Assembly: GCA_937141935.1 (NCBI GenBank)
Contig: CAKZQS010000045.1
Span: 62,001 to 126,000 of the forward strand
Length of the DNA: 64,000 nt
Direction: 5' to 3'
Source: an uncultured Ectothiorhodospiraceae bacterium
GTDB taxonomy: Bacteria > Pseudomonadota > Gammaproteobacteria > Nevskiales > Oceanococcaceae
A model generated the notes under the pieces. It had not been told where the DNA came from and did not search any database. It worked only from the letters and a program-made list of their open reading frames with translations. Made by a program: the position numbers and the translations under genes. Numbering within the stretch: the stretch's first letter is position 1; each line of letters begins with the position of its first letter. Shown here piece by piece: positions 1 to 64,000 of the stretch.

Positions 1-340
1 CCAGCGGGTTGAGTTCGGGGCGCAGCGCATAGGCGCTGTTGAGCTTGCCGACGAGATAGGCCTCGCGGACCTCGCGGCTGGCCTTGGCCAAGAACTCGCC
101 GCTGGCGTCGGCCGCGGAATATAGCCTGGGCGCGGGCTGGCTGGGCGCGGCCTGGCTGGGCGCGGGCTGCGTTGCCAACTCCGCCCGCGCCTCGACGCCT
201 GCCGCGTCGCCATCGCGATCCGGGCTCCCAGCAGCGCGGCTCTCGGCCGCCTGCGCCTGCGGGCCCAGGGCGGCTAGCGCCAGCAGCAGGGCTGGCAGCA
301 GGCGATCGGTCGGTCGGCGGGGGATCGGGCGGCGGTGCAC
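1..340 (-). CDS. exported protein, probable BON-domain protein (N-terminal part only)
   Basis: The gene reads leftwards and runs off the window edge, so only about 113 N-terminal residues are visible. Translation from the GTG at 340 gives a basic N-terminus, a leucine/alanine-rich hydrophobic stretch ending AQA-A (a typical signal peptide with cleavage near residue 32), a Pro/Ala/Gln-rich linker, and then a folded segment containing [13 protein letters not shown] and LRPELNP. That last segment resembles the start of BON domains of exported osmotic-stress or membrane-associated proteins, in which a helix of this form precedes a Leu/Ile-rich strand. The signal peptide is seen directly; the BON call is inference because the diagnostic strands lie outside the window. 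No strong ribosome binding site precedes the GTG and no ATG is in frame, so the start is uncertain. Confidence 0.5.
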
Positions 341-663
341 GTGCGCGAACTCGCGTAAAACTTCAGGACCTCACGCGGCGCAAAGGCTGTGCCAGTGGCG
401 CCCAAAGCCCGATGCGACGGGCTTTGCACGGCCATGGGCGCGGCGGCATTCACGTCGAAGACCGTGCAGTGGCGCGAATGTGTTGCAGCGGAGCGACAGC
501 CGCGGCGCAGGACCGCGGGCCGCACGCAGGCGGATGGCCCCGCCAGCCCCGCGCTCACGGGCATCACCTTGGTCATGGCCCATGGTCGCGGCTGTTGCCA
601 GAGGTCAACACTGGGGTCGCCATTCATCGAACCCGGTCCCCCCCGGTCAAGGAGTTAAGTCCG
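341..663. other. intergenic region between divergent genes
   Basis: No believable gene is seen here. It contains a perfect inverted repeat at 403-426 (9-bp arms CAAAGCCCG / CGGGCTTTG around a 6-base loop) without a T tract on either strand, so its role is unclear. The ribosome binding site of the next gene (AAGGAG, 649-654) lies at the right end. Promoters for both flanking genes should be here, but no convincing -35/-10 pair was found by eye. Confidence 0.4.
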
Positions 664-840
664 ATGTTGAAGCTGGCCCTGATCTTTCTGGTCGTTGCCA
701 TCATCGCCGCGGTCTTCGGTTTTGGTGGCATCGCCGCCGCCGCCACCGATATTGCCGTGCTGCTGTTCTGGCTGTTCATCATTCTCTTCGTCATTTTCGC
801 CGTCGCCCACGCGGTGACCGGACGCAAACCCCCGGTCTGA
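664..840 (+). CDS. DUF1328 family small membrane protein (YtjA-like)
   Basis: A 58-residue, almost wholly hydrophobic protein with two transmembrane segments: [20 protein letters not shown], and a second one spanning the middle of the chain ([15 protein letters not shown]). A short basic tail (GRKPPV) follows. The conserved FGFGGIA motif between the segments and the overall length match the DUF1328/YtjA family, found in many Proteobacteria and often stress-induced; its molecular role is unknown. An ideal AAGGAG lies 9 bases before the ATG. It stands alone and is followed by a strong hairpin at 911-946. Confidence 0.85.
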
Positions 841-910
841 CCGGGGCTGCGCCCACCCAACCCGCTGTCGCAGTGCCCCCGGGCCTGCGCCACGGTCGGG
901 CCACCCGGCC

Positions 911-946
911 CACGACAAGGCCCTGCCCCGGCGGGGCCTTGTCGTG
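911..946 (+). terminator. hairpin, probable transcription terminator of the DUF1328 gene
   Basis: Perfect 13-bp arms (911-923 CACGACAAGGCCC and 934-946) surround a 10-base GC-rich loop that can pair further. The hairpin lies 70 bases after the DUF1328 stop. Only a weak T run (TTTT at 956-959) follows, so termination may need help; the fold itself is unambiguous. Confidence 0.6.
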
Positions 947-1084
947 TCTGGCCCGTTTTGCCTGGCCGGTCCTGCCTGGCCGGCCTCCCGCGCAGGAAAG
1001 GTCGGCAACGTATCGCGCCGAGAGACCTCCAACGCGGATCACCGACAAAAATCATTGGCGACGATGACCCCAACCACCCCAGAC

Positions 1085-1123
<39 letters not shown>

Positions 1124-1152
1124 CCTGCCCCTGAGCGCAGGAGCCTGCCGGG

Positions 1153-1473
1153 ATGAGCCTGCGCGAGCTCTGGAAGCGGCTGCGCCGGGGGCGCGCCGGT
1201 GCCCGCTTCGCCGCCGTCGAGCGCGCCTACGCCGACGGGCCGCGCCGGCACCGCCCGCTGCGCCTACTCTTCGGCCTGCTGCTGCTCGTGATCGGCCTGC
1301 TGGCCTCGATCCCGCCCGGCGTCCCCGGCTTTCTGCTGTGGGTGCCGGGGCTGGCGCTGATCGCCTCCTGCAGCCGCCGGGTCGCCCGCGCGCTGGACCG
1401 CGCCGAGCTGGCCCTGCTGCGGAGCCGGCGCCGCTGGCGCGCCCGGCGACGGTCGCGGCGCCGCGCCAGATAG
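1153..1473 (+). CDS. PGPGW-type putative transmembrane protein
   Basis: 106 residues. After about 35 polar, Arg-rich residues comes a hydrophobic hairpin: LLFGLLLLVIGLLASIP, the turn PGVPGF, then LLWVPGLALIA. The Pro-Gly-x-Pro-Gly turn between two membrane helices, followed by a helix with SRRVARALDRAE, is the signature of the small PGPGW transmembrane family, whose function is unknown. The C-terminus is extremely Arg-rich (WRARRRSRRRAR), suggesting a cytoplasmic anchor to nucleic acid or acidic lipid heads; this is inference. GCAGGAG at 1138-1143 is a good ribosome binding site for the ATG. Confidence 0.65.
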   Translation: MSLRELWKRLRRGRAGARFAAVERAYADGPRRHRPLRLLFGLLLLVIGLLASIPPGVPGFLLWVPGLALIASCSRRVARALDRAELALLRSRRRWRARRRSRRRAR

Positions 1474-1947
1474 CGCCCGCCGGCGTCGCAGAGCGGCTGT
1501 CCCAGGGGCCCACAGTCGCTTGGTCGCTGCCAGCCTTCGCGGCATCGCCGGCATCGGCGCCACGCACGCGGCGCCCCCTCTCCACCGTGTTCCCCGACGG
1601 CGCCGTTTGGGCCGGCTTGGCCGATTAGGCCGGTTGGGCCGTTTGGGCTGTTTGGGCTGTTTGCGCCGATTCTTCCGCTCGGTCGGACGCCCGCAGCGAA
1701 GCCATCGCCGCTCAAGGGCCAGGGTCCACTGCCGCAGCGCCCAGGCCACCCGCTGCGGTGCTTTCGCGACAGCCTCTGCGCGAAATGTCGCCAAAGACCC
1801 ACAGTTTCGCCGCCGGAGCGGCGCCGGGCGCCGCACTTGGGGCTTGTGCCACCGCCGCAAAGCCCCTCGCGACAAGGCCTGGCGACGAATTGGCCCGGGC
1901 CTTGCCACTCACAGACACACCACAGCTATTTCCCCTCGGAGTTCACG
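1474..1947. other. 474-base intergenic region with a 9-mer repeat tract
   Basis: No supported gene is seen. Positions 1602-1670 hold a degenerate 9-base tandem repeat (variants of GTTTGGGCY/GGCTTGGCC), AT-richer than its surroundings. The rest is GC-rich sequence without recognisable motifs apart from the ribosome binding region of the following lipoprotein gene. Confidence 0.5.
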
Positions 1948-2484
1948 ATGTTCCACCCCAAGCTTTCCCCCCAATGGACTCAACGCGGCCTGCGCGCGCT
2001 GCTGCTGGCCGCCCCCATGCTGGCGCTGAGCGCCTGCGGCAACGCCGGCTCGGCCGAGCCGACGGGAACCGAAACGGCCCAGGCCGAGGCGGTGCAGACG
2101 GCCCGCGCCGACACCGCCAGCAACGACGGCCGCTACGGCGCCCGCAGCGATTGCATGAACTGCGGCACGATCACCGCCATTCAGGCGCGCGAGGTCGAGG
2201 GTGAGCCCTCGGCCGCGGCCACGGTGGCGGGCGCCATCATCGGCGGCGTCATCGGCCACCAGTTCGGCAGCGGCAGCGGCAAGGATGCGGCCACGGCGGC
2301 CGGCGCCATCGGCGGTGCCGCGGCCGGTCGCGAAATCGACAAGAACGCCAAGTCCTACACCGTCTACGACGTGACCATCGACATGGACGATGGTCCGCGC
2401 GAGCGCGTGACCGTAGGGTCGGTGGCCGGTTATGACGAGGGCGATCGCGTCCGCGTCTCGGGCGAGAAGCTGGTCGCGATCTAA
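1948..2484 (+). CDS. glycine-zipper 2TM-domain outer-membrane lipoprotein
   Basis: 178 residues from the ATG at 1948. The N-terminal signal ends in a lipobox (ALSAC), so this is a lipoprotein with Cys at about residue 30. After a low-complexity linker comes CMNCGTITAIQAREVEGEPS, then a glycine-zipper stretch (AGAIIGGVIGHQFGSG and AGAIGGAAAGREI), and a C-terminal beta-rich segment (YTVYDVTIDMDDGPRERVTV, then GDRVRV). This layout matches the 17-kDa surface antigen/SlyB/PcpY group, thought to stabilise the outer membrane; the glycine zipper packs against or into membrane. A farther upstream in-frame start would bury the signal peptide, so 1948 was chosen. Confidence 0.8.
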   Translation: MFHPKLSPQWTQRGLRALLLAAPMLALSACGNAGSAEPTGTETAQAEAVQTARADTASNDGRYGARSDCMNCGTITAIQAREVEGEPSAAATVAGAIIGGVIGHQFGSGSGKDAATAAGAIGGAAAGREIDKNAKSYTVYDVTIDMDDGPRERVTVGSVAGYDEGDRVRVSGEKLVAI

Positions 2485-2554
2485 GCCCAGCACTGCCCAC
2501 GGCGCCCGCGCCTGCCCACCCTGGGCCGCGCGGGTGCTGTCGTTTCCGGCCCCG

Positions 2555-2588
2555 CCGACAAGCAAAACCCCGTCCGACAAGGAAAACC
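2555..2588 (+). repeat. duplicated 15-base element carrying the amidotransferase ribosome binding site
   Basis: CCGACAAGCAAAACC (2555-2569) and CCGACAAGGAAAACC (2574-2588) differ at one base and lie 19 bases apart. The second copy contains AAGGAAA and abuts the ATG of the NAGGN amidotransferase. It probably arose by a short local duplication that created or duplicated the initiation region. Confidence 0.6.
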
Positions 2589-4364
2589 ATGTGCGGAATT
2601 CACGGCGAGATTCGCTTTGACGAGCAGGCCCCGGACCGGGCCGCCCAGGCGCGTGTAGGCGAGGCGCTGGCGCCCCGCGGGCCGGACGCGCAGGGCGAAT
2701 GGCGGCGTGGCGCGACCCTGCTGGGCCACCGCCGGCTGAAAATCATCGACCTCTCCGATGCCAGCGCGCAGCCGCTGGAAGACGCCGAACTGGGTCTGAC
2801 GATCGTCTTCAACGGGGCGATCTACAACTACCCCGAGCTGCGCCGCGAGCTGGAGGGCCAGGGCTACCGCTTTCGCTCGCAGGGCGACACCGAAGTGCTG
2901 CTGAAGGCCTACCACGCCTGGGGCGAGGACTTCGTGCAACGCCTGAACGGCATGTTTGCCTTCGCCATTGCAGAGCACGCCAGCGGCGCGCTGCTGCTGG
3001 GCCGCGACCGCCTGGGCATCAAGCCGCTGTATTACAGCCGCGATGCGCGGCGGCTGCGCTTTGCGTCGACGCTGCCGGCGCTGCTGCAGGGCGGCCCGGT
3101 CGATACGGCGCTGGACCCGGTGGCCCTGCACCATTACCTGAGCTGGCATGCCGTCGTGCCGCCCCCGCACACGATGCTGGCCGGCGTGCGCAAGCTGGAG
3201 GCGGCGAGCCTGCTGCGCATCGAGGCCGACGGCAGCGGCGCCAGCCGTCGCTACTGGTCGCTGGAGTACGGCCCGCGCGAGGGCGACGCGCAGTGCGATT
3301 TCGAGGAATGGCGCGACCGCCTGGGCGCCAGCCTGCGACAGGCCGTGCGCCGCCGGCTGGTGGCCGACGTGCCGGTGGGCGTGCTGCTATCGGGCGGCGT
3401 CGATTCCAGCCTGATCGTCGGCCTGCTGGCCGAACAGGGCGCGCGGGACCTCGCCACCTTCTCGGTGGGTTTTGACAGCGTCGGCGACACCGAGGGCAAC
3501 GAGTTCGAATACTCGGATCTCATCGCGCAGCGCTTCGCCACCCGCCACCAGCGCATCCACGTGCCCGAGGCCGAGCTGCTCGAGGCGCTGGACCCGACCA
3601 TCGCAGCGATGTCCGAGCCCATGGTCAGCCACGACGTGGTGGGCTTCTACCTACTCTCGCGCGAGGTCGCCAAGTCGATCAAGGTCGTGCAGAGCGGCCA
3701 GGGGGCCGATGAGGTCTTTGCCGGCTATCACTGGTACCCGCCCCTGGTCGGCGCCGCGGACCCGGTGGCCGCCTACCGCGAGGCCTTCTTTGACCGCAGC
3801 GACGCCGCGATGCGGCAGCTGCTGCGGCGCGGCCTGCCCGCGCAGGACGCCTCCGGCGACTTCGTCGCGCGCCACTTCGGCAGCCCCGGCGCGCAGGACC
3901 CGGTGGACCGCGCGCTGCGCCTGGACACCCAGGTGATGCTGGTCGACGACCCGGTAAAGCGGGTCGACAACATGACCATGGCCTGGGGCCTGGAGGCCCG
4001 GGTGCCCTTTCTCGACCACGAACTGGTCGAGCTGGCCGCGCGCATGCCGGCCGAGATCAAGCTGCGCGATGGCGGCAAGGGCGTGCTGAAGGCGCTGGCC
4101 CGCCAGGTGGTGCCGGCCGCGGTCATCGACCGCCCCAAGGGCTACTTCCCGGTGCCCGCGCTCAAGCACCTGCGCGAGCCGCTGCTGGGCCGTATTGCCA
4201 ACGCGCTGACCGACCCCGGCTCGCATACCGGGGGCCTGTACGACCCGCGGGCGCTGGACGCCATGCTTAGCGACCCGGATGCGCACATCACCCGCCTCGG
4301 CGGCTCGGAGCTGTGGCAGCTGGGCCTGCTGGAGCTGTGGCTGCGCGCGCAGCTGCCCCGATGA
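2589..4364 (+). CDS. asnO: N-acetylglutaminylglutamine amidotransferase (asparagine-synthase family)
   Basis: 591 residues. The N-terminal class II glutaminase domain begins MCGIHGE (Cys2 nucleophile after Met removal), with RGPDAQGEW and FNGAIYNY motifs. The C-terminal synthetase domain carries the pyrophosphate loop LLSGGVDSSL at about residues 264-273 and VDNMTMAWGLEARVPFLD near 458. This is the amidotransferase of the osmoprotectant trio (TIGR03104-like) that converts N-acetylglutaminylglutamine to its amide, as described for asnO/ngg in Sinorhizobium and Pseudomonas. It is distinguished from ordinary AsnB mainly by context: its stop overlaps the start of the dedicated synthetase (ATGA). 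The enzyme is cytoplasmic. An AAGGAAA ribosome binding site sits 5 bases from the ATG. No osmoregulated promoter could be identified by eye. Confidence 0.9.
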   Translation: MCGIHGEIRFDEQAPDRAAQARVGEALAPRGPDAQGEWRRGATLLGHRRLKIIDLSDASAQPLEDAELGLTIVFNGAIYNYPELRRELEGQGYRFRSQGDTEVLLKAYHAWGEDFVQRLNGMFAFAIAEHASGALLLGRDRLGIKPLYYSRDARRLRFASTLPALLQGGPVDTALDPVALHHYLSWHAVVPPPHTMLAGVRKLEAASLLRIEADGSGASRRYWSLEYGPREGDAQCDFEEWRDRLGASLRQAVRRRLVADVPVGVLLSGGVDSSLIVGLLAEQGARDLATFSVGFDSVGDTEGNEFEYSDLIAQRFATRHQRIHVPEAELLEALDPTIAAMSEPMVSHDVVGFYLLSREVAKSIKVVQSGQGADEVFAGYHWYPPLVGAADPVAAYREAFFDRSDAAMRQLLRRGLPAQDASGDFVARHFGSPGAQDPVDRALRLDTQVMLVDDPVKRVDNMTMAWGLEARVPFLDHELVELAARMPAEIKLRDGGKGVLKALARQVVPAAVIDRPKGYFPVPALKHLREPLLGRIANALTDPGSHTGGLYDPRALDAMLSDPDAHITRLGGSELWQLGLLELWLRAQLPR

Positions 4365-6094
4365 ACCGGCACAGCGAACACCGCCTGCAGCGCCGCGCCG
4401 CGCCCTCGGTCAGCTGGGCACAGGAGCCGGACGAGGCCGGGCACGGCGGCGCGCGGCCCCAGGCCGCCGTCGATTGCGGCTGGGGCCGGCTGATCTTTGC
4501 CCACACCTACGCCGAGCCCGAAGCGCTGCGGCAGGCGCTGGCCGAGGAGTCCCCCGGCCGCCGCGACCTCGCCATCTATGTGCACGACCCGCACGTGCTG
4601 CTGGCGCTGGCGCCGCAGGAGCTGTTTCTCGACCCCTCGCATACCTACCGGCTCTGGCTGGCCCGCCTGCAGGCCGCGCCGGCGCGACGGCAATGCTTCA
4701 CGATCCGCACGCTGCAATCGCCCGAGGACGGCGCGGCCATCAACCGCCTGTACCGGCAGCGCGGCATGGTCGAGTGCCCGGCCGATTTCTTCTGGGCACA
4801 GCGCAAGAATCGGCAGCTGATTCACCTGGTCGCCGAAGACGCGGCCGGCGCCATCATCGGCAGCGTTACCGGCGTGGACCACGTCGAAGCCTTCGGCGAC
4901 CCCGAGCGCGGCGCCAGCTTGTGGTGCCTGGCCGTGGACCCGCAGGCCCAGGCGCCCGGCATCGGCAAGGCGCTGGTGCGCCACCTGGCGGGCCTGCTGC
5001 TGGCCCGCGGCCGCGCCTACCTCGACCTGTCGGTGCTGCACGACAACCACCAGGCCATCGCGCTGTACCGCAAGCTGGGCTTTCGCCGCGTGCCGGTCTT
5101 TTGCGTCAAGCGCAAGAACCCCATCAACCGGCAGCTCTTCGTGGGCCCCGGCGCGCAGGCCGAGCTGAACCCCTACGCGCGCATCATCGTCAACGAGGCG
5201 GCACGGCGCGGCATCCGCGTCGAGGTCGAGGACGCCGCGGCCGGCCTGTACGCGCTGGAGCACGGCGGGCGGCGCATCCGCTGCCGCGAGTCGCTGAGCG
5301 ACCTGACCAGCGCGGTGGTGCTGTCGCGCTGCGCCGACAAGGGCGCCTGCCAGCGCCGGCTGGCACGCGCCGGCCTGCGGGTCCCCGCGCAGCAGCTGGC
5401 CGCCTCGCCACAGGCCAATGCCGCCTTTCTCGCCGCGCATGGCCGCCTCGTGGTCAAGCCGCTGCAGGGCGAACAGGGCCAGGGCGTGCGCGTGGATTTG
5501 CGCGAGGCCGAAGACGTCGAGGCCGCGATTCGCGCGGCGCGCCGTTACGGCGAGGCGGTGCTGCTGGAAGAGTTCGTGCCCGGCGAGGACTTGCGCATCG
5601 TCGTCATCGGCGAGGCCGTGGTGGCCGCCGCCTTGCGCCGCCCGGCCGCCATTGTCGGCGACGGCCGCCTGGACATCAGCACGCTGATTGCCAAGCAGAG
5701 CCGCCGGCGCGAGGCGGCCACCCACGGTGAAAGCCGCATCCCCGACGACGAGGAAACCTGGCGCTGCGTCGCCGACGCCGGCTACGGCCCGGAGGATGTG
5801 CTGCCGCAGGGCGAGCGGCTGGTGGTGCGCCGCACCGCCAACCTGCACACCGGCGGCACGCTGCACGACGTGACCGAGGCGCTGCACCCGGCGCTGGCCC
5901 GCGCGGCGCTGGACGCGGCACGGGCCGTCGAGATCCCCGTTTGCGGCGTGGACATGCTGGTGCCCGCCGCCGATCAGCCGGACTACGCGCTGATCGAAAT
6001 CAACGAGCGCCCCGGGCTGGCCAACCACGAGCCCCAGCCGACCGCGGAGCGCTACATCGACCTGCTGTTCCCCGAAACCCGGACCCCGAACTGA
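4361..6094 (+). CDS. ngg: N-acetylglutaminylglutamine synthetase (GNAT + ATP-grasp)
   Basis: 577 residues, two domains. About residues 105-270 form a GNAT acetyltransferase fold with the acetyl-CoA loop AVDPQAQAPGIGKALVRHL near 190-208. From about 305 to the end lies an ATP-grasp ligase (DLTSAVVLSRCADKGACQRR, VVKPLQGEQGQGV, VLLEEFVPGEDLRIVVIG, ALIEINERPGL). The fusion is specific to the osmolyte trio (TIGR03103-like): it acetylates glutamine or the dipeptide and ligates two glutamines. Both ends overlap neighbours (ATGA with the amidotransferase, TGATG with the peptidase), giving translational coupling and near-equimolar synthesis. The upstream ATG at 4313 would overlap the previous gene by 52 bases, so 4361 was chosen. 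Confidence 0.9.
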   Translation: MNRHSEHRLQRRAAPSVSWAQEPDEAGHGGARPQAAVDCGWGRLIFAHTYAEPEALRQALAEESPGRRDLAIYVHDPHVLLALAPQELFLDPSHTYRLWLARLQAAPARRQCFTIRTLQSPEDGAAINRLYRQRGMVECPADFFWAQRKNRQLIHLVAEDAAGAIIGSVTGVDHVEAFGDPERGASLWCLAVDPQAQAPGIGKALVRHLAGLLLARGRAYLDLSVLHDNHQAIALYRKLGFRRVPVFCVKRKNPINRQLFVGPGAQAELNPYARIIVNEAARRGIRVEVEDAAAGLYALEHGGRRIRCRESLSDLTSAVVLSRCADKGACQRRLARAGLRVPAQQLAASPQANAAFLAAHGRLVVKPLQGEQGQGVRVDLREAEDVEAAIRAARRYGEAVLLEEFVPGEDLRIVVIGEAVVAAALRRPAAIVGDGRLDISTLIAKQSRRREAATHGESRIPDDEETWRCVADAGYGPEDVLPQGERLVVRRTANLHTGGTLHDVTEALHPALARAALDAARAVEIPVCGVDMLVPAADQPDYALIEINERPGLANHEPQPTAERYIDLLFPETRTPN

Positions 6095-7233
6095 TGCAAA
6101 AACTGCCAATCGACACCGAATACCTGTTGCGCACGCTGGCCGAGCTGCTGGCGATCCCCAGCCCCACCGGCTACACCGACCAGGTGGTGCACTACACCGG
6201 CGAGGCGCTGCAGGCGCTGGACATCGAGCTGGAGCTAACCCGCCGCGGCGCCATCCGCACCACGCTGCGCGGCGAGCAGTCCAGCCCGGACCGGGCCATC
6301 GTCGTGCACCTGGACACCATCGGCGCCATGTGCGCCGGCCTGAAGGACAACGGCCGGCTGGCGCTGACGCCGGTGGGCACCTGGTCGGCACGCTTTGCCG
6401 AGGGCGCGCGCGTGGACGTGCTGACCGAGGGGCGCACGCTGCGCGGCACCATCCTGCCGCTGAAGGCCTCCGGCCACGTCTACGGCGACGAGGTCGATAC
6501 CCAGCCGGTGAGCTGGGACAACCTGGAGCTGCGCCTGGATGAGCCGGTCTACAACAAGGACGACCTGCAGGCGCTGGGTTGCCACATCGGTGACTTTGTC
6601 GCGGTGGACCCGCGCCCCGAATTCGCCGACAACGGTTACATCAACAGCCGCCACCTGGACGACAAGGCCGGGGTGGCCGCGGTGCTGGCCGCGGCCAAGG
6701 CGCTCAAGGATCACGGCGTGACGCTGCCGGTGGATGTGCACCTGCTGTTCACGATCTCCGAAGAGGTCGGCTCGGGCGCCTCCGGCGTGCTGCACCAGGA
6801 CGTGGCCGAGATGCTGACCATCGACAACGCCACGCCGGCGCCGGGCCAGAATTCGCAGGAAACCGGCGTCACCATCGCCATCAAGGACCAGGTGGGCCCC
6901 TTCGATTACCACCTGACGCAAAAGCTGATCGGGCTGTGCCGCGAGCACGACATCGCCCACCAGCGCGACGTGTTCCGCTATTACCGCTCGGACAGCGCCT
7001 CGGCCATTGAGGCCGGCAACGACATTCGCACCGCGCTGCTGTGCTTTGGCGTGGACTCCTCGCATGGCTATGAGCGCACCCACCTCGGCGCGCTGCAAAG
7101 CCTGGCCGCGCTGCTGACGCTCTACGCCCAGAGCGGGCCGACCTTCGCGCGCGACCGCCGCGAGCTGGCGCCGCTGGAGGGCTTCCCGCAGGACAACCAT
7201 GACCCGGTTTACGAGGAGGAGGGACAGCGCTAG
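6094..7233 (+). CDS. M42-family metallopeptidase of the NAGGN system
   Basis: 379 residues, cytoplasmic, start overlapping the synthetase stop (TGATG). M42/tetrahedral aminopeptidase motifs are present: first metal histidine in VVHLDT (about residue 71), bridging aspartate in HLDDKAG (about 188), catalytic and metal glutamates in ISEEVGSG (about 221-222), a further acidic ligand in TIDNATP, and a late histidine in SSHGYERTH (about 321-329). It corresponds to the third member of the trio (TIGR03106-like). Its job is presumed turnover or processing of the dipeptide when osmotic pressure falls; that is inference from linkage, since the family members are otherwise peptidases. The tail is acidic (YEEEGQR). 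Confidence 0.87.
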   Translation: MQKLPIDTEYLLRTLAELLAIPSPTGYTDQVVHYTGEALQALDIELELTRRGAIRTTLRGEQSSPDRAIVVHLDTIGAMCAGLKDNGRLALTPVGTWSARFAEGARVDVLTEGRTLRGTILPLKASGHVYGDEVDTQPVSWDNLELRLDEPVYNKDDLQALGCHIGDFVAVDPRPEFADNGYINSRHLDDKAGVAAVLAAAKALKDHGVTLPVDVHLLFTISEEVGSGASGVLHQDVAEMLTIDNATPAPGQNSQETGVTIAIKDQVGPFDYHLTQKLIGLCREHDIAHQRDVFRYYRSDSASAIEAGNDIRTALLCFGVDSSHGYERTHLGALQSLAALLTLYAQSGPTFARDRRELAPLEGFPQDNHDPVYEEEGQR

Positions 7234-7243
7234 CGCCCCGTCG

Positions 7244-7336
7244 CCCAGCGCCCTGTCCTCCTAGCCCGGCGCCCTGTCCTGGCCCGGCGCCCTGTCCCGG
7301 CCCGGCGCCCTGTCCCTGCCAGACGCCATGTCCTGC
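7244..7336. repeat. 18-base minisatellite at the end of the methyltransferase gene
   Basis: Three intact 18-base units (CCCGGCGCCCTGTCCTGG-type) run from 7265 to 7318, with degenerate copies on either side (7244-7259 and 7322-7336). The repeat lies between two converging genes and extends into the last codons of the leftward methyltransferase, where it encodes repeating APGQ/RDR units. Confidence 0.85.
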
Positions 7337-8181
7337 CCCGGCGCCAGCCGCGCCGACCACAGGCGGTAGCGCAGCCCGCCGCCTGCCAGCAGCGCCGGCA
7401 GCGTGCGCGCGGTCAGCTCGCAGCGCCACCACAGCCGGCGTGGAATGTCCGCGCGCCGCCGATAGCCCCGCCACCACTGCGCGAAACCGGGCCCGACCTC
7501 GGCGCTCAGGTCCTCGCAGTGCGGGGCGGCAAAGCCGGCGCGCCGCAGCCGCTCGGCCTGCGCCGGCGCGGCGCACAGATTGCCGGGCGGGATGCCGAAC
7601 AGCGGCGCCAGTCGGCGCAGCGTCCAGCGCTGCGCCGGGCTGACACGGGCGGCCAGCCCCAGGTCGGTAAAGGCTAGGCGGCCGCCCGGCCGCAGCGTGC
7701 GGGCGCAGCGGGCCCAGAAGGCCGGGCTTTGCCGCAGGTGGTAGGCGCAGTCCACGGCGAGCAGGACATCCACGCTGCGCGGCGGCACACAGTCCGCGAT
7801 CTCCTCGGCCGGCCGCTGCCGCAGCCGCAGGCCGCGCTCGCCGCCCTGGCCTCGCAGCTCGGTTTGGTCACGCAGCCGGGTTTGATCGAGCAGCCGGGTT
7901 TGTTCGAGCAGCCAGGCCACGGCCGCGGCGTCGGGCTCCATCGCCAGGATTTCGCGGCAGCCGTAATGCTCGCGCCACAGGCGCAGCGATTCGCCGGGGC
8001 CGCAGCCCACTTCCAGCAGCGTGTCGTCCGCGCGCAGCGCGGCCGCGTCGGCGACGCGCTGGGCCAGGGCCCGCGCCGCCTGCGGGTAGCTGCGGCCCGG
8101 TGCCCACAGCCCCAGGTTGGCCCAGACCCGGCCGGGCTCCTGCGCATTCAGCGCCGCCTCGGGCGGGGGGCTTAGCGGCAA
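7261..8181 (-). CDS. class I SAM-dependent methyltransferase
   Basis: About 306 residues if begun at the TTG at 8181, which overlaps the end of the upstream oxidoreductase gene. Motif I LLEVGCGPGES, an acidic residue after the second strand (AMEPDAAAV), VDVLLAVDCAYHL and LRPGGRLAFTDLG define the Rossmann methyltransferase core, with NLGLW before it as in Methyltransf_11 small-molecule enzymes. The substrate is unknown; coupling to an FAD oxidoreductase suggests lipid or isoprenoid tailoring. Two repeat-derived segments are odd: an internal LLEQTR/LLDQTR/LRDQTE triplicate (7858-7911) and a C-terminal repeat of APGRDR. The start is uncertain: an ATG at 8271 would overlap the upstream gene by 100 bases. 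Confidence 0.7.
   Translation of the reverse strand: MPLSPPPEAALNAQEPGRVWANLGLWAPGRSYPQAARALAQRVADAAALRADDTLLEVGCGPGESLRLWREHYGCREILAMEPDAAAVAWLLEQTRLLDQTRLRDQTELRGQGGERGLRLRQRPAEEIADCVPPRSVDVLLAVDCAYHLRQSPAFWARCARTLRPGGRLAFTDLGLAARVSPAQRWTLRRLAPLFGIPPGNLCAAPAQAERLRRAGFAAPHCEDLSAEVGPGFAQWWRGYRRRADIPRRLWWRCELTARTLPALLAGGGLRYRLWSARLAPGQDMASGRDRAPGRDRAPGQDRAPG
7858..7911. repeat. three 18-base tandem units inside the methyltransferase gene
   Basis: Units at 7858-7875, 7876-7893 and 7894-7911 are variants of CCGGGTTTGATCGAGCAG. They keep the frame and encode a heptad-free LxDQTR repeat inserted just after the second strand of the methyltransferase fold. Confidence 0.75.
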
Positions 8182-9575
8182 GCGCGGATCGCGGCGGCCA
8201 CCTGCCGCGCCGAGCGCGCCGCGCTCTCCAGCAGGGGCACGCCGGCCTCGGCATAGGAGCCGCAGTACCACAGCCGGCGGCCCGGCTCGGCGTGCAGGGC
8301 CTGCAGCTCGGCAATGGCCGCGTTGCTGCCGGCGTCGATCAGCGGCCGCTCGAACTGCGCCCGCGCCAGCACGCTCGCGGGCTGCGGCGAGCGCAGCGGC
8401 GCCCAGGTCTGAAAGGCGTCGGCGGTGCCGGCCGCCACCGGCAGCACGCGGTTCAGCCAGATGCTGGCCATCGGCCGCGCCGCCTGGGCGCTCACAAAAA
8501 AGTTGACCGGGCTCCAGTCGCGGCGGCGCCGCGGCATCAGCGCCGGGTCGGTATGCACCACGACCTCACCGCGCTGGTAGGCAAAGCGCCGCAGCACCGC
8601 GGCGGCCGCCGGGTCGGCCTGCGCCACCAGGGCGTGGGCGTGGTGGCCGGGCGTGGCCAGCACGACATGCGCATAGTGCTCGCGCCCGCCCTGTTCGTCC
8701 TCGACCCAGCAGCCCTCGGCGTCCGGCTCCAGCGCCCGCACCCCGCAGCCGGTGCGCACCGCGCTGGCCCGGCTGGCCAGCCGAGCCACAACGTGGTCGG
8801 CGCCCTGGACGGTGCGCGCCACGCCCTTCAACAGCACGCCGCGGCGCAAATAATCCAGCACGGTGGCCGCGGGGTAGTCGCGCACGCTGTCGATATCGCA
8901 GGTGCCGATGGCCGCGAAGGCGGGCAGCAAAAAGCCCTCGCGAAAGTCCTCGCTGTAGCCCTGCTCCCGCAGCCAGTCCTGCAGGCGGCGGGGCCGCTGG
9001 CGCAACGACCGCGCCTGCGCAGCGGCGCCGGCGTACAGACGCAGCAGGTCGGCCAGGATGCGCCGCCCCGGGCGGCGATGGCTGTGGCCGCGCCAAGGCA
9101 GCGGCAGGCTCAGCCCTGGCAGGCCGCGGCTGTTGCGGTAGCGAAAATAGCTGTCGCCCTCGGCGTCGCAAAAGCAGGCGGCGTAGTCGGCGCTAGTGAC
9201 GCCGATGTCGGCCTCGGCGTAGAGCGCCGTCAGCGTCGGGTAATAGCCGCGATAGAGCACCCGCAGCGGCATGTCGACGCGCGCGCCGCCCCAGTCCAGC
9301 CCATGGGCGGCCATGCCCAGCTGCGGCTGTTTTTCATACAGCGTGACCGGGCTGCCCGCCCCCAGGTCCCAGCAGGCCGCCAGGCCGGCCAGGCCCGAGC
9401 CGATGACGGCCACGCGCCCGGCGCTGCCCGCGGTCGGGTTTGCAGACGGGGGCGCGGGCTGTGGCGGGAGCGAATGCGCGGACAAGGGCGTGCTGATCGG
9501 CTGGCGGCGGCCCGCCAGTGTAGGCCGGGCGCCCCAACCGCGCCGATGAAGACACGCCGATGCCGGCGCGCCCAT
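8172..9575 (-). CDS. FAD-dependent oxidoreductase (amine oxidase superfamily, COG2907-like)
   Basis: 467 residues from the ATG at 9575; the first ~50 residues are low-complexity, and a TTG at 9485 would give a tighter protein. The dinucleotide fold RVAVIGSGLAGLAACWDLG carries GxGxxG and is followed by VTLYEK (ribose-binding acid) and GGARVDMPLRVL, with HVVLATPGHHAHAL and a C-terminal LWYCGSYAEAGVPLLESAARSA that closes the FAD site. This is the amino_oxidase/COG2907 type, often found beside lipid methyltransferases or cyclopropane synthases. Here too the next gene in the operon is a methyltransferase. Substrate unknown; cytoplasmic or peripheral membrane. Confidence 0.75.
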   Translation of the reverse strand: MGAPASACLHRRGWGARPTLAGRRQPISTPLSAHSLPPQPAPPSANPTAGSAGRVAVIGSGLAGLAACWDLGAGSPVTLYEKQPQLGMAAHGLDWGGARVDMPLRVLYRGYYPTLTALYAEADIGVTSADYAACFCDAEGDSYFRYRNSRGLPGLSLPLPWRGHSHRRPGRRILADLLRLYAGAAAQARSLRQRPRRLQDWLREQGYSEDFREGFLLPAFAAIGTCDIDSVRDYPAATVLDYLRRGVLLKGVARTVQGADHVVARLASRASAVRTGCGVRALEPDAEGCWVEDEQGGREHYAHVVLATPGHHAHALVAQADPAAAAVLRRFAYQRGEVVVHTDPALMPRRRRDWSPVNFFVSAQAARPMASIWLNRVLPVAAGTADAFQTWAPLRSPQPASVLARAQFERPLIDAGSNAAIAELQALHAEPGRRLWYCGSYAEAGVPLLESAARSARQVAAAIRACR

Positions 9576-9688
9576 GAAGACTCGCCGAGGCGCACCCGCC
9601 AACGCCGCTTCGCCCCCCTGCCAACACGACCGGGCCGCGGCGCCGGGCGGGGATGCCGGGCTGGCGGTGTCAGGGCGCCGGCGGGTGC

Positions 9689-9934
9689 CTAGTGGCCGAC
9701 GGCGGCCCCGGCAATCAGCAACAGCGCGATCACGCCGGCCACGGCGGTCCAGTAGCGCCGCCGCAATATGGCCGCACGCTCCTCCGAGATCTGCGGCGCG
9801 GGGGCGGCGTCCAAATCGCCATCCACCGGCGGCTCCCGGCGCCGCGCCAGTTTCAAGAACAACACGGCGCCCGCGGCCGCCAGCGCCAGCAGCACCAGCC
9901 CCGCGATCTGCGCATAAACCATCAATTCGCTCAT
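9689..9934 (-). CDS. small membrane protein, two transmembrane segments
   Basis: 81 residues from the ATG at 9934, preceded by a strong AAGGAG. One hydrophobic segment lies at about residues 5-25 (AGLVLLALAAAGAVLFLKLA) and another at the C-terminus (YWTAVAGVIALLLIAGAAVG), with a charged loop of about 30 residues between them. The longer in-frame reading upstream has no ribosome binding site. I do not recognise the family. It lies divergent from sodC and upstream of the oxidoreductase on the same strand. Confidence 0.7.
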   Translation of the reverse strand: MSELMVYAQIAGLVLLALAAAGAVLFLKLARRREPPVDGDLDAAPAPQISEERAAILRRRYWTAVAGVIALLLIAGAAVGH

Positions 9935-10135
9935 CACTGTGCTCCTTGCACCGTGCGGCGGCCCTGTCGGCATTTGCCAACGCGAAGTCGGCGACCCTGT
10001 CGCGATCGGGCGACGGGATCGGGGTGGCAACGCCAAGCGCAAGCCGCCGGATGCGCGCTACGCCGCCCCCTGCCTGGGGCATTGGCATGTTTCCTGCCAA
10101 TTTTCTTGCTGAACCCCGAACGGAAGACCCCTGTC

Positions 10136-10750
10136 ATGCGCGAACCCAACACCGCAGGCCCGCTGCTCGCCGGATGCCTGCTGCCGCTGGCCCTGCTGGC
10201 CGGCTGTGGCGAGCCCGACGCCGACGACGGCGTGGTGAACCCCCCGCTCTACAAGGAGCAAACGACCGCCCCCATGGCCAGCCCCCCGCCGGCCGAGGTG
10301 CAAGAGGTGGCCCTGGTCCGCCTGGCGCCCGCCAGCGGCAGTGACGTCGAGGGCGAGGCCACCTTCACCCAGGTCGGTGACAAGGTGCGCATGGCGCTGG
10401 AGCTGGAGGGCCTGGCGCCGGGCCAGCATGCCGTGCACATCCACGCCCGTGGGGATTGCGCGGCACCCGATGCCAGCTCGGCCGGCGGCCACTGGAGCCC
10501 GCGCGAGGAGCCGCATGGCGAATGGGGCGATGCCCAGCACCACCTTGGCGACATCGGCAATGTCGAGGCCGACGCGCGGGGTCAGGCGCGCCTGAACTTC
10601 GCCACGGCCGCGTGGACGCTGGACGACGGCGCGCGCAGCGTGATCGGCCAGGCGCTGATCGTGCACGCCGGCGCCGACGACTACGAAAGTCAGCCGGCCG
10701 GCGATGCGGGCAAACGCGTCGCCTGTGGCGTGATCCGCGCCGCCGCCTGA
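10136..10750 (+). CDS. sodC: Cu/Zn superoxide dismutase lipoprotein
   Basis: 204 residues. The signal peptide ends in the lipobox LLAGC, so the enzyme is a periplasm-facing lipoprotein. The SodC core follows: AVHIHARGDC (copper histidines at about 101 and 103 and the disulfide cysteine), GGHWSP, QHHLGDIGNV (bridging histidine and zinc ligands), LIVHAGADDY (copper histidine and zinc aspartate) and the C-terminal RVACGVI cysteine. All metal ligands appear present. It dismutates superoxide outside the cytoplasm. The next gene starts 5 bases after the stop, so the two are probably cotranscribed. Confidence 0.92.
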   Translation: MREPNTAGPLLAGCLLPLALLAGCGEPDADDGVVNPPLYKEQTTAPMASPPPAEVQEVALVRLAPASGSDVEGEATFTQVGDKVRMALELEGLAPGQHAVHIHARGDCAAPDASSAGGHWSPREEPHGEWGDAQHHLGDIGNVEADARGQARLNFATAAWTLDDGARSVIGQALIVHAGADDYESQPAGDAGKRVACGVIRAAA

Positions 10751-10755
10751 TCGCA

Positions 10756-11432
10756 ATGGCCGCCGCGCCATCCCAATCGTCGCCGGCACCCGCACACGCG
10801 CCGCAAGCATCGATGCAGGCGCTGCCAGCATCTACCAAGGCGCCGCCAGCGCCGGCGAAATCGCCGCGCGCCGCCGGCGAGCGAGCGCTGGATGCCGCCG
10901 GCGACGCGCTGCTGATCATCGACGTGCTCAATGACCTGGAGTTCGACACCGGGCCTGCGCTGCTGCGCAGCGCCTGGCCCGCGGCGCAGCGCATCCACCG
11001 GCTCAAGGCCGGGGTCAAGGCACGCGGCGCACCGGTGATCTACGTCAACGACAACTGGGGCCAGTGGCGCTCGGACATGCGCCAGGTCGTCGCGCATTGC
11101 CTGCGCGACGGCGTGCGCGGGCAGGCCCTGGCCGCGCTGCTGGCGCCGGAGGAGGACGATTACATCGTCATCAAGTCCCGGCATTCGGGCTTCTTTGGCA
11201 CCAGTCTGGAGCTGCTGCTGCAACACCTGGGCGCGCGCTCGCTGATCCTCACCGGCTTGACCACCGACATCTGCGTGCTGTTCACCGCGCACGATGCCTA
11301 CCTGCGCCGGTACGATCTGCGGGTGCCGGCCGATTGTGTGGCCTGTGCCGAGGTCGAGCCGCACCGCTGGGCCCTGCGGCACATGGCCGAGGTTTGCCGG
11401 GCCGACATAGCCGCCGCGAAGGAAAGCCCCGC

Positions 11433-11436
<4 letters not shown>
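10756..11436 (+). CDS. isochorismatase-family cysteine hydrolase
   Basis: 226 residues; about 50 N-terminal residues are Ala/Pro/Ser low complexity. The hydrolase core has the family triad: Asp in [12 protein letters not shown] (about 55), Lys in [14 protein letters not shown] (about 139) and Cys in [13 protein letters not shown] (about 173). The family includes nicotinamidases, ureidoacrylate hydrolases and isochorismatases. The metal-binding DxHxxH of true nicotinamidase is not visible (the equivalent region is YVNDNWGQW), so the exact amide substrate is open. Its stop overlaps the start of nadE (TTGA), which suggests a linked role in NAD metabolism. Confidence 0.85.
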
Positions 11437-13489
<2,053 letters not shown>

Positions 13490-13493
<4 letters not shown>

Positions 13494-14044
13494 CTCATGC
13501 CGCCCTGCCCCGTGCGGGCCGCAGCCCCCCGCTCGACGCCCTCAAGCAGCCGCGGGTCCAGCGGCTGCTCACCGTGCAACACCGTCACCTCGCCGGTGGT
13601 TTCAAAGACCACGGCCTGCACCTGCTCCAGAGAGCGCACATTGCTGGCCCGCAGCTTGGCCAGCAGGTCCTCACGGCGCATCTGCGCGCGACGCAACTGC
13701 GGCTCGATCACTTCGCCCTGGTACATCAGCAGCAGCGGGCGGTTGTCCAGCACGGCCTCGACCCGGGGCCAGCGGCGGCGCAAGCCGGCCAGCAGCCACT
13801 GCCCGGCAAACAGGCCCGCCAGGGCGCCGAGGGCCAGTAGCAGCGAGGGATCGGGGTTGGCGATGGCCGTGCCGAACAGCGAGCCGATCGCCAGCGTCAT
13901 CGCGAAATCAAAGGCGGAAATCTTGGAAAAGCTGCGCAGCCCGGCCAGGCGGGTGTAGGCGATGATCGCCACATACAGCACGGCCAGCGACACCCAGGCC
14001 AGGGCCAGCTCGGCCCAGCCGCTCAAGATCCATTGCTGCCACAT
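13490..14044 (-). CDS. DUF421 (YetF-type) membrane protein
   Basis: 184 residues from the ATG at 14044, with GGAGC just upstream. Three hydrophobic segments come first (about residues 8-28, 40-62 and 70-90), with the family motif [24 protein letters not shown] between them. A small cytoplasmic domain follows ([23 protein letters not shown], then [15 protein letters not shown]), typical of DUF421. Function is unknown; Bacillus relatives are implicated in phospholipid homeostasis. It ends inside the same CTAG tetranucleotide as nadE. Confidence 0.87.
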
Positions 14045-14130
14045 CGTCTTTGCTCCCTGCACGCACTTGTGGGCCAGCCTGGCGAGCCGCGGGCGGGCCC
14101 GGCCAGGGCCCATTGCCAAGGCCATGGCGA

Positions 14131-15423
14131 ATGGCTAGACCCGGCGCCGACCCGACGGCCTCGCAAATTCGCCGGCGGCGCAATTGGCGGCCCATGCTCA
14201 AGCCGCTGGCCGGCCGCCGCCTGCCGCCGGAGCTGCGGCCGGATGCTGTTTACGCCGCGGCGCCCTCGCTGGAGGGCGGGCTGGGCGGCGCCGCGCTGCG
14301 CCGGCTGCTGGAGGCGATTGACCAGAGCGACTTCCACGACGACACGCAGGTGCAGCTGTATTTCCGTGGCACCGACGCCATGGCGGCCATGCTGCGGGCC
14401 ATTGCGCAGGCCCGTGAAGAGGTGCTGCTGGAGTCTTACATCGTGCGCGCCGACAGCACCGGCCGCGCCTTTGGCGAAGCCTTGCGCGCCGCGCGCGCCC
14501 GCGGCGTGCGCGTGTCGGTGCTGGCCGACGGGCTGGGCTCGGGCTTTACCAAGCGCGACTACTGGCGCCTGCTGCGCGATGGCGGCACGCGGCTCAAGCT
14601 TTTTGGCCGGCCGGCCTATGCGCCGCTGACGCTGCTGCCCATCGTGGACCATCGCAAGCTGCTGATCATCGACCGCGAGCTGGCCTTTACCGGCGGCATG
14701 AACATCGCCGACGAATACCACCTGGACCGCCCGGAGGAGCCGGCCTGGCGCGACACCCACCTATGCGTACGCGGCGAGGTGGCCCAGGACCTGGCGGCGC
14801 TGTTCGCCGAGAGCTGGGAGGCCGCCGGCGGCCAGCCGCTGCGCTTTGCCAGCCGCCCGCAGGCCCAGCCCGGCGGCACGCCGACCATCGTGCTGGACTC
14901 GCGACCCGGGCGGGGGCTGAACGAGGTCTATGCCAGCTTCGCCGCCGTGCTCGGCGGCGCCCGCCAGCGGGTGTGGATCAGCAATGCCTATTTCGCCCCG
15001 CAGCGGCGCATGCTGCGCTACCTGCAGTCCTGCAGCGGCCGTGGGGTGGATGTGCGCCTGCTGCTGCCGCGGCATACCGACATGCCGCTGGTGCGCTGGG
15101 CCTCACAAAGCTATTACGCCGGCCTGCTCGCCGCCGGCGTGCGCATCTATGAATACCTGCCGGCGGTGCTGCACGCGAAGACGCTGCTGGCCGACGAGGC
15201 CATCGGCATCGTGGGCTCCAGCAACTTTGACTTTCGCTCCTTCGACCTGAACCACGAGTGCAACCTGCTGTTCCAGGACGACGCGATCAACGCGCGGCTG
15301 GCGCAGCAGTTCGAGCAGGACCTGACCCAGGCCGAGGAGATCGACGCCCGGCGCTGGGCCGCGCGACCCTGGTGGCTACGCGCGCTCAACGCGCTCGCGC
15401 GTCTGTTTGCGCCGCTGATGTAG
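14131..15423 (+). CDS. phospholipase D family protein, cardiolipin-synthase-like
   Basis: About 430 residues (an ATG at 14194 would remove 21). Two complete HKD catalytic motifs are visible: VDHRKLLIIDRELAFTGGMN near residue 173 and LHAKTLLADEAIGIVGSSN near 347, each with HxK(x)4D and the following Gly-Ser/Gly-Gly. The spacing and the NFDFRSFDLNHECNLL segment match bacterial cardiolipin synthases (ClsB/ClsC type), which make cardiolipin from phosphatidylglycerol. There is no N-terminal membrane segment, unlike ClsA, so the protein is probably a peripheral membrane enzyme. Its promoter must lie in the short divergent gap shared with the DUF421 gene. Confidence 0.85.
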   Translation: MARPGADPTASQIRRRRNWRPMLKPLAGRRLPPELRPDAVYAAAPSLEGGLGGAALRRLLEAIDQSDFHDDTQVQLYFRGTDAMAAMLRAIAQAREEVLLESYIVRADSTGRAFGEALRAARARGVRVSVLADGLGSGFTKRDYWRLLRDGGTRLKLFGRPAYAPLTLLPIVDHRKLLIIDRELAFTGGMNIADEYHLDRPEEPAWRDTHLCVRGEVAQDLAALFAESWEAAGGQPLRFASRPQAQPGGTPTIVLDSRPGRGLNEVYASFAAVLGGARQRVWISNAYFAPQRRMLRYLQSCSGRGVDVRLLLPRHTDMPLVRWASQSYYAGLLAAGVRIYEYLPAVLHAKTLLADEAIGIVGSSNFDFRSFDLNHECNLLFQDDAINARLAQQFEQDLTQAEEIDARRWAARPWWLRALNALARLFAPLM

Positions 15424-15460
15424 CAGGCCGGGCCGGCGGCGGTCACGGCGGCGGTGCCGG

Positions 15461-15520
15461 CCGGCCCGCCACGGCGGCGCCCGGCCCGCCACGGCGGCGC
15501 CCGGCCCGCCACGGCGGCAC
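15461..15520. repeat. 20-base tandem repeat, three copies
   Basis: CCGGCCCGCCACGGCGGCGC occurs three times head to tail (15461-15480, 15481-15500, 15501-15520; the last copy ends AC). It fills the space between the converging phospholipase D and DUF3775 genes. Each unit contains the short palindrome GCCGTGGCGGGCC-like core on the minus strand, so the array could fold and act as a termination barrier; this is inference. Confidence 0.9.
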
Positions 15521-15918
15521 TAGGGCGCGGCGTTCTCGGCCAGGTCGTAGCCGTGGGCATTCAGGCCGGTGGCCAGGTAATCCGGCAGCAGCGGCGTCGA
15601 CATCAGGTACTCGGCGATGCGCGGCGTCCAGTTGTCCTGCGCCTCGCGCAGCGCATTGGGCCATTCCTCGAGCGTGAAGTCACCGCGACCCAGCCACATC
15701 AGGGCCAGCAGCGTCACCTGCTGGTCGGGCTCCAGGTCGCGGATCAGCAGCAGCGCCTCGTCGTGGGTCAGGTCGCCGGGGTGGTCGGCCAGCGTCTGCA
15801 TCGGGTCGGCATTGTTCGGGCTGCCCACCGTCTCCGGCATCACGACCTGCTCCTTGGCCTGGAACTGGCGGGCACGGTCGATGATGTTGCAGACGATTTC
15901 GGGGTTGATATTCAGCAT
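15520..15918 (-). CDS. DUF3775 domain protein
   Basis: 132 residues. ATG at 15918 was chosen over 15924 because GGAG lies directly against the first ATG and correctly 6 bases before the second. The sequence matches DUF3775: an N-terminal IVCNIIDRARQFQAKE helix, then IRDLEPDQQVTLLALMWLGR, a WPNALREAQ helix and a terminal TPRIAEYLMSTPLLPDYL motif. Function unknown. It is the second gene of a two-gene leftward unit, 15 bases after the host-attachment-family gene. No signal peptide; cytoplasmic. Confidence 0.8.
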   Translation of the reverse strand: MLNINPEIVCNIIDRARQFQAKEQVVMPETVGSPNNADPMQTLADHPGDLTHDEALLLIRDLEPDQQVTLLALMWLGRGDFTLEEWPNALREAQDNWTPRIAEYLMSTPLLPDYLATGLNAHGYDLAENAAP

Positions 15919-15933
15919 CGGCATCTCCAGCGC

Positions 15934-16371
15934 CTACAGCTGCTTGGGCAGGTGGGCGCGAATGTCTTCGGGGCTGTGGTCGACGAGGTTCTTGCTGACC
16001 TCACCGGCCACCACGTCGCGGGTGTTGTCGTCCATCGCCTTGCGCAGGCTGCCGACCAGGGTGGGGTCGCCCAGCACATAGAGGCGGGCGAAGCGGTCCT
16101 GGGTACGGCCCTCGCGCAGGCGCTGCGCGATGCGCTTGGCGAAACGGTCGCGTTCCTGGTCCTTGACGTCGTATTCGGGCTCCATGCCCTGGCGGCCCGG
16201 GCCCGGGCCCGCGCGGCGGCGACCGGCCTCGTCACTCTTGAGGTCCTGGCGCTGCTGGCGCGCCAGCGGGTCAATCAGGTCGGCGAACTCGCGTATCGGC
16301 CCGTGGGCGTCCTCGGCGGCAAACAAGCGCGCCCGCTGACTGTTCGCGGCGACGATCCATGCTCTGTCCAT
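15934..16371 (-). CDS. host attachment protein family (baeRF/Rof-like fold)
   Basis: 145 residues. MDRAWIVAANSQRARLF at the start, a variable charged middle (PEYDVKDQERDRFAKRIAQ) and LYVLGDPTLVGSLRKAMDD with KNLVDHSPEDIRAHLP at the end fit the family annotated as required for attachment to host cells (PF10116), known from Agrobacterium and widespread in free-living bacteria. The fold resembles archaeal release factor 1-like domains, so a translation-linked role is possible; the attachment name is historical. CAGGAG lies about 9 bases before the ATG. It is first in an operon with DUF3775. Confidence 0.82.
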   Translation of the reverse strand: MDRAWIVAANSQRARLFAAEDAHGPIREFADLIDPLARQQRQDLKSDEAGRRRAGPGPGRQGMEPEYDVKDQERDRFAKRIAQRLREGRTQDRFARLYVLGDPTLVGSLRKAMDDNTRDVVAGEVSKNLVDHSPEDIRAHLPKQL

Positions 16372-16563
16372 GCGGCGGTCTCCTGGGTCGGGCCCCGCCT
16401 CCGCGGGGCGCTAGGAATCCCGGCGCGGCCAGGGGCCGGCCGGGGCCAGAGGTCCACCATAGGGGGCGCAGGGGCAGCGGCCGAGGCGGGGTGACTTTGG
16501 TCCGCCCCGGGGCATGACCTTGGTCATCGCCCGCCGCCGCCGCGCGTTTCGCCGGTCAGGGTT

Positions 16564-16800
16564 TCAGGCGTCGCCGAGGCTGTCCAGGTGGGCCAGGGCG
16601 GCGCGGCGCAGCTGCGCCAGGCGCGCCTGCTCGGCCTTGTCGGTGCCGATCTCGGCGCGGCCGTCCAGCCACTCCAGGTAGTGCTGCGTGCGCTCGCGCT
16701 GCTGCGCCGGCGACAGCTCCAGCAAGGCGCCTGCGGGCCGGGCCACGGCGCCGCGGGCCTCGTCCACGTGGTGCAGCTCGAACAGGTGTTCCAGGGACAT
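16564..16800 (-). CDS. small hypothetical protein
   Basis: 78 residues from the ATG at 16800, preceded by GGAG. The sequence is soluble and helical (MSLEHLFELHHVDEARGAVA, then LSPAQQRERTQHYLEWLDGR). No family recognised. It is divergent from the APC permease, with 35 bases between starts, so they share a control region. Confidence 0.55.
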   Translation of the reverse strand: MSLEHLFELHHVDEARGAVARPAGALLELSPAQQRERTQHYLEWLDGRAEIGTDKAEQARLAQLRRAALAHLDSLGDA

Positions 16801-16835
16801 CGCATATCTCCGCGGCCAAGACAGGAGGCAGCACG

Positions 16836-18074
16836 ATGACACAGGCAGACGAAGGCCAACTCAAGCGCGAGTTGAGCGGGCGCATGCTGGCGATTTATGG
16901 CGCGGGCACGATCCTCGGCGCCGGCATCTACGTGCTGATTGGCAAGGTGGCCGGCGAAGCGGGCTACTGGCTGCCGCTGGCCTTTGCGCTCGCGGCACTG
17001 GTGGCCGGCGTCAACGGCATGGTGTACGCCGAGCTGGCCACCCGCCGCCCTGCCGCCGGCGGACCCAGCGATTACGTGCACGGCGCCTTCGGCCGGCGCT
17101 GGCTGACGACGGCGGTCGGTTGGATGATTGTCGCGACTGGCATCGTCTCGGCCGCCACCATCGCCAACGGCTTCGCCGGCTACCTGCTGGAGTTTTTCGA
17201 CCTGCCGCGCTGGCTGGCCCAGGCCGGCCTGCTCGCCCTGTTGGGCGGCGTGGCGGCCTGGGGGGTGCGCGAATCGAGCTGGTTCATGGCGATCACCACC
17301 AGCATCGGGGTGCTGGGCCTGCTGTTCGTGTTGTGGGTAGGTTTCGCCGAACCCGCAGCCCAAGCCCCCGCCAGCACCGGAGCCTGGCTGGAACGCGCTG
17401 GCTCGCCCTGGGCCGGCGCAGCGCTGGCCGGTCTGCTGTCGGCCGTGTTCCTCGCCGTCTACGCCTTTATCGGTTTCGAGGACATGGTGCACATGGCCGA
17501 GGAGGTCCGCCGCCCGCGCCGGGCGATGCCGCGGGCGATTGGGGCCGCGATCGGGGTGGCCGCGCTGCTGTACGTGCTGGTGGCCATCGCGGCCCTGCGC
17601 GTGCTCGAGCCACAGGCCTTGCGCGACGCAGAAGCGCCGCTGGTGGAGGTCGTGGCCGCGGCGGGCTATGCACGCTGGCCCCTGGCGCTGCTGTCGCTGG
17701 CCATCATCATGAACGGCGCGCTGGCCCAATTGATCATGGCGACGCGGGTGCTCTACAGCCTGGCGGAGAATCGGGGCGCGCCGCCCCTGCTGGGCCGAGT
17801 TCACGCCCACACCGGCACCCCGCTGCTGGCCACCGCGCTGGCCGTGGCGGGCGCGCTGGCCCTGACACTGTTCTTCCCGCTGCAAACGCTGGCGGCGATG
17901 ACCAGCTTCATCATGCTGCTGGTCTTTGCCGTCTCCAACGCCGCGCTGATCGCGCTGGAGCGACGACGGCCAGAAGCCCCCTTCGACACACCCTTCTGGT
18001 TGCCGTGGGTGGGCTTGCTGCTGTCGCTGGCTCTGCTCGGCGCGCAACTGCTGCAGGACGGCGGCGGCCACTGA
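16836..18074 (+). CDS. APC-superfamily amino acid permease
   Basis: 412 residues with about eleven to twelve hydrophobic segments. The substrate-binding unwound helix 1 is clear (GAGTILGAGIYVLIGKVAG), and helix 6 carries AFIGFEDMVHMAEEVRRPRRAMPRAI, the APC/CAT-type consensus. It probably imports an amino acid or amine by proton symport across the inner membrane; the specific substrate cannot be read from the sequence. ACAGGAGG precedes the ATG at good spacing. It is followed 47 bases later by an esterase and an SDR on the same strand. Confidence 0.85.
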   Translation: MTQADEGQLKRELSGRMLAIYGAGTILGAGIYVLIGKVAGEAGYWLPLAFALAALVAGVNGMVYAELATRRPAAGGPSDYVHGAFGRRWLTTAVGWMIVATGIVSAATIANGFAGYLLEFFDLPRWLAQAGLLALLGGVAAWGVRESSWFMAITTSIGVLGLLFVLWVGFAEPAAQAPASTGAWLERAGSPWAGAALAGLLSAVFLAVYAFIGFEDMVHMAEEVRRPRRAMPRAIGAAIGVAALLYVLVAIAALRVLEPQALRDAEAPLVEVVAAAGYARWPLALLSLAIIMNGALAQLIMATRVLYSLAENRGAPPLLGRVHAHTGTPLLATALAVAGALALTLFFPLQTLAAMTSFIMLLVFAVSNAALIALERRRPEAPFDTPFWLPWVGLLLSLALLGAQLLQDGGGH

Positions 18075-18121
18075 ACCCCGCAGCGGGGCACAATGCCCGC
18101 GGACACCTTTTGGGGGAAGAC

Positions 18122-19045
18122 ATGAGCCTGCAAGCCCGGCTGATTCAGGCCAGCAGCCGCCTGCTGATCAAGCGCCGCCCGCGCGACATGGCCAAGGCCG
18201 TGCGCCATTTCCGCCGCGTTGCGCGGCCGCTGTTCCCTACGCTGCTGCCACGCGGCTTTGCGGCGCATGACGACACCGTTGGTGGCGTGCCCTGCGCGCG
18301 GCTGCGCGGCGGCCCCAGCGCGCGCAGCATCCTCTACCTGCACGGGGGCGGTTTTGTCGCCGGCCGGCCCGACACCTATTTCAACTTCAGCAGCCGGCTG
18401 GGCGCGCTGCTCGGCGCCGAGGCGCTGCTGCCGCGCTACCGCCTGGCGCCTGAACACCCCTTCCCCGCCGCCGTGGAAGACGCGCTGGCCGTCTACCGCG
18501 CGCTGCTGGACGAGGGGCGCGAGGCGGCCGATGTGGTGGTCGTGGGCGACTCGGCCGGCGGCTGCCTGGTGCTGTCGCTGTTGCTGGCCGCGCGCGAGGC
18601 CGGCCTGCCGCTGCCGGCGGCCGGCTGCGCGATCTCGCCGGTGGCCGACCAGGCCTACAGCGGGGGCAGCTACAGCAGCAACGACCGCAGCGACCCGATG
18701 CTGACCGAGGCGATCATCGGCCACTTCCGCCAGGCCTACACGCCCACGCCCGAACAGCAGCAGGACCCGCTGGCCTCGCCGCTGCGCGGCGACTTCGCCG
18801 GCCTGCCGCCCCTGCTGCTGACCGTCAGCCAGGACGAGTGCCTCTACGACCACAGCCTGCAGGTGGCGGCCAAGGCGCGCGAAGCCGGCGTGCCCGTGGC
18901 GCTGCTGGAGCGGCCGGGGCTGGTGCATATCTGGCCGGTGCTCGTACCCTATCTGCCGGAGGCGCGGGAGGACCTGCGCTGGATCGCCGACCGGCTGCGG
19001 GCGGCATTGGACGGCGCCGGCGGCGCCATCGGGGAGCAAGCATGA
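18122..19045 (+). CDS. alpha/beta hydrolase, HSL-type esterase
   Basis: 307 residues. The hormone-sensitive-lipase signature is complete: oxyanion motif YLHGGGFVAGRP (about 72-83), nucleophile VVGDSAGGCLVL (Ser about 143), acid in VSQDECLYD (about 238) and histidine in GLVHIWPV (about 268). It should hydrolyse short- to medium-chain esters. The N-terminus is amphipathic with no signal peptide. GGGGGAAG precedes the ATG. The stop overlaps the SDR start (ATGA), so the two are translationally coupled and may act in one pathway. Confidence 0.87.
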   Translation: MSLQARLIQASSRLLIKRRPRDMAKAVRHFRRVARPLFPTLLPRGFAAHDDTVGGVPCARLRGGPSARSILYLHGGGFVAGRPDTYFNFSSRLGALLGAEALLPRYRLAPEHPFPAAVEDALAVYRALLDEGREAADVVVVGDSAGGCLVLSLLLAAREAGLPLPAAGCAISPVADQAYSGGSYSSNDRSDPMLTEAIIGHFRQAYTPTPEQQQDPLASPLRGDFAGLPPLLLTVSQDECLYDHSLQVAAKAREAGVPVALLERPGLVHIWPVLVPYLPEAREDLRWIADRLRAALDGAGGAIGEQA

Positions 19046-19833
19046 GCACACAGTTGCGCGGCCAGACCGCACTGGTCACCGGGGCCTCCAGCGGCCTGGG
19101 CGTGGATTTCGCCGCCGGCCTCGCCGCGCGGGGTGCCAACCTGGTGCTCACGGCGCGGCGCGTCGACAAGCTGCAGGCCCTGGCCGACACGCTGCGCGCC
19201 GACCACGGCGTCGAGGTGCGGGTCGAGCCGGCGGACCTGAGCCGGGCCGACGAACGGGAGCGGCTGGCGCAGACGCTGGAACAGGCCGGCGTGGCGGTGG
19301 ACCTGCTGATCAACAACGCGGGCTTCGGTGTCTTTGGCGACTTTCGCGAGGTCGACTGGGAGTCCACCGAGCGCATGCTGCAGCTGGACATCGTGGCGCT
19401 GACCCACCTGACCCGGCTTTTCGTCAACCCGATGGTCGAGCGCGGCCGCGGGCGCATCATGCTGGTGGCGTCGACCGGCGCCTTTCAGCCCTCGCCGGGC
19501 TATGCGGCCTACTCGGCGGCCAAGGCCTACGTGCTCAGCTTTGGCCACGCGCTGCATTTCGAGCTGCGCCATACCGAAGTGACCTGCACCACGGTCTGCC
19601 CGGGGGTCACCGCCACCGAGTTCTTGCAGGTCTCGGGGCAGCGCAAGACCTGGTATCACAAGGCCACGATGATGAGCAGCCCCAAGGTGGCCGAGCTGGG
19701 CCTGAAGCGCATGCTCGACGGCGGCCCGGAAATCGTGACCGGCTGGATGAACGCCCTGAACGCCTTCCAGATGCGTTTCCTGTCGCGGCCGCTGATGGCG
19801 CGCATCGCCTGGCTGGTGATGCGCAACGACTAG
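19042..19833 (+). CDS. short-chain dehydrogenase/reductase
   Basis: 263 residues, classical SDR. Cofactor motif TGASSGLG at about 12-19, LTARRVDKL suggesting NADP preference (Arg after the second strand), NNAG at about 91-94, catalytic Ser in LVASTGAFQ, and YSAAKAY with the catalytic Tyr-x-x-x-Lys near 157-161. The C-terminus (MRFLSRPLMARIAWLVMRND) is hydrophobic and may touch the membrane, as in DltE-like SDRs acting on lipids. Translationally coupled to the upstream esterase. Confidence 0.88.
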   Translation: MSTQLRGQTALVTGASSGLGVDFAAGLAARGANLVLTARRVDKLQALADTLRADHGVEVRVEPADLSRADERERLAQTLEQAGVAVDLLINNAGFGVFGDFREVDWESTERMLQLDIVALTHLTRLFVNPMVERGRGRIMLVASTGAFQPSPGYAAYSAAKAYVLSFGHALHFELRHTEVTCTTVCPGVTATEFLQVSGQRKTWYHKATMMSSPKVAELGLKRMLDGGPEIVTGWMNALNAFQMRFLSRPLMARIAWLVMRND

Positions 19834-19889
19834 CCGCGCGGGCGGCGACCCAGGCCCCGATGGGCCGCGGCAGGACCCGCGGGCCGGAT

Positions 19890-20651
19890 CTACTCGGCGT
19901 AGCCCGGCAGCTTGCGATCCAGCCGGCGCAGCAGCCCGGGCCAGGCCAGCGCCCCGCCCATGCCGCGGGTGACCTGCTCGGCCTGGGCCTGGATGCCGTC
20001 GACCAGCGCCTGCGGCACGCGGTGCAGCTCGCCGCCGCCGGCCAGCGCGCGCACCTGGATCATGCAGGCGGCCTCGAAGATGTACATGGCCAAAAAGGCA
20101 TCGGCCACGCTGGCGCCCACGGTCAGCAGGCCGTGGTTGCGCAGCATCAGGAAGCTGTTGCTGCCCAGGTCGGCGACCAGCCGCGGCTTTTCCTCCGCGT
20201 TCAGCGCCACGCCCTCGTAGTCGTGGTAGCCCAGCGAGGCCAGCACGAACAGCGACTGCTGCGACAGCGGCTGCACCCCCGCCTTTTGCGCCGACACGGC
20301 CACGCCATTGAGCGAGTGCGTATGCATCACGCACTGCGCGTCCTCGCGCGCCGCGTGCACGGCGCTGTGGATCGTGAAGCCGGCCGGGTTCACCGGGTAG
20401 TCCGACTCGACCACCTTGCGGCCCTCGAGGTCGACCTTGACCAGTGAGGAGGCGGTGATCTCGTCGAACATCATCCCGTAGGGGTTGATCAGAAAGTGAT
20501 GCTCGGGGCCGGGCACGCGCACCGTGAGGTGGGTGAAGACGAGGTCATCCCAGCCATACAGCGCCACCAGGCGGTAGGCGGCGGCCAGGTCCACGCGCAG
20601 CTGCCATTCCTCGGCGCTGACCCGCTGTTGCAGCGATTCGGGCTTGCTCAT
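19890..20651 (-). CDS. class II aldolase/adducin family protein
   Basis: 253 residues from the ATG at 20651, with AAGGAG close upstream. The class II aldolase fold is shown by LVALYGWDDLVFTHLTVRVP, LINPYGMMFDEITASSLVKVD, TIHSAVHAAREDAQCVMHTHS (zinc histidines near 96-110) and LRNHGLLTVGASVADAF (third histidine near 172). Many proteins of this exact type act as non-sugar aldolases, decarboxylases or adducin-like proteins, and the substrate is not predictable. It is third in a leftward series after the copper chaperone and the alkylsulfatase-like gene, but a repeat-rich gap of about 136 bases separates it. Confidence 0.85.
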   Translation of the reverse strand: MSKPESLQQRVSAEEWQLRVDLAAAYRLVALYGWDDLVFTHLTVRVPGPEHHFLINPYGMMFDEITASSLVKVDLEGRKVVESDYPVNPAGFTIHSAVHAAREDAQCVMHTHSLNGVAVSAQKAGVQPLSQQSLFVLASLGYHDYEGVALNAEEKPRLVADLGSNSFLMLRNHGLLTVGASVADAFLAMYIFEAACMIQVRALAGGGELHRVPQALVDGIQAQAEQVTRGMGGALAWPGLLRRLDRKLPGYAE

Positions 20652-20686
20652 CTTTGCTCCTTCGCCCCCCGCGGGGCGCCTGCATT

Positions 20687-20787
20687 GGAACCGGCGCCGG
20701 TACCGGCATCGGCGCCGGCATCGGCACCGACCCTGGCCCTGGCCCTGGCCTTGACCCTGACCCTCACCCTGGCCCTCGTTCCGGCCC
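20687..20787. repeat. degenerate hexamer repeat tract
   Basis: About 100 bases of imperfect hexamers, (CCGGCR/ATCGGC)n changing to (CCCTGG/CCCTGA)n, fill the gap between the alkylsulfatase-like stop and the aldolase ribosome binding site. No gene is visible here. Confidence 0.8.
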
Positions 20788-22566
20788 TCAGTGATCCAGG
20801 CCCACGGTGGCCAGCGGCGCCGGCTCGGGCGCCTCGCGCGCCGGACGGAACAGCAGCATGAAGCGCGAGAAGCCGATGGCGCCACCCTCGACAAAATCCA
20901 TGTGCTGGGCGATGGCCACGGCCGGGCCGATCTGGCGGCCGAGCATCTTCTTCCAGATCAGCGAATCGACCTCGACCAGGATCTCGACATCCTCATGCAG
21001 CTCGGGCACGGGCTCCAGCACGCCGCGGCGCAGCCACAGCGTCCAGGCCTCGCCGCTGTCGGTGAAGCGCACGCCGACCTTGCGCTCCATGTCGAAGGTT
21101 TCCTCGGCGGCCAGGTTGGTGGCCAGCGCGTTCATGATCGTGGCCATGGGGATGGCGCGGATCATCTCGTCGGTGCCCGAGCTGATGGGCTCGAAGCGGC
21201 GGCCGTCGCGCAGCTCCAGCGCGCTCATCAGGTAGTAATGCCGCGCATTGGGGTTGCTGGCGCCCTCGCCCAGCCGGGTCAGCGCCTCGATGCGCGCGTC
21301 GAGCACGGCGCGGTCCTTGGGGTCCAGCCGCAGCAGCCAGTCGGAGAGCTGCAGCGCCCACTGCCACTCGCCCGCCGCAATCGCCTCCTCCAGCTGCTCG
21401 CCCAGCGCCGAAGCGCCGCCGGCCAGCGTGGCCATGCGCCGGGCCTCCTCGGCGGGCGGCAGCGGGTCCAGGCGGCTGGGGTTGCCATCGAACCAGCCCA
21501 GGTTGCCGGCGAACACGGCCCGCGCCGACCAGCGCGCGGTGCCATAGAACTCCTGCAGGAAGGGCTCGGCGCGTAGGTGCGGTGGCAGCACCAGGCGGGT
21601 GGCGATCTCGTCCGGCGTCAGGCCGGCGTTGATGTAGCGCACGGTCTGGTCGTGCACATAGCGGATGGCGTCGCGGTAGTTGGTCAGCACGCGCTGCGCA
21701 TCCTCGGCGCCGTGCACCGGCCGCGTATGGCTGGGCGCGATGTGCTCCACCGGCAGCGCGCGCATCGCATCGATCGACGCGGCCCACTGCTTCAGCGAGC
21801 GGTAGGGCGTGCCGCGAATCGTGTACAGATTGGGGAAGGCCTTGTACAGGTTGTCGCCCACGGCCAGCACCCGCGTCTGCGGCAGCCAGACAAAGATCTG
21901 GTCGGCGGTTTCGCCCGGGGCATGCTGCAGCAGCATGTCCACGCCGGCCACGGTGACCTCCAGCCGGTCGCCCAGCGTCTGCGTGGGCGCCACGAAGCCA
22001 AAGCGCGAGTTCTCGTCGATGGACAGGTGCGGGCCGATGCCGTCGTTGATCAGCCCCTCGGCGTCGAGCTGGGTGCCAAACATGCGCAGCGAGCGTGCGG
22101 TGATGATCGGCCGGTATTCGCTGACCACGCGGTAGACCAGCTCGGCCGTGCGCTCGTGGGCATAGACCTCCACCGGCACGGCGGGGTCGCCGAGCACGTC
22201 GATGAAGGCCTGGGCACCAAAGACGTGGTCGGTGTGGTTGTGGGTGTAGACGATGGCCTTGAGCGGCTTGTCGGAGAGCTTGCGGAACTCGCGGGCGACC
22301 ACCTCGCCCTCTTCCAGCGTTTCCATCGTGTCGATGACGATCAGGCCGTCGTCGCCCTCGACCAGAATCGCGTTGGCCAGGCCGTAGCCAATGGCGATCC
22401 ATACGCCGGGCGCGACCTCCTCGATGGCCTTGCGGAAGGTCTCGCTGTGGGCCTTGAGGTCCGCCGGCGAGCGGACATCCAGCCGGCCCGGCTCGGGCGC
22501 CGAGCGCTCGCAAGCGGCGAGGAACAGGGCCGGCAGCAGGGCCAGCCAGATCGAGCGAAAGGACAT
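20788..22566 (-). CDS. alkylsulfatase-like metallo-beta-lactamase-fold lipoprotein (SdsA1-type)
   Basis: 592 residues from the ATG at 22566 (GGGGAG upstream). A signal peptide ends in lipobox LAAC. The N-terminal MBL domain has IVYTHNHTDHVFGAQAF (zinc site, about 108-124), LQHAPGETADQIFVWLP and PNLYTIRGTPYRS. A middle dimerisation domain (WFDGNPSRLDPLPP, then LQLSDWLLRLDP) and a C-terminal SCP2-like domain (AEETFDMERKVGVRFTD) complete the three-domain plan of linear/secondary alkylsulfatases. It should hydrolyse alkyl sulfate esters in the periplasm or at the outer membrane. Some SdsA1 acidic ligands appear replaced (VGDNLYK where CTAE occurs), so substrate range may differ. It lies 48 bases after the copper chaperone on the same strand. 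Confidence 0.82.
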   Translation of the reverse strand: MSFRSIWLALLPALFLAACERSAPEPGRLDVRSPADLKAHSETFRKAIEEVAPGVWIAIGYGLANAILVEGDDGLIVIDTMETLEEGEVVAREFRKLSDKPLKAIVYTHNHTDHVFGAQAFIDVLGDPAVPVEVYAHERTAELVYRVVSEYRPIITARSLRMFGTQLDAEGLINDGIGPHLSIDENSRFGFVAPTQTLGDRLEVTVAGVDMLLQHAPGETADQIFVWLPQTRVLAVGDNLYKAFPNLYTIRGTPYRSLKQWAASIDAMRALPVEHIAPSHTRPVHGAEDAQRVLTNYRDAIRYVHDQTVRYINAGLTPDEIATRLVLPPHLRAEPFLQEFYGTARWSARAVFAGNLGWFDGNPSRLDPLPPAEEARRMATLAGGASALGEQLEEAIAAGEWQWALQLSDWLLRLDPKDRAVLDARIEALTRLGEGASNPNARHYYLMSALELRDGRRFEPISSGTDEMIRAIPMATIMNALATNLAAEETFDMERKVGVRFTDSGEAWTLWLRRGVLEPVPELHEDVEILVEVDSLIWKKMLGRQIGPAVAIAQHMDFVEGGAIGFSRFMLLFRPAREAPEPAPLATVGLDH

Positions 22567-22614
22567 TGTGTCTCCCCTGCGGGCCAACGCCGGTCGGCCC
22601 TCGTCGTGTCGTGG

Positions 22615-23109
22615 TTAGTGGTGGTGCATCTCGTCGGGTGCCGCCATGGCCTCGCGCGGCCGCACCGCCAAAGGCAGCTCCAGCTCGCGCGTTTCGCCCT
22701 GCGCATTGCGCAGCGCCAGCCGCGCCAGGCGCAGCTCGCCGGCCTTCAGCGGCTGGGTGGGTGTCATCAGCATCAGGTGCAGCCCGCCGGGCTCAAAACG
22801 CAGCTGCTCGCCGGCCTCGATGCGCACCGACTCGGCGCGGCGCATGCGCAGCATGCCGTTCTCCAGCCGGGTGCGGTGCACCTCGGTCAGCTTGAAGCCG
22901 TCGACCCGCGCCGACTCGAGCGCCCAGTCGCTGCCGGTCTCGTTGTGCAGCGTGAAATAGCCGGCAGCCATCGGCGCGCCTGCAGGCGGCATGGGGATCA
23001 CCCCGCTCTCCAGGCGCAGCTCGCCCTCGCTGCCGCCGGCACAGGCGGCCAACGCGAACAGCCCGGCCAGCAGCCACAGCGGAAACAGGATCAGGCGGGT
23101 CGCGGGCAT
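22615..23109 (-). CDS. PCu(A)C-type periplasmic copper chaperone lipoprotein
   Basis: 164 residues from the ATG at 23109. The signal ends in lipobox ALAAC. The copper motif is visible: VHRTRLENGMLRMRR, with RFEPGGLHLMLM about 20 residues later, giving the His/Met ligand set of the family. PPAGAPMAAGYFTLHN is the usual N-terminal strand pair. The C-terminus ends DEMHHH, a possible extra metal site. The family loads Cu(I) into the CuA centre of cytochrome oxidase or buffers periplasmic copper. No oxidase genes are near. Confidence 0.88.
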   Translation of the reverse strand: MPATRLILFPLWLLAGLFALAACAGGSEGELRLESGVIPMPPAGAPMAAGYFTLHNETGSDWALESARVDGFKLTEVHRTRLENGMLRMRRAESVRIEAGEQLRFEPGGLHLMLMTPTQPLKAGELRLARLALRNAQGETRELELPLAVRPREAMAAPDEMHHH

Positions 23110-23254
23110 CGGCGGCAGCGGGCGGAAAGGGGCGTGGGCGCAGTATACCCAGCGACCAGCGGCGGGCCGGCACGCGGCCGCGACAAGGCGCGGAGCCGAC
23201 GGCAACGACGGCGGGCGGTAGACTCGGGCCAGGTCCTTGTGGGAAAGCGCTGGC

Positions 23255-23548
23255 ATGAAAGTCCGCATCGAAATCGAACTGAGCCCGGAGGAGTTCCGCC
23301 AGCTGCTGGGGCTGCCGGATATCGTCGGCATTCAGGAGGATCTGGTGCGCTATGCGCGCGACAAGCTGGCGCAGTCCAGCGACAACTTCGACCCCGTGAC
23401 CTTCCTGCGCGACACGATGACCGGCAAGCGGGGGCTGAAGGCCTGGCGCCGCTTTATCGATACGACCATCGGCGCCGAGGAGGAGGAGCCCGCGCCACCG
23501 CCGAGTTCGCGGCGCAAGCGCAAGCCGCCGGCCGACCCGGAGGCCTGA
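23255..23548 (+). CDS. DUF6489-like small protein
   Basis: 97 residues from the ATG at 23255. MKVRIEIELSPEEFRQLLGL, then PDIVGIQEDLV and a helical middle with DPVTFLRDTM resemble the DUF6489 family of unknown function, where an N-terminal strand pair is followed by LGLPD. The tail is acidic (GAEEEEPAPP), then strongly basic (SSRRKRKPP). It may be phasin-related or accessory, given the convergent phasin-like gene beyond, but that is only context. Confidence 0.65.
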   Translation: MKVRIEIELSPEEFRQLLGLPDIVGIQEDLVRYARDKLAQSSDNFDPVTFLRDTMTGKRGLKAWRRFIDTTIGAEEEEPAPPPSSRRKRKPPADPEA

Positions 23549-23654
23549 GCCGGCAGGGAGAACTGAGCCGGCCCCGAGAACAAAGCCGGCCCGGACGACT
23601 CAGCCCGCCCGGCCCCGCGCCCGGTGGCCGGTGGCCGGTGGCCGGCGGCAGGGC

Positions 23655-23693
23655 AAAAAAAAACCGGGGCTCTCGCTGATGCGAGAGCCCCGG
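23655..23693 (-). terminator. rho-independent terminator of the phasin-like gene
   Basis: On the minus strand, a perfect 13-bp stem (CCGGGGCTCTCGC with its complement, 23664-23693) and 4-base loop are followed by nine T (A run 23655-23663 on the plus strand). It lies 50 bases beyond the phasin-like stop and is a textbook intrinsic terminator. Confidence 0.95.
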
Positions 23694-23743
23694 CTGGGGT
23701 CGGTGGCGCTGGGGGGCGCCACCCGGGGGAGACCCGTTTGGCC

Positions 23744-24334
23744 TTACTTGGCCGCGGCGCCGGTGCTGGCAGCCGTCGTGGTCGTCGTCTTGCGCGTGGT
23801 CGTGGTCTTGCGCGCGGTCGTCGACTTGGCAGCGGTCGCCTTGGCCGGGGCCTTACGCTTGGCAGGCGCCTTCTTGGCAGCCGGCTTCTTGCCTTCGACG
23901 GCGGCCTTGACGCCGTTCACGCCGGTCTCGGCCAGCTTGCGCAGCTCGGTGGCGCTCTTGCTGACGCGGGTCTTCGAGGTCTCGAAGGCCTTGACCACAA
24001 CGGTGCGGCCTTCCGGCAGGAAGTCGGCCGGCTTCTCGGCAACGGCCTTCAGACCGGCTTCGCGCGCCTTGCTGACGGAGGTCTTGGCCTTGCCGTACAG
24101 GTCCTCGGCGGCCGCCTGGTTGGTCTTGGCGACGTCGGTGGCGGTGCTGCCGACCAGCGTGCCGGCCTTCTTCAGCACGTCCTGCGACACCTTGATGGCG
24201 TTCTCGGCACGGCCGCTGACCAGCTCGTAACGGCTCTTGGCTTCGCCACGAACCTTCTCGACGCGGGTCTCGGCGTCCTTACGCAGGGCTTCAAAACGGC
24301 TCTTGGCCTGGGCAATCAATTCTTGCAGTTGCAT
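23744..24334 (-). CDS. phasin-like protein with histone H1-like C-terminal tail (PhaF-like)
   Basis: 196 residues from the ATG at 24334 with GAGGGA upstream. Residues 1-150 are continuous amphipathic helix (MQLQELIAQAKSRFEALRKD, then AAEDLYGKAKTSVSKAREAG and SATELRKLAETGVNGVKAAV), as in phasins that coat polyhydroxyalkanoate granules. Residues 151-196 are Lys/Ala/Thr only (AAKKAPAKRKAPAK, then TTTTRKTTTTTAAS), as in PhaF, whose tail binds DNA and helps partition granules. No PHA synthase is in the window, so a nucleoid-associated role alone is also possible. A strong promoter (24421-24450) and terminator imply a highly expressed single-gene unit. Confidence 0.75.
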   Translation of the reverse strand: MQLQELIAQAKSRFEALRKDAETRVEKVRGEAKSRYELVSGRAENAIKVSQDVLKKAGTLVGSTATDVAKTNQAAAEDLYGKAKTSVSKAREAGLKAVAEKPADFLPEGRTVVVKAFETSKTRVSKSATELRKLAETGVNGVKAAVEGKKPAAKKAPAKRKAPAKATAAKSTTARKTTTTRKTTTTTAASTGAAAK

Positions 24335-24420
24335 GGTGTGTCCCTCTGAAAAGCGGATGGGCGATGGGGGTCGAACTCGGGCGTAGTCGTGGGCTGACAA
24401 CTACGTCTTTGTTGCGGCGC

Positions 24421-24450
24421 ATCATATATGTGCACTGCAACATAGGTCAA
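24421..24450 (-). promoter_or_regulatory. sigma-70-type promoter for the phasin-like gene
   Basis: Reading leftwards, TTGACC (24445-24450) and TATGAT (24421-24426) are separated by 18 bases, giving a near-consensus vegetative promoter with expected start about 24413 and a leader of about 80 bases. The region is markedly AT-richer than the rest of the window. Confidence 0.8.
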
Positions 24451-24563
24451 GTGGTGCGACGCAACAATTTTTCTACACCAATGACTTGCGCCCCTCGCGG
24501 CTGACAAGCACCGCCCGCCTGTCGCAGACTGCGGGCCCTTCGGGAAAGACACTGCCCTTGCCG

Positions 24564-25877
24564 ATGACTCTGGTCGAAACGCTGCGCCGCACCTACGAGC
24601 GCGTCTGGAACGAACCGCGTACCGGCGCCCATGGCCGGCTGTTGTTCGCGGCGCGCCTGCTGCTGTGCACGCTGCGGGAGGTGCAGCGCGGCGACCTGAC
24701 GATGCGCGCGATGAGCATGGTCTACACCACGCTGCTGGCCCTGGTGCCGCTGCTGGCGCTGTCCTTCTCGGTGTTCAAGGCGCTCGGCCTGCACAACGAG
24801 ATCGAGCCGATGCTGCTGAACCTGCTGCAGCCGCTGGGCAGCGAGGCGCCGCGGGTCACCGAGCAGCTGATGGGCTTTGTCGACAACATCAAGATCGGCG
24901 TGCTCGGCTCGATCGGTATCGCGCTGCTGTTCTACACCGTGCTGTCGATGATCCAGAAGGTCGAGGCGGCCTTCAACACCATCTGGCGCATCCCCGCCAG
25001 CCGGCCCTTCGGCCAGCGCGTCTCGCAATATCTCGTGGTTCTGCTGCTGGGCCCGCTGGCGCTGACGCTGGCCTTCGGCATCACCGCCAGCCTGAGCTCG
25101 CATTCGCTGGTGGCCAGCCTGCTGAGCCTGCCGGGCATCGGCGAGGGCGTGCTGCTGCTGGGCTTTCTGACGCCCTTCCTGGTGATCTGCGGGATCTTCG
25201 CCTTCCTGTTCAAGTATGTGCCCAACACCTATGTGCAGCCCTCGGCGGCCATCGTCGGCGGGCTGGTCTCGGGCCTGATGTGGCAGGCGGCGGCGCTGGG
25301 TTTTGCCAACTTCGTTGCCGGCAGCAGCAACTACAACGCGATTTATTCCAGCTTCGCGATCCTGATCGTGCTGCTGATCTGGCTCTATGTGGCCTGGCTG
25401 GTGCTGCTGATCGGCTGCCAGATCAGCTATTTCATGCAGCACCCGGAATACCTGACCCGCGAGCGCGACCACCGCAACCTGGGGCCGCTGGAAACCGAGG
25501 CGCTGCTGCTGGATGCGATGGTGGAGATCGGCCACCGCTTCGGCGCCGGCGAGCCGGCGCTGGACGCGCAGGCGCTGTGCCACAAGCTGGATGCGCGCCC
25601 CGAGCACCTGAGCCCGCTGCTGGACGCGCTGATCGAGGCCGAGGCCCTGGCCGAGGATGTCGAGGGCCGGCTGCGGCTGGCGCGACCGGCCGAGGCGCTG
25701 TCGCTGGCCTGGCTGGCCGAGCAGGCGCACCTGCGCCTGAGCCGGCCGGCGGGCAGCCACCCGCGCCGCGCCAGCGATGCCCGCGTGCAGAAGGTCAGCG
25801 GGGAGCTGGAGGCGGCCCGCCGGGGTGCGCTCGGTGAGCGCACGCTGGCGGACCTGCTGGCCCGGGAGCCGGCCTAG
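24564..25877 (+). CDS. YihY/virulence factor BrkB family membrane protein
   Basis: 437 residues. About six membrane segments lie between residues 25 and 300, with the family motifs DLTMRAMSMVYTTLLALVPL near the start, TIWRIP after the third region, and SSNYNAIYSSFAILIVLLIWLY near 280. It was once taken for tRNA-processing RNase BN, which is not correct for this family; the function is unsettled. The last ~120 residues form a soluble winged-helix-like region (ALDAQALCHKLDARPEHLSP, then LDALIEAEALAEDVEGRL) seen in longer proteobacterial versions. Confidence 0.87.
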   Translation: MTLVETLRRTYERVWNEPRTGAHGRLLFAARLLLCTLREVQRGDLTMRAMSMVYTTLLALVPLLALSFSVFKALGLHNEIEPMLLNLLQPLGSEAPRVTEQLMGFVDNIKIGVLGSIGIALLFYTVLSMIQKVEAAFNTIWRIPASRPFGQRVSQYLVVLLLGPLALTLAFGITASLSSHSLVASLLSLPGIGEGVLLLGFLTPFLVICGIFAFLFKYVPNTYVQPSAAIVGGLVSGLMWQAAALGFANFVAGSSNYNAIYSSFAILIVLLIWLYVAWLVLLIGCQISYFMQHPEYLTRERDHRNLGPLETEALLLDAMVEIGHRFGAGEPALDAQALCHKLDARPEHLSPLLDALIEAEALAEDVEGRLRLARPAEALSLAWLAEQAHLRLSRPAGSHPRRASDARVQKVSGELEAARRGALGERTLADLLAREPA

Positions 25878-25908
25878 GCCGACCGCCGCCCGGGCACGCT
25901 GGGGCTAG

Positions 25909-26211
25909 CTAGCGACGCGCCTTCTTGGCCGGCGGCTTCTTCGCCGGCGGCGCCGACTCGGGCACGGTGATGGTCAGCTCCAGGGCCTCCATCGTGTCGT
26001 CGCGGCTCACGTCGATGGCCACGGCCGAATCCGGCACCTGCACATAGCGGCGAATCGCTTTGAGGATGTCGCGCTGCAGCTCGGGCAAAAAGCTCGGCGC
26101 GCCGCGCTCGTGCATGCGGTCGGCGACGACCACCAGCTTGAGCCGCTCGCGGGCCGTGTTGGCGGAGGTCTTGTCGCGCCGCTCGCGAAAGAGTTCGGTC
26201 AACCAGGACAT
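25909..26211 (-). CDS. minE: cell division topological specificity factor MinE
   Basis: 100 residues. The anti-MinCD helix region (TARERLKLVVVADR) and the dimerising beta/helix region (LPELQRDILKAIRRYVQV, then ELTITVP) are complete, and the N-terminal MSWLTELF is the amphipathic membrane-binding segment. It drives MinD ATP hydrolysis and pole-to-pole oscillation so that the Z ring forms at midcell. Unusual for MinE is the basic C-terminal extension ESAPPAKKPPAKKARR. It starts 1 base after the minD stop. Confidence 0.95.
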   Translation of the reverse strand: MSWLTELFRERRDKTSANTARERLKLVVVADRMHERGAPSFLPELQRDILKAIRRYVQVPDSAVAIDVSRDDTMEALELTITVPESAPPAKKPPAKKARR

Positions 26212-26212
26212 C

Positions 26213-27019
26213 TCAATCTCCAAACAGGCGGCTGAGCAGGCCCTTGCGCTCGCTGCTGACAAAGCGCAGCGGGCGGTCTTCGCCCAGGAAGCGGGCCACC
26301 ACGTCCTCGTAGGCCTGGCCGGCGTCGGCGTTGTCCTCAAGGATCACCGGCGTGCCGGCGTTGCTGCTGTTGAGCACCGTCTTCGACTCCGGGATCACGC
26401 CGATCAGCGGGATGGCCAGGATGTCCTTGACGTCCTCGATGGAGAGCATCTCGCCCTGCTGCACGCGCTCGGGCGAGTAGCGGGTGATGACCAGGTGCTC
26501 CTTGGGCGGCTGACCGGCCTTGGCGCCGACCGTCTTCGACTGCAGCAGGCCCAGCACGCGGTCCGAATCGCGCACCGAGGAGACCTCGGGGTTGGTCACG
26601 ACCAGCGCCTCGTCGGCGAAGTTCATGGCCAGGAAGGCGCCCTTCTCGATACCGGCCGGCGAGTCGCAGACGATGTATTCGAAGTCCTTGGCCAGATCAT
26701 CGAGCACCTTCTTGACGCCGTCCTCGGTCAGCGCGTCCTTGTCGCGCGTCTGCGAGGCCGCCAGCACATAGAGGTTCTCGATGCGCTTGTCCTTGATCAG
26801 CGCCTGCTTGAGGTTGGCTTCCCCATGCACCACGTTGACGAAGTCGTAGACGACCCGGCGCTCACAACCCATGATCAGGTCGAGGTTGCGCAGGCCCACG
26901 TCGAAATCGATGACTACGGTCTTGTGACCGCGCTTGGCCAGGCCGCAGGCAAAGGATGCGCTGGTGGTCGTTTTGCCCACCCCGCCCTTGCCCGAGGTCA
27001 CCACGATGATCTTCGCCAC
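26213..27019 (-). CDS. minD: septum site-determining ATPase MinD
   Basis: 268 residues, GTG start at 27019 with a purine-rich GAGGGGGA upstream. The deviant Walker A SGKGGVGKTTTSA is at about 10-22, switch I FDVGLRNLD near 38-46 and Walker B YIVCDSPAGIE near 115-125. The C-terminal membrane-targeting helix is KGLLSRLFGD. MinD-ATP dimerises on the membrane and recruits MinC (division inhibitor) and MinE. Middle gene of minC-minD-minE. Confidence 0.97.
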   Translation of the reverse strand: MAKIIVVTSGKGGVGKTTTSASFACGLAKRGHKTVVIDFDVGLRNLDLIMGCERRVVYDFVNVVHGEANLKQALIKDKRIENLYVLAASQTRDKDALTEDGVKKVLDDLAKDFEYIVCDSPAGIEKGAFLAMNFADEALVVTNPEVSSVRDSDRVLGLLQSKTVGAKAGQPPKEHLVITRYSPERVQQGEMLSIEDVKDILAIPLIGVIPESKTVLNSSNAGTPVILEDNADAGQAYEDVVARFLGEDRPLRFVSSERKGLLSRLFGD

Positions 27020-27050
27020 GGTTATCTATCCCCCTCAGGATTTTCGTTCA

Positions 27051-27815
27051 TCAGTCGAGCGCCTCAAATACCAGGCGCTCCTTGTCGAGCCGGATCTGCA
27101 CTGCGCGCTTGCGCATGTCCGCCGGAATGTCGTCGGCCACCATGTAGGTGCCGGCAATGGCCACCAGCTCGGCCTGCAGCGAGCGGCAGAAAATGCGCGC
27201 CGCCGTGTCCCCCTGCGCGCCGGCGATGGCCCGCCCGCGCAGCACGCCGTAAATGTGCAGGTTGCCGTCGGCGATGACCTCGGCCCCGGCGCCCACTTGC
27301 GCCGTCAGCGTCAGATCGCCATTGCGGATGTACAGCTGCTGCCCCGAACGCACCGGGGTCTCGTGCAGCTGCACGCGAAAAGGCTCGGCCCCACCCTGCG
27401 CCGGCGCCGGCGCGGCGGCCTGCGGCTCGGCCGGTGCCGGGGCGGCTTCGGCGGCGGCCGGCTCGGGCGGCGGCGCGGATTCGACCGGCGGCTCGTCGCG
27501 GCCCCGGCTGCCCGGGTCCTGAATCACGGCCAGGCCGGTGCGGCGCACCGCGGCCTCCATCGAGGCGGCGCCACGCACCGCGCCGATGACCTTGATGTGC
27601 TCGCGGCGCAGCACTTGCAGCAGGCCATCCACATCGATGATCTGCGGCTTCAGGTCGAGCGCCACGGGCAGCTCGCGCAGCAAAGCGGACCGCGTCAGCT
27701 GCGTGCGCAAGCTGTCTGCGATCTCGTCCAGATCATTGCTATGAATGCGCAGCAGCGAAACGCTGAGCATGCGCCCCCGGAACTCAAGCGCCGGGCGTGC
27801 CTCGGTGGTGCTCAT
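27051..27815 (-). CDS. minC: septum site-determining inhibitor MinC
   Basis: 254 residues from the ATG at 27815. The N-terminal domain (LEFRGRMLSVSLLRIHSNDL) inhibits FtsZ polymerisation. A long Pro/Ala/Glu linker (about residues 105-150) precedes the C-terminal beta-helix domain (QLYIRNGDLTLTAQVGAGAE, then GNLHIYGVLRGRAIAGAQGD and AELVAIAG) that dimerises and binds MinD. The linker is longer than in Escherichia coli MinC. First gene of the operon; 31 bases separate it from minD. A possible -10 (TAAACT) lies about 15 bases upstream of the ATG, without a clear -35. Confidence 0.95.
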   Translation of the reverse strand: MSTTEARPALEFRGRMLSVSLLRIHSNDLDEIADSLRTQLTRSALLRELPVALDLKPQIIDVDGLLQVLRREHIKVIGAVRGAASMEAAVRRTGLAVIQDPGSRGRDEPPVESAPPPEPAAAEAAPAPAEPQAAAPAPAQGGAEPFRVQLHETPVRSGQQLYIRNGDLTLTAQVGAGAEVIADGNLHIYGVLRGRAIAGAQGDTAARIFCRSLQAELVAIAGTYMVADDIPADMRKRAVQIRLDKERLVFEALD

Positions 27816-27939
27816 AAATGCCGCGGAGTTTAGCAGGGATCGGGCGCCACCCCGGCGCCGCCTGCCGGCCGCGGCGCTGGGCTGCATACTGCCGCTGAAC
27901 TTGCGCGAGCAGCCAGGGTTGCGACAGAGCGAATCGAGC

Positions 27940-28776
27940 ATGATCCCGGTGCGCGGGCTGCGCCTGCACCTGCGCCGTTGGCCGGGCGAGGCGGGGCCGC
28001 TGAAGGTCATCCTGCATGGCTGGAGCGACACCTCCGGCACCTGGCAGCGGGTGGCCCGCCACCTGCCGCCGCAGTGGAACCTGGCCGCGCCGGACTGGCG
28101 CGGCTTCGGCCTGAGCGAGCGCGGCGGCGACACCTACATCTTCCCCGACTACCTCGGCGATCTGGACACCTTGCTGGGCCTGATCAGCGAGGAGCCGGTG
28201 GACCTGATCGGCCACAGCATGGGCGGGCAAATCGCCACGCTGTATGCCGGCCTGCGCCCGGCGCGGGTGCGCCGGCTGGTGGTGCTGGATTCGCTGTACC
28301 TGCCGCGCAGCGAGCCCGCGCAGGCCCCCAAGCGCCTCCGCGAATGGCTGGATGACTTGCCGCGCGAGACTGCCGACCGCTGCTATGACTCCGTCGAGGA
28401 GCTGGCCCGGCGCACCGCCAAATACCACGGCGGGCTGGACGAGGCCGGCGCGCTGGAGGTGGCCAGTGCCTGGAGCGAGCCGCTGAGCGATGGCCGCGTG
28501 CGCCTGCTGGCCGACCCGCGCCACCGCCAGCGCGGCCCGCTGCTGTACCGCGACGAGGAGGCGCTGGCCGTGTTCTCCGAGATCACCGCGCCAACGCTGG
28601 TGCTGGACGCCGACCGCTCCAATCTCAAGTCGATGTGCCCGCCCGAGCAGCGGGCCGCACGCATCGCCGCCATCCCCGGCGCCCGGCATGCGGTGCTGGA
28701 GGACTGCGGCCACATGATGCACTTCGATGCCCCCGAGCGGACGGCCGCCGCCATCCGCGAATTTCTCGACGTTTGA
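27940..28776 (+). CDS. alpha/beta-fold hydrolase
   Basis: 278 residues, soluble. LHGWSDTSGTW oxyanion region, nucleophile elbow DLIGHSMGGQIA (Ser about 92), acid in LVLDADRSN and histidine in EDCGHMMHFD near the C-terminus. This is a generic epoxide-hydrolase/esterase-type fold and the substrate cannot be inferred. ATG at 27940 lies 125 bases from divergent minC. The fadE gene follows after 62 bases on the same strand, so a role in lipid turnover is plausible. Confidence 0.82.
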   Translation: MIPVRGLRLHLRRWPGEAGPLKVILHGWSDTSGTWQRVARHLPPQWNLAAPDWRGFGLSERGGDTYIFPDYLGDLDTLLGLISEEPVDLIGHSMGGQIATLYAGLRPARVRRLVVLDSLYLPRSEPAQAPKRLREWLDDLPRETADRCYDSVEELARRTAKYHGGLDEAGALEVASAWSEPLSDGRVRLLADPRHRQRGPLLYRDEEALAVFSEITAPTLVLDADRSNLKSMCPPEQRAARIAAIPGARHAVLEDCGHMMHFDAPERTAAAIREFLDV

Positions 28777-28838
28777 AGGCCCCAGGTGGCTTGTTATTCT
28801 TGGCCTGAGGCTGGCTGCCCCCGCTGCAAGGACACCCC

Positions 28839-31391
28839 ATGTTCTGGTTTCTGACCTTTTTGATCCTGGCGCTCGCGCTGGCTTTCTGGCGCGCCACGCT
28901 GGTCCGCGCCGTCACCGTAATCGGCATCTGGCTGCTGCTGCTGACGCTGTTTGGCGAGCCGGGCTGGTTTGGCGGCCCGCTGCTGTGGGCGCTGTACGGC
29001 GGCATCGCCGCAGTGCTGCTGCGCGAGGATCTGCGCGACCGCTTCCTGGTCGGCCCCGCCTTCCGGGCCATGCAGCAGATGCTGCCCACGATCTCGGAGA
29101 CCGAGCGCACCGCGCTGGAGGCCGGCACCGTGGCCTGGGACGGCGAGCTGTTCGCCGGCACGCCGGATTTTGGCAAGCTCTTCGCGATGCCGATGCCGCG
29201 GCTGTCGACCAAGGAGCAGGCCTTTCTGGACGGCCCGGTCGAGAAGTTCTTGAACATGCTCGATGGCTGGAAGGTCAACCAGGTCGAGGCCGACCTGCCC
29301 GCCGCGGCCTGGGAACACCTGAAGAAAGAGCGCTTCTTCGGGATGATCATCCCCGAGCGCTTCGGCGGCCTGGGCTTTTCGGCCCTGGCGCACTCCGAGG
29401 TGCTGGCCCGCGTGGGCTCGCACCCGGCGGGCATGGTGGCCAGTTCAATCGTCGCCGTGCCCAACTCGCTGGGGCCGGCCGAGCTGTTGCTGAAATACGG
29501 CACCGAGGAGCAGCAGCAGCATTACCTGCCCCGCCTGGCCGTGGGTGAGGAGATCCCCTGCTTCGCGCTGACCAGCCCCTGGGCGGGCTCGGACGCCGCC
29601 TCCATCCCCGACCGCGGCTTGGTCTGCAAGGGCGAGTGGGAGGGCGAGCAGGTGCTGGGCATGCGCCTGACCTGGGACAAGCGCTACATCACGCTGGCGC
29701 CGGTCGCCACGGTGCTGGGCCTGGCCGTGCGCCTGCACGACCCCGAGCAGCTGCTGGGCAACGAGACCGACCTGGGCATCACCTGCTGCCTGATCCCGGT
29801 CAGTACCCCCGGCGTGAACATCGGTCGGCGCCACTGGCCGGTGGCCGCGCCCTTCATGAACGGGCCGACCAGCGGCGAGGATGTCTTCGTGCCGCTGGAC
29901 ATGATCATCGGCGGCCGCGACATGGCCGGCCAGGGCTGGCGCATGCTGATGGAATGCCTGTCCGTCGGCCGCGCGATTTCGCTGCCCTCGGGCTCCACCG
30001 GCACCATCAACGCCATGGCCCGCCACACCGGCGCCTACGCCGCCGTGCGCCAGCAGTTTGGCCTGCCGGTCGGGCAGTTCGAGGGCGTGGGCGAGGCGCT
30101 GGCCGAGATCGGCCGCCGCTGCTACGCCGCCAACGCGGTGCGCTGGATGACCGCCAGCCTGGTGGACATGGGCGAAAAGCCCAGCGTGCCCTCGGCCATC
30201 GCCAAGTACAGCTGCACGACCATGTCGCGGCAGTGCGCGATTGATGCGATGGATGTGCACGCCGGCAAGGCCGTGATGATGGGCCCCTCCAACCCCATCG
30301 CCAACGCCTACATGGCCGCGCCGGTGTCGATCACCGTCGAGGGCGCCAACATCCTGACCCGCAGCCTGATGATCTTTGGCCAGGGGGCGCTGCGCTGCCA
30401 CCCGCATGTGCGCGAGGAGATCGACGCCATCGCCGAGGGCTCGCAGCAGCGCTTTGGCGAGGCGCTGATGGCCCACCTGGGCCATGTGGCCACCGCCAAG
30501 AGCCGCTCCTTCGTGCTGGGCCTGGCGCCCTGGCTGGCGCCGGTGCCCGAGCGCGGCGCCGTGCACGGCCGCGAGATGGCGCAAATGGTGCGTTACAGCG
30601 CCAACCTCGCCTTTTTGACCGAGGTCTGCTTTGCCACGCTGGGCGGCAAGCTGAAGTTTGCCGAGTCGATCTCCGGGCGCCTGGCCGACATCTTCAGCCA
30701 GCTCTACATCGCCTCCTGCGCGCTCAAGCGCTTCGAGGACGACGGCCAGCCCGCCGACGACCTGCCGCTGCTGCGCGCCGTCTGCGCCCAGGCCGCGCGC
30801 GACATCGAGGACGCGATGGATGGCGTGCTGCGCAACCTGCCCAACCGCTTCATCGCCTTCGCCGCGCGCCTGATCGTGCTGCCGCTGGGCCGCCGCGCCG
30901 GCGGCGTGGACGACGCCACCCGCCGCGCCGTGTCCGAGCTGCTGCAGGAGCCCGGCCCCGCCCGCGACCGGCTGACGGCCAGCTGCTACACGCCGGCGGC
31001 CAAGTCGCCGGTGGCCGTCTTCGATGCCGCGCTGCACGCCACGCTGGAAACCCAGGCCCTGCAGCGCCGGCTGGCCAAGGCCGTGCGCGACGGCCGCCTG
31101 GACGAGGCCCCGCCCGCGGCGCTGATCGAGCAGGCCGCGCAGGCCGACATCCTGTCGGCGCAGGAGGCGAACACGCTGCGCGAGGCCCAGGCGCTGATCG
31201 AGCAACTGATCCGCGTTGACGACTTCGCCAGCAAGGACATGGCGCTGAAGCCGGCCGCCAAGCGCAAGGCCGCGCCGCGCAAGCCGGCGGCGCGCAAGTC
31301 CGCGGCCGACGGCGGCGCCAAGCCGGCCGCCGGCAAGGCCCGCAAGAGCCCCGGCCGCCGTGCGCCCAAGGGCGACGGCGACAGCAGCTAA
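28839..31391 (+). CDS. fadE: acyl-CoA dehydrogenase, FadE type
   Basis: 850 residues; Escherichia coli FadE has 814. Two N-terminal membrane segments (FWFLTFLILALALAFW and TVIGIWLLLLTLFG) anchor it to the inner membrane. The acyl-CoA dehydrogenase domains follow: FFGMIIPERFGGLGFSALAH, CFALTSPWAGSDAASIPD (FAD/substrate loop), VGRAISLPSGSTGTINAMAR and the long FadE-specific C-terminal half. It catalyses the first step of fatty acid beta-oxidation, passing electrons to the quinone pool through ETF. The last ~45 residues are a Lys/Ala/Arg tail (AAKRKAAPRKPAARKSA) not typical of the family. AAGGAC precedes the ATG; glpD follows 12 bases after the stop. Confidence 0.93.
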   Translation: MFWFLTFLILALALAFWRATLVRAVTVIGIWLLLLTLFGEPGWFGGPLLWALYGGIAAVLLREDLRDRFLVGPAFRAMQQMLPTISETERTALEAGTVAWDGELFAGTPDFGKLFAMPMPRLSTKEQAFLDGPVEKFLNMLDGWKVNQVEADLPAAAWEHLKKERFFGMIIPERFGGLGFSALAHSEVLARVGSHPAGMVASSIVAVPNSLGPAELLLKYGTEEQQQHYLPRLAVGEEIPCFALTSPWAGSDAASIPDRGLVCKGEWEGEQVLGMRLTWDKRYITLAPVATVLGLAVRLHDPEQLLGNETDLGITCCLIPVSTPGVNIGRRHWPVAAPFMNGPTSGEDVFVPLDMIIGGRDMAGQGWRMLMECLSVGRAISLPSGSTGTINAMARHTGAYAAVRQQFGLPVGQFEGVGEALAEIGRRCYAANAVRWMTASLVDMGEKPSVPSAIAKYSCTTMSRQCAIDAMDVHAGKAVMMGPSNPIANAYMAAPVSITVEGANILTRSLMIFGQGALRCHPHVREEIDAIAEGSQQRFGEALMAHLGHVATAKSRSFVLGLAPWLAPVPERGAVHGREMAQMVRYSANLAFLTEVCFATLGGKLKFAESISGRLADIFSQLYIASCALKRFEDDGQPADDLPLLRAVCAQAARDIEDAMDGVLRNLPNRFIAFAARLIVLPLGRRAGGVDDATRRAVSELLQEPGPARDRLTASCYTPAAKSPVAVFDAALHATLETQALQRRLAKAVRDGRLDEAPPAALIEQAAQADILSAQEANTLREAQALIEQLIRVDDFASKDMALKPAAKRKAAPRKPAARKSAADGGAKPAAGKARKSPGRRAPKGDGDSS

Positions 31392-31403
31392 GGGCGGCCG
31401 CGC

Positions 31404-33041
31404 ATGCAAAGGGATTTTGCGGCGCTGGACGGCCGTCAGGTCGATGTCCTGGTCATCGGCGGCGGGATCTACGGGGCCTGGACGGCCTATTCCGCCGCGC
31501 TGAAGGGCTGGAGCGTCGCGCTGGTCGAGCAGGGCGACTGGGCCTCGGGCACCTCCTCGGCCTCCAGCAAGCTGATCCACGGCGGGCTGCGCTACCTGGA
31601 GCACTTCGAGTTCTCGCTGGTGCGCCACGCGCTGGAGGAACGGCGCACGCTGGCGCACATCGCGCCGCATCTGATCGACCCGGTCAGCTTCACCGTGCCG
31701 GTCTACGCCGGCGACCGGGTCAGCCGGCCCAAGATGAAGGCCGGCCTGACGCTGTACGACCAGCTGGCCGGCGGCAACCAGCCCACGGCCGGCCACGCCA
31801 GCCTGTCGCGCGGCGAGCTGCTGGAGCGGCTGCCTTATTTGCGCGAGCAGGACCTGCGCGGCGGCTTCAGCTATGGCGACTGCCAGGAGGACGATGCGCG
31901 GGTGACGCTGGAGGCCGTGCGCGGGGCCGCGCAGGCCGGCGCCACCGTCTGCAACTACGCCCGCGCGCAGCCGATCATCGAACGCGGCCGGGTCAAGGGC
32001 GCCCGCGTCCGCGACCAGCTCGGCGAGGCCGAGGCCGAGGTGCGCGCCAAGCTCACGGTGATCGCCTGCGGCCCCTGGTCCATGACGCTGCTCGGTGGCC
32101 GCGGGCCCAAGGCCAAGCTGATCAAGGGCGTGCACCTGATGCTGCCGCCGCTGCCCGAGCCGCGCACCGCCTTTTTGCTGACGGCGCGCCGCGACGGCCG
32201 GGTGTTCTTCGTAATCCCCTGGTACGAGCAGACCATCGTCGGCACCACCGAATCCGAATACCACGGCGACCCGGAGCTGGCGCCGATTCTGGAAAGCGAG
32301 GTCGAGTACCTGCTGGACGAAACCCGGCGCGCCCTGCCCGGCCTGCAATGGCAGCGCGACAGCGTGCGCGGCGCCTGGGTGGGCCTGCGCACCCTGCTGG
32401 AGGAGGAGGCCGGCTCGCTATCGGCCGTGTCGCGCGAGTTCTCGGTGCACCTGCCGATGCCGGGCGCGCTGGTGCCGATGGGCGGCAAGTTCACCACGGC
32501 GCGCCGCGATGCCGAGGAGATCCTGGCGCAGGCCCGCCGCCAGCTGGGCCCGCCGCCCAAGGACCGCGGCACCGACGTGCCGCTGGGGCGCAAGCCGCGC
32601 GAGGAGTTTGCGAGCTGGCTGGCGCGCATGCGCGAGCGCGGCGAGGCGCTGGGCCTGGCGCCGCGCTGCGCCTACTGGGTGGCCAAGCGCTTCGGCAGCG
32701 ACGTCGAGCGCGTGCACGCGCTGATCGATGAGGACCCGGCGCTGGCCCAGCCGCTGGGCGCGCTGCCCTTCTGCCGGGCCGAGGCGCTGTACGCCGCGCG
32801 CTACGAGATGGTGGTGCACCTCAAGGACCTGGTGCGCCGGCGCATCCCGCTGATGCTGATGATGCCGCCGAACCGCGAGCTGCTTGAGGAGCTGGCCGCC
32901 CTGATCGCGCCGGAGCGCGGCTGGGACGCGGCCGAGCAGCAGGCCCAGGTCGAGCGCACGCTGAGCCGCTGGCCGCGCATCGTGGCCGATGAGCGGGCCA
33001 CCGCCCAGAACAGCGCCGGCCCGCCAAACCCCACCGAGTAG
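31404..33041 (+). CDS. glpD: glycerol-3-phosphate dehydrogenase, aerobic (FAD)
   Basis: 545 residues. The FAD fold VLVIGGGIYGAWTAYSAALK lies at about 15-34, the signature GTSSASSKLIHGGLRYLE near 49-66, with later motifs LIKGVHLMLP, FFVIPWYEQTIVGTTE and GGKFTTARRDAE. It oxidises glycerol-3-phosphate to dihydroxyacetone phosphate at the inner membrane and feeds the quinone pool. Cotranscription with fadE links fatty-acid and glycerol moieties of lipid breakdown. The C-terminal alpha-helical domain is present; the last ~15 residues are low complexity. Confidence 0.93.
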   Translation: MQRDFAALDGRQVDVLVIGGGIYGAWTAYSAALKGWSVALVEQGDWASGTSSASSKLIHGGLRYLEHFEFSLVRHALEERRTLAHIAPHLIDPVSFTVPVYAGDRVSRPKMKAGLTLYDQLAGGNQPTAGHASLSRGELLERLPYLREQDLRGGFSYGDCQEDDARVTLEAVRGAAQAGATVCNYARAQPIIERGRVKGARVRDQLGEAEAEVRAKLTVIACGPWSMTLLGGRGPKAKLIKGVHLMLPPLPEPRTAFLLTARRDGRVFFVIPWYEQTIVGTTESEYHGDPELAPILESEVEYLLDETRRALPGLQWQRDSVRGAWVGLRTLLEEEAGSLSAVSREFSVHLPMPGALVPMGGKFTTARRDAEEILAQARRQLGPPPKDRGTDVPLGRKPREEFASWLARMRERGEALGLAPRCAYWVAKRFGSDVERVHALIDEDPALAQPLGALPFCRAEALYAARYEMVVHLKDLVRRRIPLMLMMPPNRELLEELAALIAPERGWDAAEQQAQVERTLSRWPRIVADERATAQNSAGPPNPTE

Positions 33042-33104
33042 AGCGCCGCCAAGGACGGCGCGGGCCCCGAGCAATAGGGCGCCAGCGAGGCCGGACCGGG
33101 GCCG

Positions 33105-33130
33105 GGGGCTCGGGCACAAACCCGAGCCCC
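33105..33130. terminator. hairpin between converging glpD and subtilase genes
   Basis: Perfect 10-bp arms GGGGCTCGGG (33105-33114) and CCCGAGCCCC (33121-33130) with a 6-base loop, located between two converging genes. No T tract on either side, so this is a probable but not proven bidirectional terminator. Confidence 0.5.
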
Positions 33131-33171
33131 GTCGGCCAAGCCGGCGCCCGGCTTCGCGCTAAACCATCGGC

Positions 33172-34467
33172 CTAGCGGTAAACCTTGCCGTCGATGCGCT
33201 TGCCGCTGCGGTCCTCGGCCAGCACCTGCAGCAGCAGGTTGGGCGAGCCCTTCAGGCGGTCCAGCTCGCCGCGCACCGCCATCGATTCCAGCATCCGCCA
33301 GATCTCGTCCGGCGGCGTCTCGGCGTTTTCGCCCAGCAGCAGCGCAACCGCGCCCGCCACATGCGGCGCCGCCATCGAGGTGCCTTGCAGCTCCTTGCTG
33401 GCGCTGTCGCCGGTATGCCAGGCCGAGCGGATCTCGGTGCCCGGCGCCAGGATGTCCACGCAGCGGCCGTAGTTGGAAAAACTGGCGCGCTCGTCGCGAA
33501 TGGTGCTGGCGCCCACGGTAATGGCCGGCGCGGCGCGGGCCGGCGAGCTGTCGCAGGCATCGCGGTCCTCGTTACCGGCGGCGGCCACCACCACGATGCC
33601 GCGGTCGGTCGCATTGCCCACGGCCTCGTCCAGCGCACGGCTGGCGCCGCCACCCAGGCTCATGTTGGCCACGGCGGGCATCTCGAAGTTCTCGGCCACC
33701 CAGTCCAGGCCGGCGATGACGTCGGCGCTGGAACCCGAGCCATTGCAATCGAGCACGCGCACGGCGTGCAGGCGCACCTGATTGGCCACGCCGTAGCGGG
33801 TGCCGCCGACGGTGCCGGCCACATGCGTGCCGTGGCCGTTGCAGTCATCCCAGGCCGGGCGCTCGCCGGGCTCCGGCTCGTCGCCGCCGCCACCGCCCAG
33901 CACGCCCTCGAGCACGTCGCCAACCACGCCGCCCAGGCCGCCGCCACCGCCGCCACCGCCCCCGCCGTTGCGGGCGGCGAAGTTGGCGCCACGGCCCAGG
34001 CGGCCGGCGAACTCGTCGTGGCTGGCGCGGATGCCGGTATCGATGATGTAGGCGCTGACCTCGGCGCCGTGCACCAGCGGCAGGTAGTCGCCGTTCAGCG
34101 GCAGCTGGGGCTGGTCGATGCGGTCCAGGCCCCAGGGCGCGCGCTGCACCAGCTTCATGCGCGCCGCCTGCTCGATGTAGCGCACGTCCGGGTTGCCGAG
34201 CAGGCGCAGGATGTCGGTGGGGTCGGCCTTCAGCGCAAAGCCGCGAAAGGCCGTGTCGTAGCGGTGCAGCACCGTGCCGCCAACCAGACCGGCCAGGCGG
34301 TCGGCAATGCCGGAGTTGCCCGAATCGGTGGTGGCGACGATGTATTCGCCGGGAATCGCGTCGGTGACGGCGCGGATGGCATCGCCCAGCTGCGCCTGCG
34401 CCGCGGCGGGCAGCAACAGCGCCACGGCGCCCAGCATTGCGGCCTTGCCGCGGTGAAGTCTAGTCAT
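33172..34467 (-). CDS. subtilisin-like serine protease (S8 family)
   Basis: 431 residues from the ATG at 34467. Signal peptide ending AAAQA-Q, then an inhibitor-I9-like propeptide ([27 protein letters not shown]) and the catalytic domain: Asp in [12 protein letters not shown] (about 141), His in [13 protein letters not shown] (about 216), oxyanion Asn in AAAGNED and Ser in [13 protein letters not shown] (about 362). It is secreted. Between the Asp and His motifs lies an insertion with ten consecutive glycines (codons 33937-33966) and a second five-glycine run. Disulfide-capable cysteines (DDCNGHG, DCNGSG, DACDSS, GRCVD) resemble the proteinase K subfamily. Confidence 0.9.
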
Positions 34468-34598
34468 GGTTGTTTGCCTGCCTGCATGCATGAAGGGGTC
34501 GCGGCGCATTCTTGAATGACCAAGCGGACAACTCAAGCCGACGCCGCTCACGGCTTGGGTATGCTGCGCGCACACACTCCGCTCAGGCCTTATCTGAC

Positions 34599-36821
34599 AT
34601 GGCATTGCCGCTAAAGATTCTGCTGGCCCTGATTGGCGTGCTCGCCGCCACCGCGGCGGGCGCGGTGCTCTGGGCCGTGTTCCTGTTTGACCCCAATGAT
34701 TACCGCGACGACGTGGCGCGCGTGGCCAGCGACAACACCGGCCGCGAGCTGCGCATCGAAGGCCCACTGGAACTGAGCCTGTTCCCCTGGTTTGGCGCCA
34801 CCGTGCAGGGCGTGCAACTGGCCAACGCCGAGGGCTTTGGCCCCGAGCCGATGCTGGAGGTGGGCGAGCTGAGCGCGCGCGTGGAGCTGTGGCCGCTGCT
34901 GACGCAGCGCCAGGTGCGCATTGGTGACGTGGCGCTGCGCGAAGTGCGCCTGCGCCTGGCCAGCGAGGGCGAGCGCAACAACTGGCAGGACCTGGGCCAG
35001 GGCGAGGAGGAAGCCACGCCCGGGGAAGACACCGGCAGCGCCAGCGAGCCGCCCGCCGAAGACGCCACGCAGCAAGAACCCCTGCAGTGGGGCGTTGAGA
35101 GCCTGACGCTGGAAGACATCCGCATCGAATACCTTGCCGACGGCGAGCTGACCAGCGTGGACCTGGAGCGGCTGGAAACCGGCCCCGTACAGCCCGACGC
35201 GCCGAGCACGCTGCTGCTGGAGCTGCGCAGCGAGCTGGCCGATGGCACCCGCATGGACACGCAGCTGCGCTCGAACTGGCTGTTCACGCCCGAGGGCCCG
35301 CGGCTGGAGTTCGACGAGACGCTGCTTGAGGCCGTGCTGGAGGGCCAGGCCATCCCCGGCGGCGAGCAGGCGCTGACGCTGCGCACCGCGGGCGCCTACG
35401 ACGGCACCGCACAGACGCTAAAGCTGCCGCAACTGGCGCTGGATGCCGGCGAGCTCAAAGCCACCGGCGACATCGACTTTCGCCTGGGCGAAACGCCCGG
35501 CGGCAGCGCCAGCCTGAAAACCGAGCCCTTCTCCGCGCCGGCCCTGCTGGCTAGCCTGGGCCTGCCCTTCGGTCAGGGCGGCAGCGCCGGGCCCAGCGCG
35601 CTGGACCTGGCCTTCACGCTGGGCCCCGATGGCCTGCGCACGCAGCGGCTGCAGGGCCAGCTGGACGGCGCCCCGCTGCGCGGCGAGCTGGCGCTGACCA
35701 ACTTCGCCCAGCCGCGCATCAATGCCGATATCGACCTGGAGCGCCTGACCCTGGCGCACTGGCTGCCGGCGGACAGCGAAGGCGAAAAGCAGAGCGACGA
35801 AGCGGGCCCCGGCCCGCTGGAGCAGGAGCTGCCGCTGGAGCTGCTGGACGCGCTGTACATGGATGCCCGCGTGCGCATTGGCGAGCTGGTCAGCCAGGGC
35901 CCGACCGCGCGCGATGTGCTGTGGACGGCGCGCGCCCGGCCCGGCCAGGGCTTTGAACAACAGCTCACGCTGGCAGCCTTTGGCGGCAGGCTCAAGGCCG
36001 ACAACAGCGTGCGCCCCGGCCAGGACGCGCCGCGCACCGCGCTGAAACTCAACCTGGAAGCCATCGGCCTGGGCGAACTGCTGCAGGGCACCGTGGGCGA
36101 GCAATGGATCAGCGGTTTGACCCAGCTCACGCTGGACCTGGCCGGCCGCGGCGACACGCCGCGCGCACTGCTGGCCAGCGCGGCCGGCAACGCCCGCTAC
36201 CGCATCGAGGACGGCAGCGTGCGCGGCCTGTCGGTGCTGGACCTGATCAATGGCGCGCTGGCGCGGCTGGAAGGCGGCAACGCCGCCGATGGCGGCCCCA
36301 CCCGTTTTGAGCGCATCGCCGGCGAGCTGGTGTTCGAAGGCGGCTTTGTGCGCATGCGTGGGCTGGATGCCAGCAACGAGCTGCTGGCGCTGAACGGCCG
36401 CGGCGGCCTGAACCTGGAAAGCCTGCGCTGGGACCTGAGCCTGGAGCCGGTGCTCAAGGACCACCCCAGCGTGCGCCAGCGCGAGCGCCTGGCCAAGCTG
36501 ATCGGCCTGCCGATCCCCATCAAGGTCAGCGGGCCGCTGATGGCGCCCAAGTTCGAGGTGGACCTGGAAGGCGCGCTGAAGGCAAAGGCCAAGGCCCGGC
36601 TGGAGGAGGAAAAAGAAGAGCTGCGCGGCAAGGCGCGCGACAAGGTGGAGGAAAAGCTGAAGGAGGAACTGGGCGACGAGCTGGGCGAAAACCTCGGCCG
36701 CAGCCTGGGCAACCTGCTGGGCATAGGCGGCCGCAAGACACCCACGCCCCAGCCCACCAGCACGCCCGTGCCCACGCCCACGCCCACGCCCGCACCCAGC
36801 CCGCAGGCCGGCGCTTCATGA
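34599..36821 (+). CDS. AsmA family protein
   Basis: 740 residues. An N-terminal membrane helix (LLALIGVLAATAAGAVLWAV) is followed by DPNDYRDDVARVASDNTGRE and LRIEGPLELSLFPW, the AsmA N-terminal signature, and ends with the AsmA_2 region (LRGLSVLDLINGALARLEGG, then LNGRGGLNLESLRWDLSLEP). AsmA proteins span the periplasm and are implicated in phospholipid transport or outer membrane assembly. A coiled, charged segment (KAKARLEEEKEELRGKARDK) and a Pro/Thr tail derived from a hexamer repeat end the protein. It starts a tightly overlapped operon with the SRPBCC gene, mutY and yggX. Confidence 0.9.
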   Translation: MALPLKILLALIGVLAATAAGAVLWAVFLFDPNDYRDDVARVASDNTGRELRIEGPLELSLFPWFGATVQGVQLANAEGFGPEPMLEVGELSARVELWPLLTQRQVRIGDVALREVRLRLASEGERNNWQDLGQGEEEATPGEDTGSASEPPAEDATQQEPLQWGVESLTLEDIRIEYLADGELTSVDLERLETGPVQPDAPSTLLLELRSELADGTRMDTQLRSNWLFTPEGPRLEFDETLLEAVLEGQAIPGGEQALTLRTAGAYDGTAQTLKLPQLALDAGELKATGDIDFRLGETPGGSASLKTEPFSAPALLASLGLPFGQGGSAGPSALDLAFTLGPDGLRTQRLQGQLDGAPLRGELALTNFAQPRINADIDLERLTLAHWLPADSEGEKQSDEAGPGPLEQELPLELLDALYMDARVRIGELVSQGPTARDVLWTARARPGQGFEQQLTLAAFGGRLKADNSVRPGQDAPRTALKLNLEAIGLGELLQGTVGEQWISGLTQLTLDLAGRGDTPRALLASAAGNARYRIEDGSVRGLSVLDLINGALARLEGGNAADGGPTRFERIAGELVFEGGFVRMRGLDASNELLALNGRGGLNLESLRWDLSLEPVLKDHPSVRQRERLAKLIGLPIPIKVSGPLMAPKFEVDLEGALKAKAKARLEEEKEELRGKARDKVEEKLKEELGDELGENLGRSLGNLLGIGGRKTPTPQPTSTPVPTPTPTPAPSPQAGAS
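36741..36798. repeat. hexamer repeat encoding a Pro/Thr tail
   Basis: Tandem CCCACG/CCCAGC units, clearest at 36770-36791, encode the PTPTPTPAP C-terminus of the AsmA-family protein. Confidence 0.75.
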
Positions 36822-37492
36822 GCTTGCGCGCGCTGCTATGCTGCGCCGCCCTGATCGCCGCCCCGCCCGCGATGCCGGCCGATATCGACCAGATCACCGT
36901 CGAGCACAGCAATAAGCGCTACCGCGTGGAAATGCATGCGCGCATGGACACCGCCGCCGAGCGCGCCTATGCCGTGTTTACCGACTACCCGCGGCTGGTC
37001 GAGATCAACCCCGCCATCATCCGCGCCGAGCCCACGCCCGGCGCCCCCGCGGGCCTGCAGCGCGTACACACCCAGGTGCGGGTGTGCGTGGTGGGCATCT
37101 GCCGCGTGTTCGACCAGGTGCAGGACATGCACAAGTCGCCACCCGACCGGCTGGCGGCCAGCGTGCTGCCCGAGCAGAGCAACCTGCGCTTTGGCCAGGC
37201 GCAGTGGCGCATCTGGGATGAGGACGGTCGCGCCCGGCTGCACTTCGTGGCCGAAATCGAGCCCGACTTCTGGATCCCGCCATTGATCGGCCCCTGGCTG
37301 ATCAAGCGCAAGCTGGAGAGCGAGGCCGAGGAAACCGCCAACGGCATCGAGCGCCTGGCCAACGCCGCGCCCGCGCTTGCCACCCCCGCGGCGGCCGAGT
37401 CCGCGGCTACCGGGCCCACGGCGACTGGGCCCACGGCGACTGGGCCCGCGGCGACTGGCCCGGCGAGTCCCGGCCCCCTGGTTGACGGCTAA
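36818..37492 (+). CDS. SRPBCC (polyketide cyclase/START-like) exported protein
   Basis: 224 residues, start overlapping the AsmA stop (ATGA). Signal peptide ending PAMPA-D, then the SRPBCC core: YRVEMHARMDTAAERAYAVF, TDYPRLVEINPAII, VCVVGICRVFDQVQDM and FVAEIEPDFWIPPLIGPWLI. The fold makes a hydrophobic pocket, so a periplasmic lipid-binding role beside AsmA is reasonable inference. The C-terminus is a repeat-derived TGPTA tail that overlaps the start of mutY. Confidence 0.82.
   Translation: MSLRALLCCAALIAAPPAMPADIDQITVEHSNKRYRVEMHARMDTAAERAYAVFTDYPRLVEINPAIIRAEPTPGAPAGLQRVHTQVRVCVVGICRVFDQVQDMHKSPPDRLAASVLPEQSNLRFGQAQWRIWDEDGRARLHFVAEIEPDFWIPPLIGPWLIKRKLESEAEETANGIERLANAAPALATPAAAESAATGPTATGPTATGPAATGPASPGPLVDG
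37409..37468. repeat. 15-base tandem repeat, four units
   Basis: Units of ACTGGGCCCACGGCG type at 37409, 37424, 37439 and 37454 encode TGPTA/TGPAA repeats at the end of the SRPBCC protein. The tract ends 14 bases before the proposed mutY start codon. Confidence 0.9.
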
Positions 37493-38603
37493 GCCCCACA
37501 GCTTCGCCGCGCGCGTGCTGGCCTGGCATGCCCGCCATGGCCGCCACGACCTGCCCTGGCAGCAGCCGCGCACGCCCTACCGGGTGTGGCTCTCCGAGGT
37601 GATGCTGCAGCAGACCACCGTGGCCGCCGTCATCCCCTATTTCCACCGCTTCGTCGCCCGCTTCCCCGACCTGGCCAGCCTGGCCGCCGCCGAGCTCGAC
37701 GAGGTGCTGGGCCTGTGGCAGGGGCTGGGCTATTACGCCCGCGCCCGCAACCTGCACGCCTGCGCACGGCGCGTGCAGGCCGAACACGGCGGCGAACTCC
37801 CCGCCAGCCGCGAGCAGTTGCAGGCCCTGCCCGGCATTGGCCGCAGCACCGCGGCCGCCATCTGCGCGCAGGCCCACGGCCAGCGCGAGGCGATACTGGA
37901 TGCCAACGTGCGCCGCCTGCTGGCGCGGCACAGCGGCGAGCGCGAGTGGCCCGGCGCCAGCGCCGCGCAAAAGCGGCTGTGGGCGCAGGCCGAGGCGCGG
38001 CTGCCGCAAGCCGCGCTGCCCGACTACACCCAGGGCGTTATGGATCTGGGCGCGCAGGTCTGCAAAGCCCGCCAACCCGAGTGCCCGGCCTGCCCCGTGC
38101 GCGAGGACTGCGCGGCGCTGGCCCAGGGCCTGACCGCCAGCATCCCCGCCCCGGCGCCCAAAAAATCCCGGCCGCGGCCGCAGCGGCACTGCCGCATGTG
38201 GGTGCACCGCCGCGCCGACGGGGCCATCTGGCTGCAGCGCCGGCCGGAACAGGGACTGTGGGGCGGGCTATGGAGCCTGCCCCAGTCGCCACCGCGGGAT
38301 GTGTCGCCGCCGGGCGATGTCCCCCAGCCGGGCGAAGTCGGCGCGGCCGCCAGCACGCCGGCGGAAGCGGCGCCCGAAGCCGCGGCGGACCAAGGCGCGC
38401 CGCTGCCGCCACTGCGCCACGGCTTTACCCACTTCGACCTGGAAATCCAGCCCTGGCTGGTTGAGGACACGCCGGCGGATGCCGTCGCCGAACCCGCCGC
38501 CGTCTACACCCAGGCCGGCGGCCGCTGGGTGGCGCCGGCCGAGCTGAGCGATTACGGCCTGCCCACCGCCGTGCGCAAGATTCTGGCAACCTTGCCCGCA
38601 TGA
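37482..38603 (+). CDS. mutY: A/G-specific adenine glycosylase MutY
   Basis: 373 residues from TTG at 37482, chosen because the conserved SFAARVLAWHARHGRHDLPW must be included and no ATG or GTG lies between it and the upstream gene. Catalytic Glu in WLSEVMLQQTTV, helix-hairpin-helix LPGIGRSTAAAI, catalytic Asp in GVMDLGAQVC and the iron-sulfur cluster C-x6-C-x2-C-x5-C (CKARQPECPACPVREDC) are all present. The C-terminal NUDIX-like 8-oxoG recognition domain is interrupted by a Pro/Ala-rich insertion (about residues 270-305). MutY removes adenine opposite 8-oxoguanine. It overlaps the previous gene by 11 bases and yggX by 4. Confidence 0.93.
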   Translation: MTAKPHSFAARVLAWHARHGRHDLPWQQPRTPYRVWLSEVMLQQTTVAAVIPYFHRFVARFPDLASLAAAELDEVLGLWQGLGYYARARNLHACARRVQAEHGGELPASREQLQALPGIGRSTAAAICAQAHGQREAILDANVRRLLARHSGEREWPGASAAQKRLWAQAEARLPQAALPDYTQGVMDLGAQVCKARQPECPACPVREDCAALAQGLTASIPAPAPKKSRPRPQRHCRMWVHRRADGAIWLQRRPEQGLWGGLWSLPQSPPRDVSPPGDVPQPGEVGAAASTPAEAAPEAAADQGAPLPPLRHGFTHFDLEIQPWLVEDTPADAVAEPAAVYTQAGGRWVAPAELSDYGLPTAVRKILATLPA

Positions 38604-38896
38604 GCGACGCCCCCCGTACCGTGCACTGCGCCAAGCTCGGCGCCGAACTCCCCGGCCTGCCCAAGCCCCCGATGCCCGGCCCGCTGGGCCAGCGGGTATT
38701 CGACGAGGTTTCGCAGCAGGCCTGGCAGCAATGGCTGGAGCACCAGACCCGGCTGATCAACGAATACCGCCTGGTGCTCGCCAAGCCCGACGCCCGCGCC
38801 TTTTTGCGCGAGGAGATGGAGAAATTCCTCTTCACCGGCGGCGAGCTGACCCAAACCGGCTACACCCCGCCCGCCAACCCGGGCAGCGAGGCTTAA
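38600..38896 (+). CDS. yggX: Fe(2+)-trafficking / oxidative damage protection protein YggX
   Basis: 98 residues, start overlapping the mutY stop (ATGA). RTVHCAKLGAELPGLPKPPM, GQRVFDEVSQQAWQQWLEHQ, LINEYRL and REEMEKFLF are the family consensus, including the conserved Cys. YggX protects iron-sulfur proteins such as MutY from oxidation, which explains the conserved mutY-yggX pairing. Confidence 0.95.
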   Translation: MSDAPRTVHCAKLGAELPGLPKPPMPGPLGQRVFDEVSQQAWQQWLEHQTRLINEYRLVLAKPDARAFLREEMEKFLFTGGELTQTGYTPPANPGSEA

Positions 38897-38939
38897 GCGC
38901 CCCCCCGCGCCCGCAAGCCCGCAAGCCCGCGCGCAGGGC

Positions 38940-38968
38940 TTGACGCTGGCCCGCCCTTGCCGTCTAAT
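38940..38968 (+). promoter_or_regulatory. promoter of the tRNA-Phe gene
   Basis: TTGACG (38940-38945), a 17-base spacer and TCTAAT (38963-38968; TAATAC is an overlapping alternative) are followed by a GC-rich discriminator GCGGC, as expected for stable-RNA promoters. It lies 72 bases before the tRNA. Confidence 0.65.
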
Positions 38969-39040
38969 ACGCGGCTTGCTGCGCAACGCAGCACAGGCCC
39001 TCAAGGCCGCGGCCCTGCCACCGGCAGCGCCCACGCGGAT

Positions 39041-39116
39041 GGCCAGGTAGCTCAGTTGGTAGAGCAGGGGATTGAAAATCCCCGTGTCGGCGGTTCGATT
39101 CCGTCCCTGGCCACCA
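39041..39116 (+). tRNA. tRNA-Phe (anticodon GAA)
   Basis: 76 bases with encoded CCA. The acceptor stem GGCCAGG/CCTGGCC is perfect, the D arm contains AGCTCAGTTGGTAGAGC, and the anticodon stem GGGGA/TCCCC carries loop TTGAAAA with GAA at 39074-39076. The T arm has GGTTCGATTCC. The gene is intact and lies at the left border of the AT-rich insertion at 39.1-41.6 kb. Confidence 0.97.
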
Positions 39117-39574
39117 TTTCGACCTTCCCGCCGGTTTGGTTGCCCCTCAAGACATAACTTTTCCGCTTCGGAAGCGATCCGCCCGTGCTCGCGGGTGGCA
39201 GTTAGGTGTCTGCCGCAGCCAACTAGCGCGAGGGAGGCACGCATGTGCGGTTGTCGACCTCGCGGGCACGAACAAAAACCCGACAGCGCCCGCCAAGGGC
39301 CGCCGATGTCATGCTTCGCAGCAGCACTCGCGAGCGGCGCAGGGCCGAGCCGCATCGCCTCCAGCACCCTAGACCGCACTCGACCCTTCTCAGACTTTCT
39401 AGTGTGGTGCTCCGTGAGGTGCCCGTCCTCGATCGCGGACATTCACAAATTATGCTGCTGTACCATCGTCAGGATCAGAGTACCGCCTTGCTCCGTATAT
39501 CGCAGACCGCGGACCCACGCCTCCATGTTGGCCCGGCTAGCGAATCACAGCTTGAATTGAGGGAAGCTTAGGCC
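39117..39574. other. gene-free left flank of the foreign segment
   Basis: About 460 bases between the tRNA-Phe and the ATPase gene. Short reading frames occur on both strands, but none has a ribosome binding site or recognisable family. Composition falls from host-like to AT-richer across it. No integrase or transposase remnant and no clear promoter were seen. A GAGGGAAG ribosome binding site for the ATPase lies at its right end (39559-39566). Confidence 0.5.
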
Positions 39575-40888
39575 ATGTTGAAGTCGATTCGGCTGATAAA
39601 TTTTAAAAGTTACCGAGCAGCCACTCTGGAGTTGGCTCCTCTTACCTTCCTAATTGGCCCCAATGCATCGGGCAAAAGCAACGCGCTGGAGGCAATTCGA
39701 CTGCTGAATTGGCTCGCCAAGGGCAAGCGGCTTGACGACATCGCAAAGGACATTCAAGGAGGGGATACTGTTGTCCGTGGACTGGCTCGAGACCTGTTCC
39801 GCGATTCCGATCAACCAATGCAGCTCGAGGCGCACTTAAGGGATGCACCGGACGGTTGGTGCGACTTTTCGATAGGTATTTCCCAATTCTCTGAAAGGCT
39901 AGTAGTCTCGAGTGAGCAAATCACTCAGCCCAGTCAGAATGTTCCGCTCTACCAAATTGACAGCGAGCCCAAGCAACATACTGACGAGATCAGTGTTGCT
40001 TACAACAATTTTCGTCGTGGCCGGAACAAGCCCCACATTCCTTGCTCCAATAGACAAGCCGTTTTCTATCAACTGGAAACTCCAGGTCGTTTTCAAAAGG
40101 CCCACGCCGAGACTCAAATTATAATTCCGAAAGTCACGCGCTCGCTGCGAGAAACACTTAGGGGCATAGTTTTCTTAGATCCCCGACCAGCCCAAATGAG
40201 AGACTACGTCTACGCCGGCGATAAGGAGCTAAACGAGTCAGGCAATAACCTTTCAGCCGTGCTTTACCAGCTTTGTCGCGACGACAGCAGTAAAAAGGAC
40301 CTACTCGCGTTTATAAGATCACTTCCAGAGCAAGACATTACTGATATTCAGTTCATTGAAACTGAGCGCAATGATGTGATGGTGCGAATCGAGGAGACTT
40401 TCGGCGACAGGAAATGTCTCGTAGATGCTCCTCTGCTCTCAGACGGCACACTGAGGGTCTTGGCCGTTGGAGCAGCACTTATGTCTGCGCCCGAAGGATC
40501 TCTTATAGTCATCGAAGAGGTAGACAACGGCGTTCATCCAAGTCGCGCGGACGTATTGGTGAAGCAGATTCGCGACGTGGCTTCCGCCCGGAAGCTACGA
40601 GTTATGCTTACCTCGCACAATCCAGCGTTGCTAGATGCCCTGCCGAACACTAGCTTGGGAGATGTCCTTTGTTGCTACCGGGATCCCGACGTCGGTGATA
40701 GCCGTCTCGTGCGTCTTGGAGACCTGGAGCGTTACAGTGAGCTAGTAGCTCAAGGTCCCTTAGGGCAGTTGATGACTCGAAAAGTCCTTGAGCGATTCCT
40801 GAAAGACAAGAGCACAACTGAGGAAAGGCGGGCGCTCGCGAAGGAGTGGCTGAGGTCGTTAAAGAAAGAGGCGGTATCTGGAGGATGA
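39575..40888 (+). CDS. AAA_21/ABC-type ATPase of a putative defence pair
   Basis: 437 residues. Begins MLKSIRLINFKSYR, typical of SMC/RecF/OLD-type ATPases. Walker A IGPNASGKSN at about 27-36, ABC-like signature LLSDGTLRVLAVGAAL at about 287-302, Walker B LIVIEEVDNGVHPS at about 310-323 and H-switch LTSHNPALLDAL near 346. The middle (about 90-230) is the variable insertion seen in AAA15/AAA21 proteins of defence systems. No C-terminal Toprim domain follows, unlike OLD nucleases. Codons such as ATA, TTA and AGA are frequent, unlike the rest of the window, so it is a recent import. Its stop overlaps the start of the PIN-like gene (ATGA). I infer that it senses a trigger and controls that nuclease. 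Confidence 0.85.
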   Translation: MLKSIRLINFKSYRAATLELAPLTFLIGPNASGKSNALEAIRLLNWLAKGKRLDDIAKDIQGGDTVVRGLARDLFRDSDQPMQLEAHLRDAPDGWCDFSIGISQFSERLVVSSEQITQPSQNVPLYQIDSEPKQHTDEISVAYNNFRRGRNKPHIPCSNRQAVFYQLETPGRFQKAHAETQIIIPKVTRSLRETLRGIVFLDPRPAQMRDYVYAGDKELNESGNNLSAVLYQLCRDDSSKKDLLAFIRSLPEQDITDIQFIETERNDVMVRIEETFGDRKCLVDAPLLSDGTLRVLAVGAALMSAPEGSLIVIEEVDNGVHPSRADVLVKQIRDVASARKLRVMLTSHNPALLDALPNTSLGDVLCCYRDPDVGDSRLVRLGDLERYSELVAQGPLGQLMTRKVLERFLKDKSTTEERRALAKEWLRSLKKEAVSGG

Positions 40889-41346
40889 CTTCGATTTGTC
40901 TGATTGATACGTCCGTATTCGTCGAGCTTCTAAAAGTTCCAGTCAAGTCTACCCGTCACATAGAGGCAGTTGACTTGCTGGAACAAAAAATAATTGGCTC
41001 GGAACAAATCTTTCTTCCTATGGCCACAGTTATAGAGACTGGAAATCACATAGGTCAAAATGGAGATGGCCGGCAAAGACGACATTGTGCAGAATTATTT
41101 GTGCAGCAGGTGCGAGCAGCACTGAAAGGAGAAAGTCCCTTCAAACCAGTTAGCTTTTTGAAAGCTGAAGCATTCGAAGCTTGGCTGGAGGAGTTCTCTG
41201 AGCACGCCACCCGAGGTGGAGGGCTCGGCGATCTATCTATCATCCACGATTGGCGTCGGCTTTGCGCTCAGAACCATGGTCGCCGTGTTTACATTTGGAG
41301 CTTCGATCAATATTTGACAGCTTACGACCGAGCCCCATTAGTCTGA
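40885..41346 (+). CDS. PIN-like nuclease, putative effector of the ATPase
   Basis: 153 residues; ATG at 40885 lies 1 base after TCTGGAGG and inside the ATPase stop. The N-terminal strand ICLIDTSVFVELLK has the PIN first-acid motif DTS (Asp about 7); the second acid is probably Glu in ATVIETGNHI (about 50). The third site is in GGGLGDLSIIHDW (about 115-121) and the fourth in IWSFDQYLTAYD (about 138). The order D-E-D-D matches the metal-dependent RNase site of PIN domains such as VapC toxins. No VapB-like antitoxin accompanies it; the ATPase is the only partner. The longer reading from 40846 would overlap the ATPase by 43 bases and lacks a ribosome binding site. Foreign codon use as in its partner. 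Confidence 0.7.
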   Translation: MTSICLIDTSVFVELLKVPVKSTRHIEAVDLLEQKIIGSEQIFLPMATVIETGNHIGQNGDGRQRRHCAELFVQQVRAALKGESPFKPVSFLKAEAFEAWLEEFSEHATRGGGLGDLSIIHDWRRLCAQNHGRRVYIWSFDQYLTAYDRAPLV

Positions 41347-41591
41347 ATTCAGGTGCCGCTTTTAGGCATCCGCGACGTTCAGCAGGGGAGTCGACCTTTG
41401 GCCTATAGCTGTCGAAGCCTGAAAGTGCCTATCCGGCCGCCTTGCGTCTACAGCGCGGTCCCGCCAGAACAATTTCCGAGCCATCTCAGACGTTCTGGTA
41501 GCTTCGTCCGCGCTGCGAATTTTGCGCCAAGGCTGAGGATCGGCGCGCCGCATTCGCCACCCGCCGAAGCGAAACCCGACCAGAACCACCC
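41347..41591. other. gene-free right flank of the foreign segment
   Basis: About 245 bases in which composition returns to host-like. No gene seen. I looked for a second copy of the tRNA-Phe 3' end (such as TTCGATTCCGTCCCTGG) as an attachment-site repeat and saw none. Confidence 0.45.
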
Positions 41592-42185
41592 ATGTACACC
41601 CCAACGCACTTCCGGCAAACGGACCGGGCCACGATTGACGCCTTCATCCACGACAACGGCTTTGGCGCCCTGATTTCGGTGGTTGGCGGCGAGGTGTCGG
41701 CGAGCCACCTGCCCTTTCTTTACGACGCCAACCAGGGGCTGCTGCTGGGCCACCTGGCGCGGGTGAACTCGCAGTGGCAGACGCTGGGCAGGGCGACGGA
41801 CGTGCGTGTGATCCTGCAGGGCCCGCACGCCTATGTGTCGCCGACCTGGTATGCCAAAGCCAGCGTGCCCACCTGGAACTATGCCGCGGTGCACATCCGC
41901 GGACGGGCGGAGGTGTTCGACGAGCCGCAGCGGCTGCATGCGCTGGTCGAGGCGCTGAGCCAGAAATACGAGGCCGGCAGCGAGGCGCCCTGGGGCGGCG
42001 CTTACAATCGGCGGATGCTCGAACAGATCGTGGGCGTGAGTATCCGTATCGAAGATATTGAGGCGAGCTTCAAGCTGAGCCAGAACAAGAGCCGCGTGGA
42101 CCGCGAAAGGGTGGCGCGCGAACTACGCCGGCCGGCGCCCTCCGAGGCGCAGCGGGTGGCCGACCTGATGGATGCGCAGCCATGA
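41592..42185 (+). CDS. FMN-binding negative transcriptional regulator family (PaiB-like)
   Basis: 197 residues. The family hallmarks are all visible: MYTPTHFRQTD start, ASHLPFLYD, GHLARVNSQW, GPHAYVSPTWYAKASVPTWN and the terminal ASFKLSQNKS. It has a split-barrel flavin-binding fold. Bacillus PaiB represses sporulation and protease genes, but most relatives are uncharacterised and may be FMN/haem-binding enzymes. It begins a run of three genes with 4-base ATGA overlaps. Confidence 0.88.
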   Translation: MYTPTHFRQTDRATIDAFIHDNGFGALISVVGGEVSASHLPFLYDANQGLLLGHLARVNSQWQTLGRATDVRVILQGPHAYVSPTWYAKASVPTWNYAAVHIRGRAEVFDEPQRLHALVEALSQKYEAGSEAPWGGAYNRRMLEQIVGVSIRIEDIEASFKLSQNKSRVDRERVARELRRPAPSEAQRVADLMDAQP

Positions 42186-42619
42186 GCCGCTGGCTGGGGC
42201 CGGCCTTCGTGGTGGCCGGGCTGGTCAATATCCTGGGCATGCTGCTGGTCTCGCGTGGCTTTAGCAACGAGCTGCTGGCGCAGGCGCAGCCGCAGGTGTT
42301 CTCGCCCTTTGGGCAGGCCATGATCTGCGTGTGGGGCCTGGCGTACATCGCCGTGGCGCGGGCCTGGCAGGCGCTGCCCTGGCTGTGCCTGGTGTTCTTT
42401 GTTGAAAAGATGGCCTATGTCGGCGCCTGGGTCTGGTGGTGGTGGGCATCCGCCGAGCGCTTTGCGCCGATCTTCGAGCAGGACCGGCTGACGGGGCTGT
42501 TCATGGCCGGTTATGGGCCGAATGACCTCGCCTTTGCCCTGGTCTTTCTTTGCGCCTTCGTGCTGGCGCGGCGCCAACACAAAGCCGGCCCGCAATCAGG
42601 CCGGATGCAAGCGCCATGA
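42182..42619 (+). CDS. hypothetical integral membrane protein
   Basis: 145 residues with four hydrophobic segments (AFVVAGLVNILGMLLV; MICVWGLAYIAVA; WLCLVFFVEKMAYVGAWVWW; DLAFALVFLCAFVLA). Family not recognised. Overlaps both neighbours by ATGA, so it is cotranslated with the PaiB-like gene and the next membrane protein. Confidence 0.7.
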   Translation: MSRWLGPAFVVAGLVNILGMLLVSRGFSNELLAQAQPQVFSPFGQAMICVWGLAYIAVARAWQALPWLCLVFFVEKMAYVGAWVWWWWASAERFAPIFEQDRLTGLFMAGYGPNDLAFALVFLCAFVLARRQHKAGPQSGRMQAP

Positions 42620-42894
42620 AAGACACGCTGCGCGCCCTGTTCTCGCCGATCCTGTCGCGCTTCGAGGCCGGCGACGAGCCCTATAACTACCAGCCTTCGC
42701 ACCGCACGATTCTCAAAGCGGTCGGGGCGCTGTTTTTGCTGCTGTCGCTGGTCTGCCTGCATGGCGCGCGCGTCACGGGGCAGCCGGGCGCCTGGCTGCC
42801 CTTTGTGATCTTCTTTGCCGCCGCACTGGTCTGCGGCGTGGTGGGCCTGCTGGGCAACGACCGGGCGGTGGCCAAGATCTGGGGCAACCGCTGA
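42616..42894 (+). CDS. small hypothetical membrane protein
   Basis: 92 residues. A short amphipathic N-terminus (ALFSPILSRFEAGDEPYNYQ) and two membrane segments (AVGALFLLLSLVCLHGA and LPFVIFFAAALVCGVVGLLG). Not recognised. Last of three overlapping genes; ATG lies inside the previous stop. Confidence 0.65.
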   Translation: MKDTLRALFSPILSRFEAGDEPYNYQPSHRTILKAVGALFLLLSLVCLHGARVTGQPGAWLPFVIFFAAALVCGVVGLLGNDRAVAKIWGNR

Positions 42895-43049
42895 TGCGGC
42901 GCGCGGCCGCCAGCTAGGGCGCCCCCGCGACGGGCGCCCTGCCGGCGCGCACCCGCGCTGTGCTCAAGCGGCACTGGCCGCCCACACCCGTGGCCCGGCG
43001 TTGATGGCACCATGCGAAACATGCCTTCGCGCCGCCCAAGGAGCCGCGT

Positions 43050-44153
43050 GTGATCGGAGATCGCTCGGTTACGGTCTACACCGACGACCTGATGCTGGGC
43101 CACAACCCCGAGGTCGACCTGCCCTTCGTGCCGAGCCGGGTCGAAAAGCGTGTCCGCGCCATCCTGCAGAAGCTCGACTTCAAGTGGAGTTACCCGGAGC
43201 ACCCAGGCCGGCTGAAGGCCATCCGCGAGCATCTGGACAAGCACCCGATTCCGGGCCTGCGTTTTGCCACCGGCGAAGCGGCCACCTACGAGCAACTGGG
43301 ACGGGTCCACACCACGGCCTACCTCGATCACATCTTTTCGCTGGCCGGCAAACGCGCCTGGCTGGACCGCGACACCACGGCGGTTTCGCCGGACAGCATC
43401 CAGGCCGCCACCGCGGCGGCGGGCCAGGCCATTGCCGCCGTCGAGTGCGTGGTGCGGGGCGAGTCGCAAAGTGCCTTTGCCCTGGTGCGCCCGCCCGGCC
43501 ACCACGCCGAGCCGGTGCGCGCACGCGGCTTTTGCCTGCTGAACAACGTGGCCGTGGCCGCCGCGCACGCGCAGGCCAAGTTGGGCTGCGAGCGCATCCT
43601 GATCGTGGACTGGGACGCGCACCACGGCAACGGCACGCAGGAAATCTTCTGGGCCGACCCGGACGTGCTGTTTTTCGACACCCATTGCGCCGCCCCCTTC
43701 TACCCCGGCTCGGGGCTGCTGCAGGAGGTCGGCGAGGGGCTGGGCGAGGGCTACACGATCAACGTGCCGCTGCCGGAGTCGGCGGGCGATGTGGCCTTCG
43801 AGAAGGCCTTTCGCGAGATCTTGCAGCCGGCCGCGGCGCACTTCGAACCCGACCTGGTGCTGGTCTCGGCCGGCTTCGACCCGCACCGCAACGACATGGC
43901 GCTGAACCTGAGCTACGACGGCTTCAAGGCCATCACCCGCATCGTGCAGGACATCGCCGACACCCACTGCGGCGGCTGCCTGGCGCTGGTGCTGGAGGGC
44001 GGGTACAACCTGACCTCACTGGCCCGCGGCGTGCACGCGGTGCTGGAGGTGCTGGCCGGCGGCGAAGCGCCGGCGGTGTATGCCGCCGGCGTGCCGGAGG
44101 TGGCCGACGCCGTGGCGTTCCACCGCGACGCCTTCACCACCGACCCGCCCTGA
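43050..44153 (+). CDS. histone deacetylase family amidohydrolase
   Basis: 367 residues, GTG start at 43050 with CCAAGGAG 6 bases upstream. Class II HDAC/acetylpolyamine amidohydrolase motifs: VRPPGHHAEP with the charge-relay histidines (about 148-154), IVDWDAHHGNGTQ with zinc Asp and His (about 186-197), VSAGFDPHRND with the second zinc Asp (about 272) and LVLEGGYNL. All catalytic residues are present. In bacteria such enzymes deacetylate acetylpolyamines or small amides; a protein substrate is also possible. Single gene. Confidence 0.9.
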   Translation: MIGDRSVTVYTDDLMLGHNPEVDLPFVPSRVEKRVRAILQKLDFKWSYPEHPGRLKAIREHLDKHPIPGLRFATGEAATYEQLGRVHTTAYLDHIFSLAGKRAWLDRDTTAVSPDSIQAATAAAGQAIAAVECVVRGESQSAFALVRPPGHHAEPVRARGFCLLNNVAVAAAHAQAKLGCERILIVDWDAHHGNGTQEIFWADPDVLFFDTHCAAPFYPGSGLLQEVGEGLGEGYTINVPLPESAGDVAFEKAFREILQPAAAHFEPDLVLVSAGFDPHRNDMALNLSYDGFKAITRIVQDIADTHCGGCLALVLEGGYNLTSLARGVHAVLEVLAGGEAPAVYAAGVPEVADAVAFHRDAFTTDPP

Positions 44154-44219
44154 GGCCCGGCCGGCGGCGGCGCTAGGCGCGCGGCGCCCCCGCCCCTACT
44201 CCGGCGCTTGGCCCCGCCC

Positions 44220-45149
44220 CTACTCCGCCCCGGCCCCGGCCCCGGCCCCGGCCGCCAGGGGCCGCCGGCTGAAGATTCCGACAATGGGCGTGCCATGCGC
44301 GCGCAGTATCGGCTCGATTTCGCGGTGCAGCGCGTGGTAGCGGTAGAAGGGCACCCGCGGGAACAGGTGGTGCACCGAGTGCAGGTTCTGGCCCAGCCAG
44401 AACCACTCGAAGGGCTTCATCCAGCGCGGCATGATCAGGCTGTTGGTGTTTTGGTAGCGGGCCGGGTTTTCGTAGGGGATGTGCGGCCGGTAGGCGAACC
44501 AATAGGCTGTGAACAGCCCGCCGAGCAAATAGCCCAGCAGCACTACCACCATCGCGCCCGCCAGCGTGGCGGCGGCCGCCTGCGCCAGCAGGGCAATCAC
44601 CGCCACGCGCCAGCCCAGCGACAGCGCCAGCTCCAGCAGGTAAATGCCACGCTCGCGCGGCGTGGCCTTGGGCCAGTAGTGCCGGGCGAAAAAGCTGTTC
44701 TGCACCCACAAAAACTGGAACAGCGCGCAAAAGGCCTTGAGCGGGCCGCGGCCGAAGTTGCTGACGACGTAGTCCGGGTCCTTGTCCGGCTGGTTGGTGT
44801 GGCGGTGGTGGGTGAAGTGCTCGACGGTGTGCGAGGCATAGGGCACCGCGATGATCGGCGCCACCAGGTAGCCGCACACATCGTTCAGCCAGCGCAGTCC
44901 CTCGCGGCCGCCGTGGATGTTGCCGTGGGCGGCCTCGTGCAGCGGCGTATAGGACATATAGGTCAGCGCCGCCACCAGCAGCGTGGCCGCCCACACCGGC
45001 AGCAGCCCCTGCGCGTACAGCCACAGCGTGGCCGCCAGCGCGACCAGCACGCCGCCGGTCAGCAGCACGGTGGGCCAGGCCACGTGGTTCATATGCCGCT
45101 TGGCGGCCTGGATGGCCTGCGTGTTCAGGGCTTGGAGGTCGGCGCTCAT
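44220..45149 (-). CDS. fatty acid desaturase family protein
   Basis: 309 residues from the ATG at 45149. The three histidine boxes of membrane di-iron enzymes are present: HEAAHGNIHGG (about 71), THHRHTNQPDKD (about 112) and HSVHHLFPRV (about 258). Four or so membrane segments lie between them. Spacing fits acyl-lipid desaturases and CrtR-type carotenoid hydroxylases; which of these cannot be decided. The C-terminus AGAGAGAGAE is read from a CCCCGG hexamer tract at 44227-44253, another example of repeat-derived tails. Confidence 0.85.
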   Translation of the reverse strand: MSADLQALNTQAIQAAKRHMNHVAWPTVLLTGGVLVALAATLWLYAQGLLPVWAATLLVAALTYMSYTPLHEAAHGNIHGGREGLRWLNDVCGYLVAPIIAVPYASHTVEHFTHHRHTNQPDKDPDYVVSNFGRGPLKAFCALFQFLWVQNSFFARHYWPKATPRERGIYLLELALSLGWRVAVIALLAQAAAATLAGAMVVVLLGYLLGGLFTAYWFAYRPHIPYENPARYQNTNSLIMPRWMKPFEWFWLGQNLHSVHHLFPRVPFYRYHALHREIEPILRAHGTPIVGIFSRRPLAAGAGAGAGAE

Positions 45150-45428
45150 CGCGGACTCCTGATGGGGGATGCAACACACAATAAGGCTGCACCAGTGTGG
45201 CGCACAGGGCCGCCGCGGCCAGCCTGAGGGCATTTGCGGCCACGCGGAATTCGCACCTAGCGTCGGCAATCAGGCGGCGCGACCAGGCCGCCACCGCGCC
45301 GAAAAGGCCCGTGTTGCCGGGCGCGCGGCCGATGGCCTAAGAATTTACGAAAGATGGCAAAGAGCTTGCGTGCGAGGATGGTCATGTCGGCATCTCCCCC
45401 CCTGCCGGCACTGTCCTGGAGCACTCCC

Positions 45429-46796
45429 GTGAAAGCACACCAACTCGCCGCCCTCGCGGTGGCAACCCTGACTTTGTCTGCCTGCAGCGGCAGCAACAAC
45501 GGCGCCGCCGCCGTCGTCGCCGAAGGCCGCAATGGCGAAACCGCCAGCGTCGCCAGCGGTACGCCGCGCGTCGTCGTGGCGGTCATCGACTCGACCATCA
45601 ACCCCTATCACGAGCACTTCCACGCCGGCAGCGCGCTCTACCCCGACGCGGCGCCCTCGTCCGTCACACCAGCGCTGCTGGAGGCCTTTGGCATCGGCCC
45701 GAACCAGATTCTGAAGCCCACCCGCAGCGGTGATTTCGCCGCCGACTTCGCGGCGGATCAGGCCTTTTTCGACCGCATCCTGCCCGGCCAGGCCGTGTGG
45801 TACGAGGGCACCAACATCATCGCCGTGTCCTTCGATGGCGGCTTCAACCTGAACCCCGCGGGCAAGAGCCCGCATGGCACCGGCGTCACCTCCTCGGTGC
45901 TCAATGCCAACCCCGAGGCCGTCGTGGTCTTCATCGAAGGCGTCAACGCCGACAGCGAAAACTTTGCCTTTTCGCACCCCGAGGTGGACATCGTGACCAC
46001 CAGCTACGGCCTGCCCGGCAGCGTGCCGGTGGCCGGTGAGGCCATTGCCGGCAGCTACACCGGCGTGGTCGACGGCGGCAAGCTGCACTTCGGCGCGGCC
46101 GACAACAGCCCGGCGCTGTCGCCCTTCGACGGCACCGCCGGCCCCTGGTGGTCGATTGGGGTCGCCGGCTTTGAGGAAGGCAGCTCCAATGGCCGCCAGC
46201 TGACCTCGGGCACCTTCCCCGACTTCATTGCCGACTTCACCCAGGACCTGCCCTACTGCGTGGATTGCCAGACAGGCACCAGTTCGGTGGGCGGCACCAG
46301 CTTCGCCACACCGACCTCGGCCGGCATCGCCTCGAAGATCCTGCTGGAGACCCGGCGCAGCCTGGGCCACCGCGGCGGCATTGTGTTCGCCGAAGACGGC
46401 AGCCCGCTGATGGCCCGCGGCCCCGCCGGCCAGATTAGCAACTGGCAGTTGCGGCGCGCACTGGAACAGGCCGCCTGGATTCCCGACGCCGGCAGCTACG
46501 ACCCCACGGTCGGCATCACGGACCTGGTCGGCATCCCGGTGCCGCCCGGCGCGCCCTGGCTGGTGGCCGGCTGGGGCCTGCTGAGCAGCGACCCGGGCTT
46601 TGCGGTGGTGCCGAGCAGCCTGGCGGTGCTGGGCGTTCCCGGCGCCCCCGAGGCGACGCCGGCCGAGAAGGACGCCGGCTTTTGCCTGTTCCAGACCGAG
46701 AACATCAACGCCCGCAAGCTGTTCTGGGATCAGGTCAACCCGCTGTCGCCCAGCTTCCAGAACGCGCCGGCGACCGACCCCTTCCTGTACTGCTAA
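45429..46796 (+). CDS. S8-like serine peptidase lipoprotein, divergent
   Basis: 455 residues from GTG at 45429, chosen because GGAG lies 8 bases upstream and the lipobox LTLSAC then falls at residue 20. A subtilase triad can be traced: VVAVIDSTINPYHEHF (Asp about 54), SPHGTGVTSSV (His about 149) and SVGGTSFATPTSAG (Ser about 290). The usual HGTHVAG is HGTGVTS, and the chain contains long segments with no S8 counterpart (FDGTAGPWWSIGVAGFEEGS). It would face the periplasm or cell surface. Cysteines occur in PYCVDCQTG and at the extreme C-terminus (LYC). Activity is plausible but unproven. Confidence 0.75.
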   Translation: MKAHQLAALAVATLTLSACSGSNNGAAAVVAEGRNGETASVASGTPRVVVAVIDSTINPYHEHFHAGSALYPDAAPSSVTPALLEAFGIGPNQILKPTRSGDFAADFAADQAFFDRILPGQAVWYEGTNIIAVSFDGGFNLNPAGKSPHGTGVTSSVLNANPEAVVVFIEGVNADSENFAFSHPEVDIVTTSYGLPGSVPVAGEAIAGSYTGVVDGGKLHFGAADNSPALSPFDGTAGPWWSIGVAGFEEGSSNGRQLTSGTFPDFIADFTQDLPYCVDCQTGTSSVGGTSFATPTSAGIASKILLETRRSLGHRGGIVFAEDGSPLMARGPAGQISNWQLRRALEQAAWIPDAGSYDPTVGITDLVGIPVPPGAPWLVAGWGLLSSDPGFAVVPSSLAVLGVPGAPEATPAEKDAGFCLFQTENINARKLFWDQVNPLSPSFQNAPATDPFLYC

Positions 46797-46957
46797 GCCC
46801 GTACTGCTGGGCCCCGTACTCCTGAACTGGGTCCCCTAAGGGGCGCGAGCGCAACCTGTTCGCGCACAGCCCGGGCTGCCGGCCTACGCCGGCGGCCCGG
46901 GCCCCCGCGACGCAGCCTGGGCGTTTGCGGGTCGCCCCGGCGCCTACAATCCGGGCC

Positions 46958-48013
46958 ATGAAGCCGGCCTCCAACATCCTGCACCCGGTGGCGATCTGCC
47001 AGGTGATGATCAACTTCGCCGCCAGCCACGGCGTGGACCAGGAGACCTGCCTGCTGGGCACCGGCATCGAGCCCGCGGCCCTGAACGACGGCGATGCGCT
47101 GATCCGCCGCGAGCAGGAAATGCGGCTGATCGAGAACCTGATGCTGGCCCTGCCCGGGGTGCCCGCGCTGGGGCTGCAACTGGGCCTGCGCTACAACATG
47201 GCCACCTTTGGCATCTGGGGCTTCGTGCTGCGTACCAGCCGCACGATCCGCGAGGCCCTGCACAACGGCCTGCGCTTTCTGCCGCTCAGCACCGCCTATT
47301 GCCGCGTCGGTCTGCTCGAAACCGCGCAGTCCCTGGGCGTGACGATGGACCCCAGCGACATCCCGCGGCACCTGCGTCAGTTCCTGCTGGAGCGGGACAT
47401 GGCCACCGCCATCAACCTGCTGCGCGAGCTGAGCCTGTCGGGGCTGGGCGAGCAGCGCCTGCTGCTGCGGGCCGAGCGGCTGGAGCATGCGGCGGAGTTC
47501 GCCCGGCTCTGCGGCATCCGCCCGGAACTGGGCAGCGCGCACAACGCGCTGCTGATCGCCCGCGCCGAGGCCGAGCGGCCGCTTCCCACCTATGACGCGC
47601 ACCTGGTGCGCATGCTCGAGGATCAGTGCCGGCAACAGCTGGAGCGGCGCACGCAGCAGGGGCTCACCGGCCAGGTGCGTGCGCAGTTGCTGGGCCCGCT
47701 GGGGCTGGTGGCGGGCATCGACGAGGTGGCCGCGGCCCTGTCGCTGTCGGCGCGCAGCCTGCGGCGCAAGCTGGAGGCCGAGGGCAGCAGCTTTCGCCAA
47801 CTGGTCGAGGAGGAGCGGCGGCAGCTGGCCGAGCAATGGCTCGGCGGCAGCCAGATGACCCTGGACGAGCTGGCCACCCACCTGGGCTATGCCGACACGG
47901 CCAGCTTCACCCGGGCCTTTCGCCGCTGGCAGGGCATGGCGCCCGGCGAATACCGCCGGCGCCAGCGCGCGGCGGGCCATGCCGCCAGCGCCGCGCCGCC
48001 CGCCGCGGATTAA
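46958..48013 (+). CDS. AraC-family transcriptional regulator
   Basis: 351 residues from the ATG at 46958. The N-terminal ligand domain of the OruR/ArgR type (PF12625) has LGLRYNMATFGIWGFVLRTS and REALHNGLRFLPL. The C-terminal double helix-turn-helix has IDEVAAALSLSARSLRRKLE and TLDELATHLGYADTASFTRA, then FRRWQGMAPGEYRR. Family members sense fatty acids, amino acids or hydrocarbons. The converging hydrolase at 48055-49113 is a possible but unproven target. Confidence 0.9.
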   Translation: MKPASNILHPVAICQVMINFAASHGVDQETCLLGTGIEPAALNDGDALIRREQEMRLIENLMLALPGVPALGLQLGLRYNMATFGIWGFVLRTSRTIREALHNGLRFLPLSTAYCRVGLLETAQSLGVTMDPSDIPRHLRQFLLERDMATAINLLRELSLSGLGEQRLLLRAERLEHAAEFARLCGIRPELGSAHNALLIARAEAERPLPTYDAHLVRMLEDQCRQQLERRTQQGLTGQVRAQLLGPLGLVAGIDEVAAALSLSARSLRRKLEAEGSSFRQLVEEERRQLAEQWLGGSQMTLDELATHLGYADTASFTRAFRRWQGMAPGEYRRRQRAAGHAASAAPPAAD

Positions 48014-48054
48014 GGGCCGCTGCGCCGCCCGCGAGGGTTGGGCGCGGGCGCGCC

Positions 48055-49113
48055 TTAGGCCATGTAAGCCATGCGCGGCAGGGCGGGTGCCGTCACGCTT
48101 TGTGCCGGCATTGCGGCCTGCGGCTGCGCGCTGCGCTGGCTGTCCACGCGGCGGAAGAAGTCGATGAAGCGCGGGCCGACCCGCTCGGGGTGCTGCAGGA
48201 ACAGCGCGTGGGTCAGGTCGTCGATGGTTTGCAGCGTCGCCCCGGGCAGCATCGCGTGGATGCGCTCCACGTCGCTGAGCGCCACCACGGGGTCGGCGGC
48301 GCCGGTAAGCACGAACTTGGGGTGCTCGGTGCGCCCCAGCGCCGCATAGCGCGGGCTCTGGTCGGAGAGCGTGCCGCAACGCACCAGCGACAGCAGCGCG
48401 CGGCCAAAGCCCGGCTGCGCCATTTGCTCGCTGTACAGCTTGACCCAGCGGCCATCCTCGAGGCTGGCGAAGTTGGCGCGGCGGCGACGCGCCAGCATCG
48501 GCTTGACGACGGTCGGCACCAGGCACTCGCCAAGCAGCGGCGTGCGCAGCAGCTTCAGCGAGGGCGTGGCCGCATAGGCATCGAGCATCGGCGCCGCCAG
48601 GGCCACGCCATGAAAGCGCTGCGGGCGCTGGGCCACTACGCCGGCCGCCACAGCGCCACCCATCGAATAGCCCAGCACATGCATGCGCCGCGGCAGCGGC
48701 AGGCGCTCGATCAGCTCCACGCATTGCTCGACAAACAGCGGCAGCTCGTAGCGCGTTTTGGGCGCCGCCGAGCGGCCGTGGCCGTAGAGGTCAAGGCGCA
48801 GGGTGCGATAGCCGGCCTGATGCAGCATCGGCACAAAGCGGTCGAACTGCCAGCTGGGCACCGTAGCGCCGTGGATCAGCAGCACCAGCGGCGCGTCGCG
48901 GCGGCCCTCCAGGCGGTAGTGGCAGCGGCCGTTGCGCAGGTGGATCTCGCGGTCTACCGCGCCCTCGGCCATTGCCGCGGCCTTGGTCATTGCCCCAGCC
49001 TTGGCCGTTGCCGGCGCTGCGGCCTCAGCCACGCGGGCGCGATCCGTGCGGTCGCGGTCCATGCGGTCGGTATCCACCGTGATCGGGTGGGCAATCGGGG
49101 CGGCAATGCTCAT
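48055..49113 (-). CDS. alpha/beta-fold hydrolase
   Basis: 352 residues from the ATG at 49113, with AAGGAGTG upstream. About 50 N-terminal residues are low complexity (repeated Ala/Met/Thr/Lys). The hydrolase core has VLLIHGATVPSWQFD, nucleophile VLGYSMGGAVAAG, acid in LTGAADPVVALSD and His in DDLTHALFLQH. It resembles meta-cleavage hydrolases and monoglyceride lipases; substrate unknown. It lies 4 bases after the dehydrogenase stop region and probably shares its transcript. Confidence 0.82.
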   Translation of the reverse strand: MSIAAPIAHPITVDTDRMDRDRTDRARVAEAAAPATAKAGAMTKAAAMAEGAVDREIHLRNGRCHYRLEGRRDAPLVLLIHGATVPSWQFDRFVPMLHQAGYRTLRLDLYGHGRSAAPKTRYELPLFVEQCVELIERLPLPRRMHVLGYSMGGAVAAGVVAQRPQRFHGVALAAPMLDAYAATPSLKLLRTPLLGECLVPTVVKPMLARRRRANFASLEDGRWVKLYSEQMAQPGFGRALLSLVRCGTLSDQSPRYAALGRTEHPKFVLTGAADPVVALSDVERIHAMLPGATLQTIDDLTHALFLQHPERVGPRFIDFFRRVDSQRSAQPQAAMPAQSVTAPALPRMAYMA

Positions 49114-49117
49114 GCAA

Positions 49118-50743
49118 TCACTCCTTGGCGCGGATGCGCAGCACCTGACCGGGGTCGTGGTCGGTCAGCAGGTACAGCGCACCCTCGGGGCCGACGCGCA
49201 CATCGCGCAGCCGGCGGTCGATTTCCGGGAACAAACGAAACTCGTTGGCAACGCGGCCGCCTTCCAGCGGCAGCCAGCGCAGGCTGCGTGCGGCCAGCGC
49301 CGCGACCAGCAGCCCGCCTTGCAACTCGGGGAACATCGCGCCGCGGTACAGGGCCATGCCCGAGGGCGCGATCGACGGGCGCCAGTAATGAAGCGGCGCC
49401 TGGTAACCGGGCAGCTCGGCATGGGGGCTGACCAGCTCGCCGGTGTAGTTCACGCCGTGCACCGCCAGCGGCCAACCGTAGTTGGCGCCCGCTTCGATGC
49501 GGTTGATCTCGTCGCCGCCGCGCGGGCCGTGCTCGTGGGCGTAAACCACGCCGCTGGCCGGGTCCACCACCAGCCCTTGGGGGTTGCGGTGGCCCAGCGT
49601 GTACAGCGCCGGCTGGAAGGCATCGCGCTCGGCATAGGGGTTATCGGCCGGCACGCCGCCGTCGGGGCGCAGGCGCACGATGCTGCCCAGGTGGTTGCCC
49701 GGGTTTTGCGCCTGCTCGCGATACTCAAAGCCATCGCCCACCGTTGCCAGCAACGTGCCATCAGGCAAAAAGGCGAGCCGTGAGCCGTAGTGCGCGCCGG
49801 TGGCGCGCATCGGCGTGGCCTGGAAAATCCGCTCGCGCTCGACCAGGGCATGGCCCTCCAGGCGACCGCGGGTGATGCAGGTGTTGTTGGCCTCGGGCGT
49901 GCCGCAGGCGTGGCTGAGGTAGACCCAGCCGTCGCGGGCGAAGTCCGGCGACACCTGCACATCGAGCAGCCCGCCCTGGCCCGCGGCCAGCACCTCGGGG
50001 ACGTTGGCCACCGGCTCGCTGTGCAGCGCGCCATCGGCGGAAATGATGCGCAGGCGGCCGGGCCGCTCGGTGACCAGCATGCGCCCGTCGGGCAAAAAGG
50101 CCAGGCCCCAGGGGTGCACCAGGCCATCGGCCACGGTCTCCACCACATAAGGTCGCAACGTGGCCTGCTCCGGCGGCGTCGGTTCCTTGTCGCCGGCCGC
50201 CAGCAGCATCGCCACCAGCCCGGCGAGCAGGCCCGCCGTCAGCAGCGGCGGCAGCCAGCCGCGGCGCAGCACGGCCGGCCCGGCGTAGGGCCGCCGACGC
50301 AGCGCCAGGTAAACCAGCGCGCCCGCGGCCGCGGTGGCCAGCATCGCCCAGTAACCCGCGGTCGTACGGGCGGCGGCGATGACGGTGGGCAGCGGGGTCG
50401 CGGCGTTCGCGGCGGCGAAGGCCACGGCCAGCCCCGCCACCGCGCCGGCCACCGCCAGGGGCAGCCGGCCAAAGCCGATCAGCCGCGCCAGGCCCAGGGC
50501 GACGGGCAAGGCGCAGAGCAAGGCCGCGCCCACCACCACGGCGTAGAGCGGCATGAAGCCAGAGAGGTCATGCGCCGTGGCCTGCAGGCGCGTGCCCAGC
50601 GACACCGGCGCGCCCAGCGCCTGGATCGCGGCCAGGTTGAACTGGGTCTGCACGATGGCGCCCAGGACCGCGGCGGCCAGTATCGCCAACGCGGTCGGCA
50701 GCAGCCGGGCCGAAATCGCATGACCGAGAGATTGCAGTGACAT
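49118..50743 (-). CDS. membrane-anchored PQQ-type glucose/sorbosone dehydrogenase
   Basis: 541 residues from the ATG at 50743. Residues 1-200 contain about five hydrophobic segments (LPTALAILAAAVLGAIVQTQ, then LYAVVVGAALLCALPVALGL and others). The remainder is a GSDH beta-propeller: VADGLVHPWGLAFLPDGRML, ISHACGT-like YLSHACGTPEANNTCITRG, YTLGHRNPQGLVVDP and YAHEHGPRGGDEINRIE. Soluble aldose dehydrogenases of this family use PQQ and calcium in the periplasm; here the propeller is fused to a membrane domain, probably for electron transfer or anchoring. The stop is 5 bases before the downstream hydrolase start. Confidence 0.8.
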   Translation of the reverse strand: MSLQSLGHAISARLLPTALAILAAAVLGAIVQTQFNLAAIQALGAPVSLGTRLQATAHDLSGFMPLYAVVVGAALLCALPVALGLARLIGFGRLPLAVAGAVAGLAVAFAAANAATPLPTVIAAARTTAGYWAMLATAAAGALVYLALRRRPYAGPAVLRRGWLPPLLTAGLLAGLVAMLLAAGDKEPTPPEQATLRPYVVETVADGLVHPWGLAFLPDGRMLVTERPGRLRIISADGALHSEPVANVPEVLAAGQGGLLDVQVSPDFARDGWVYLSHACGTPEANNTCITRGRLEGHALVERERIFQATPMRATGAHYGSRLAFLPDGTLLATVGDGFEYREQAQNPGNHLGSIVRLRPDGGVPADNPYAERDAFQPALYTLGHRNPQGLVVDPASGVVYAHEHGPRGGDEINRIEAGANYGWPLAVHGVNYTGELVSPHAELPGYQAPLHYWRPSIAPSGMALYRGAMFPELQGGLLVAALAARSLRWLPLEGGRVANEFRLFPEIDRRLRDVRVGPEGALYLLTDHDPGQVLRIRAKE

Positions 50744-50941
50744 GGCAACAGGGTGCGCGGGGCACGGTTCGGGGGCCACAGATACTGACCTTATTCCCGC
50801 CCAGGAGGCGGCCCGAGGCCGGCCTGCGGAACAAGATTTGCACCCGGGCGCCATGCCGCGCCGATCTGGCGTCCACCCCGCGTCCACCGCGGCGCTCACC
50901 ACGGCGCCCACCCCCGGGCCCGCCCCGCGTCGAGAGCCGCC

Positions 50942-51940
50942 ATGACCTCCACACTTGCCGAGTCGCCGCCCATGCTGCAGGCCTCCAACCGCTGGGCCGT
51001 CGCCACGACGGCCTGCCTCTGTGCGCTGTTGAGCATCTCGGCCTACTGGTTGGCCGATTTTGAGTTCGGCGGGGGCCGGGCGATGGCGCCGCTGTTCTTG
51101 TGGGGCGGCGCCGCGCTGGCTCTGCTCGCGCTGGGCGTGACCATGCGCTGGGTCGCCGCGGGCGTGGGCGGCACCGTGCTGGCGCTGATCTGCGGCGGCT
51201 TGCTGCTGACCCGCATCATCGCGCTCTTTGTCGGCGGCAGCCTGCAAAACCCCGACGCCAGCGTTTTTCACGCCATCTACGCCTACCTGCCGCTGCTGAT
51301 GATCATCACCGTGGCGGTGGTGCCCTACCCGCTGAACATCGCGGTGTCCGGCGTGCTGTGGATGGCCGTGTCGGTCGCCATCACCGTGGCCGTGGGCCCG
51401 CTGCTGCAGGCGTCCACGCCGCGGCAGGGCCTGATGCCGCTGATCCAGCTGGCCTGGGTGGGCTACCCGGCTTATTGGATCATGCTGGGCTTTGCCTCGG
51501 TCTGGGGCGAGCATGCCCGCCGCCACCTGCTGCGCCGCGCCGATGCCGAGCACCAGGCCCGGGTGCACGCGGAGTTTGAGGCGCGCGAGCTGCACAGGAT
51601 CATCGACAACACCAGCGTCGGCGTGGCCGTGCTGGCCTCGGATGGCGCCTGGCTGACAATGAACCCACGCATCTGCGACATCACCGGCTACAGCGAGCCC
51701 GAACTGCGCGAGCGCACCTTCCAGGCCATCACCCACCCGGACGACCTGGATCAGGACCTGCGCCTGGCGCAGGAGGTGATGTCGCGCAAGATCGAGCGCT
51801 ACAGCCTGAACAAGCGCTACATCCGCAAGGACGGCCAGATCGTCTACGTGCGCCTGTCGGTGGGCCGCATCCCCGGTCGCGTGCTCTCCGAGGACCGCTT
51901 CGTGTCGATCATCGAAGAACTCGGCCGCGGCGACAGCTAA
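50942..51940 (+). CDS. membrane protein with a C-terminal PAS domain and no output domain
   Basis: 332 residues. Six or so hydrophobic segments (about residues 20-180; for example TACLCALLSISAYWLADFEF and LPLLMIITVAVVPYPLNIAV) form a MASE2-like sensor. A short linker helix (RRADAEHQARVHAEFEAREL) leads into a PAS fold (RIIDNTSVGVAVLASDGAWL, GYSEPELRERTFQAITHPDD, RYIRKDGQIVYVRLSV) that ends at the stop. No kinase, GGDEF or EAL domain follows, so it must signal through a partner or be a shortened relic of a diguanylate cyclase. Divergent from the dehydrogenase gene. Confidence 0.8.
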   Translation: MTSTLAESPPMLQASNRWAVATTACLCALLSISAYWLADFEFGGGRAMAPLFLWGGAALALLALGVTMRWVAAGVGGTVLALICGGLLLTRIIALFVGGSLQNPDASVFHAIYAYLPLLMIITVAVVPYPLNIAVSGVLWMAVSVAITVAVGPLLQASTPRQGLMPLIQLAWVGYPAYWIMLGFASVWGEHARRHLLRRADAEHQARVHAEFEARELHRIIDNTSVGVAVLASDGAWLTMNPRICDITGYSEPELRERTFQAITHPDDLDQDLRLAQEVMSRKIERYSLNKRYIRKDGQIVYVRLSVGRIPGRVLSEDRFVSIIEELGRGDS

Positions 51941-52215
51941 AGCGCGAACCCCGCCGCGGCGCGGGCACGGCATCGCCCAGCGGGCCTGAGCGGCCGCGGC
52001 CTGCCGGGGCACGCGCCTGCGCCCCGGGCTTGCGACGCGGCCTTGCGCCCTGGGCATGAAGAAGCGGCTTGCGGCATCAGCCTGCGACGCGGGCTGCTCG
52101 CTCCGGCCGCCGCGCTGGGCGCGCGGCTGGGTCTTGGGATTTGCACCAATCGCCCGCGGTTGTGGCCCGATGAGGGCGCCCGGGCCTGCCGCGCCCCGGC
52201 GCCCGGCGCCGCGCC

Positions 52216-54495
52216 TCAGGCCTGCTGGCGCCACTCCGCCGGGTTCGTCTCCTGACCCTGCCTGATGCCCGCGTCGGCGCCCAGCCGGCAGGCCGAACCC
52301 AGGCTGAAGTGAAAGGCGGGGTCGCGGCCGGCACTGGCCCAGATGCGCCCGCCCAGCGCCTCCAGCCGCCGCTGCAGCGGGTCCAGCGCACGCCGGGCCT
52401 CGGGCAGCCCATGGCGGAACGCGGAGCCGGCCTGCGCCACCCAGCTCGAGGTCCGCGCCGGCGCCCGCGCGGCGATGCCATGGCTGTGGCGGCTGACCGT
52501 AAAGATCAGCTCGCCCTGTGCCTGCGACCAGCTCAGCCGCAGCTCGGCCCCGGCGTCATCGCCGCAGATCAGGGCGGCGCCCACCACGTCGCGCAGGGTC
52601 TCGTAAATCAGGGTCGCCGGGCAGACCAGCAGCGGCAAGTCGGCCGCGCCGCTCAGGGTGGCGCCGGCCGCGCTCAGGCTGCGCGCCAGCGCCTGCTCCA
52701 CCTGCGCCAGCACCCGGCCCAGGTCCACGGCGCCGGGCTGGGCCTCGCCGGGGAACACGCAGCGGTCGGCATGCAGCGCCTCCGACTGCGACTCCACCCG
52801 GTGCAGGCCGAGCTGCAGCGGCTGGGTCAGGCTTTCCAGCGCCACGTCCTCGGCCCGCTGCCCGATCACGCGCCCCAACCGGCGCAGCGTGGGCAGCAGC
52901 GTATCCACGCTGCGCAGGAATTCGGTCAGTCGGGCATTGGCTGACTGCAGCTCGCGGCTGCGCCGCAGCAGGGTGTCCTGCACCTCGTCGCGCGCCACCA
53001 TTTCGCCCAGCGCCATGCGATGCCGCTCGCGGCTGGCCTGCCACAGCACCAGCACCAGCGTCAGCAGGGCCGACAGCGTCAGCCCGAACAGCAGCACCAG
53101 CGAGGGCACCAGCGTGCCAAAGCGGCGCAGCAGCTCGGGGGCCAGCCACATCTCCAGCGTGAACAAGCCATCGGCCACCGGCAGCGCCACGCGCTGCGTA
53201 CCGCCGGTCACGCTGGCCTCGACGCGGGTGTCGGCGGCCAGCGTCAGGCCGTCGTGGCGCAGCCGCCAGCCAAAGGGCGCCTCGGCCAGGTTCTCCTGCA
53301 GCCAGCTGCGCAGGTCGAAAACAAAGATCAGCCGCGCCGGCTCGTTGCGGTGCCACTGCAGCGGGTAGACGATGCCCCAGCCGCCGGAGAGCGCCAGCGG
53401 CATCAGCTGCTGCGGCTGCGGCGGCAGGCGCAGCAGTGACAGCAGCTCCTGCGCGCGCACCGTGTCGCGGGCCGGCTCGGCCAGTTGCCGCTCGCGGCTG
53501 ACCACATAGATCGCCCGCAACTGCGGCATGTCCAGCAGGATCTGCTGGGCATCGCGGCGCCAGGCGCCGGAGGCATGCTCGGGGTCGGCCAGGTGCATGG
53601 CCAGGCGCTCAAAGCCGTCGAGGTCGCGGCGCAGGTTGCTTTCCAGCGTCTGCACGCCCAGCTGCGCCTGCATCCGCGCCAGCTCGCGCAGGCGATCCTG
53701 CTGCTGGCCCTCCAGCGTATTCCAGGCCCAAAGCGCCAAGACCGTGCTCAGCAGGCCCACCGGCGCGGCCACACGCAGCACGCCCAGGCGCCAGGGGCGC
53801 TCGCGTGCGGCGATGCCGACCAGGCCGCCGCCCAATGCGCAAAAGCCTAGCGCGGTGTGCAGCGCCATGCGGGTATAGCTGCCCCAGCCATAGGCCACCT
53901 GGGTGCCGAGCACATAACCCGAGGCGGCAATCAGGCCCAGGCAGCAGATCAGCAGACCCAGCGCAGGCAACAGCAGCACCCGGCCCGCCTGCGGCAGGCG
54001 ATACAGCTGCAGCGCCAGCCCGGCGAGAACGAAGCACACCGCGGTGTTCGGCGCCATGCGGCCGGGGTGCGAGGTCTCGACCGTCAGGTAAGCCCGCATC
54101 CAGAACTCGTCAATGCCCAGTTGCCAACCCGTGGCGTACTGCAGCAGCGTCAGCCCGCAACTGGCGAAGATGGCAAAGCCCAGCAGGCTGCCCAGGCGCG
54201 TACGGCCGGTGGCCAGGCAGAACAAGGCCAGACCGCTGCCAATAAAGCCCAACGCGGTGTTGAACTGCATGGGCACAAAGTCCGGGTGCAGCTGCATCAG
54301 CTGCGTGGTCTGGGTGTGCCAGCCCACGACAACCACGGCGCCCAGCAGCACCAGGGCCACCGCGGTGACGACCAGCAACGCATCACCGATGCGCGGCTGC
54401 AAAACGGCATAGCTCCTCGTGGCCAGGCCGTTCTCCACGGCTTCGCCATCGCCCGCGGCCGGAACGGGCGCAAGAGCGGGGGACAGCCCGCGCAT
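52216..54495 (-). CDS. membrane sensor with degenerate histidine-kinase core
   Basis: 759 residues. Around six to eight N-terminal membrane segments with HPGRMAPNTAVCFVLAGLAL come first, then a periplasmic CHASE-like region (about 255-425) between membrane helices, a further membrane segment near 435-460, a coiled linker (ARDEVQDTLLRRSRELQSAN) and a C-terminal region laid out like phytochrome-type kinases. The HisKA phospho-acceptor His is not visible. The ATPase boxes are lost: N box reads DVVGAALICG, G1 reads VSRHSHGI rather than DNGxG, and G2 lacks GxGxG. RRLEALGGRIWASAG retains the fold ending. It is probably a pseudokinase sensor. It follows the REC-GAF gene on the same strand. Confidence 0.75.
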   Translation of the reverse strand: MRGLSPALAPVPAAGDGEAVENGLATRSYAVLQPRIGDALLVVTAVALVLLGAVVVVGWHTQTTQLMQLHPDFVPMQFNTALGFIGSGLALFCLATGRTRLGSLLGFAIFASCGLTLLQYATGWQLGIDEFWMRAYLTVETSHPGRMAPNTAVCFVLAGLALQLYRLPQAGRVLLLPALGLLICCLGLIAASGYVLGTQVAYGWGSYTRMALHTALGFCALGGGLVGIAARERPWRLGVLRVAAPVGLLSTVLALWAWNTLEGQQQDRLRELARMQAQLGVQTLESNLRRDLDGFERLAMHLADPEHASGAWRRDAQQILLDMPQLRAIYVVSRERQLAEPARDTVRAQELLSLLRLPPQPQQLMPLALSGGWGIVYPLQWHRNEPARLIFVFDLRSWLQENLAEAPFGWRLRHDGLTLAADTRVEASVTGGTQRVALPVADGLFTLEMWLAPELLRRFGTLVPSLVLLFGLTLSALLTLVLVLWQASRERHRMALGEMVARDEVQDTLLRRSRELQSANARLTEFLRSVDTLLPTLRRLGRVIGQRAEDVALESLTQPLQLGLHRVESQSEALHADRCVFPGEAQPGAVDLGRVLAQVEQALARSLSAAGATLSGAADLPLLVCPATLIYETLRDVVGAALICGDDAGAELRLSWSQAQGELIFTVSRHSHGIAARAPARTSSWVAQAGSAFRHGLPEARRALDPLQRRLEALGGRIWASAGRDPAFHFSLGSACRLGADAGIRQGQETNPAEWRQQA

Positions 54496-54587
54496 CGCTT
54501 GATCCTCTCAGTCTTGGGCGCGATTAGGCCGAGGCGACCGTGAACGAAATGTGAGCGGGCGCGCAGGCGCCTGCCAAAGCGCCGGCG

Positions 54588-55691
54588 CTAGAGGAAGTCC
54601 AGGCTGCTCGCGCCGCTGGCCACCTGCAGCTGCACCACCAACTCGCCCTGCGCGGCGACGAATTCCTGCAGCGCCCGGTGCTCGTCGATGCGCAGGCGGC
54701 TGCCACGCCGCCACAGCAGGTGGCAGGCGCCGGCGATGCCGGCCGCATGCGCCTCGATACGCTGCATCTGCGCCCGGTAGGTGGATTCGGGGTCCAGGGC
54801 CGAGTCTTGCTCGTGGACGGCATCGGTGACCTGTGCCGAGCAGATGTCGGCGAAACAGCGCAGCAGATGCAGATCGGCGCCGCTCCAAGGGCGCGGCCGG
54901 GTGTCGATGGCGCAAAAGGAGGCCACCGCCTCCTTGCCGCCGGCATAAACCGGCTGGCCGGCATAGGCGATCACGCCCAGGTCGGCAATGGCCTGGTTGT
55001 GCTGCAGCACGGCGTGCTCGCGGGCGTCCTCGACCACCAGCGCATCCCGCGAGGCCACCACCCACTGGCAAAAGGAATGGGACAGCGGCGTCTCGCGCTG
55101 CTCCGACCAGGGCGGACCCAGGCCCACGAAGCTGGAGAAAAACTGCCGCCGGTCGTCCACGGTGGACAGCAGGGCCACCGGCACCCTGAGCACCCGCGCC
55201 GCCATCGCCGTCAGCAGGTCCAGAAAGGCGCTGTCCTTGACCTCGGTCAGCCCGCTCTGCACCACGGCCTGCAAGCGGGCCGGGGCGGCCACGACATCGG
55301 TGGGCGCCAGGCGTATCACGGCGGGGCTGACGGTCATTTCGGCCATCGCGTCAATCAGCTTGTCGATCTGCGCGTCCGGCGGCAGCACGGCCGCCGCGCC
55401 CAGCGCCGCCATCGGCTCAGACAGGTCGCCGCCCGCGATGACCAGCACCGGGATCGCGGCCAGCTCGGGATTCACGCGCAAATCGCGCAGCGCCGTACCC
55501 ACGCCGGCGCCGCCCATCGTGGCGTCCAGCAGGATCAGCTGCGGCTGCTCGCGGTGCACGCGCAGCGCCACCTGCGCGCCGTCCGCGGTGCGCGAGATGC
55601 CCCAGCCGCGGTCGCGCATTGCCGCCACCAGCTCGCGCATGCGCGGCCAATCGCCATAGCCCACGAAGATCAGTGGTTGGTTCTCAAGCAT
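54588..55691 (-). CDS. response-regulator-like protein with REC and GAF domains
   Basis: 367 residues. Residues 1-125 form a receiver-like fold (LIFVGYGDWPRMRELVAAMR, LILLDATMGG with a candidate phospho-Asp near 55, VLVIAGGDLSEPM). The acidic pair usually found at the first strand is absent, so phosphorylation is uncertain. Residues about 145-290 are a GAF domain (ALLSTVDDRRQFFSSFVGL, TPLSHSFCQWVVASRDALVV, DLGVIAYAGQPVY) of the type that precedes phytochrome-like kinases. A C-terminal helix follows, with no output domain. It lies 92 bases upstream of the degenerate kinase and probably works with it. Confidence 0.78.
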   Translation of the reverse strand: MLENQPLIFVGYGDWPRMRELVAAMRDRGWGISRTADGAQVALRVHREQPQLILLDATMGGAGVGTALRDLRVNPELAAIPVLVIAGGDLSEPMAALGAAAVLPPDAQIDKLIDAMAEMTVSPAVIRLAPTDVVAAPARLQAVVQSGLTEVKDSAFLDLLTAMAARVLRVPVALLSTVDDRRQFFSSFVGLGPPWSEQRETPLSHSFCQWVVASRDALVVEDAREHAVLQHNQAIADLGVIAYAGQPVYAGGKEAVASFCAIDTRPRPWSGADLHLLRCFADICSAQVTDAVHEQDSALDPESTYRAQMQRIEAHAAGIAGACHLLWRRGSRLRIDEHRALQEFVAAQGELVVQLQVASGASSLDFL

Positions 55692-55821
55692 CGTGCGGAT
55701 CGCCCCTTTCGCCCTGCCGTCCCTGTGGCATGCGGGCGCTGGCTTAAACTATGCCGGTTTCCCCCCGCTCTCGCACCGCTGCGCCCACCCCGCGGCACGG
55801 CCTGCCACGCCCCGAACGCCC

Positions 55822-56421
55822 ATGACGGCCAAGCGCCACCCCCTGCACGAAGACCTGCTCGCCTTTTTCAGCACCACGGTGCTGGTGTCGCTGGGGGTCC
55901 ACCTGCTCAGCAGTGTGGGCCTGATTACCGGCGGGCTGGCCGGCATGGCGCTGTTGCTGGCGGAAATCAGCCCCTGGGGCTTTGGGCTGTGTTTTGCCCT
56001 GCTGAACCTGCCCTTTTATGTGCTGGCGCTGCTGGAGCTGGGCTGGCGCTTCACGCTGAACACCATCATCTGCGTGCTGCTGGTCGCCACGCTCAGCGAG
56101 TGGATCCACCTGCTGGTTGCGCTGGACACGGTGCAGCCCGCCTTCGCCGCCATTGCCGGCGGCGTGCTGATCGGCTTTGGCATGCTGATCGTGTTTCGCC
56201 ACCAGGCCAGCCTGGGCGGCGTGGGCATCCTGGCCTACTACCTGCAAAACCGCTTTGGCTGGCGGGCGGGCTATGTGCAGCTTGCCGTGGACCTGACCAT
56301 CCTCGCCGGCGGGGCCGCCGTGCTGCCGCTGCCGCTGTTGGCGATGAGCGTGCTGGGCGCCGTGGTGCTGAATGCGGTGCTGGCCGTCAACCACCGCCCC
56401 GGGCGCTATCGGGTGGCCTGA
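55822..56421 (+). CDS. YitT family membrane protein
   Basis: 199 residues with five membrane segments. Family motifs LISSVGLITGG-like LSSVGLITGGLAGMALLLAE, FALLNLPFYVLALLELGWRF, and FRHQASLGGVGILAYYLQNR are clear. Function unknown; sometimes suggested to be a transporter. Divergent from the REC-GAF gene. A TAAACT -10-like element lies near 55745 without a clear -35. Confidence 0.85.
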   Translation: MTAKRHPLHEDLLAFFSTTVLVSLGVHLLSSVGLITGGLAGMALLLAEISPWGFGLCFALLNLPFYVLALLELGWRFTLNTIICVLLVATLSEWIHLLVALDTVQPAFAAIAGGVLIGFGMLIVFRHQASLGGVGILAYYLQNRFGWRAGYVQLAVDLTILAGGAAVLPLPLLAMSVLGAVVLNAVLAVNHRPGRYRVA

Positions 56422-56433
56422 GGCCCCGGCCCT

Positions 56434-57279
56434 TCAGCCCGCCGCGGCGTCCAGCGTGCGCGCGGCCGCTGCATCCAGCGCGGCCAGCGCCAGCCACAGG
56501 CCCGCCTGCTCCAGCCGCCACACGGCGTAGGCGCCCAGCGGCGCCCCCTTTCGCAGACCCCAGCGCCCCTGCGCGCACCACAGCCGCGGCAGCGGCGGCG
56601 TGGCGGCGCCCAGCCGCGGCGACAGCGCCTTGTAGGCTGCCTCCTTGGCCACCCACAGCGCCAACGCCGGCGCCGCGCGCAGGGCCGCGCCATCCGCCGG
56701 GTGGGCGATGCGCGCACCCAGCCCCGGCCGCACCGCGCGCGCGCAGAACTCGATATCGACCCCCAGCTCGGCGGGCGGCATGCACGCCCCTGCGGCTTCG
56801 GCAGCAGCCGCCGAGGTCGCGGCGAGCAGCCAGCAGGCCTGCCGCCCCTGGCCGGTGTGGCTCAGCGACAGGCGCGCCCCCGGCCGGCCCGACACCCGGC
56901 CGAGCCCCTGGCCGGACCCCGGGCCGGACCCATCGAGTGCCGCCGGCCCCGGCAGCCCAAGCTGCACGCCCAGCGCGGCCAGCAGCGCCGCGCGCGGCTG
57001 GGCGGTGGCCTGGGCGGTGGCCTGCGTGGTGGCCTGGCCGCAGGACCAATGCAGGTGGCAGGACAACGCTGCGGAACGGGGATGCTCCGGGGTCTGCTCC
57101 GGGGTCTGCTCCGGGGAACGTTGCGACGGGGTCAATGTCGGCAGCGGCAGCGTTGCGGGCAGACCCTCACCTAACCAGGGCAGCCAGACCGGGCTGGCCT
57201 CTGCGCGGCGGGCCGGTTCGCCAGCGCTCGCAAGGGGCTGCGTTGGCGGGCCGGCGGGTGTCGGTCCTGCGGCATTCAT
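56434..57279 (-). CDS. 4'-phosphopantetheinyl transferase superfamily protein
   Basis: 281 residues. The transferase signature is present: LGVDIEFCARAVRP (magnesium acids about 172-174) and LWVAKEAAYKALSP (about 208-221), preceded by RLSLSHTGQ and GARIAHPAD. It would attach phosphopantetheine to carrier proteins of fatty-acid, polyketide or aryl polyene synthesis. The N-terminal ~120 residues are repetitive (PEQTPEQTPE; TTQATAQATAQ) and derive from DNA repeats at 57078-57116 and 57000-57040. It is divergent from a chorismatase, suggesting a shared aromatic/polyene pathway. Confidence 0.82.
   Translation of the reverse strand: MNAAGPTPAGPPTQPLASAGEPARRAEASPVWLPWLGEGLPATLPLPTLTPSQRSPEQTPEQTPEHPRSAALSCHLHWSCGQATTQATAQATAQPRAALLAALGVQLGLPGPAALDGSGPGSGQGLGRVSGRPGARLSLSHTGQGRQACWLLAATSAAAAEAAGACMPPAELGVDIEFCARAVRPGLGARIAHPADGAALRAAPALALWVAKEAAYKALSPRLGAATPPLPRLWCAQGRWGLRKGAPLGAYAVWRLEQAGLWLALAALDAAAARTLDAAAG
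57078..57116. repeat. 12-base tandem repeat in the phosphopantetheinyl transferase gene
   Basis: Two perfect GGGGTCTGCTCC units (57089-57100, 57101-57112) with partial copies on both sides encode the PEQT repeats of the transferase N-terminus. Confidence 0.85.
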
Positions 57280-57478
57280 CGCGCCAGCATAGTGGCCGCG
57301 CCCCACACGCGCGTAGTGCCGGGCTGGCGGGGTTGAGGGGCGAGCGACGGCGGGCTGCGGCGGCGGGCTAGCGGCGGCGGGTGCAGCGGCCCCGGCGCGG
57401 CAGTGGCCGAAACCCGGCCGCCTCTCCGCAGCCGGTAGACTAGCGCGCCCCGCCCGCCATCCCGCCCCGCCGCCTTCG

Positions 57479-58432
57479 ATGTTCCGCGTACGCCATTGCC
57501 ACGGCCCGGCGCCGGCCACGCTGCCCGAGCGGGCGCTGGCGCTTGTCAGCGCCGGCGCGGATTCGGCCGATGGCGGCAGCGGCACCTTGGGCGACGCGCC
57601 TGGCGCGTGGCGGCTGCCGCTGCGCGGCCTGGGCGCGCCCATGCACGAGTTGTGGCTGGCGGACGAACCGGTGAGCCGCGGCATGGAGGACACGCTGAGC
57701 TGGTCGGCCAGCGGCGAGGTGATCATGGCGCAGCTGCGGCTGGAGCCGCCTGCCGGCGGGCTCGCGCAGGCGACCGAAGCCGCCTACCGTCGCCTCTATG
57801 GCTGGCTGGCCCAATGGGGCTGGGCGCAGCCCTGGCGCATCTGGCATTACTTCCCCGACATCACGCGGCGCAGCGCCGCCGGCGAGCGCTACCACGACTT
57901 CGTGGCCGGCCGCGAACGCGCCTTCCGCGCCTTGGGCCTGTGCAGCGAGCAATACCCGGCCGCCACGGCCATCGGCAGCCACGGCACGCCCTTCGTGCTG
58001 CAGCTCATCGCCGGGCGGGCCCGCAGCCAGCCGCTGGAGAACCCGCGCCAGGTCAGCGCCTATCACTACCCGCGCCAGTACGCCCCGGCGGGCCCCGCCT
58101 TCGCCCGCGCGCGGCGGGTGCCGCAAGCCGGCGGCGGCGCGCAGATGCTGATCTCGGGCACGGCCAGCATCGTGGGCCACCACTCGCGCCACGCCGGCGA
58201 CATCGCGGCGCAACTGGGGGAGACCTGCGCCAACCTCGACGCGCTGCTCGGGGGCCGCGAGGCCAGCGCGCAAGCCCTGCGCGTGTACCTGCGTGATGCC
58301 CGCCAGGCGGATGCGATACGCCCCCATCTGCGGCAGGCCTTCGGCGAGCACGCGCCGCTGTGGCTGCTGGAGGGCACGATCTGCCGCGACGAGCTGCTGG
58401 TGGAAGTCGACGGCGTCTGGGGCGGCCGCTAG
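57479..58432 (+). CDS. FkbO/Hyg5/XanB2-family chorismatase
   Basis: 317 residues. The conserved late block ISGTASIVGHHSRHAGD, then VYLRDARQADAI and LEGTICRDELLVEVDG is the signature of the chorismatase family formerly called pteridine-dependent deoxygenases. Members convert chorismate to hydroxybenzoates or dihydrodihydroxybenzoate; Xanthomonas XanB2 supplies 3-hydroxybenzoate for the pigment xanthomonadin and 4-hydroxybenzoate for ubiquinone. IWHYFPDITRRSAAGERYHD is also typical. Which product is made cannot be read by eye. No other pigment genes are in the window apart from the divergent phosphopantetheinyl transferase. Confidence 0.87.
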   Translation: MFRVRHCHGPAPATLPERALALVSAGADSADGGSGTLGDAPGAWRLPLRGLGAPMHELWLADEPVSRGMEDTLSWSASGEVIMAQLRLEPPAGGLAQATEAAYRRLYGWLAQWGWAQPWRIWHYFPDITRRSAAGERYHDFVAGRERAFRALGLCSEQYPAATAIGSHGTPFVLQLIAGRARSQPLENPRQVSAYHYPRQYAPAGPAFARARRVPQAGGGAQMLISGTASIVGHHSRHAGDIAAQLGETCANLDALLGGREASAQALRVYLRDARQADAIRPHLRQAFGEHAPLWLLEGTICRDELLVEVDGVWGGR

Positions 58433-58433
58433 C

Positions 58434-59675
58434 TCAGGTCAGGTCGTCCTCGAGCAGGTCCAGCACCACAGGCGAGGTGCGCAGCATCGAGAAGATGCCA
58501 TCTCTGCGCTGCCGCAGCGGCCGCGCCGCCACGAAGCATCGCCATGCGGCATACAAGGCCAGCAGCCCCCAGGTCAGCAGGAAGTGCAGCGCCAGCCCCG
58601 GCGGGCCCAGCGCCTGCATCAGCGCACCGCCGAGCAGCGGCCCGGCCACGGCGCCCATGCCGTGCAGCATCAGCAGCGTCGAGGCGGCACTGACGATCTC
58701 GTCCGGGCGCAGGAAGTCATTGGTCAGCGATACGCACACCGGGTACACGCAAAAGCCCGCGGCGCCCAGGCCGGCCAGCGCCGGCAGCAGCCACACCAGC
58801 GCGGCCGAACCCTGCAGCAGCAGGCCCAGGGCCAGCCCCGACAGCGCCGCCAGCAGGGTCAGGCCGAACACCACATAGCGGCGGTCAAAGCGGTCGGACA
58901 TATGCCCCACCGGAATCTGCGCCAGCGCGCCGGCGAGGATGATGGTGATCATCACCTGCGCCACCGCCGCCACCGGCTTGCCCTGCTGCTGCACCATCAG
59001 CGGCACCAGGCCCCAGACGGCGGCGGTGGCCACGCCGGACAACGCCGCGCCCACGGCGCCCAGTGGCGCGATGGCCAGCAGCGCGCGTACCGGGTACAGC
59101 GAAGGCCCGCTGATCAGCGGCTGCGGCAGCCGCGTCAGTACCACCGGCGACTGCGCCAGCGAGATCAGAATCGAGGCCAGCACGAAGAGCGTGAAGCCGC
59201 TGATCGGCGCCACCAGGAACAACGCCTGCGCGGCGGCCAGCGCCATGAAGTTCAGGAACATATAGGCCGAGAACACCCGGCCGCGCTGCTCGCGCACCGC
59301 GGCCACGCTGAGCCAGCCCTCCAGAATCGAATACAGGCCGATCATCGCCACGCCGAACACCACGCGTAGCAGCGCCCAGACCCAGGGCGAGATGAACAGC
59401 AGGTGCAACAGCGACACGGTGGCCGCGATGCCGCCAAAAAAGGCGAAGCCGCGCACATGCCCGACCCGCGCGATGATCCGCGGCACGATCCAGGTGCCGA
59501 CCAGATAGCCGGCGAAATAGCAGGCCGTGATCAGGCCGATGACCGAGGTCGAAAAGCCCTCCAGCCCGCCGCGCAGCGACAGCAGGGTATTCAAGATGCC
59601 CACGCCGCCGAGCAGCAGCACGGCGCCGACGAGCAGGGCGGAAACGGGGAAGAGCGCGGTCAGCATGGCGCGCAT
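58434..59675 (-). CDS. MFS transporter
   Basis: 413 residues from the ATG at 59675 (59666 is an alternative). Twelve membrane segments in two halves; MFS loop motifs are seen as GTWIVPRIIARVGHVRGFAF (loop 2-3) and GHMSDRFDRRYVVFGL (loop 8-9). The sequence fits the drug/metabolite exporter type with a long GLYSILEGWLSVAAVREQRG motif as in YcaD-like transporters. Substrate unknown. Converges on the chorismatase gene with 1 base between the stop codons. Confidence 0.87.
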   Translation of the reverse strand: MRAMLTALFPVSALLVGAVLLLGGVGILNTLLSLRGGLEGFSTSVIGLITACYFAGYLVGTWIVPRIIARVGHVRGFAFFGGIAATVSLLHLLFISPWVWALLRVVFGVAMIGLYSILEGWLSVAAVREQRGRVFSAYMFLNFMALAAAQALFLVAPISGFTLFVLASILISLAQSPVVLTRLPQPLISGPSLYPVRALLAIAPLGAVGAALSGVATAAVWGLVPLMVQQQGKPVAAVAQVMITIILAGALAQIPVGHMSDRFDRRYVVFGLTLLAALSGLALGLLLQGSAALVWLLPALAGLGAAGFCVYPVCVSLTNDFLRPDEIVSAASTLLMLHGMGAVAGPLLGGALMQALGPPGLALHFLLTWGLLALYAAWRCFVAARPLRQRRDGIFSMLRTSPVVLDLLEDDLT

Positions 59676-59718
59676 CTTAGGCCGAGCGGGCTCCGCTTCA
59701 CAGGGGGAGCATGACGGT

Positions 59719-59746
59719 TTGCAGGGGGGGACAAATGGCTTAGCAT
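59719..59746 (+). promoter_or_regulatory. possible promoter of the DUF3015 gene
   Basis: TTGCAG (59719-59724) and TAGCAT (59741-59746) with a 16-base spacer lie 54 bases before the ATG. Plausible but not strong. Confidence 0.35.
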
Positions 59747-59800
59747 CGACCCGCCGCCTTCGCGGCATTTATCCACTTCGAAGGGATTGGGGGTTTATCG

Positions 59801-60277
59801 ATGAAGAAAGTCCTTCTGGGCAGCGCCATGCTGGCCATGTCCGCCAGTGCATTTGCCGCCGCTCCGGGTGGCCCGAACTGCGGCTGGGGCAACATGGTCT
59901 TCCAGGGCCAGTCGGGGTTGATCCCGCACCTGGGCGCCTCGCTGACCAACGGCACCTCGGGCAATGCCACCTTCGGCATGACCTCGGGCACCAACGGCTG
60001 CTCGACCGCCGGCACGCTGACCTACGGCGGCAAGGAGATGGTCTCCTCGCTGATGGGTGAGCTGACCGAGGACGTGGCCCGCGGTGAGGGCGATGCCCTG
60101 AACGCCGTGGCTACGGTGTTTGGCGTGGCTGCCGAGGATCGCCAGGCCTTTGCCGCGGCGACCCATGCCAACTTCGCCCGCATCTTCCCCAGCGCCGAAA
60201 CGACCGTCGATGAGGTCATCGACGCGCTGTACGCGGTGATGGCCGAGGACGAGCGCCTGGCCAAGTACGTCGCCTAA
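59801..60277 (+). CDS. DUF3015 family exported protein
   Basis: 158 residues. A clean signal peptide (MKKVLLGSAMLAMSASAFAA) precedes the DUF3015 core: PNCGWGNMVFQGQSGLIPHL, TSGNATFGMTSGTNGC, two conserved cysteines and a helical C-terminal half (EDVARGEGDALNAVATVFGV, then FPSAETTVDEVIDALYAVM). Function unknown; periplasmic. It has its own promoter-like region and a strong terminator, so it is a monocistronic unit. Confidence 0.9.
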   Translation: MKKVLLGSAMLAMSASAFAAAPGGPNCGWGNMVFQGQSGLIPHLGASLTNGTSGNATFGMTSGTNGCSTAGTLTYGGKEMVSSLMGELTEDVARGEGDALNAVATVFGVAAEDRQAFAAATHANFARIFPSAETTVDEVIDALYAVMAEDERLAKYVA

Positions 60278-60296
60278 GCGACGCACACCGATGCAG

Positions 60297-60327
60297 GCCC
60301 GGTCGTGGCAACACGGCCGGGCTTTTT
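60297..60327 (+). terminator. rho-independent terminator of the DUF3015 gene
   Basis: An 11-bp stem (60297-60307 with 60312-60322, one G-T pair), GCAA tetraloop and five T. It lies 19 bases after the DUF3015 stop. Confidence 0.92.
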
Positions 60328-60394
60328 GTTGCCCGCCCCCCGCCACCGGCGCCCCTGCCGCCGGCAGCGCCCCGGACCGGACCTCGCGCACGCC

Positions 60395-62299
60395 ATGATT
60401 CGCCCCCTGCTCGCCGGCCTGCTGGCCCTGAGCGCCAGCGTTGCGGCCTCGCCGGCGCCCGCTGCCAGCACCGACACGCCGGCCGCGGCGCCGACCTTGG
60501 CGCAGCTCCAGCAGCGCGCCGTGGCGCTGCGGCTGTGGGAGCAGCAGGGCTGGCAGCGCTTGCTGCACTACAAAGCGCGGCTCCGCCCCGGCGGGCGCGT
60601 GCTGCACAGCCAGGTACGCGACCCCCGCTTTTTTCTGGCCGACGATGGCGCGCACAACCCCCGCGCCGAACTGCTGGCCACGCTGGAGGGCCTGCACCGC
60701 GCGGGCCCCTATGGCGAGGAGCACCCGCTGTGCCGCTTTGTGGCGCGCCGGCATTGGCTGGCTGCGCAGCTGGGCTGGACCAACGCGCCGCAGCCGCTGG
60801 CGCACTGTGCGCTGTACCGCGAATGGCGCGACATGGTGCCCGACGCGCGCGCGACGCTGGTGTTCCCCGCCTACCACCTGAACAGCCCCTCCTCGATGTT
60901 CGGCCACACGCTGCTGCGGCTGGACCCGCCGGCCACGCCGGGCTGGAGCGACTACCTGAGCTTCTCGGTCAGCTTCGGCGCCGATGTGCGCGCCGACGAC
61001 AACGCAATGTTCTACGCGCTCAAGGGGCTGACCGGCGGCTACCCCGGGCGCTTCATCGTCACGCCCTATTTCGAGAAGATTCGCGAGTACAACCGCATCG
61101 AGAACCGCGATGTCTGGGAGTACCCGCTGAACCTGGACGCGCAGGAAACGCAGCGCCTGGTACGCCACCTGTGGGAGCTGCGCGATATCCCCTTCCCCTA
61201 TTACTTTTTCGACGAGAACTGCTCCTACCGCGTGCTGGAGCTGCTGGAGGTGGCGCGGCCGCAAACCGAACTGACCGCCCCCTTCAAGCTGACGGCCATC
61301 CCCATCGACACCGTGCGCGCGGTGCAGCGCGGCGGCTTTGTCGAGGGCAGCGATTTTCGCGCCTCGCGCTCGGCGCGGCTGCAGGCGCGGCTGCAAGCGC
61401 TGCCGCCCGAGCGGCAGCCGCTGGTGCGCGCCCTGGCCGCCGACCCCGAGCGGCTGGCCTCCGCCGAGTACCGGCAACTGAGCCCGGCGGAGCAGGCGCA
61501 GGTGGTGGATGCGGCCTATGAGTACCTGGGCTACCGCAACGCCAAGGCCGCGCACGACCCGGCGCTGGCGGCGCGCAGCCACGCGCTGCTGCGGGCGCTG
61601 GCGGCCTTGCCCCGCCACAGCCCGCCCGAGCCGCCCCGGCCGCTGAGCCCCGACCGCGCCCACGACAGCAAGCGCGCGGCACTGGCCTATGGCGTGCGCG
61701 AGGGTCGCGACTTCGCGCAGCTCGGCCTGCGCATGTCATTTCATGACCTGGAGGACCGCAGCGCCGGCTTTCTGGAAGGCGCGCAGATCAACATCGGCAG
61801 CCTGGACCTGCGGGTGGATCGCGAGGACGCGCGCCTGCAGGCGCTGGACCTCGTCGACATCGTCTCGCTGACGCCGCGCGATGCCTGGTTCCAGCCCTGG
61901 TCCTGGGGCGTGCGTGCCGGGCTGGAGCGCGCGCTGGACGACCCGCAACAGCGCCTGGCCGCGCATGTTACGGGCGGCGGTGGCGGCAGCTGGCGCCTGG
62001 CGCCGGGCTGGCTGGCCTACGGCTTGGCCTGGGCCCGGCTGGAGCGCGGCGAGGGCCGCGACCCCGCCGCGGCGCTGGGCCCAAGGGCCGGGCTGCTGTG
62101 GACCCGCGCGCGTATGAGCAGCCACCTGGCGCTGCAGGCGCAGGCCTATAGCGACGGCCGCGAGCGGCTCAGCGCGCAATGGACGACCAGCTACCACCTC
62201 CGCCGCAATCAGGCGCTGCAGATCCGGCTGGCCGAGGCCGGGGCGCCGGGGGCGTTGCAGACGGAGGCCGTGTTGGCCTTGCGGCTGTTTTTTGATTAA
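60395..62299 (+). CDS. DUF4105 (Lnb-like) exported protein
   Basis: 634 residues from the ATG at 60395 with a signal peptide ending PAPAA-S. The DUF4105 domain (about residues 130-300) has VFPAYHLNSPSSMFGHTLLR with a conserved His, FSVSFGADVR, GGYPGRFIVTPYFEKIREYN, and PFPYYFFDENCSYRVLELLE with a conserved Cys near 275. The last ~200 residues look like a beta-rich outer-membrane-facing domain. DUF4105 includes, as I recall it, the Bacteroides lipoprotein N-acyltransferase Lnb, in which such His and Cys are catalytic. Whether this gammaproteobacterial version acylates lipoproteins is open, since Lnt normally does so. Confidence 0.8.
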   Translation: MIRPLLAGLLALSASVAASPAPAASTDTPAAAPTLAQLQQRAVALRLWEQQGWQRLLHYKARLRPGGRVLHSQVRDPRFFLADDGAHNPRAELLATLEGLHRAGPYGEEHPLCRFVARRHWLAAQLGWTNAPQPLAHCALYREWRDMVPDARATLVFPAYHLNSPSSMFGHTLLRLDPPATPGWSDYLSFSVSFGADVRADDNAMFYALKGLTGGYPGRFIVTPYFEKIREYNRIENRDVWEYPLNLDAQETQRLVRHLWELRDIPFPYYFFDENCSYRVLELLEVARPQTELTAPFKLTAIPIDTVRAVQRGGFVEGSDFRASRSARLQARLQALPPERQPLVRALAADPERLASAEYRQLSPAEQAQVVDAAYEYLGYRNAKAAHDPALAARSHALLRALAALPRHSPPEPPRPLSPDRAHDSKRAALAYGVREGRDFAQLGLRMSFHDLEDRSAGFLEGAQINIGSLDLRVDREDARLQALDLVDIVSLTPRDAWFQPWSWGVRAGLERALDDPQQRLAAHVTGGGGGSWRLAPGWLAYGLAWARLERGEGRDPAAALGPRAGLLWTRARMSSHLALQAQAYSDGRERLSAQWTTSYHLRRNQALQIRLAEAGAPGALQTEAVLALRLFFD

Positions 62300-62367
62300 A
62301 ACAGCCGCGGGCCGGAGGCACGCCCGATCCCAGGCTGCCGCTGGCCGCGGGGCCGGGCGGCGCGCAC

Positions 62368-62400
62368 AAAAAAGCCGCGGCCCCCCGAGGGGACCGCGGC
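62368..62400 (-). terminator. rho-independent terminator of the TRL-like gene
   Basis: On the minus strand the stem GCCGCGG... (62374-62400, 7 bp plus 3-4 bp after one mismatch) is followed by six T (A run 62368-62373). It lies 25 bases beyond the TRL-like stop. Confidence 0.85.
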
Positions 62401-62424
62401 TGCGTTCGAATTCGAAGCCCGGTG

Positions 62425-62739
62425 CTACTCGCCGCAGACCTGCGTGGTCGAGGTCGAGAACAGGCCCAGCACCTGGGTGAAGCGCACGTCCACCGAGCTG
62501 ATTTTCTGGATGCCGCCGCGGGCCTTGGCCGCCGCGACACCGGCATCGCCAAAGCTGAACAGCCCCAGGATGTTGGTGACGGTGGCTTCGCCGCGCTTGA
62601 CGCAACGCGGGGCGTTGTCCGGCGCGTCGATCGGCGCGGTCAGGCCGCTGTAGATCACCCCGCCCTGATAAGGCGCGGCGGCGCAGCCGGCCAGTGTGGT
62701 CGCGGCCACCACGGCCAGGGCATGAATATGAGTCCGCAT
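62425..62739 (-). CDS. TRL-like family lipoprotein
   Basis: 104 residues from the ATG at 62739 with GGGAGGA upstream. Lipobox TLAGC. GGVIYSGLTAPIDA, GEATVTNILGLFSFGDAGVA, GIQKISSVDVRFTQVLGLFS and TTQVCGE follow the TRL (tRNA-associated locus) family consensus of short periplasmic lipoproteins, function unknown. Single gene with its own terminator. Confidence 0.85.
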   Translation of the reverse strand: MRTHIHALAVVAATTLAGCAAAPYQGGVIYSGLTAPIDAPDNAPRCVKRGEATVTNILGLFSFGDAGVAAAKARGGIQKISSVDVRFTQVLGLFSTSTTQVCGE

Positions 62740-62892
62740 GAATCCTCCCAAGTTTTTGTGTCATCACACGCGACCAGCGGATGGACCGGCGTGCCCTCGC
62801 GGCCAGTTTAGCCTGCCGCGGCGGCCGCTTGTCATCGGCGCGTCACGGCGCTGACATAGGCTGAGCGGCCTCCCCATACCGCGATCCCTGCC

Positions 62893-64000
62893 ATGCGCAC
62901 GCCCCTGCAACGCGCCCTGCGCCAGCCCGGCCTGAGCCGGATCAATCGACGTGAACTGCTGCGCCGCGGCTTTCTGGCCGGCGGTGCGCTGGCGCTGGGC
63001 GGCGGCCTGAGTGCCTGCGGCGGCAGCCGCCTGGGTGCCGCGGGCGCCGCGGATCAGGGCCTGCCGGCCACGCCCAGCAGTGGCGCCCGGCCGCTGGGCA
63101 ACATCGGCCCGCTGCTGCCGCCGGACGCGAACAAGGTGTCGCTGCCGGCCGGCTTCTCCAGCCGCATCCTGGCCGTGGACGGCGACGAGGTGCTGCGCGG
63201 CGACGGCGCCGGCACGGGTTATGTCTGGCACAAGGACCCGGACGGCGGCGCCACCTTCCCCACCGAAGACGGCGGCTGGATCTACGTCAGCAACTCCGAG
63301 GAAACGCCGGGCGGCGTGGGTGCGCTGCGCTTTGACGCCGCCGGCGAGATCGTCGACGCCTACCGGATCTGCGACGACACCCGCAACAACTGCGCCGGCG
63401 GCCCCACGCCCTGGGGCACCTGGATCACCTGTGAGGAAGCCACCGGCGGCTATGCCATCGAGTGCGATCCCTACGGCGTGGAGGCGCCGGTCGAACTGCC
63501 GGCCATGGGCCGCTACAACCACGAGGCCGTGGCCATCGACCCGGTGGGCCAGGCGGCCTACCTGACCGAGGACCGCGGCGACGGCGGCTTTTACATGTGC
63601 GTCGCCGATGCCTACCCGGACTTTCGCAGCGGCACGCTGTTCATCCTGAATGTGACGAGCGGCGACCCGCGCGAGGGCCCGGCGCCGGTGGAGTGGGTGG
63701 AAGTGCCCGACCCCAGCGGCGGCACGCTGGAGCTGGTGGACCCCACCTCGCCCAGCCGCCGCCTGGTCGAGGAGTTCAACCCCACGCGCCAGCAGGTTGA
63801 CCGCTACACCCCCTTCGCCGGCGGCGAGGGCATCTGGTACTTCGAGGGCGTCGTCTACTTCGCCACCAAGGGCGACAGCAGCGTGTGGGCGCTGGACATC
63901 GAGGCGCAAACGGTCGAGCGCATCTTCGACTTTCGCGCCGAGGGGGTGCTTCCCGACCCGACCTTTGCCGTGGACAATGTCACCGTGACCGGCGCCGGCG
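62893..64000 (+). CDS. PhoX/DUF839 family protein with Tat signal (runs past the window end)
   Basis: About 369 residues are visible. The N-terminus has a twin-arginine signal (NRRELLRRGFLAGGALALGG) with a following LSAC that could be a lipobox. The mature part shows DUF839/PhoX motifs: DANKVSLPAGFSSRILA, YVSNSEE, CAGGPTPWGTWITCEEATGG, GRYNHEAVAIDP, YLTEDRGDGGFYMCV and GEGIWYFEGVVYFATKGD. The fold is a beta-propeller using calcium and iron in PhoX alkaline phosphatases. Many relatives are uncharacterised, so phosphatase activity is possible rather than certain. The 3' end lies outside the window. Confidence 0.85.
   Translation, partial: MRTPLQRALRQPGLSRINRRELLRRGFLAGGALALGGGLSACGGSRLGAAGAADQGLPATPSSGARPLGNIGPLLPPDANKVSLPAGFSSRILAVDGDEVLRGDGAGTGYVWHKDPDGGATFPTEDGGWIYVSNSEETPGGVGALRFDAAGEIVDAYRICDDTRNNCAGGPTPWGTWITCEEATGGYAIECDPYGVEAPVELPAMGRYNHEAVAIDPVGQAAYLTEDRGDGGFYMCVADAYPDFRSGTLFILNVTSGDPREGPAPVEWVEVPDPSGGTLELVDPTSPSRRLVEEFNPTRQQVDRYTPFAGGEGIWYFEGVVYFATKGDSSVWALDIEAQTVERIFDFRAEGVLPDPTFAVDNVTVTGAG

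Follow-up and report, generated by a model that had tools for sequence, protein, structure and literature searches.

The window analysed here, a 64,000-nucleotide stretch of contig CAKZQS010000045.1 from an uncultured Ectothiorhodospiraceae bacterium, contains two neighbouring genes, which lie at the coordinates originally given. P0001 (52216..54495) encodes a predicted membrane pseudo-histidine kinase of 759 residues, assigned from its ORF and codon-position GC. P0002 (54588..55691), its upstream neighbour, encodes a protein of 367 residues in which ORF analysis and profile searches point to a pseudo-receiver and a GAF domain, with no recognised output domain. The two genes are co-directional and separated by 92 bases (54496..54587), and they and all of their parts described below lie on the minus strand. 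The frame of P0001 is open over 759 codons without a stop. Its GC content at the three codon positions (0.749, 0.501 and 0.905) resembles that of most window genes with Pfam matches, and the third-position value of its degenerate half is 0.928, so the coding signature is intact there. Codon scores for P0001-P0003 were 0.58-0.66, whereas those of four antisense ORFs, three located over P0001 and P0002 and one over GSDH, were all below zero, and these ORFs were therefore rejected as genes. A scan of positions 51900-56000 for sigma-70-like promoters, which also covered terminators, detected no such promoter, a result that carries little information because 0.1 would be expected by chance.

The N-terminal half of P0001 has the features of a membrane sensor. 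Residues 34-262 (53710..54396) constitute a multi-transmembrane (TM) module of six TM helices and the start of a seventh, which leads into the sensor; these helices are present in the AlphaFold model. This module is 41% identical to that of L042, one of the two nearest full-length relatives (residues 40-225), with 26% identity over residues 452-642, and the motif GRM..TA at residues 145-152 is invariant or nearly so across the family. A Cache/CHASE-like sensor domain is situated between TM helices (residues 258-463; 53107..53724). Its model resembles the sensor domains of KinD, Mlp24, TlpA and AHK4 (VIA-align Z 14-15, rmsd about 3 Å), so that P0001 has a predicted Cache fold flanked by TM helices, as is characteristic of CHASE/Cache-type sensors. 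CHASE (PF03924) was matched in L096, the other nearest relative, which is collinear with P0001; P0001 itself gave no Pfam match to CHASE at E<=1. The last TM helix continues into a signalling helix (residues 463-487; 53035..53109), within an AlphaFold helix spanning residues 463-547. PAS, GAF and PHY were likewise without a Pfam match in P0001 at E<=1. We therefore rejected P0001 as a phytochrome, because the bilin-binding PAS-GAF-PHY module is absent and the sensor consists of TM helices and a Cache-like domain. The phytochrome-like layout originally predicted applies to the transmitter alone, which is of the phytochrome type; by Pfam, AlphaFold and structure matches, the sensor half is a multi-TM/Cache one.

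The full P0001 protein has no Pfam or NCBIfam match at E<=1, and none of the 41 places in its own genome that match HATPase_c falls on P0001. A sequence search of the PDB returned three weak matches (best E 0.027), with no kinase among them. A profile built from 24 canonical phytochrome-type transmitters did detect residues 498-680, with 23.9 bits for the C-terminal half and 20.6 bits for the whole protein. This region comprises a helical hairpin corresponding to a pseudo-DHp (residues 505-579; 52759..52983), followed by a Bergerat-type pseudo-CA domain without ATP-binding motifs (residues 586-738; 52282..52740). The H-box (SHDL) is a gap in three alignments, and with it the phospho-acceptor His is missing near residues 526-527. 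Residue alignment placed the former N-box at residues 636-643 (DVVGAALI; 52567..52590), where Ala640 replaces the Asn, and the former G1 box at residues 669-673 (RHSHG; 52477..52491), where Arg669 replaces the Asp and Ser671 the first Gly. The G2 glycines correspond to Glu699, Arg701 and Ala703, although these assignments, which lie past a lid of uncertain alignment, are the least secure of all. Of 16 signature positions of our own choosing, 15 have lost their residue, and Gly673 is the only signature residue kept in the N, G1, F and G2 ATP-binding boxes. The original prediction that the N, G1 and G2 boxes and the phospho-acceptor His are lost is thus confirmed, and the two strings that it cited, GAALICG and VSRHSHGI, lie where the N-box and the G1 box, respectively, used to be. 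An active HisKA/HATPase_c kinase has a phospho-acceptor His and N, G1, F and G2 boxes; judged from its sequence, P0001 would have neither, and the residue alignment rules out that it is an active kinase overlooked by the profiles.

The changes extend beyond the catalytic positions, since P0001 keeps 16 of the 41 columns conserved at >=80% in transmitters and differs at the other 25. The hydrophobic core is largely kept: with gaps scored as not hydrophobic, 35/47 core columns are hydrophobic in P0001, versus 32/143 non-core columns (Fisher P=2e-10). In simulations of neutral loss, no run out of 150 remained free of stops without mutation bias, and 9/150 did so with a 3-fold GC bias, which indicates that a sequence losing so many sites neutrally would in most cases acquire stops.

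In the AlphaFold model, the C-terminal half, whose structure prediction was originally proposed as a check, has a DHp-CA fold matching known DHp-CA structures including that of the pseudokinase DivL. DivL (4q20; Z 15.1, rmsd 5.2 Å, 214 residues) was among the best matches, with HprS (Z 16.0, rmsd 5.7 Å, 229 residues) and the RpBphP2 kinase (Z 15.4, rmsd 14.1 Å, 179 residues). The pseudo-CA domain separately matched the CA domain of VanSA (Z 14.8, rmsd 2.9 Å, 127 residues), and the lid region (residues 673-699) mostly has a pLDDT <50. Because the alignment underlying the model consists of 21 relatives, mostly canonical transmitters, it may force a kinase fold. Retention of the kinase fold is thus a modelling result. 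Homology to DHp-CA transmitters, the predicted fold and the loss of catalytic residues together qualify P0001 as a pseudo-histidine kinase, the model leaning on mostly canonical kinases.

The original prediction described the neighbour as a receiver with one acid plus a GAF domain and no output, and this description holds. Residues 1-121 of P0002 (55329..55691) were assigned to a pseudo-receiver by AlphaFold, Foldseek and phmmer; the Response_reg match (E 0.0036) is below the Pfam cut-off. Tyr12-Gly13 occupy the position of the acidic pair, Ala86 that of the Thr and Pro105 that of the Lys, leaving Asp56 as the sole survivor of five key residues. A phosphorylatable receiver has an acidic pair, an Asp, a Thr or Ser, and a Lys, of which P0002 has the Asp alone. 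The fold is predicted with confidence (residues 11-120 have block pLDDT values of 88-96), and the model matched FrzS (2i6f, the second Foldseek match; TMt 0.89) and DivK (1mb3; TMt 0.92); phmmer additionally matched 3t6k (3.4e-5). A receiver fold that has lost key phosphotransfer residues corresponds to a pseudo-receiver as defined in PMC12632262. The acidic pair, Thr and Lys have been lost here separately from the losses in the adjacent P0001, an observation that we count in favour of the explanation preferred below. Residues 156-287 (54831..55226) are a GAF domain (PF01590, E=1.2e-12). A predicted helical hairpin follows (residues 301-359; 54615..54791), for which no family was found; its helices have low AlphaFold confidence (pLDDT about 54-64), and positions 54591-54800 gave no Pfam match at E<=1. 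The tail was rejected as a HisKA or Hpt domain on these grounds, and Hpt had no Pfam match at E<=1 in either protein. Six hand-picked GAF relatives (331-398 aa) have the architecture GAF-GGDEF (4/6) or GAF-HisKA-HATPase_c (2/6). BLASTP between P0002 and one of these kinases ends inside the GAF domain, although a genome search aligned the same kinase over residues 117-366. P0002 may therefore descend from such a GAF kinase, or from a GAF cyclase, that lost its output domain.

We wanted to know whether the pair is conserved, a further check proposed originally, and here the outcome was negative. No orthologue of either gene was found among the genomes and loci examined, and the adjacent pair was not found in the sole other genome of the genus, in two genome samples or beside the genes of 83 relatives; consequently, selection on the pair is not measurable. 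Three other genomes of the genus and family contained no P0001 orthologue, a contig scan with P0001 alone as query detected no relative, and the genes next to the conserved YitT gene differ in the second genome of the genus. A transmitter was detected in 70 of 80 P0001 relatives fetched, and in all 70 both the Asn of the N-box and the Asp of G1 are kept; the catalytic loss in P0001 therefore looks derived. L042 and L096 are active-looking kinases, and the flanking DNA examined around them contained no P0002-like GAF protein. Similarly, no P0001 relative was found in the 8-9 kb surrounding the six GAF genes (phmmer E<=1, ORFs >=110 aa). On contig C11 of the genome itself, a frame of 1417 aa has a TM module related to that of P0001 (39% over residues 44-249), and HATPase_c was matched on C11 in a frame of equal length; contig C4 carries a 642-aa frame with 30% identity over residues 435-570 and HATPase_c.

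The domain identities and an open coding frame are supported by the sequence. The loss of catalytic residues is well supported at this level, and so is the original prediction that both proteins are degenerate and independent of phosphorylation. We read P0001 as a lineage-specific pseudo-histidine kinase, probably acting as a DivL-like docking receptor, possibly for P0002. The Cache-like domain and TM bundle would sense a signal and relay it to a transmitter that keeps its DHp-CA shape and for which the usual ATP binding and phosphorylation on the usual His would both be impossible, so that, as in DivL, the signal would be handed on by conformational change and by docking between proteins. The pseudo-receiver of P0002 could dock on the pseudo-DHp like a normal receiver, its GAF domain providing a second, cytoplasmic input, and the final output would depend on a further protein, which might be one of the active kinases of the genome. 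We infer the docking between P0001 and P0002, the direction of the signal and the third partner. This explanation, with P0002 as the most economical partner, has in our judgement about an even chance of being correct. A complete pseudo-two-component pair, with the P0001 transmitter as docking module, P0002 as its cognate and no phosphate passing between them, is unlikely. The split signalling pair originally predicted is putative: the genes are co-directional with a 92-base gap, but the pairing was seen in no other genome or locus examined, and the nearest full-length relatives are active-looking kinases.

P0001 could alternatively be a true pseudokinase in which P0002 has no part, for instance one that pairs or competes with an active kinase whose sensor or transmitter resembles its own, with P0002 an unrelated pseudo-receiver-GAF sensor encoded nearby. 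The related frames on C11 and C4 and the failure to find the adjacent pair in the other genomes and loci examined agree with this, but two adjacent co-directional genes both without two-component chemistry would then be a striking coincidence, and we consider it somewhat unlikely. It is also conceivable that P0001, perhaps together with P0002, is undergoing decay: the transmitter would have ceased to function in this lineage, and the genes would have no present function and eventually be lost. The missing orthologues in the sampled genomes of the genus and family, the different genes beside YitT, the motif loss in every box and the many altered conserved columns would fit decay, as would the few simulations that stayed open under strong GC bias. 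The open frame, normal codon signature and largely kept hydrophobic core argue against it, as does the failure of every unbiased simulation to stay open, and we consider decay rather improbable. That the transmitter is still an enzyme, with an unorthodox use of ATP or some other nucleotide, is compatible with the predicted persistence of a CA-like fold; with the Asn, Asp and glycines of the N, G1 and G2 boxes replaced and the H-box missing, it is hardly credible.

The preferred docking receptor can be compared with several known systems. TM-CHASE/Cache-HisKA-HATPase_c kinases such as L042 (in G005) and L096 (from an alphaproteobacterial MAG) are collinear with P0001 in architecture, but keep the His, N, G1 and G2 residues and score as HisKA plus HATPase_c. 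RcsD is a membrane protein with a transmitter that is kinase-like yet inactive. It differs in being described as an Hpt phosphotransfer protein, whereas no Hpt was matched here. DivL of Caulobacter has a histidine-kinase fold without the phospho-acceptor His; it transmits its signal through its contact with a response regulator and needs neither kinase nor phosphatase activity to do so (PMC4211667). It has PAS sensors, a Tyr instead of the His and phosphorylated DivK as partner (PMC4211667); P0001 has a TM/Cache sensor, lacks the H-box and has its ATP-binding motifs replaced, and its candidate partner is not expected to be phosphorylated. FrzS-type pseudo-receivers share with P0002 a receiver fold without phosphorylation chemistry, according to PMC12632262, but P0002 has a GAF domain and retains the Asp, whereas FrzS is described as having a role in motility and a predicted dimerisation by a C-terminal coiled coil.

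PMC12632262 reports that the phospho-acceptor His is absent from 0.9% of sampled HisKA domains, that all but two of 20 atypical regulators described are orphans, and that the switching of bacterial pseudo-receivers remains a mystery. Pseudo-kinases and pseudo-receivers are already known, and what sets this case apart is how complete the loss is and that the two genes are paired; we found no report of a pseudo-kinase adjoining a pseudo-receiver in the open-licence literature searched. P0001 is also a warning, as Pfam and NCBIfam profiles are wholly blind to it. A dead kinase adjoining a dead receiver would provide a small natural system for asking about phosphate-free signalling between these folds.

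Both genes of the original prediction were found as open reading frames (ORFs) in the same direction. P0002, a pseudo-receiver-GAF protein of 367 residues, is encoded from 55691 to 54588 on the minus strand, and P0001, a membrane pseudo-histidine kinase of 759 residues, from 54495 to 52216 on the same strand, 92 bases downstream of P0002. Their third-position GC contents (0.899 and 0.905, respectively) are at the level of the window genes with Pfam matches, of which nine out of ten lie between 0.88 and 0.95. This coding signature was not seen in four antisense ORFs tested. The tenth gene (0.537) encodes the AAA ATPase of a candidate PDC-M07A/PDC-M07B defence pair (39575-40888 and 40846-41346, both plus strand), the second member being a PIN-like protein. 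Both matched PADLOC models (E = 1.9e-213 and 2.3e-52) as well as Pfam models, and in view of the low third-position GC of the ATPase gene this pair was probably acquired.

On the 5' side, the P0002-P0001 pair is flanked by genes for YitT-family, PPTase-like and chorismatase-like proteins and for an MFS transporter. Within this region (56434-59768), the FkbO/Hyg5-like chorismatase, 4'-phosphopantetheinyl transferase-like and MFS genes may be linked to an aryl-polyene (xanthomonadin-like) pigment. The 3' side contains a convergent gene (50942-51940, plus strand) for a TM-PAS protein of 332 residues, whose N-terminal half is hydrophobic and which carries a PAS domain. No output domain was found in it with Pfam or NCBIfam, and it is the third output-less signalling protein at this locus; in three compared genomes (G001-G003), chiefly its PAS part was matched, inside larger frames.

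P0001 did not match any Pfam or NCBIfam family at E ≤ 1, and its gene is not among the 41 HATPase_c places in its own genome. Matches at E ≤ 1e-3 were obtained in 26 of 100 genomes (own included); in 18 of them (own included) the match involved the N-terminal TM module, and in 8 it was confined to the transmitter, the DHp-CA half. In records from many phyla the TM module, marked by a GRM..TA motif, stands in front of histidine kinases, hybrid kinases and GGDEF proteins. In the ten proteins scanned, it lay outside every Pfam match above cut-off. The nearest full-length relatives are active-looking kinases: L042 (740 residues), from genome G005 of the same order, aligns to P0001 at both ends, with 41% identity in the TM module and 26% across residues 452-642, and L096 (779 residues), from an alphaproteobacterial MAG, contains Pfam CHASE, HisKA and HATPase_c domains. 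In addition, residues 498-680 of P0001 were detected by a profile built from 24 phytochrome-type transmitters. Judged from this profile match and the collinearity with L042 and L096, P0001 descends from a TM-Cache sensor kinase; the phytochrome-like layout that had been proposed holds for the transmitter and not for the remainder of the protein.

Sixteen signature positions were chosen by us among the columns conserved at ≥80%: Ser, His and Pro of the H box; Asn, Asn and Lys of N; Asp, Asn, Gly and Gly of G1; Phe, Phe and Arg of F; and three Gly of G2. P0001 retains one of them, Gly673. It retains 16 of the 41 columns conserved at ≥80%, so some structural positions are altered too. Hydrophobic residues are present at 35 of 47 core columns versus 32 of 143 others (P = 2e-10). 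The AlphaFold model (mean pLDDT 76.2, pTM 0.54, 22-row alignment) shows TM helices, a Cache-like domain, a DHp hairpin and then a CA fold, with phytochromes and other kinases at the top of the Foldseek list. In structure comparisons, where rows at most 1 Z apart were considered tied, the transmitter matched HprS (Z 16.0, rmsd 5.7 Å), the RpBphP2 kinase (15.4, 14.1 Å, domains displaced), the Caulobacter pseudo-histidine kinase DivL (15.1, 5.2 Å) and the VanSA CA domain (14.8, 2.9 Å), and the sensor matched KinD (14.9, 3.2 Å) and the cytokinin receptor AHK4 (14.2, 2.9 Å). Since the model leans on mostly canonical kinase relatives, it indicates compatibility with a kinase fold, short of proof.

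Motif loss was then compared among relatives. With one genome per species, 206 stretches fit one TM-module motif, 179 were confirmed as relatives and the best 80 of the 179 were kept. A transmitter was detected in 70 of the 80 by our own profile (E ≤ 1e-3), and the N-box Asn and G1 Asp are kept in all 70 and the His in 69, with domains merged in proteins having several matches; the exception, L051, has a HisKA_3 type domain. Thirteen of the 70 were also used in building the profile and had been chosen by their H-box pattern, so that their match is by construction. The other ten relatives comprise five with a GGDEF motif, three that run off their contig and two short ones. Among 35 further ORF rows from other genomes, 10 keep all six checked residues (two rows being the same gene), one has no more of the transmitter inside its locus than the His end, and 24 gave no match; of these, 19 extend past the locus, and the five complete ones carry GGDEF. 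Among the proteins compared here, P0001 is the sole one that has a detectable transmitter and none of the motifs. HisKA domains lacking the His are reported at 722 of 76,471 (PMC12632262).

In a GC-rich genome such as this one, P0001 might instead be a gene undergoing decay. By formula, taking the minimum of 1.33 hits per codon, neutral drift over the transmitter half is expected to produce 7-13 stops. Simulated drift, with indels ignored, gave a mean of 7.4 stops and 0 of 150 open runs without mutation bias, and 3.2 stops and 9 of 150 open runs with a 3-fold GC bias. The kept core and the open frame speak against decay, and the rarity of stop-free neutral runs together with the hydrophobic core argues for a maintained protein.

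The GAF domain of P0002 is clear (Pfam, E = 1.2e-12), and its receiver gave weak scores in sequence searches (3.4e-5 to 3t6k; 0.0036 to Response_reg). The receiver (residues 11-120) was modelled by AlphaFold with block pLDDT values of 88-96, and its closest folds include 3t6k, the pseudo-receiver protein FrzS and DivK. Compared with nine receivers, the acidic pair is replaced by Tyr12-Gly13, the Thr by Ala86 and the Lys by Pro105, and Asp56 is kept. The GAF part was poorly modelled because the alignment had no GAF row. The last 60 residues are predicted to form two helices, for which no family was found in Pfam.

Conservation of the pair, a check named with the original prediction, was not borne out. 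In the 100-genome sample, whole-length matches to P0001 or P0002 were found only in their own genome, among the matches listed. Because GAF, REC and kinase domains occur widely, many genomes have partial matches to both: P0002 was matched in 81 of the 100 at E ≤ 1e-3 (own included). Of the matches listed for P0002, the majority are limited to GAF or REC and a few are longer (e.g., 13-175 and 117-366). Within the order, P0001 was matched in 10 of 85 genomes at E ≤ 1e-12 (own included). In 369 genomes of the class, P0001 was matched in 16 at 1e-25 and P0002 in 12 at 1e-16 (own included in each), and only their own genome appears in both lists; at most two (P0001) and five (P0002) candidates per genome were scored, and weaker relatives fall outside these counts. 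We also screened the surroundings of 83 loci, namely the 80 relatives (at most some 5 kb on each side, less at contig ends), L042 and two pieces of apparently one split relative in G010. Ten ORFs match the P0002 receiver, and the GAF part had no match at E ≤ 1e-3.

The one further genome of the genus that was compared, G001, shares with the window the order of the MFS, chorismatase-like and YitT genes; P0001 has no match there and P0002 partial matches only. Beside YitT in G001 (C9:40000-54000), ORFs were read by eye as photosynthesis genes, which we take to be acsF, bchM, bchL and bchH, among others. Photo_RC was found in G001, with the reaction-centre genes about 37 kb beyond the YitT flank, and not in G000, G002, G003, G005 or G010; the window's genome showed no reaction-centre genes. 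Phototrophy may have been lost or gained within one genus. An Oceanococcus MAG (Nevskiales) has been described as phototrophic (PMC9872600), and our guess is that G001 and the window's organism are near it.

The DivL transmitter is described as having neither kinase nor phosphatase activity and as serving for sensing or docking (PMC4211667), and it provides a model for P0001 as a transmitter converted to such a role. The sequence of P0001 has changed further than that of DivL, in that the ATP-binding motifs are replaced as well. In the simplest scheme, movement of the P0001 sensor would reach the pseudo-DHp-CA module, which would bind a receiver-like partner; the candidate is the receiver of the neighbouring P0002, coupled to a GAF sensor and not expected to be phosphorylated. 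Alternatively, P0001 may pair with an active kinase and P0002 may be independent. The simplest scheme starts from the observed protein identities and residue losses, and from these we infer folding in the cell, dimerisation, binding and output. Conservation lends the pair no support and its function is putative; the dead-kinase/dead-receiver pair itself is real, and an uncommon example of a recognised kind.
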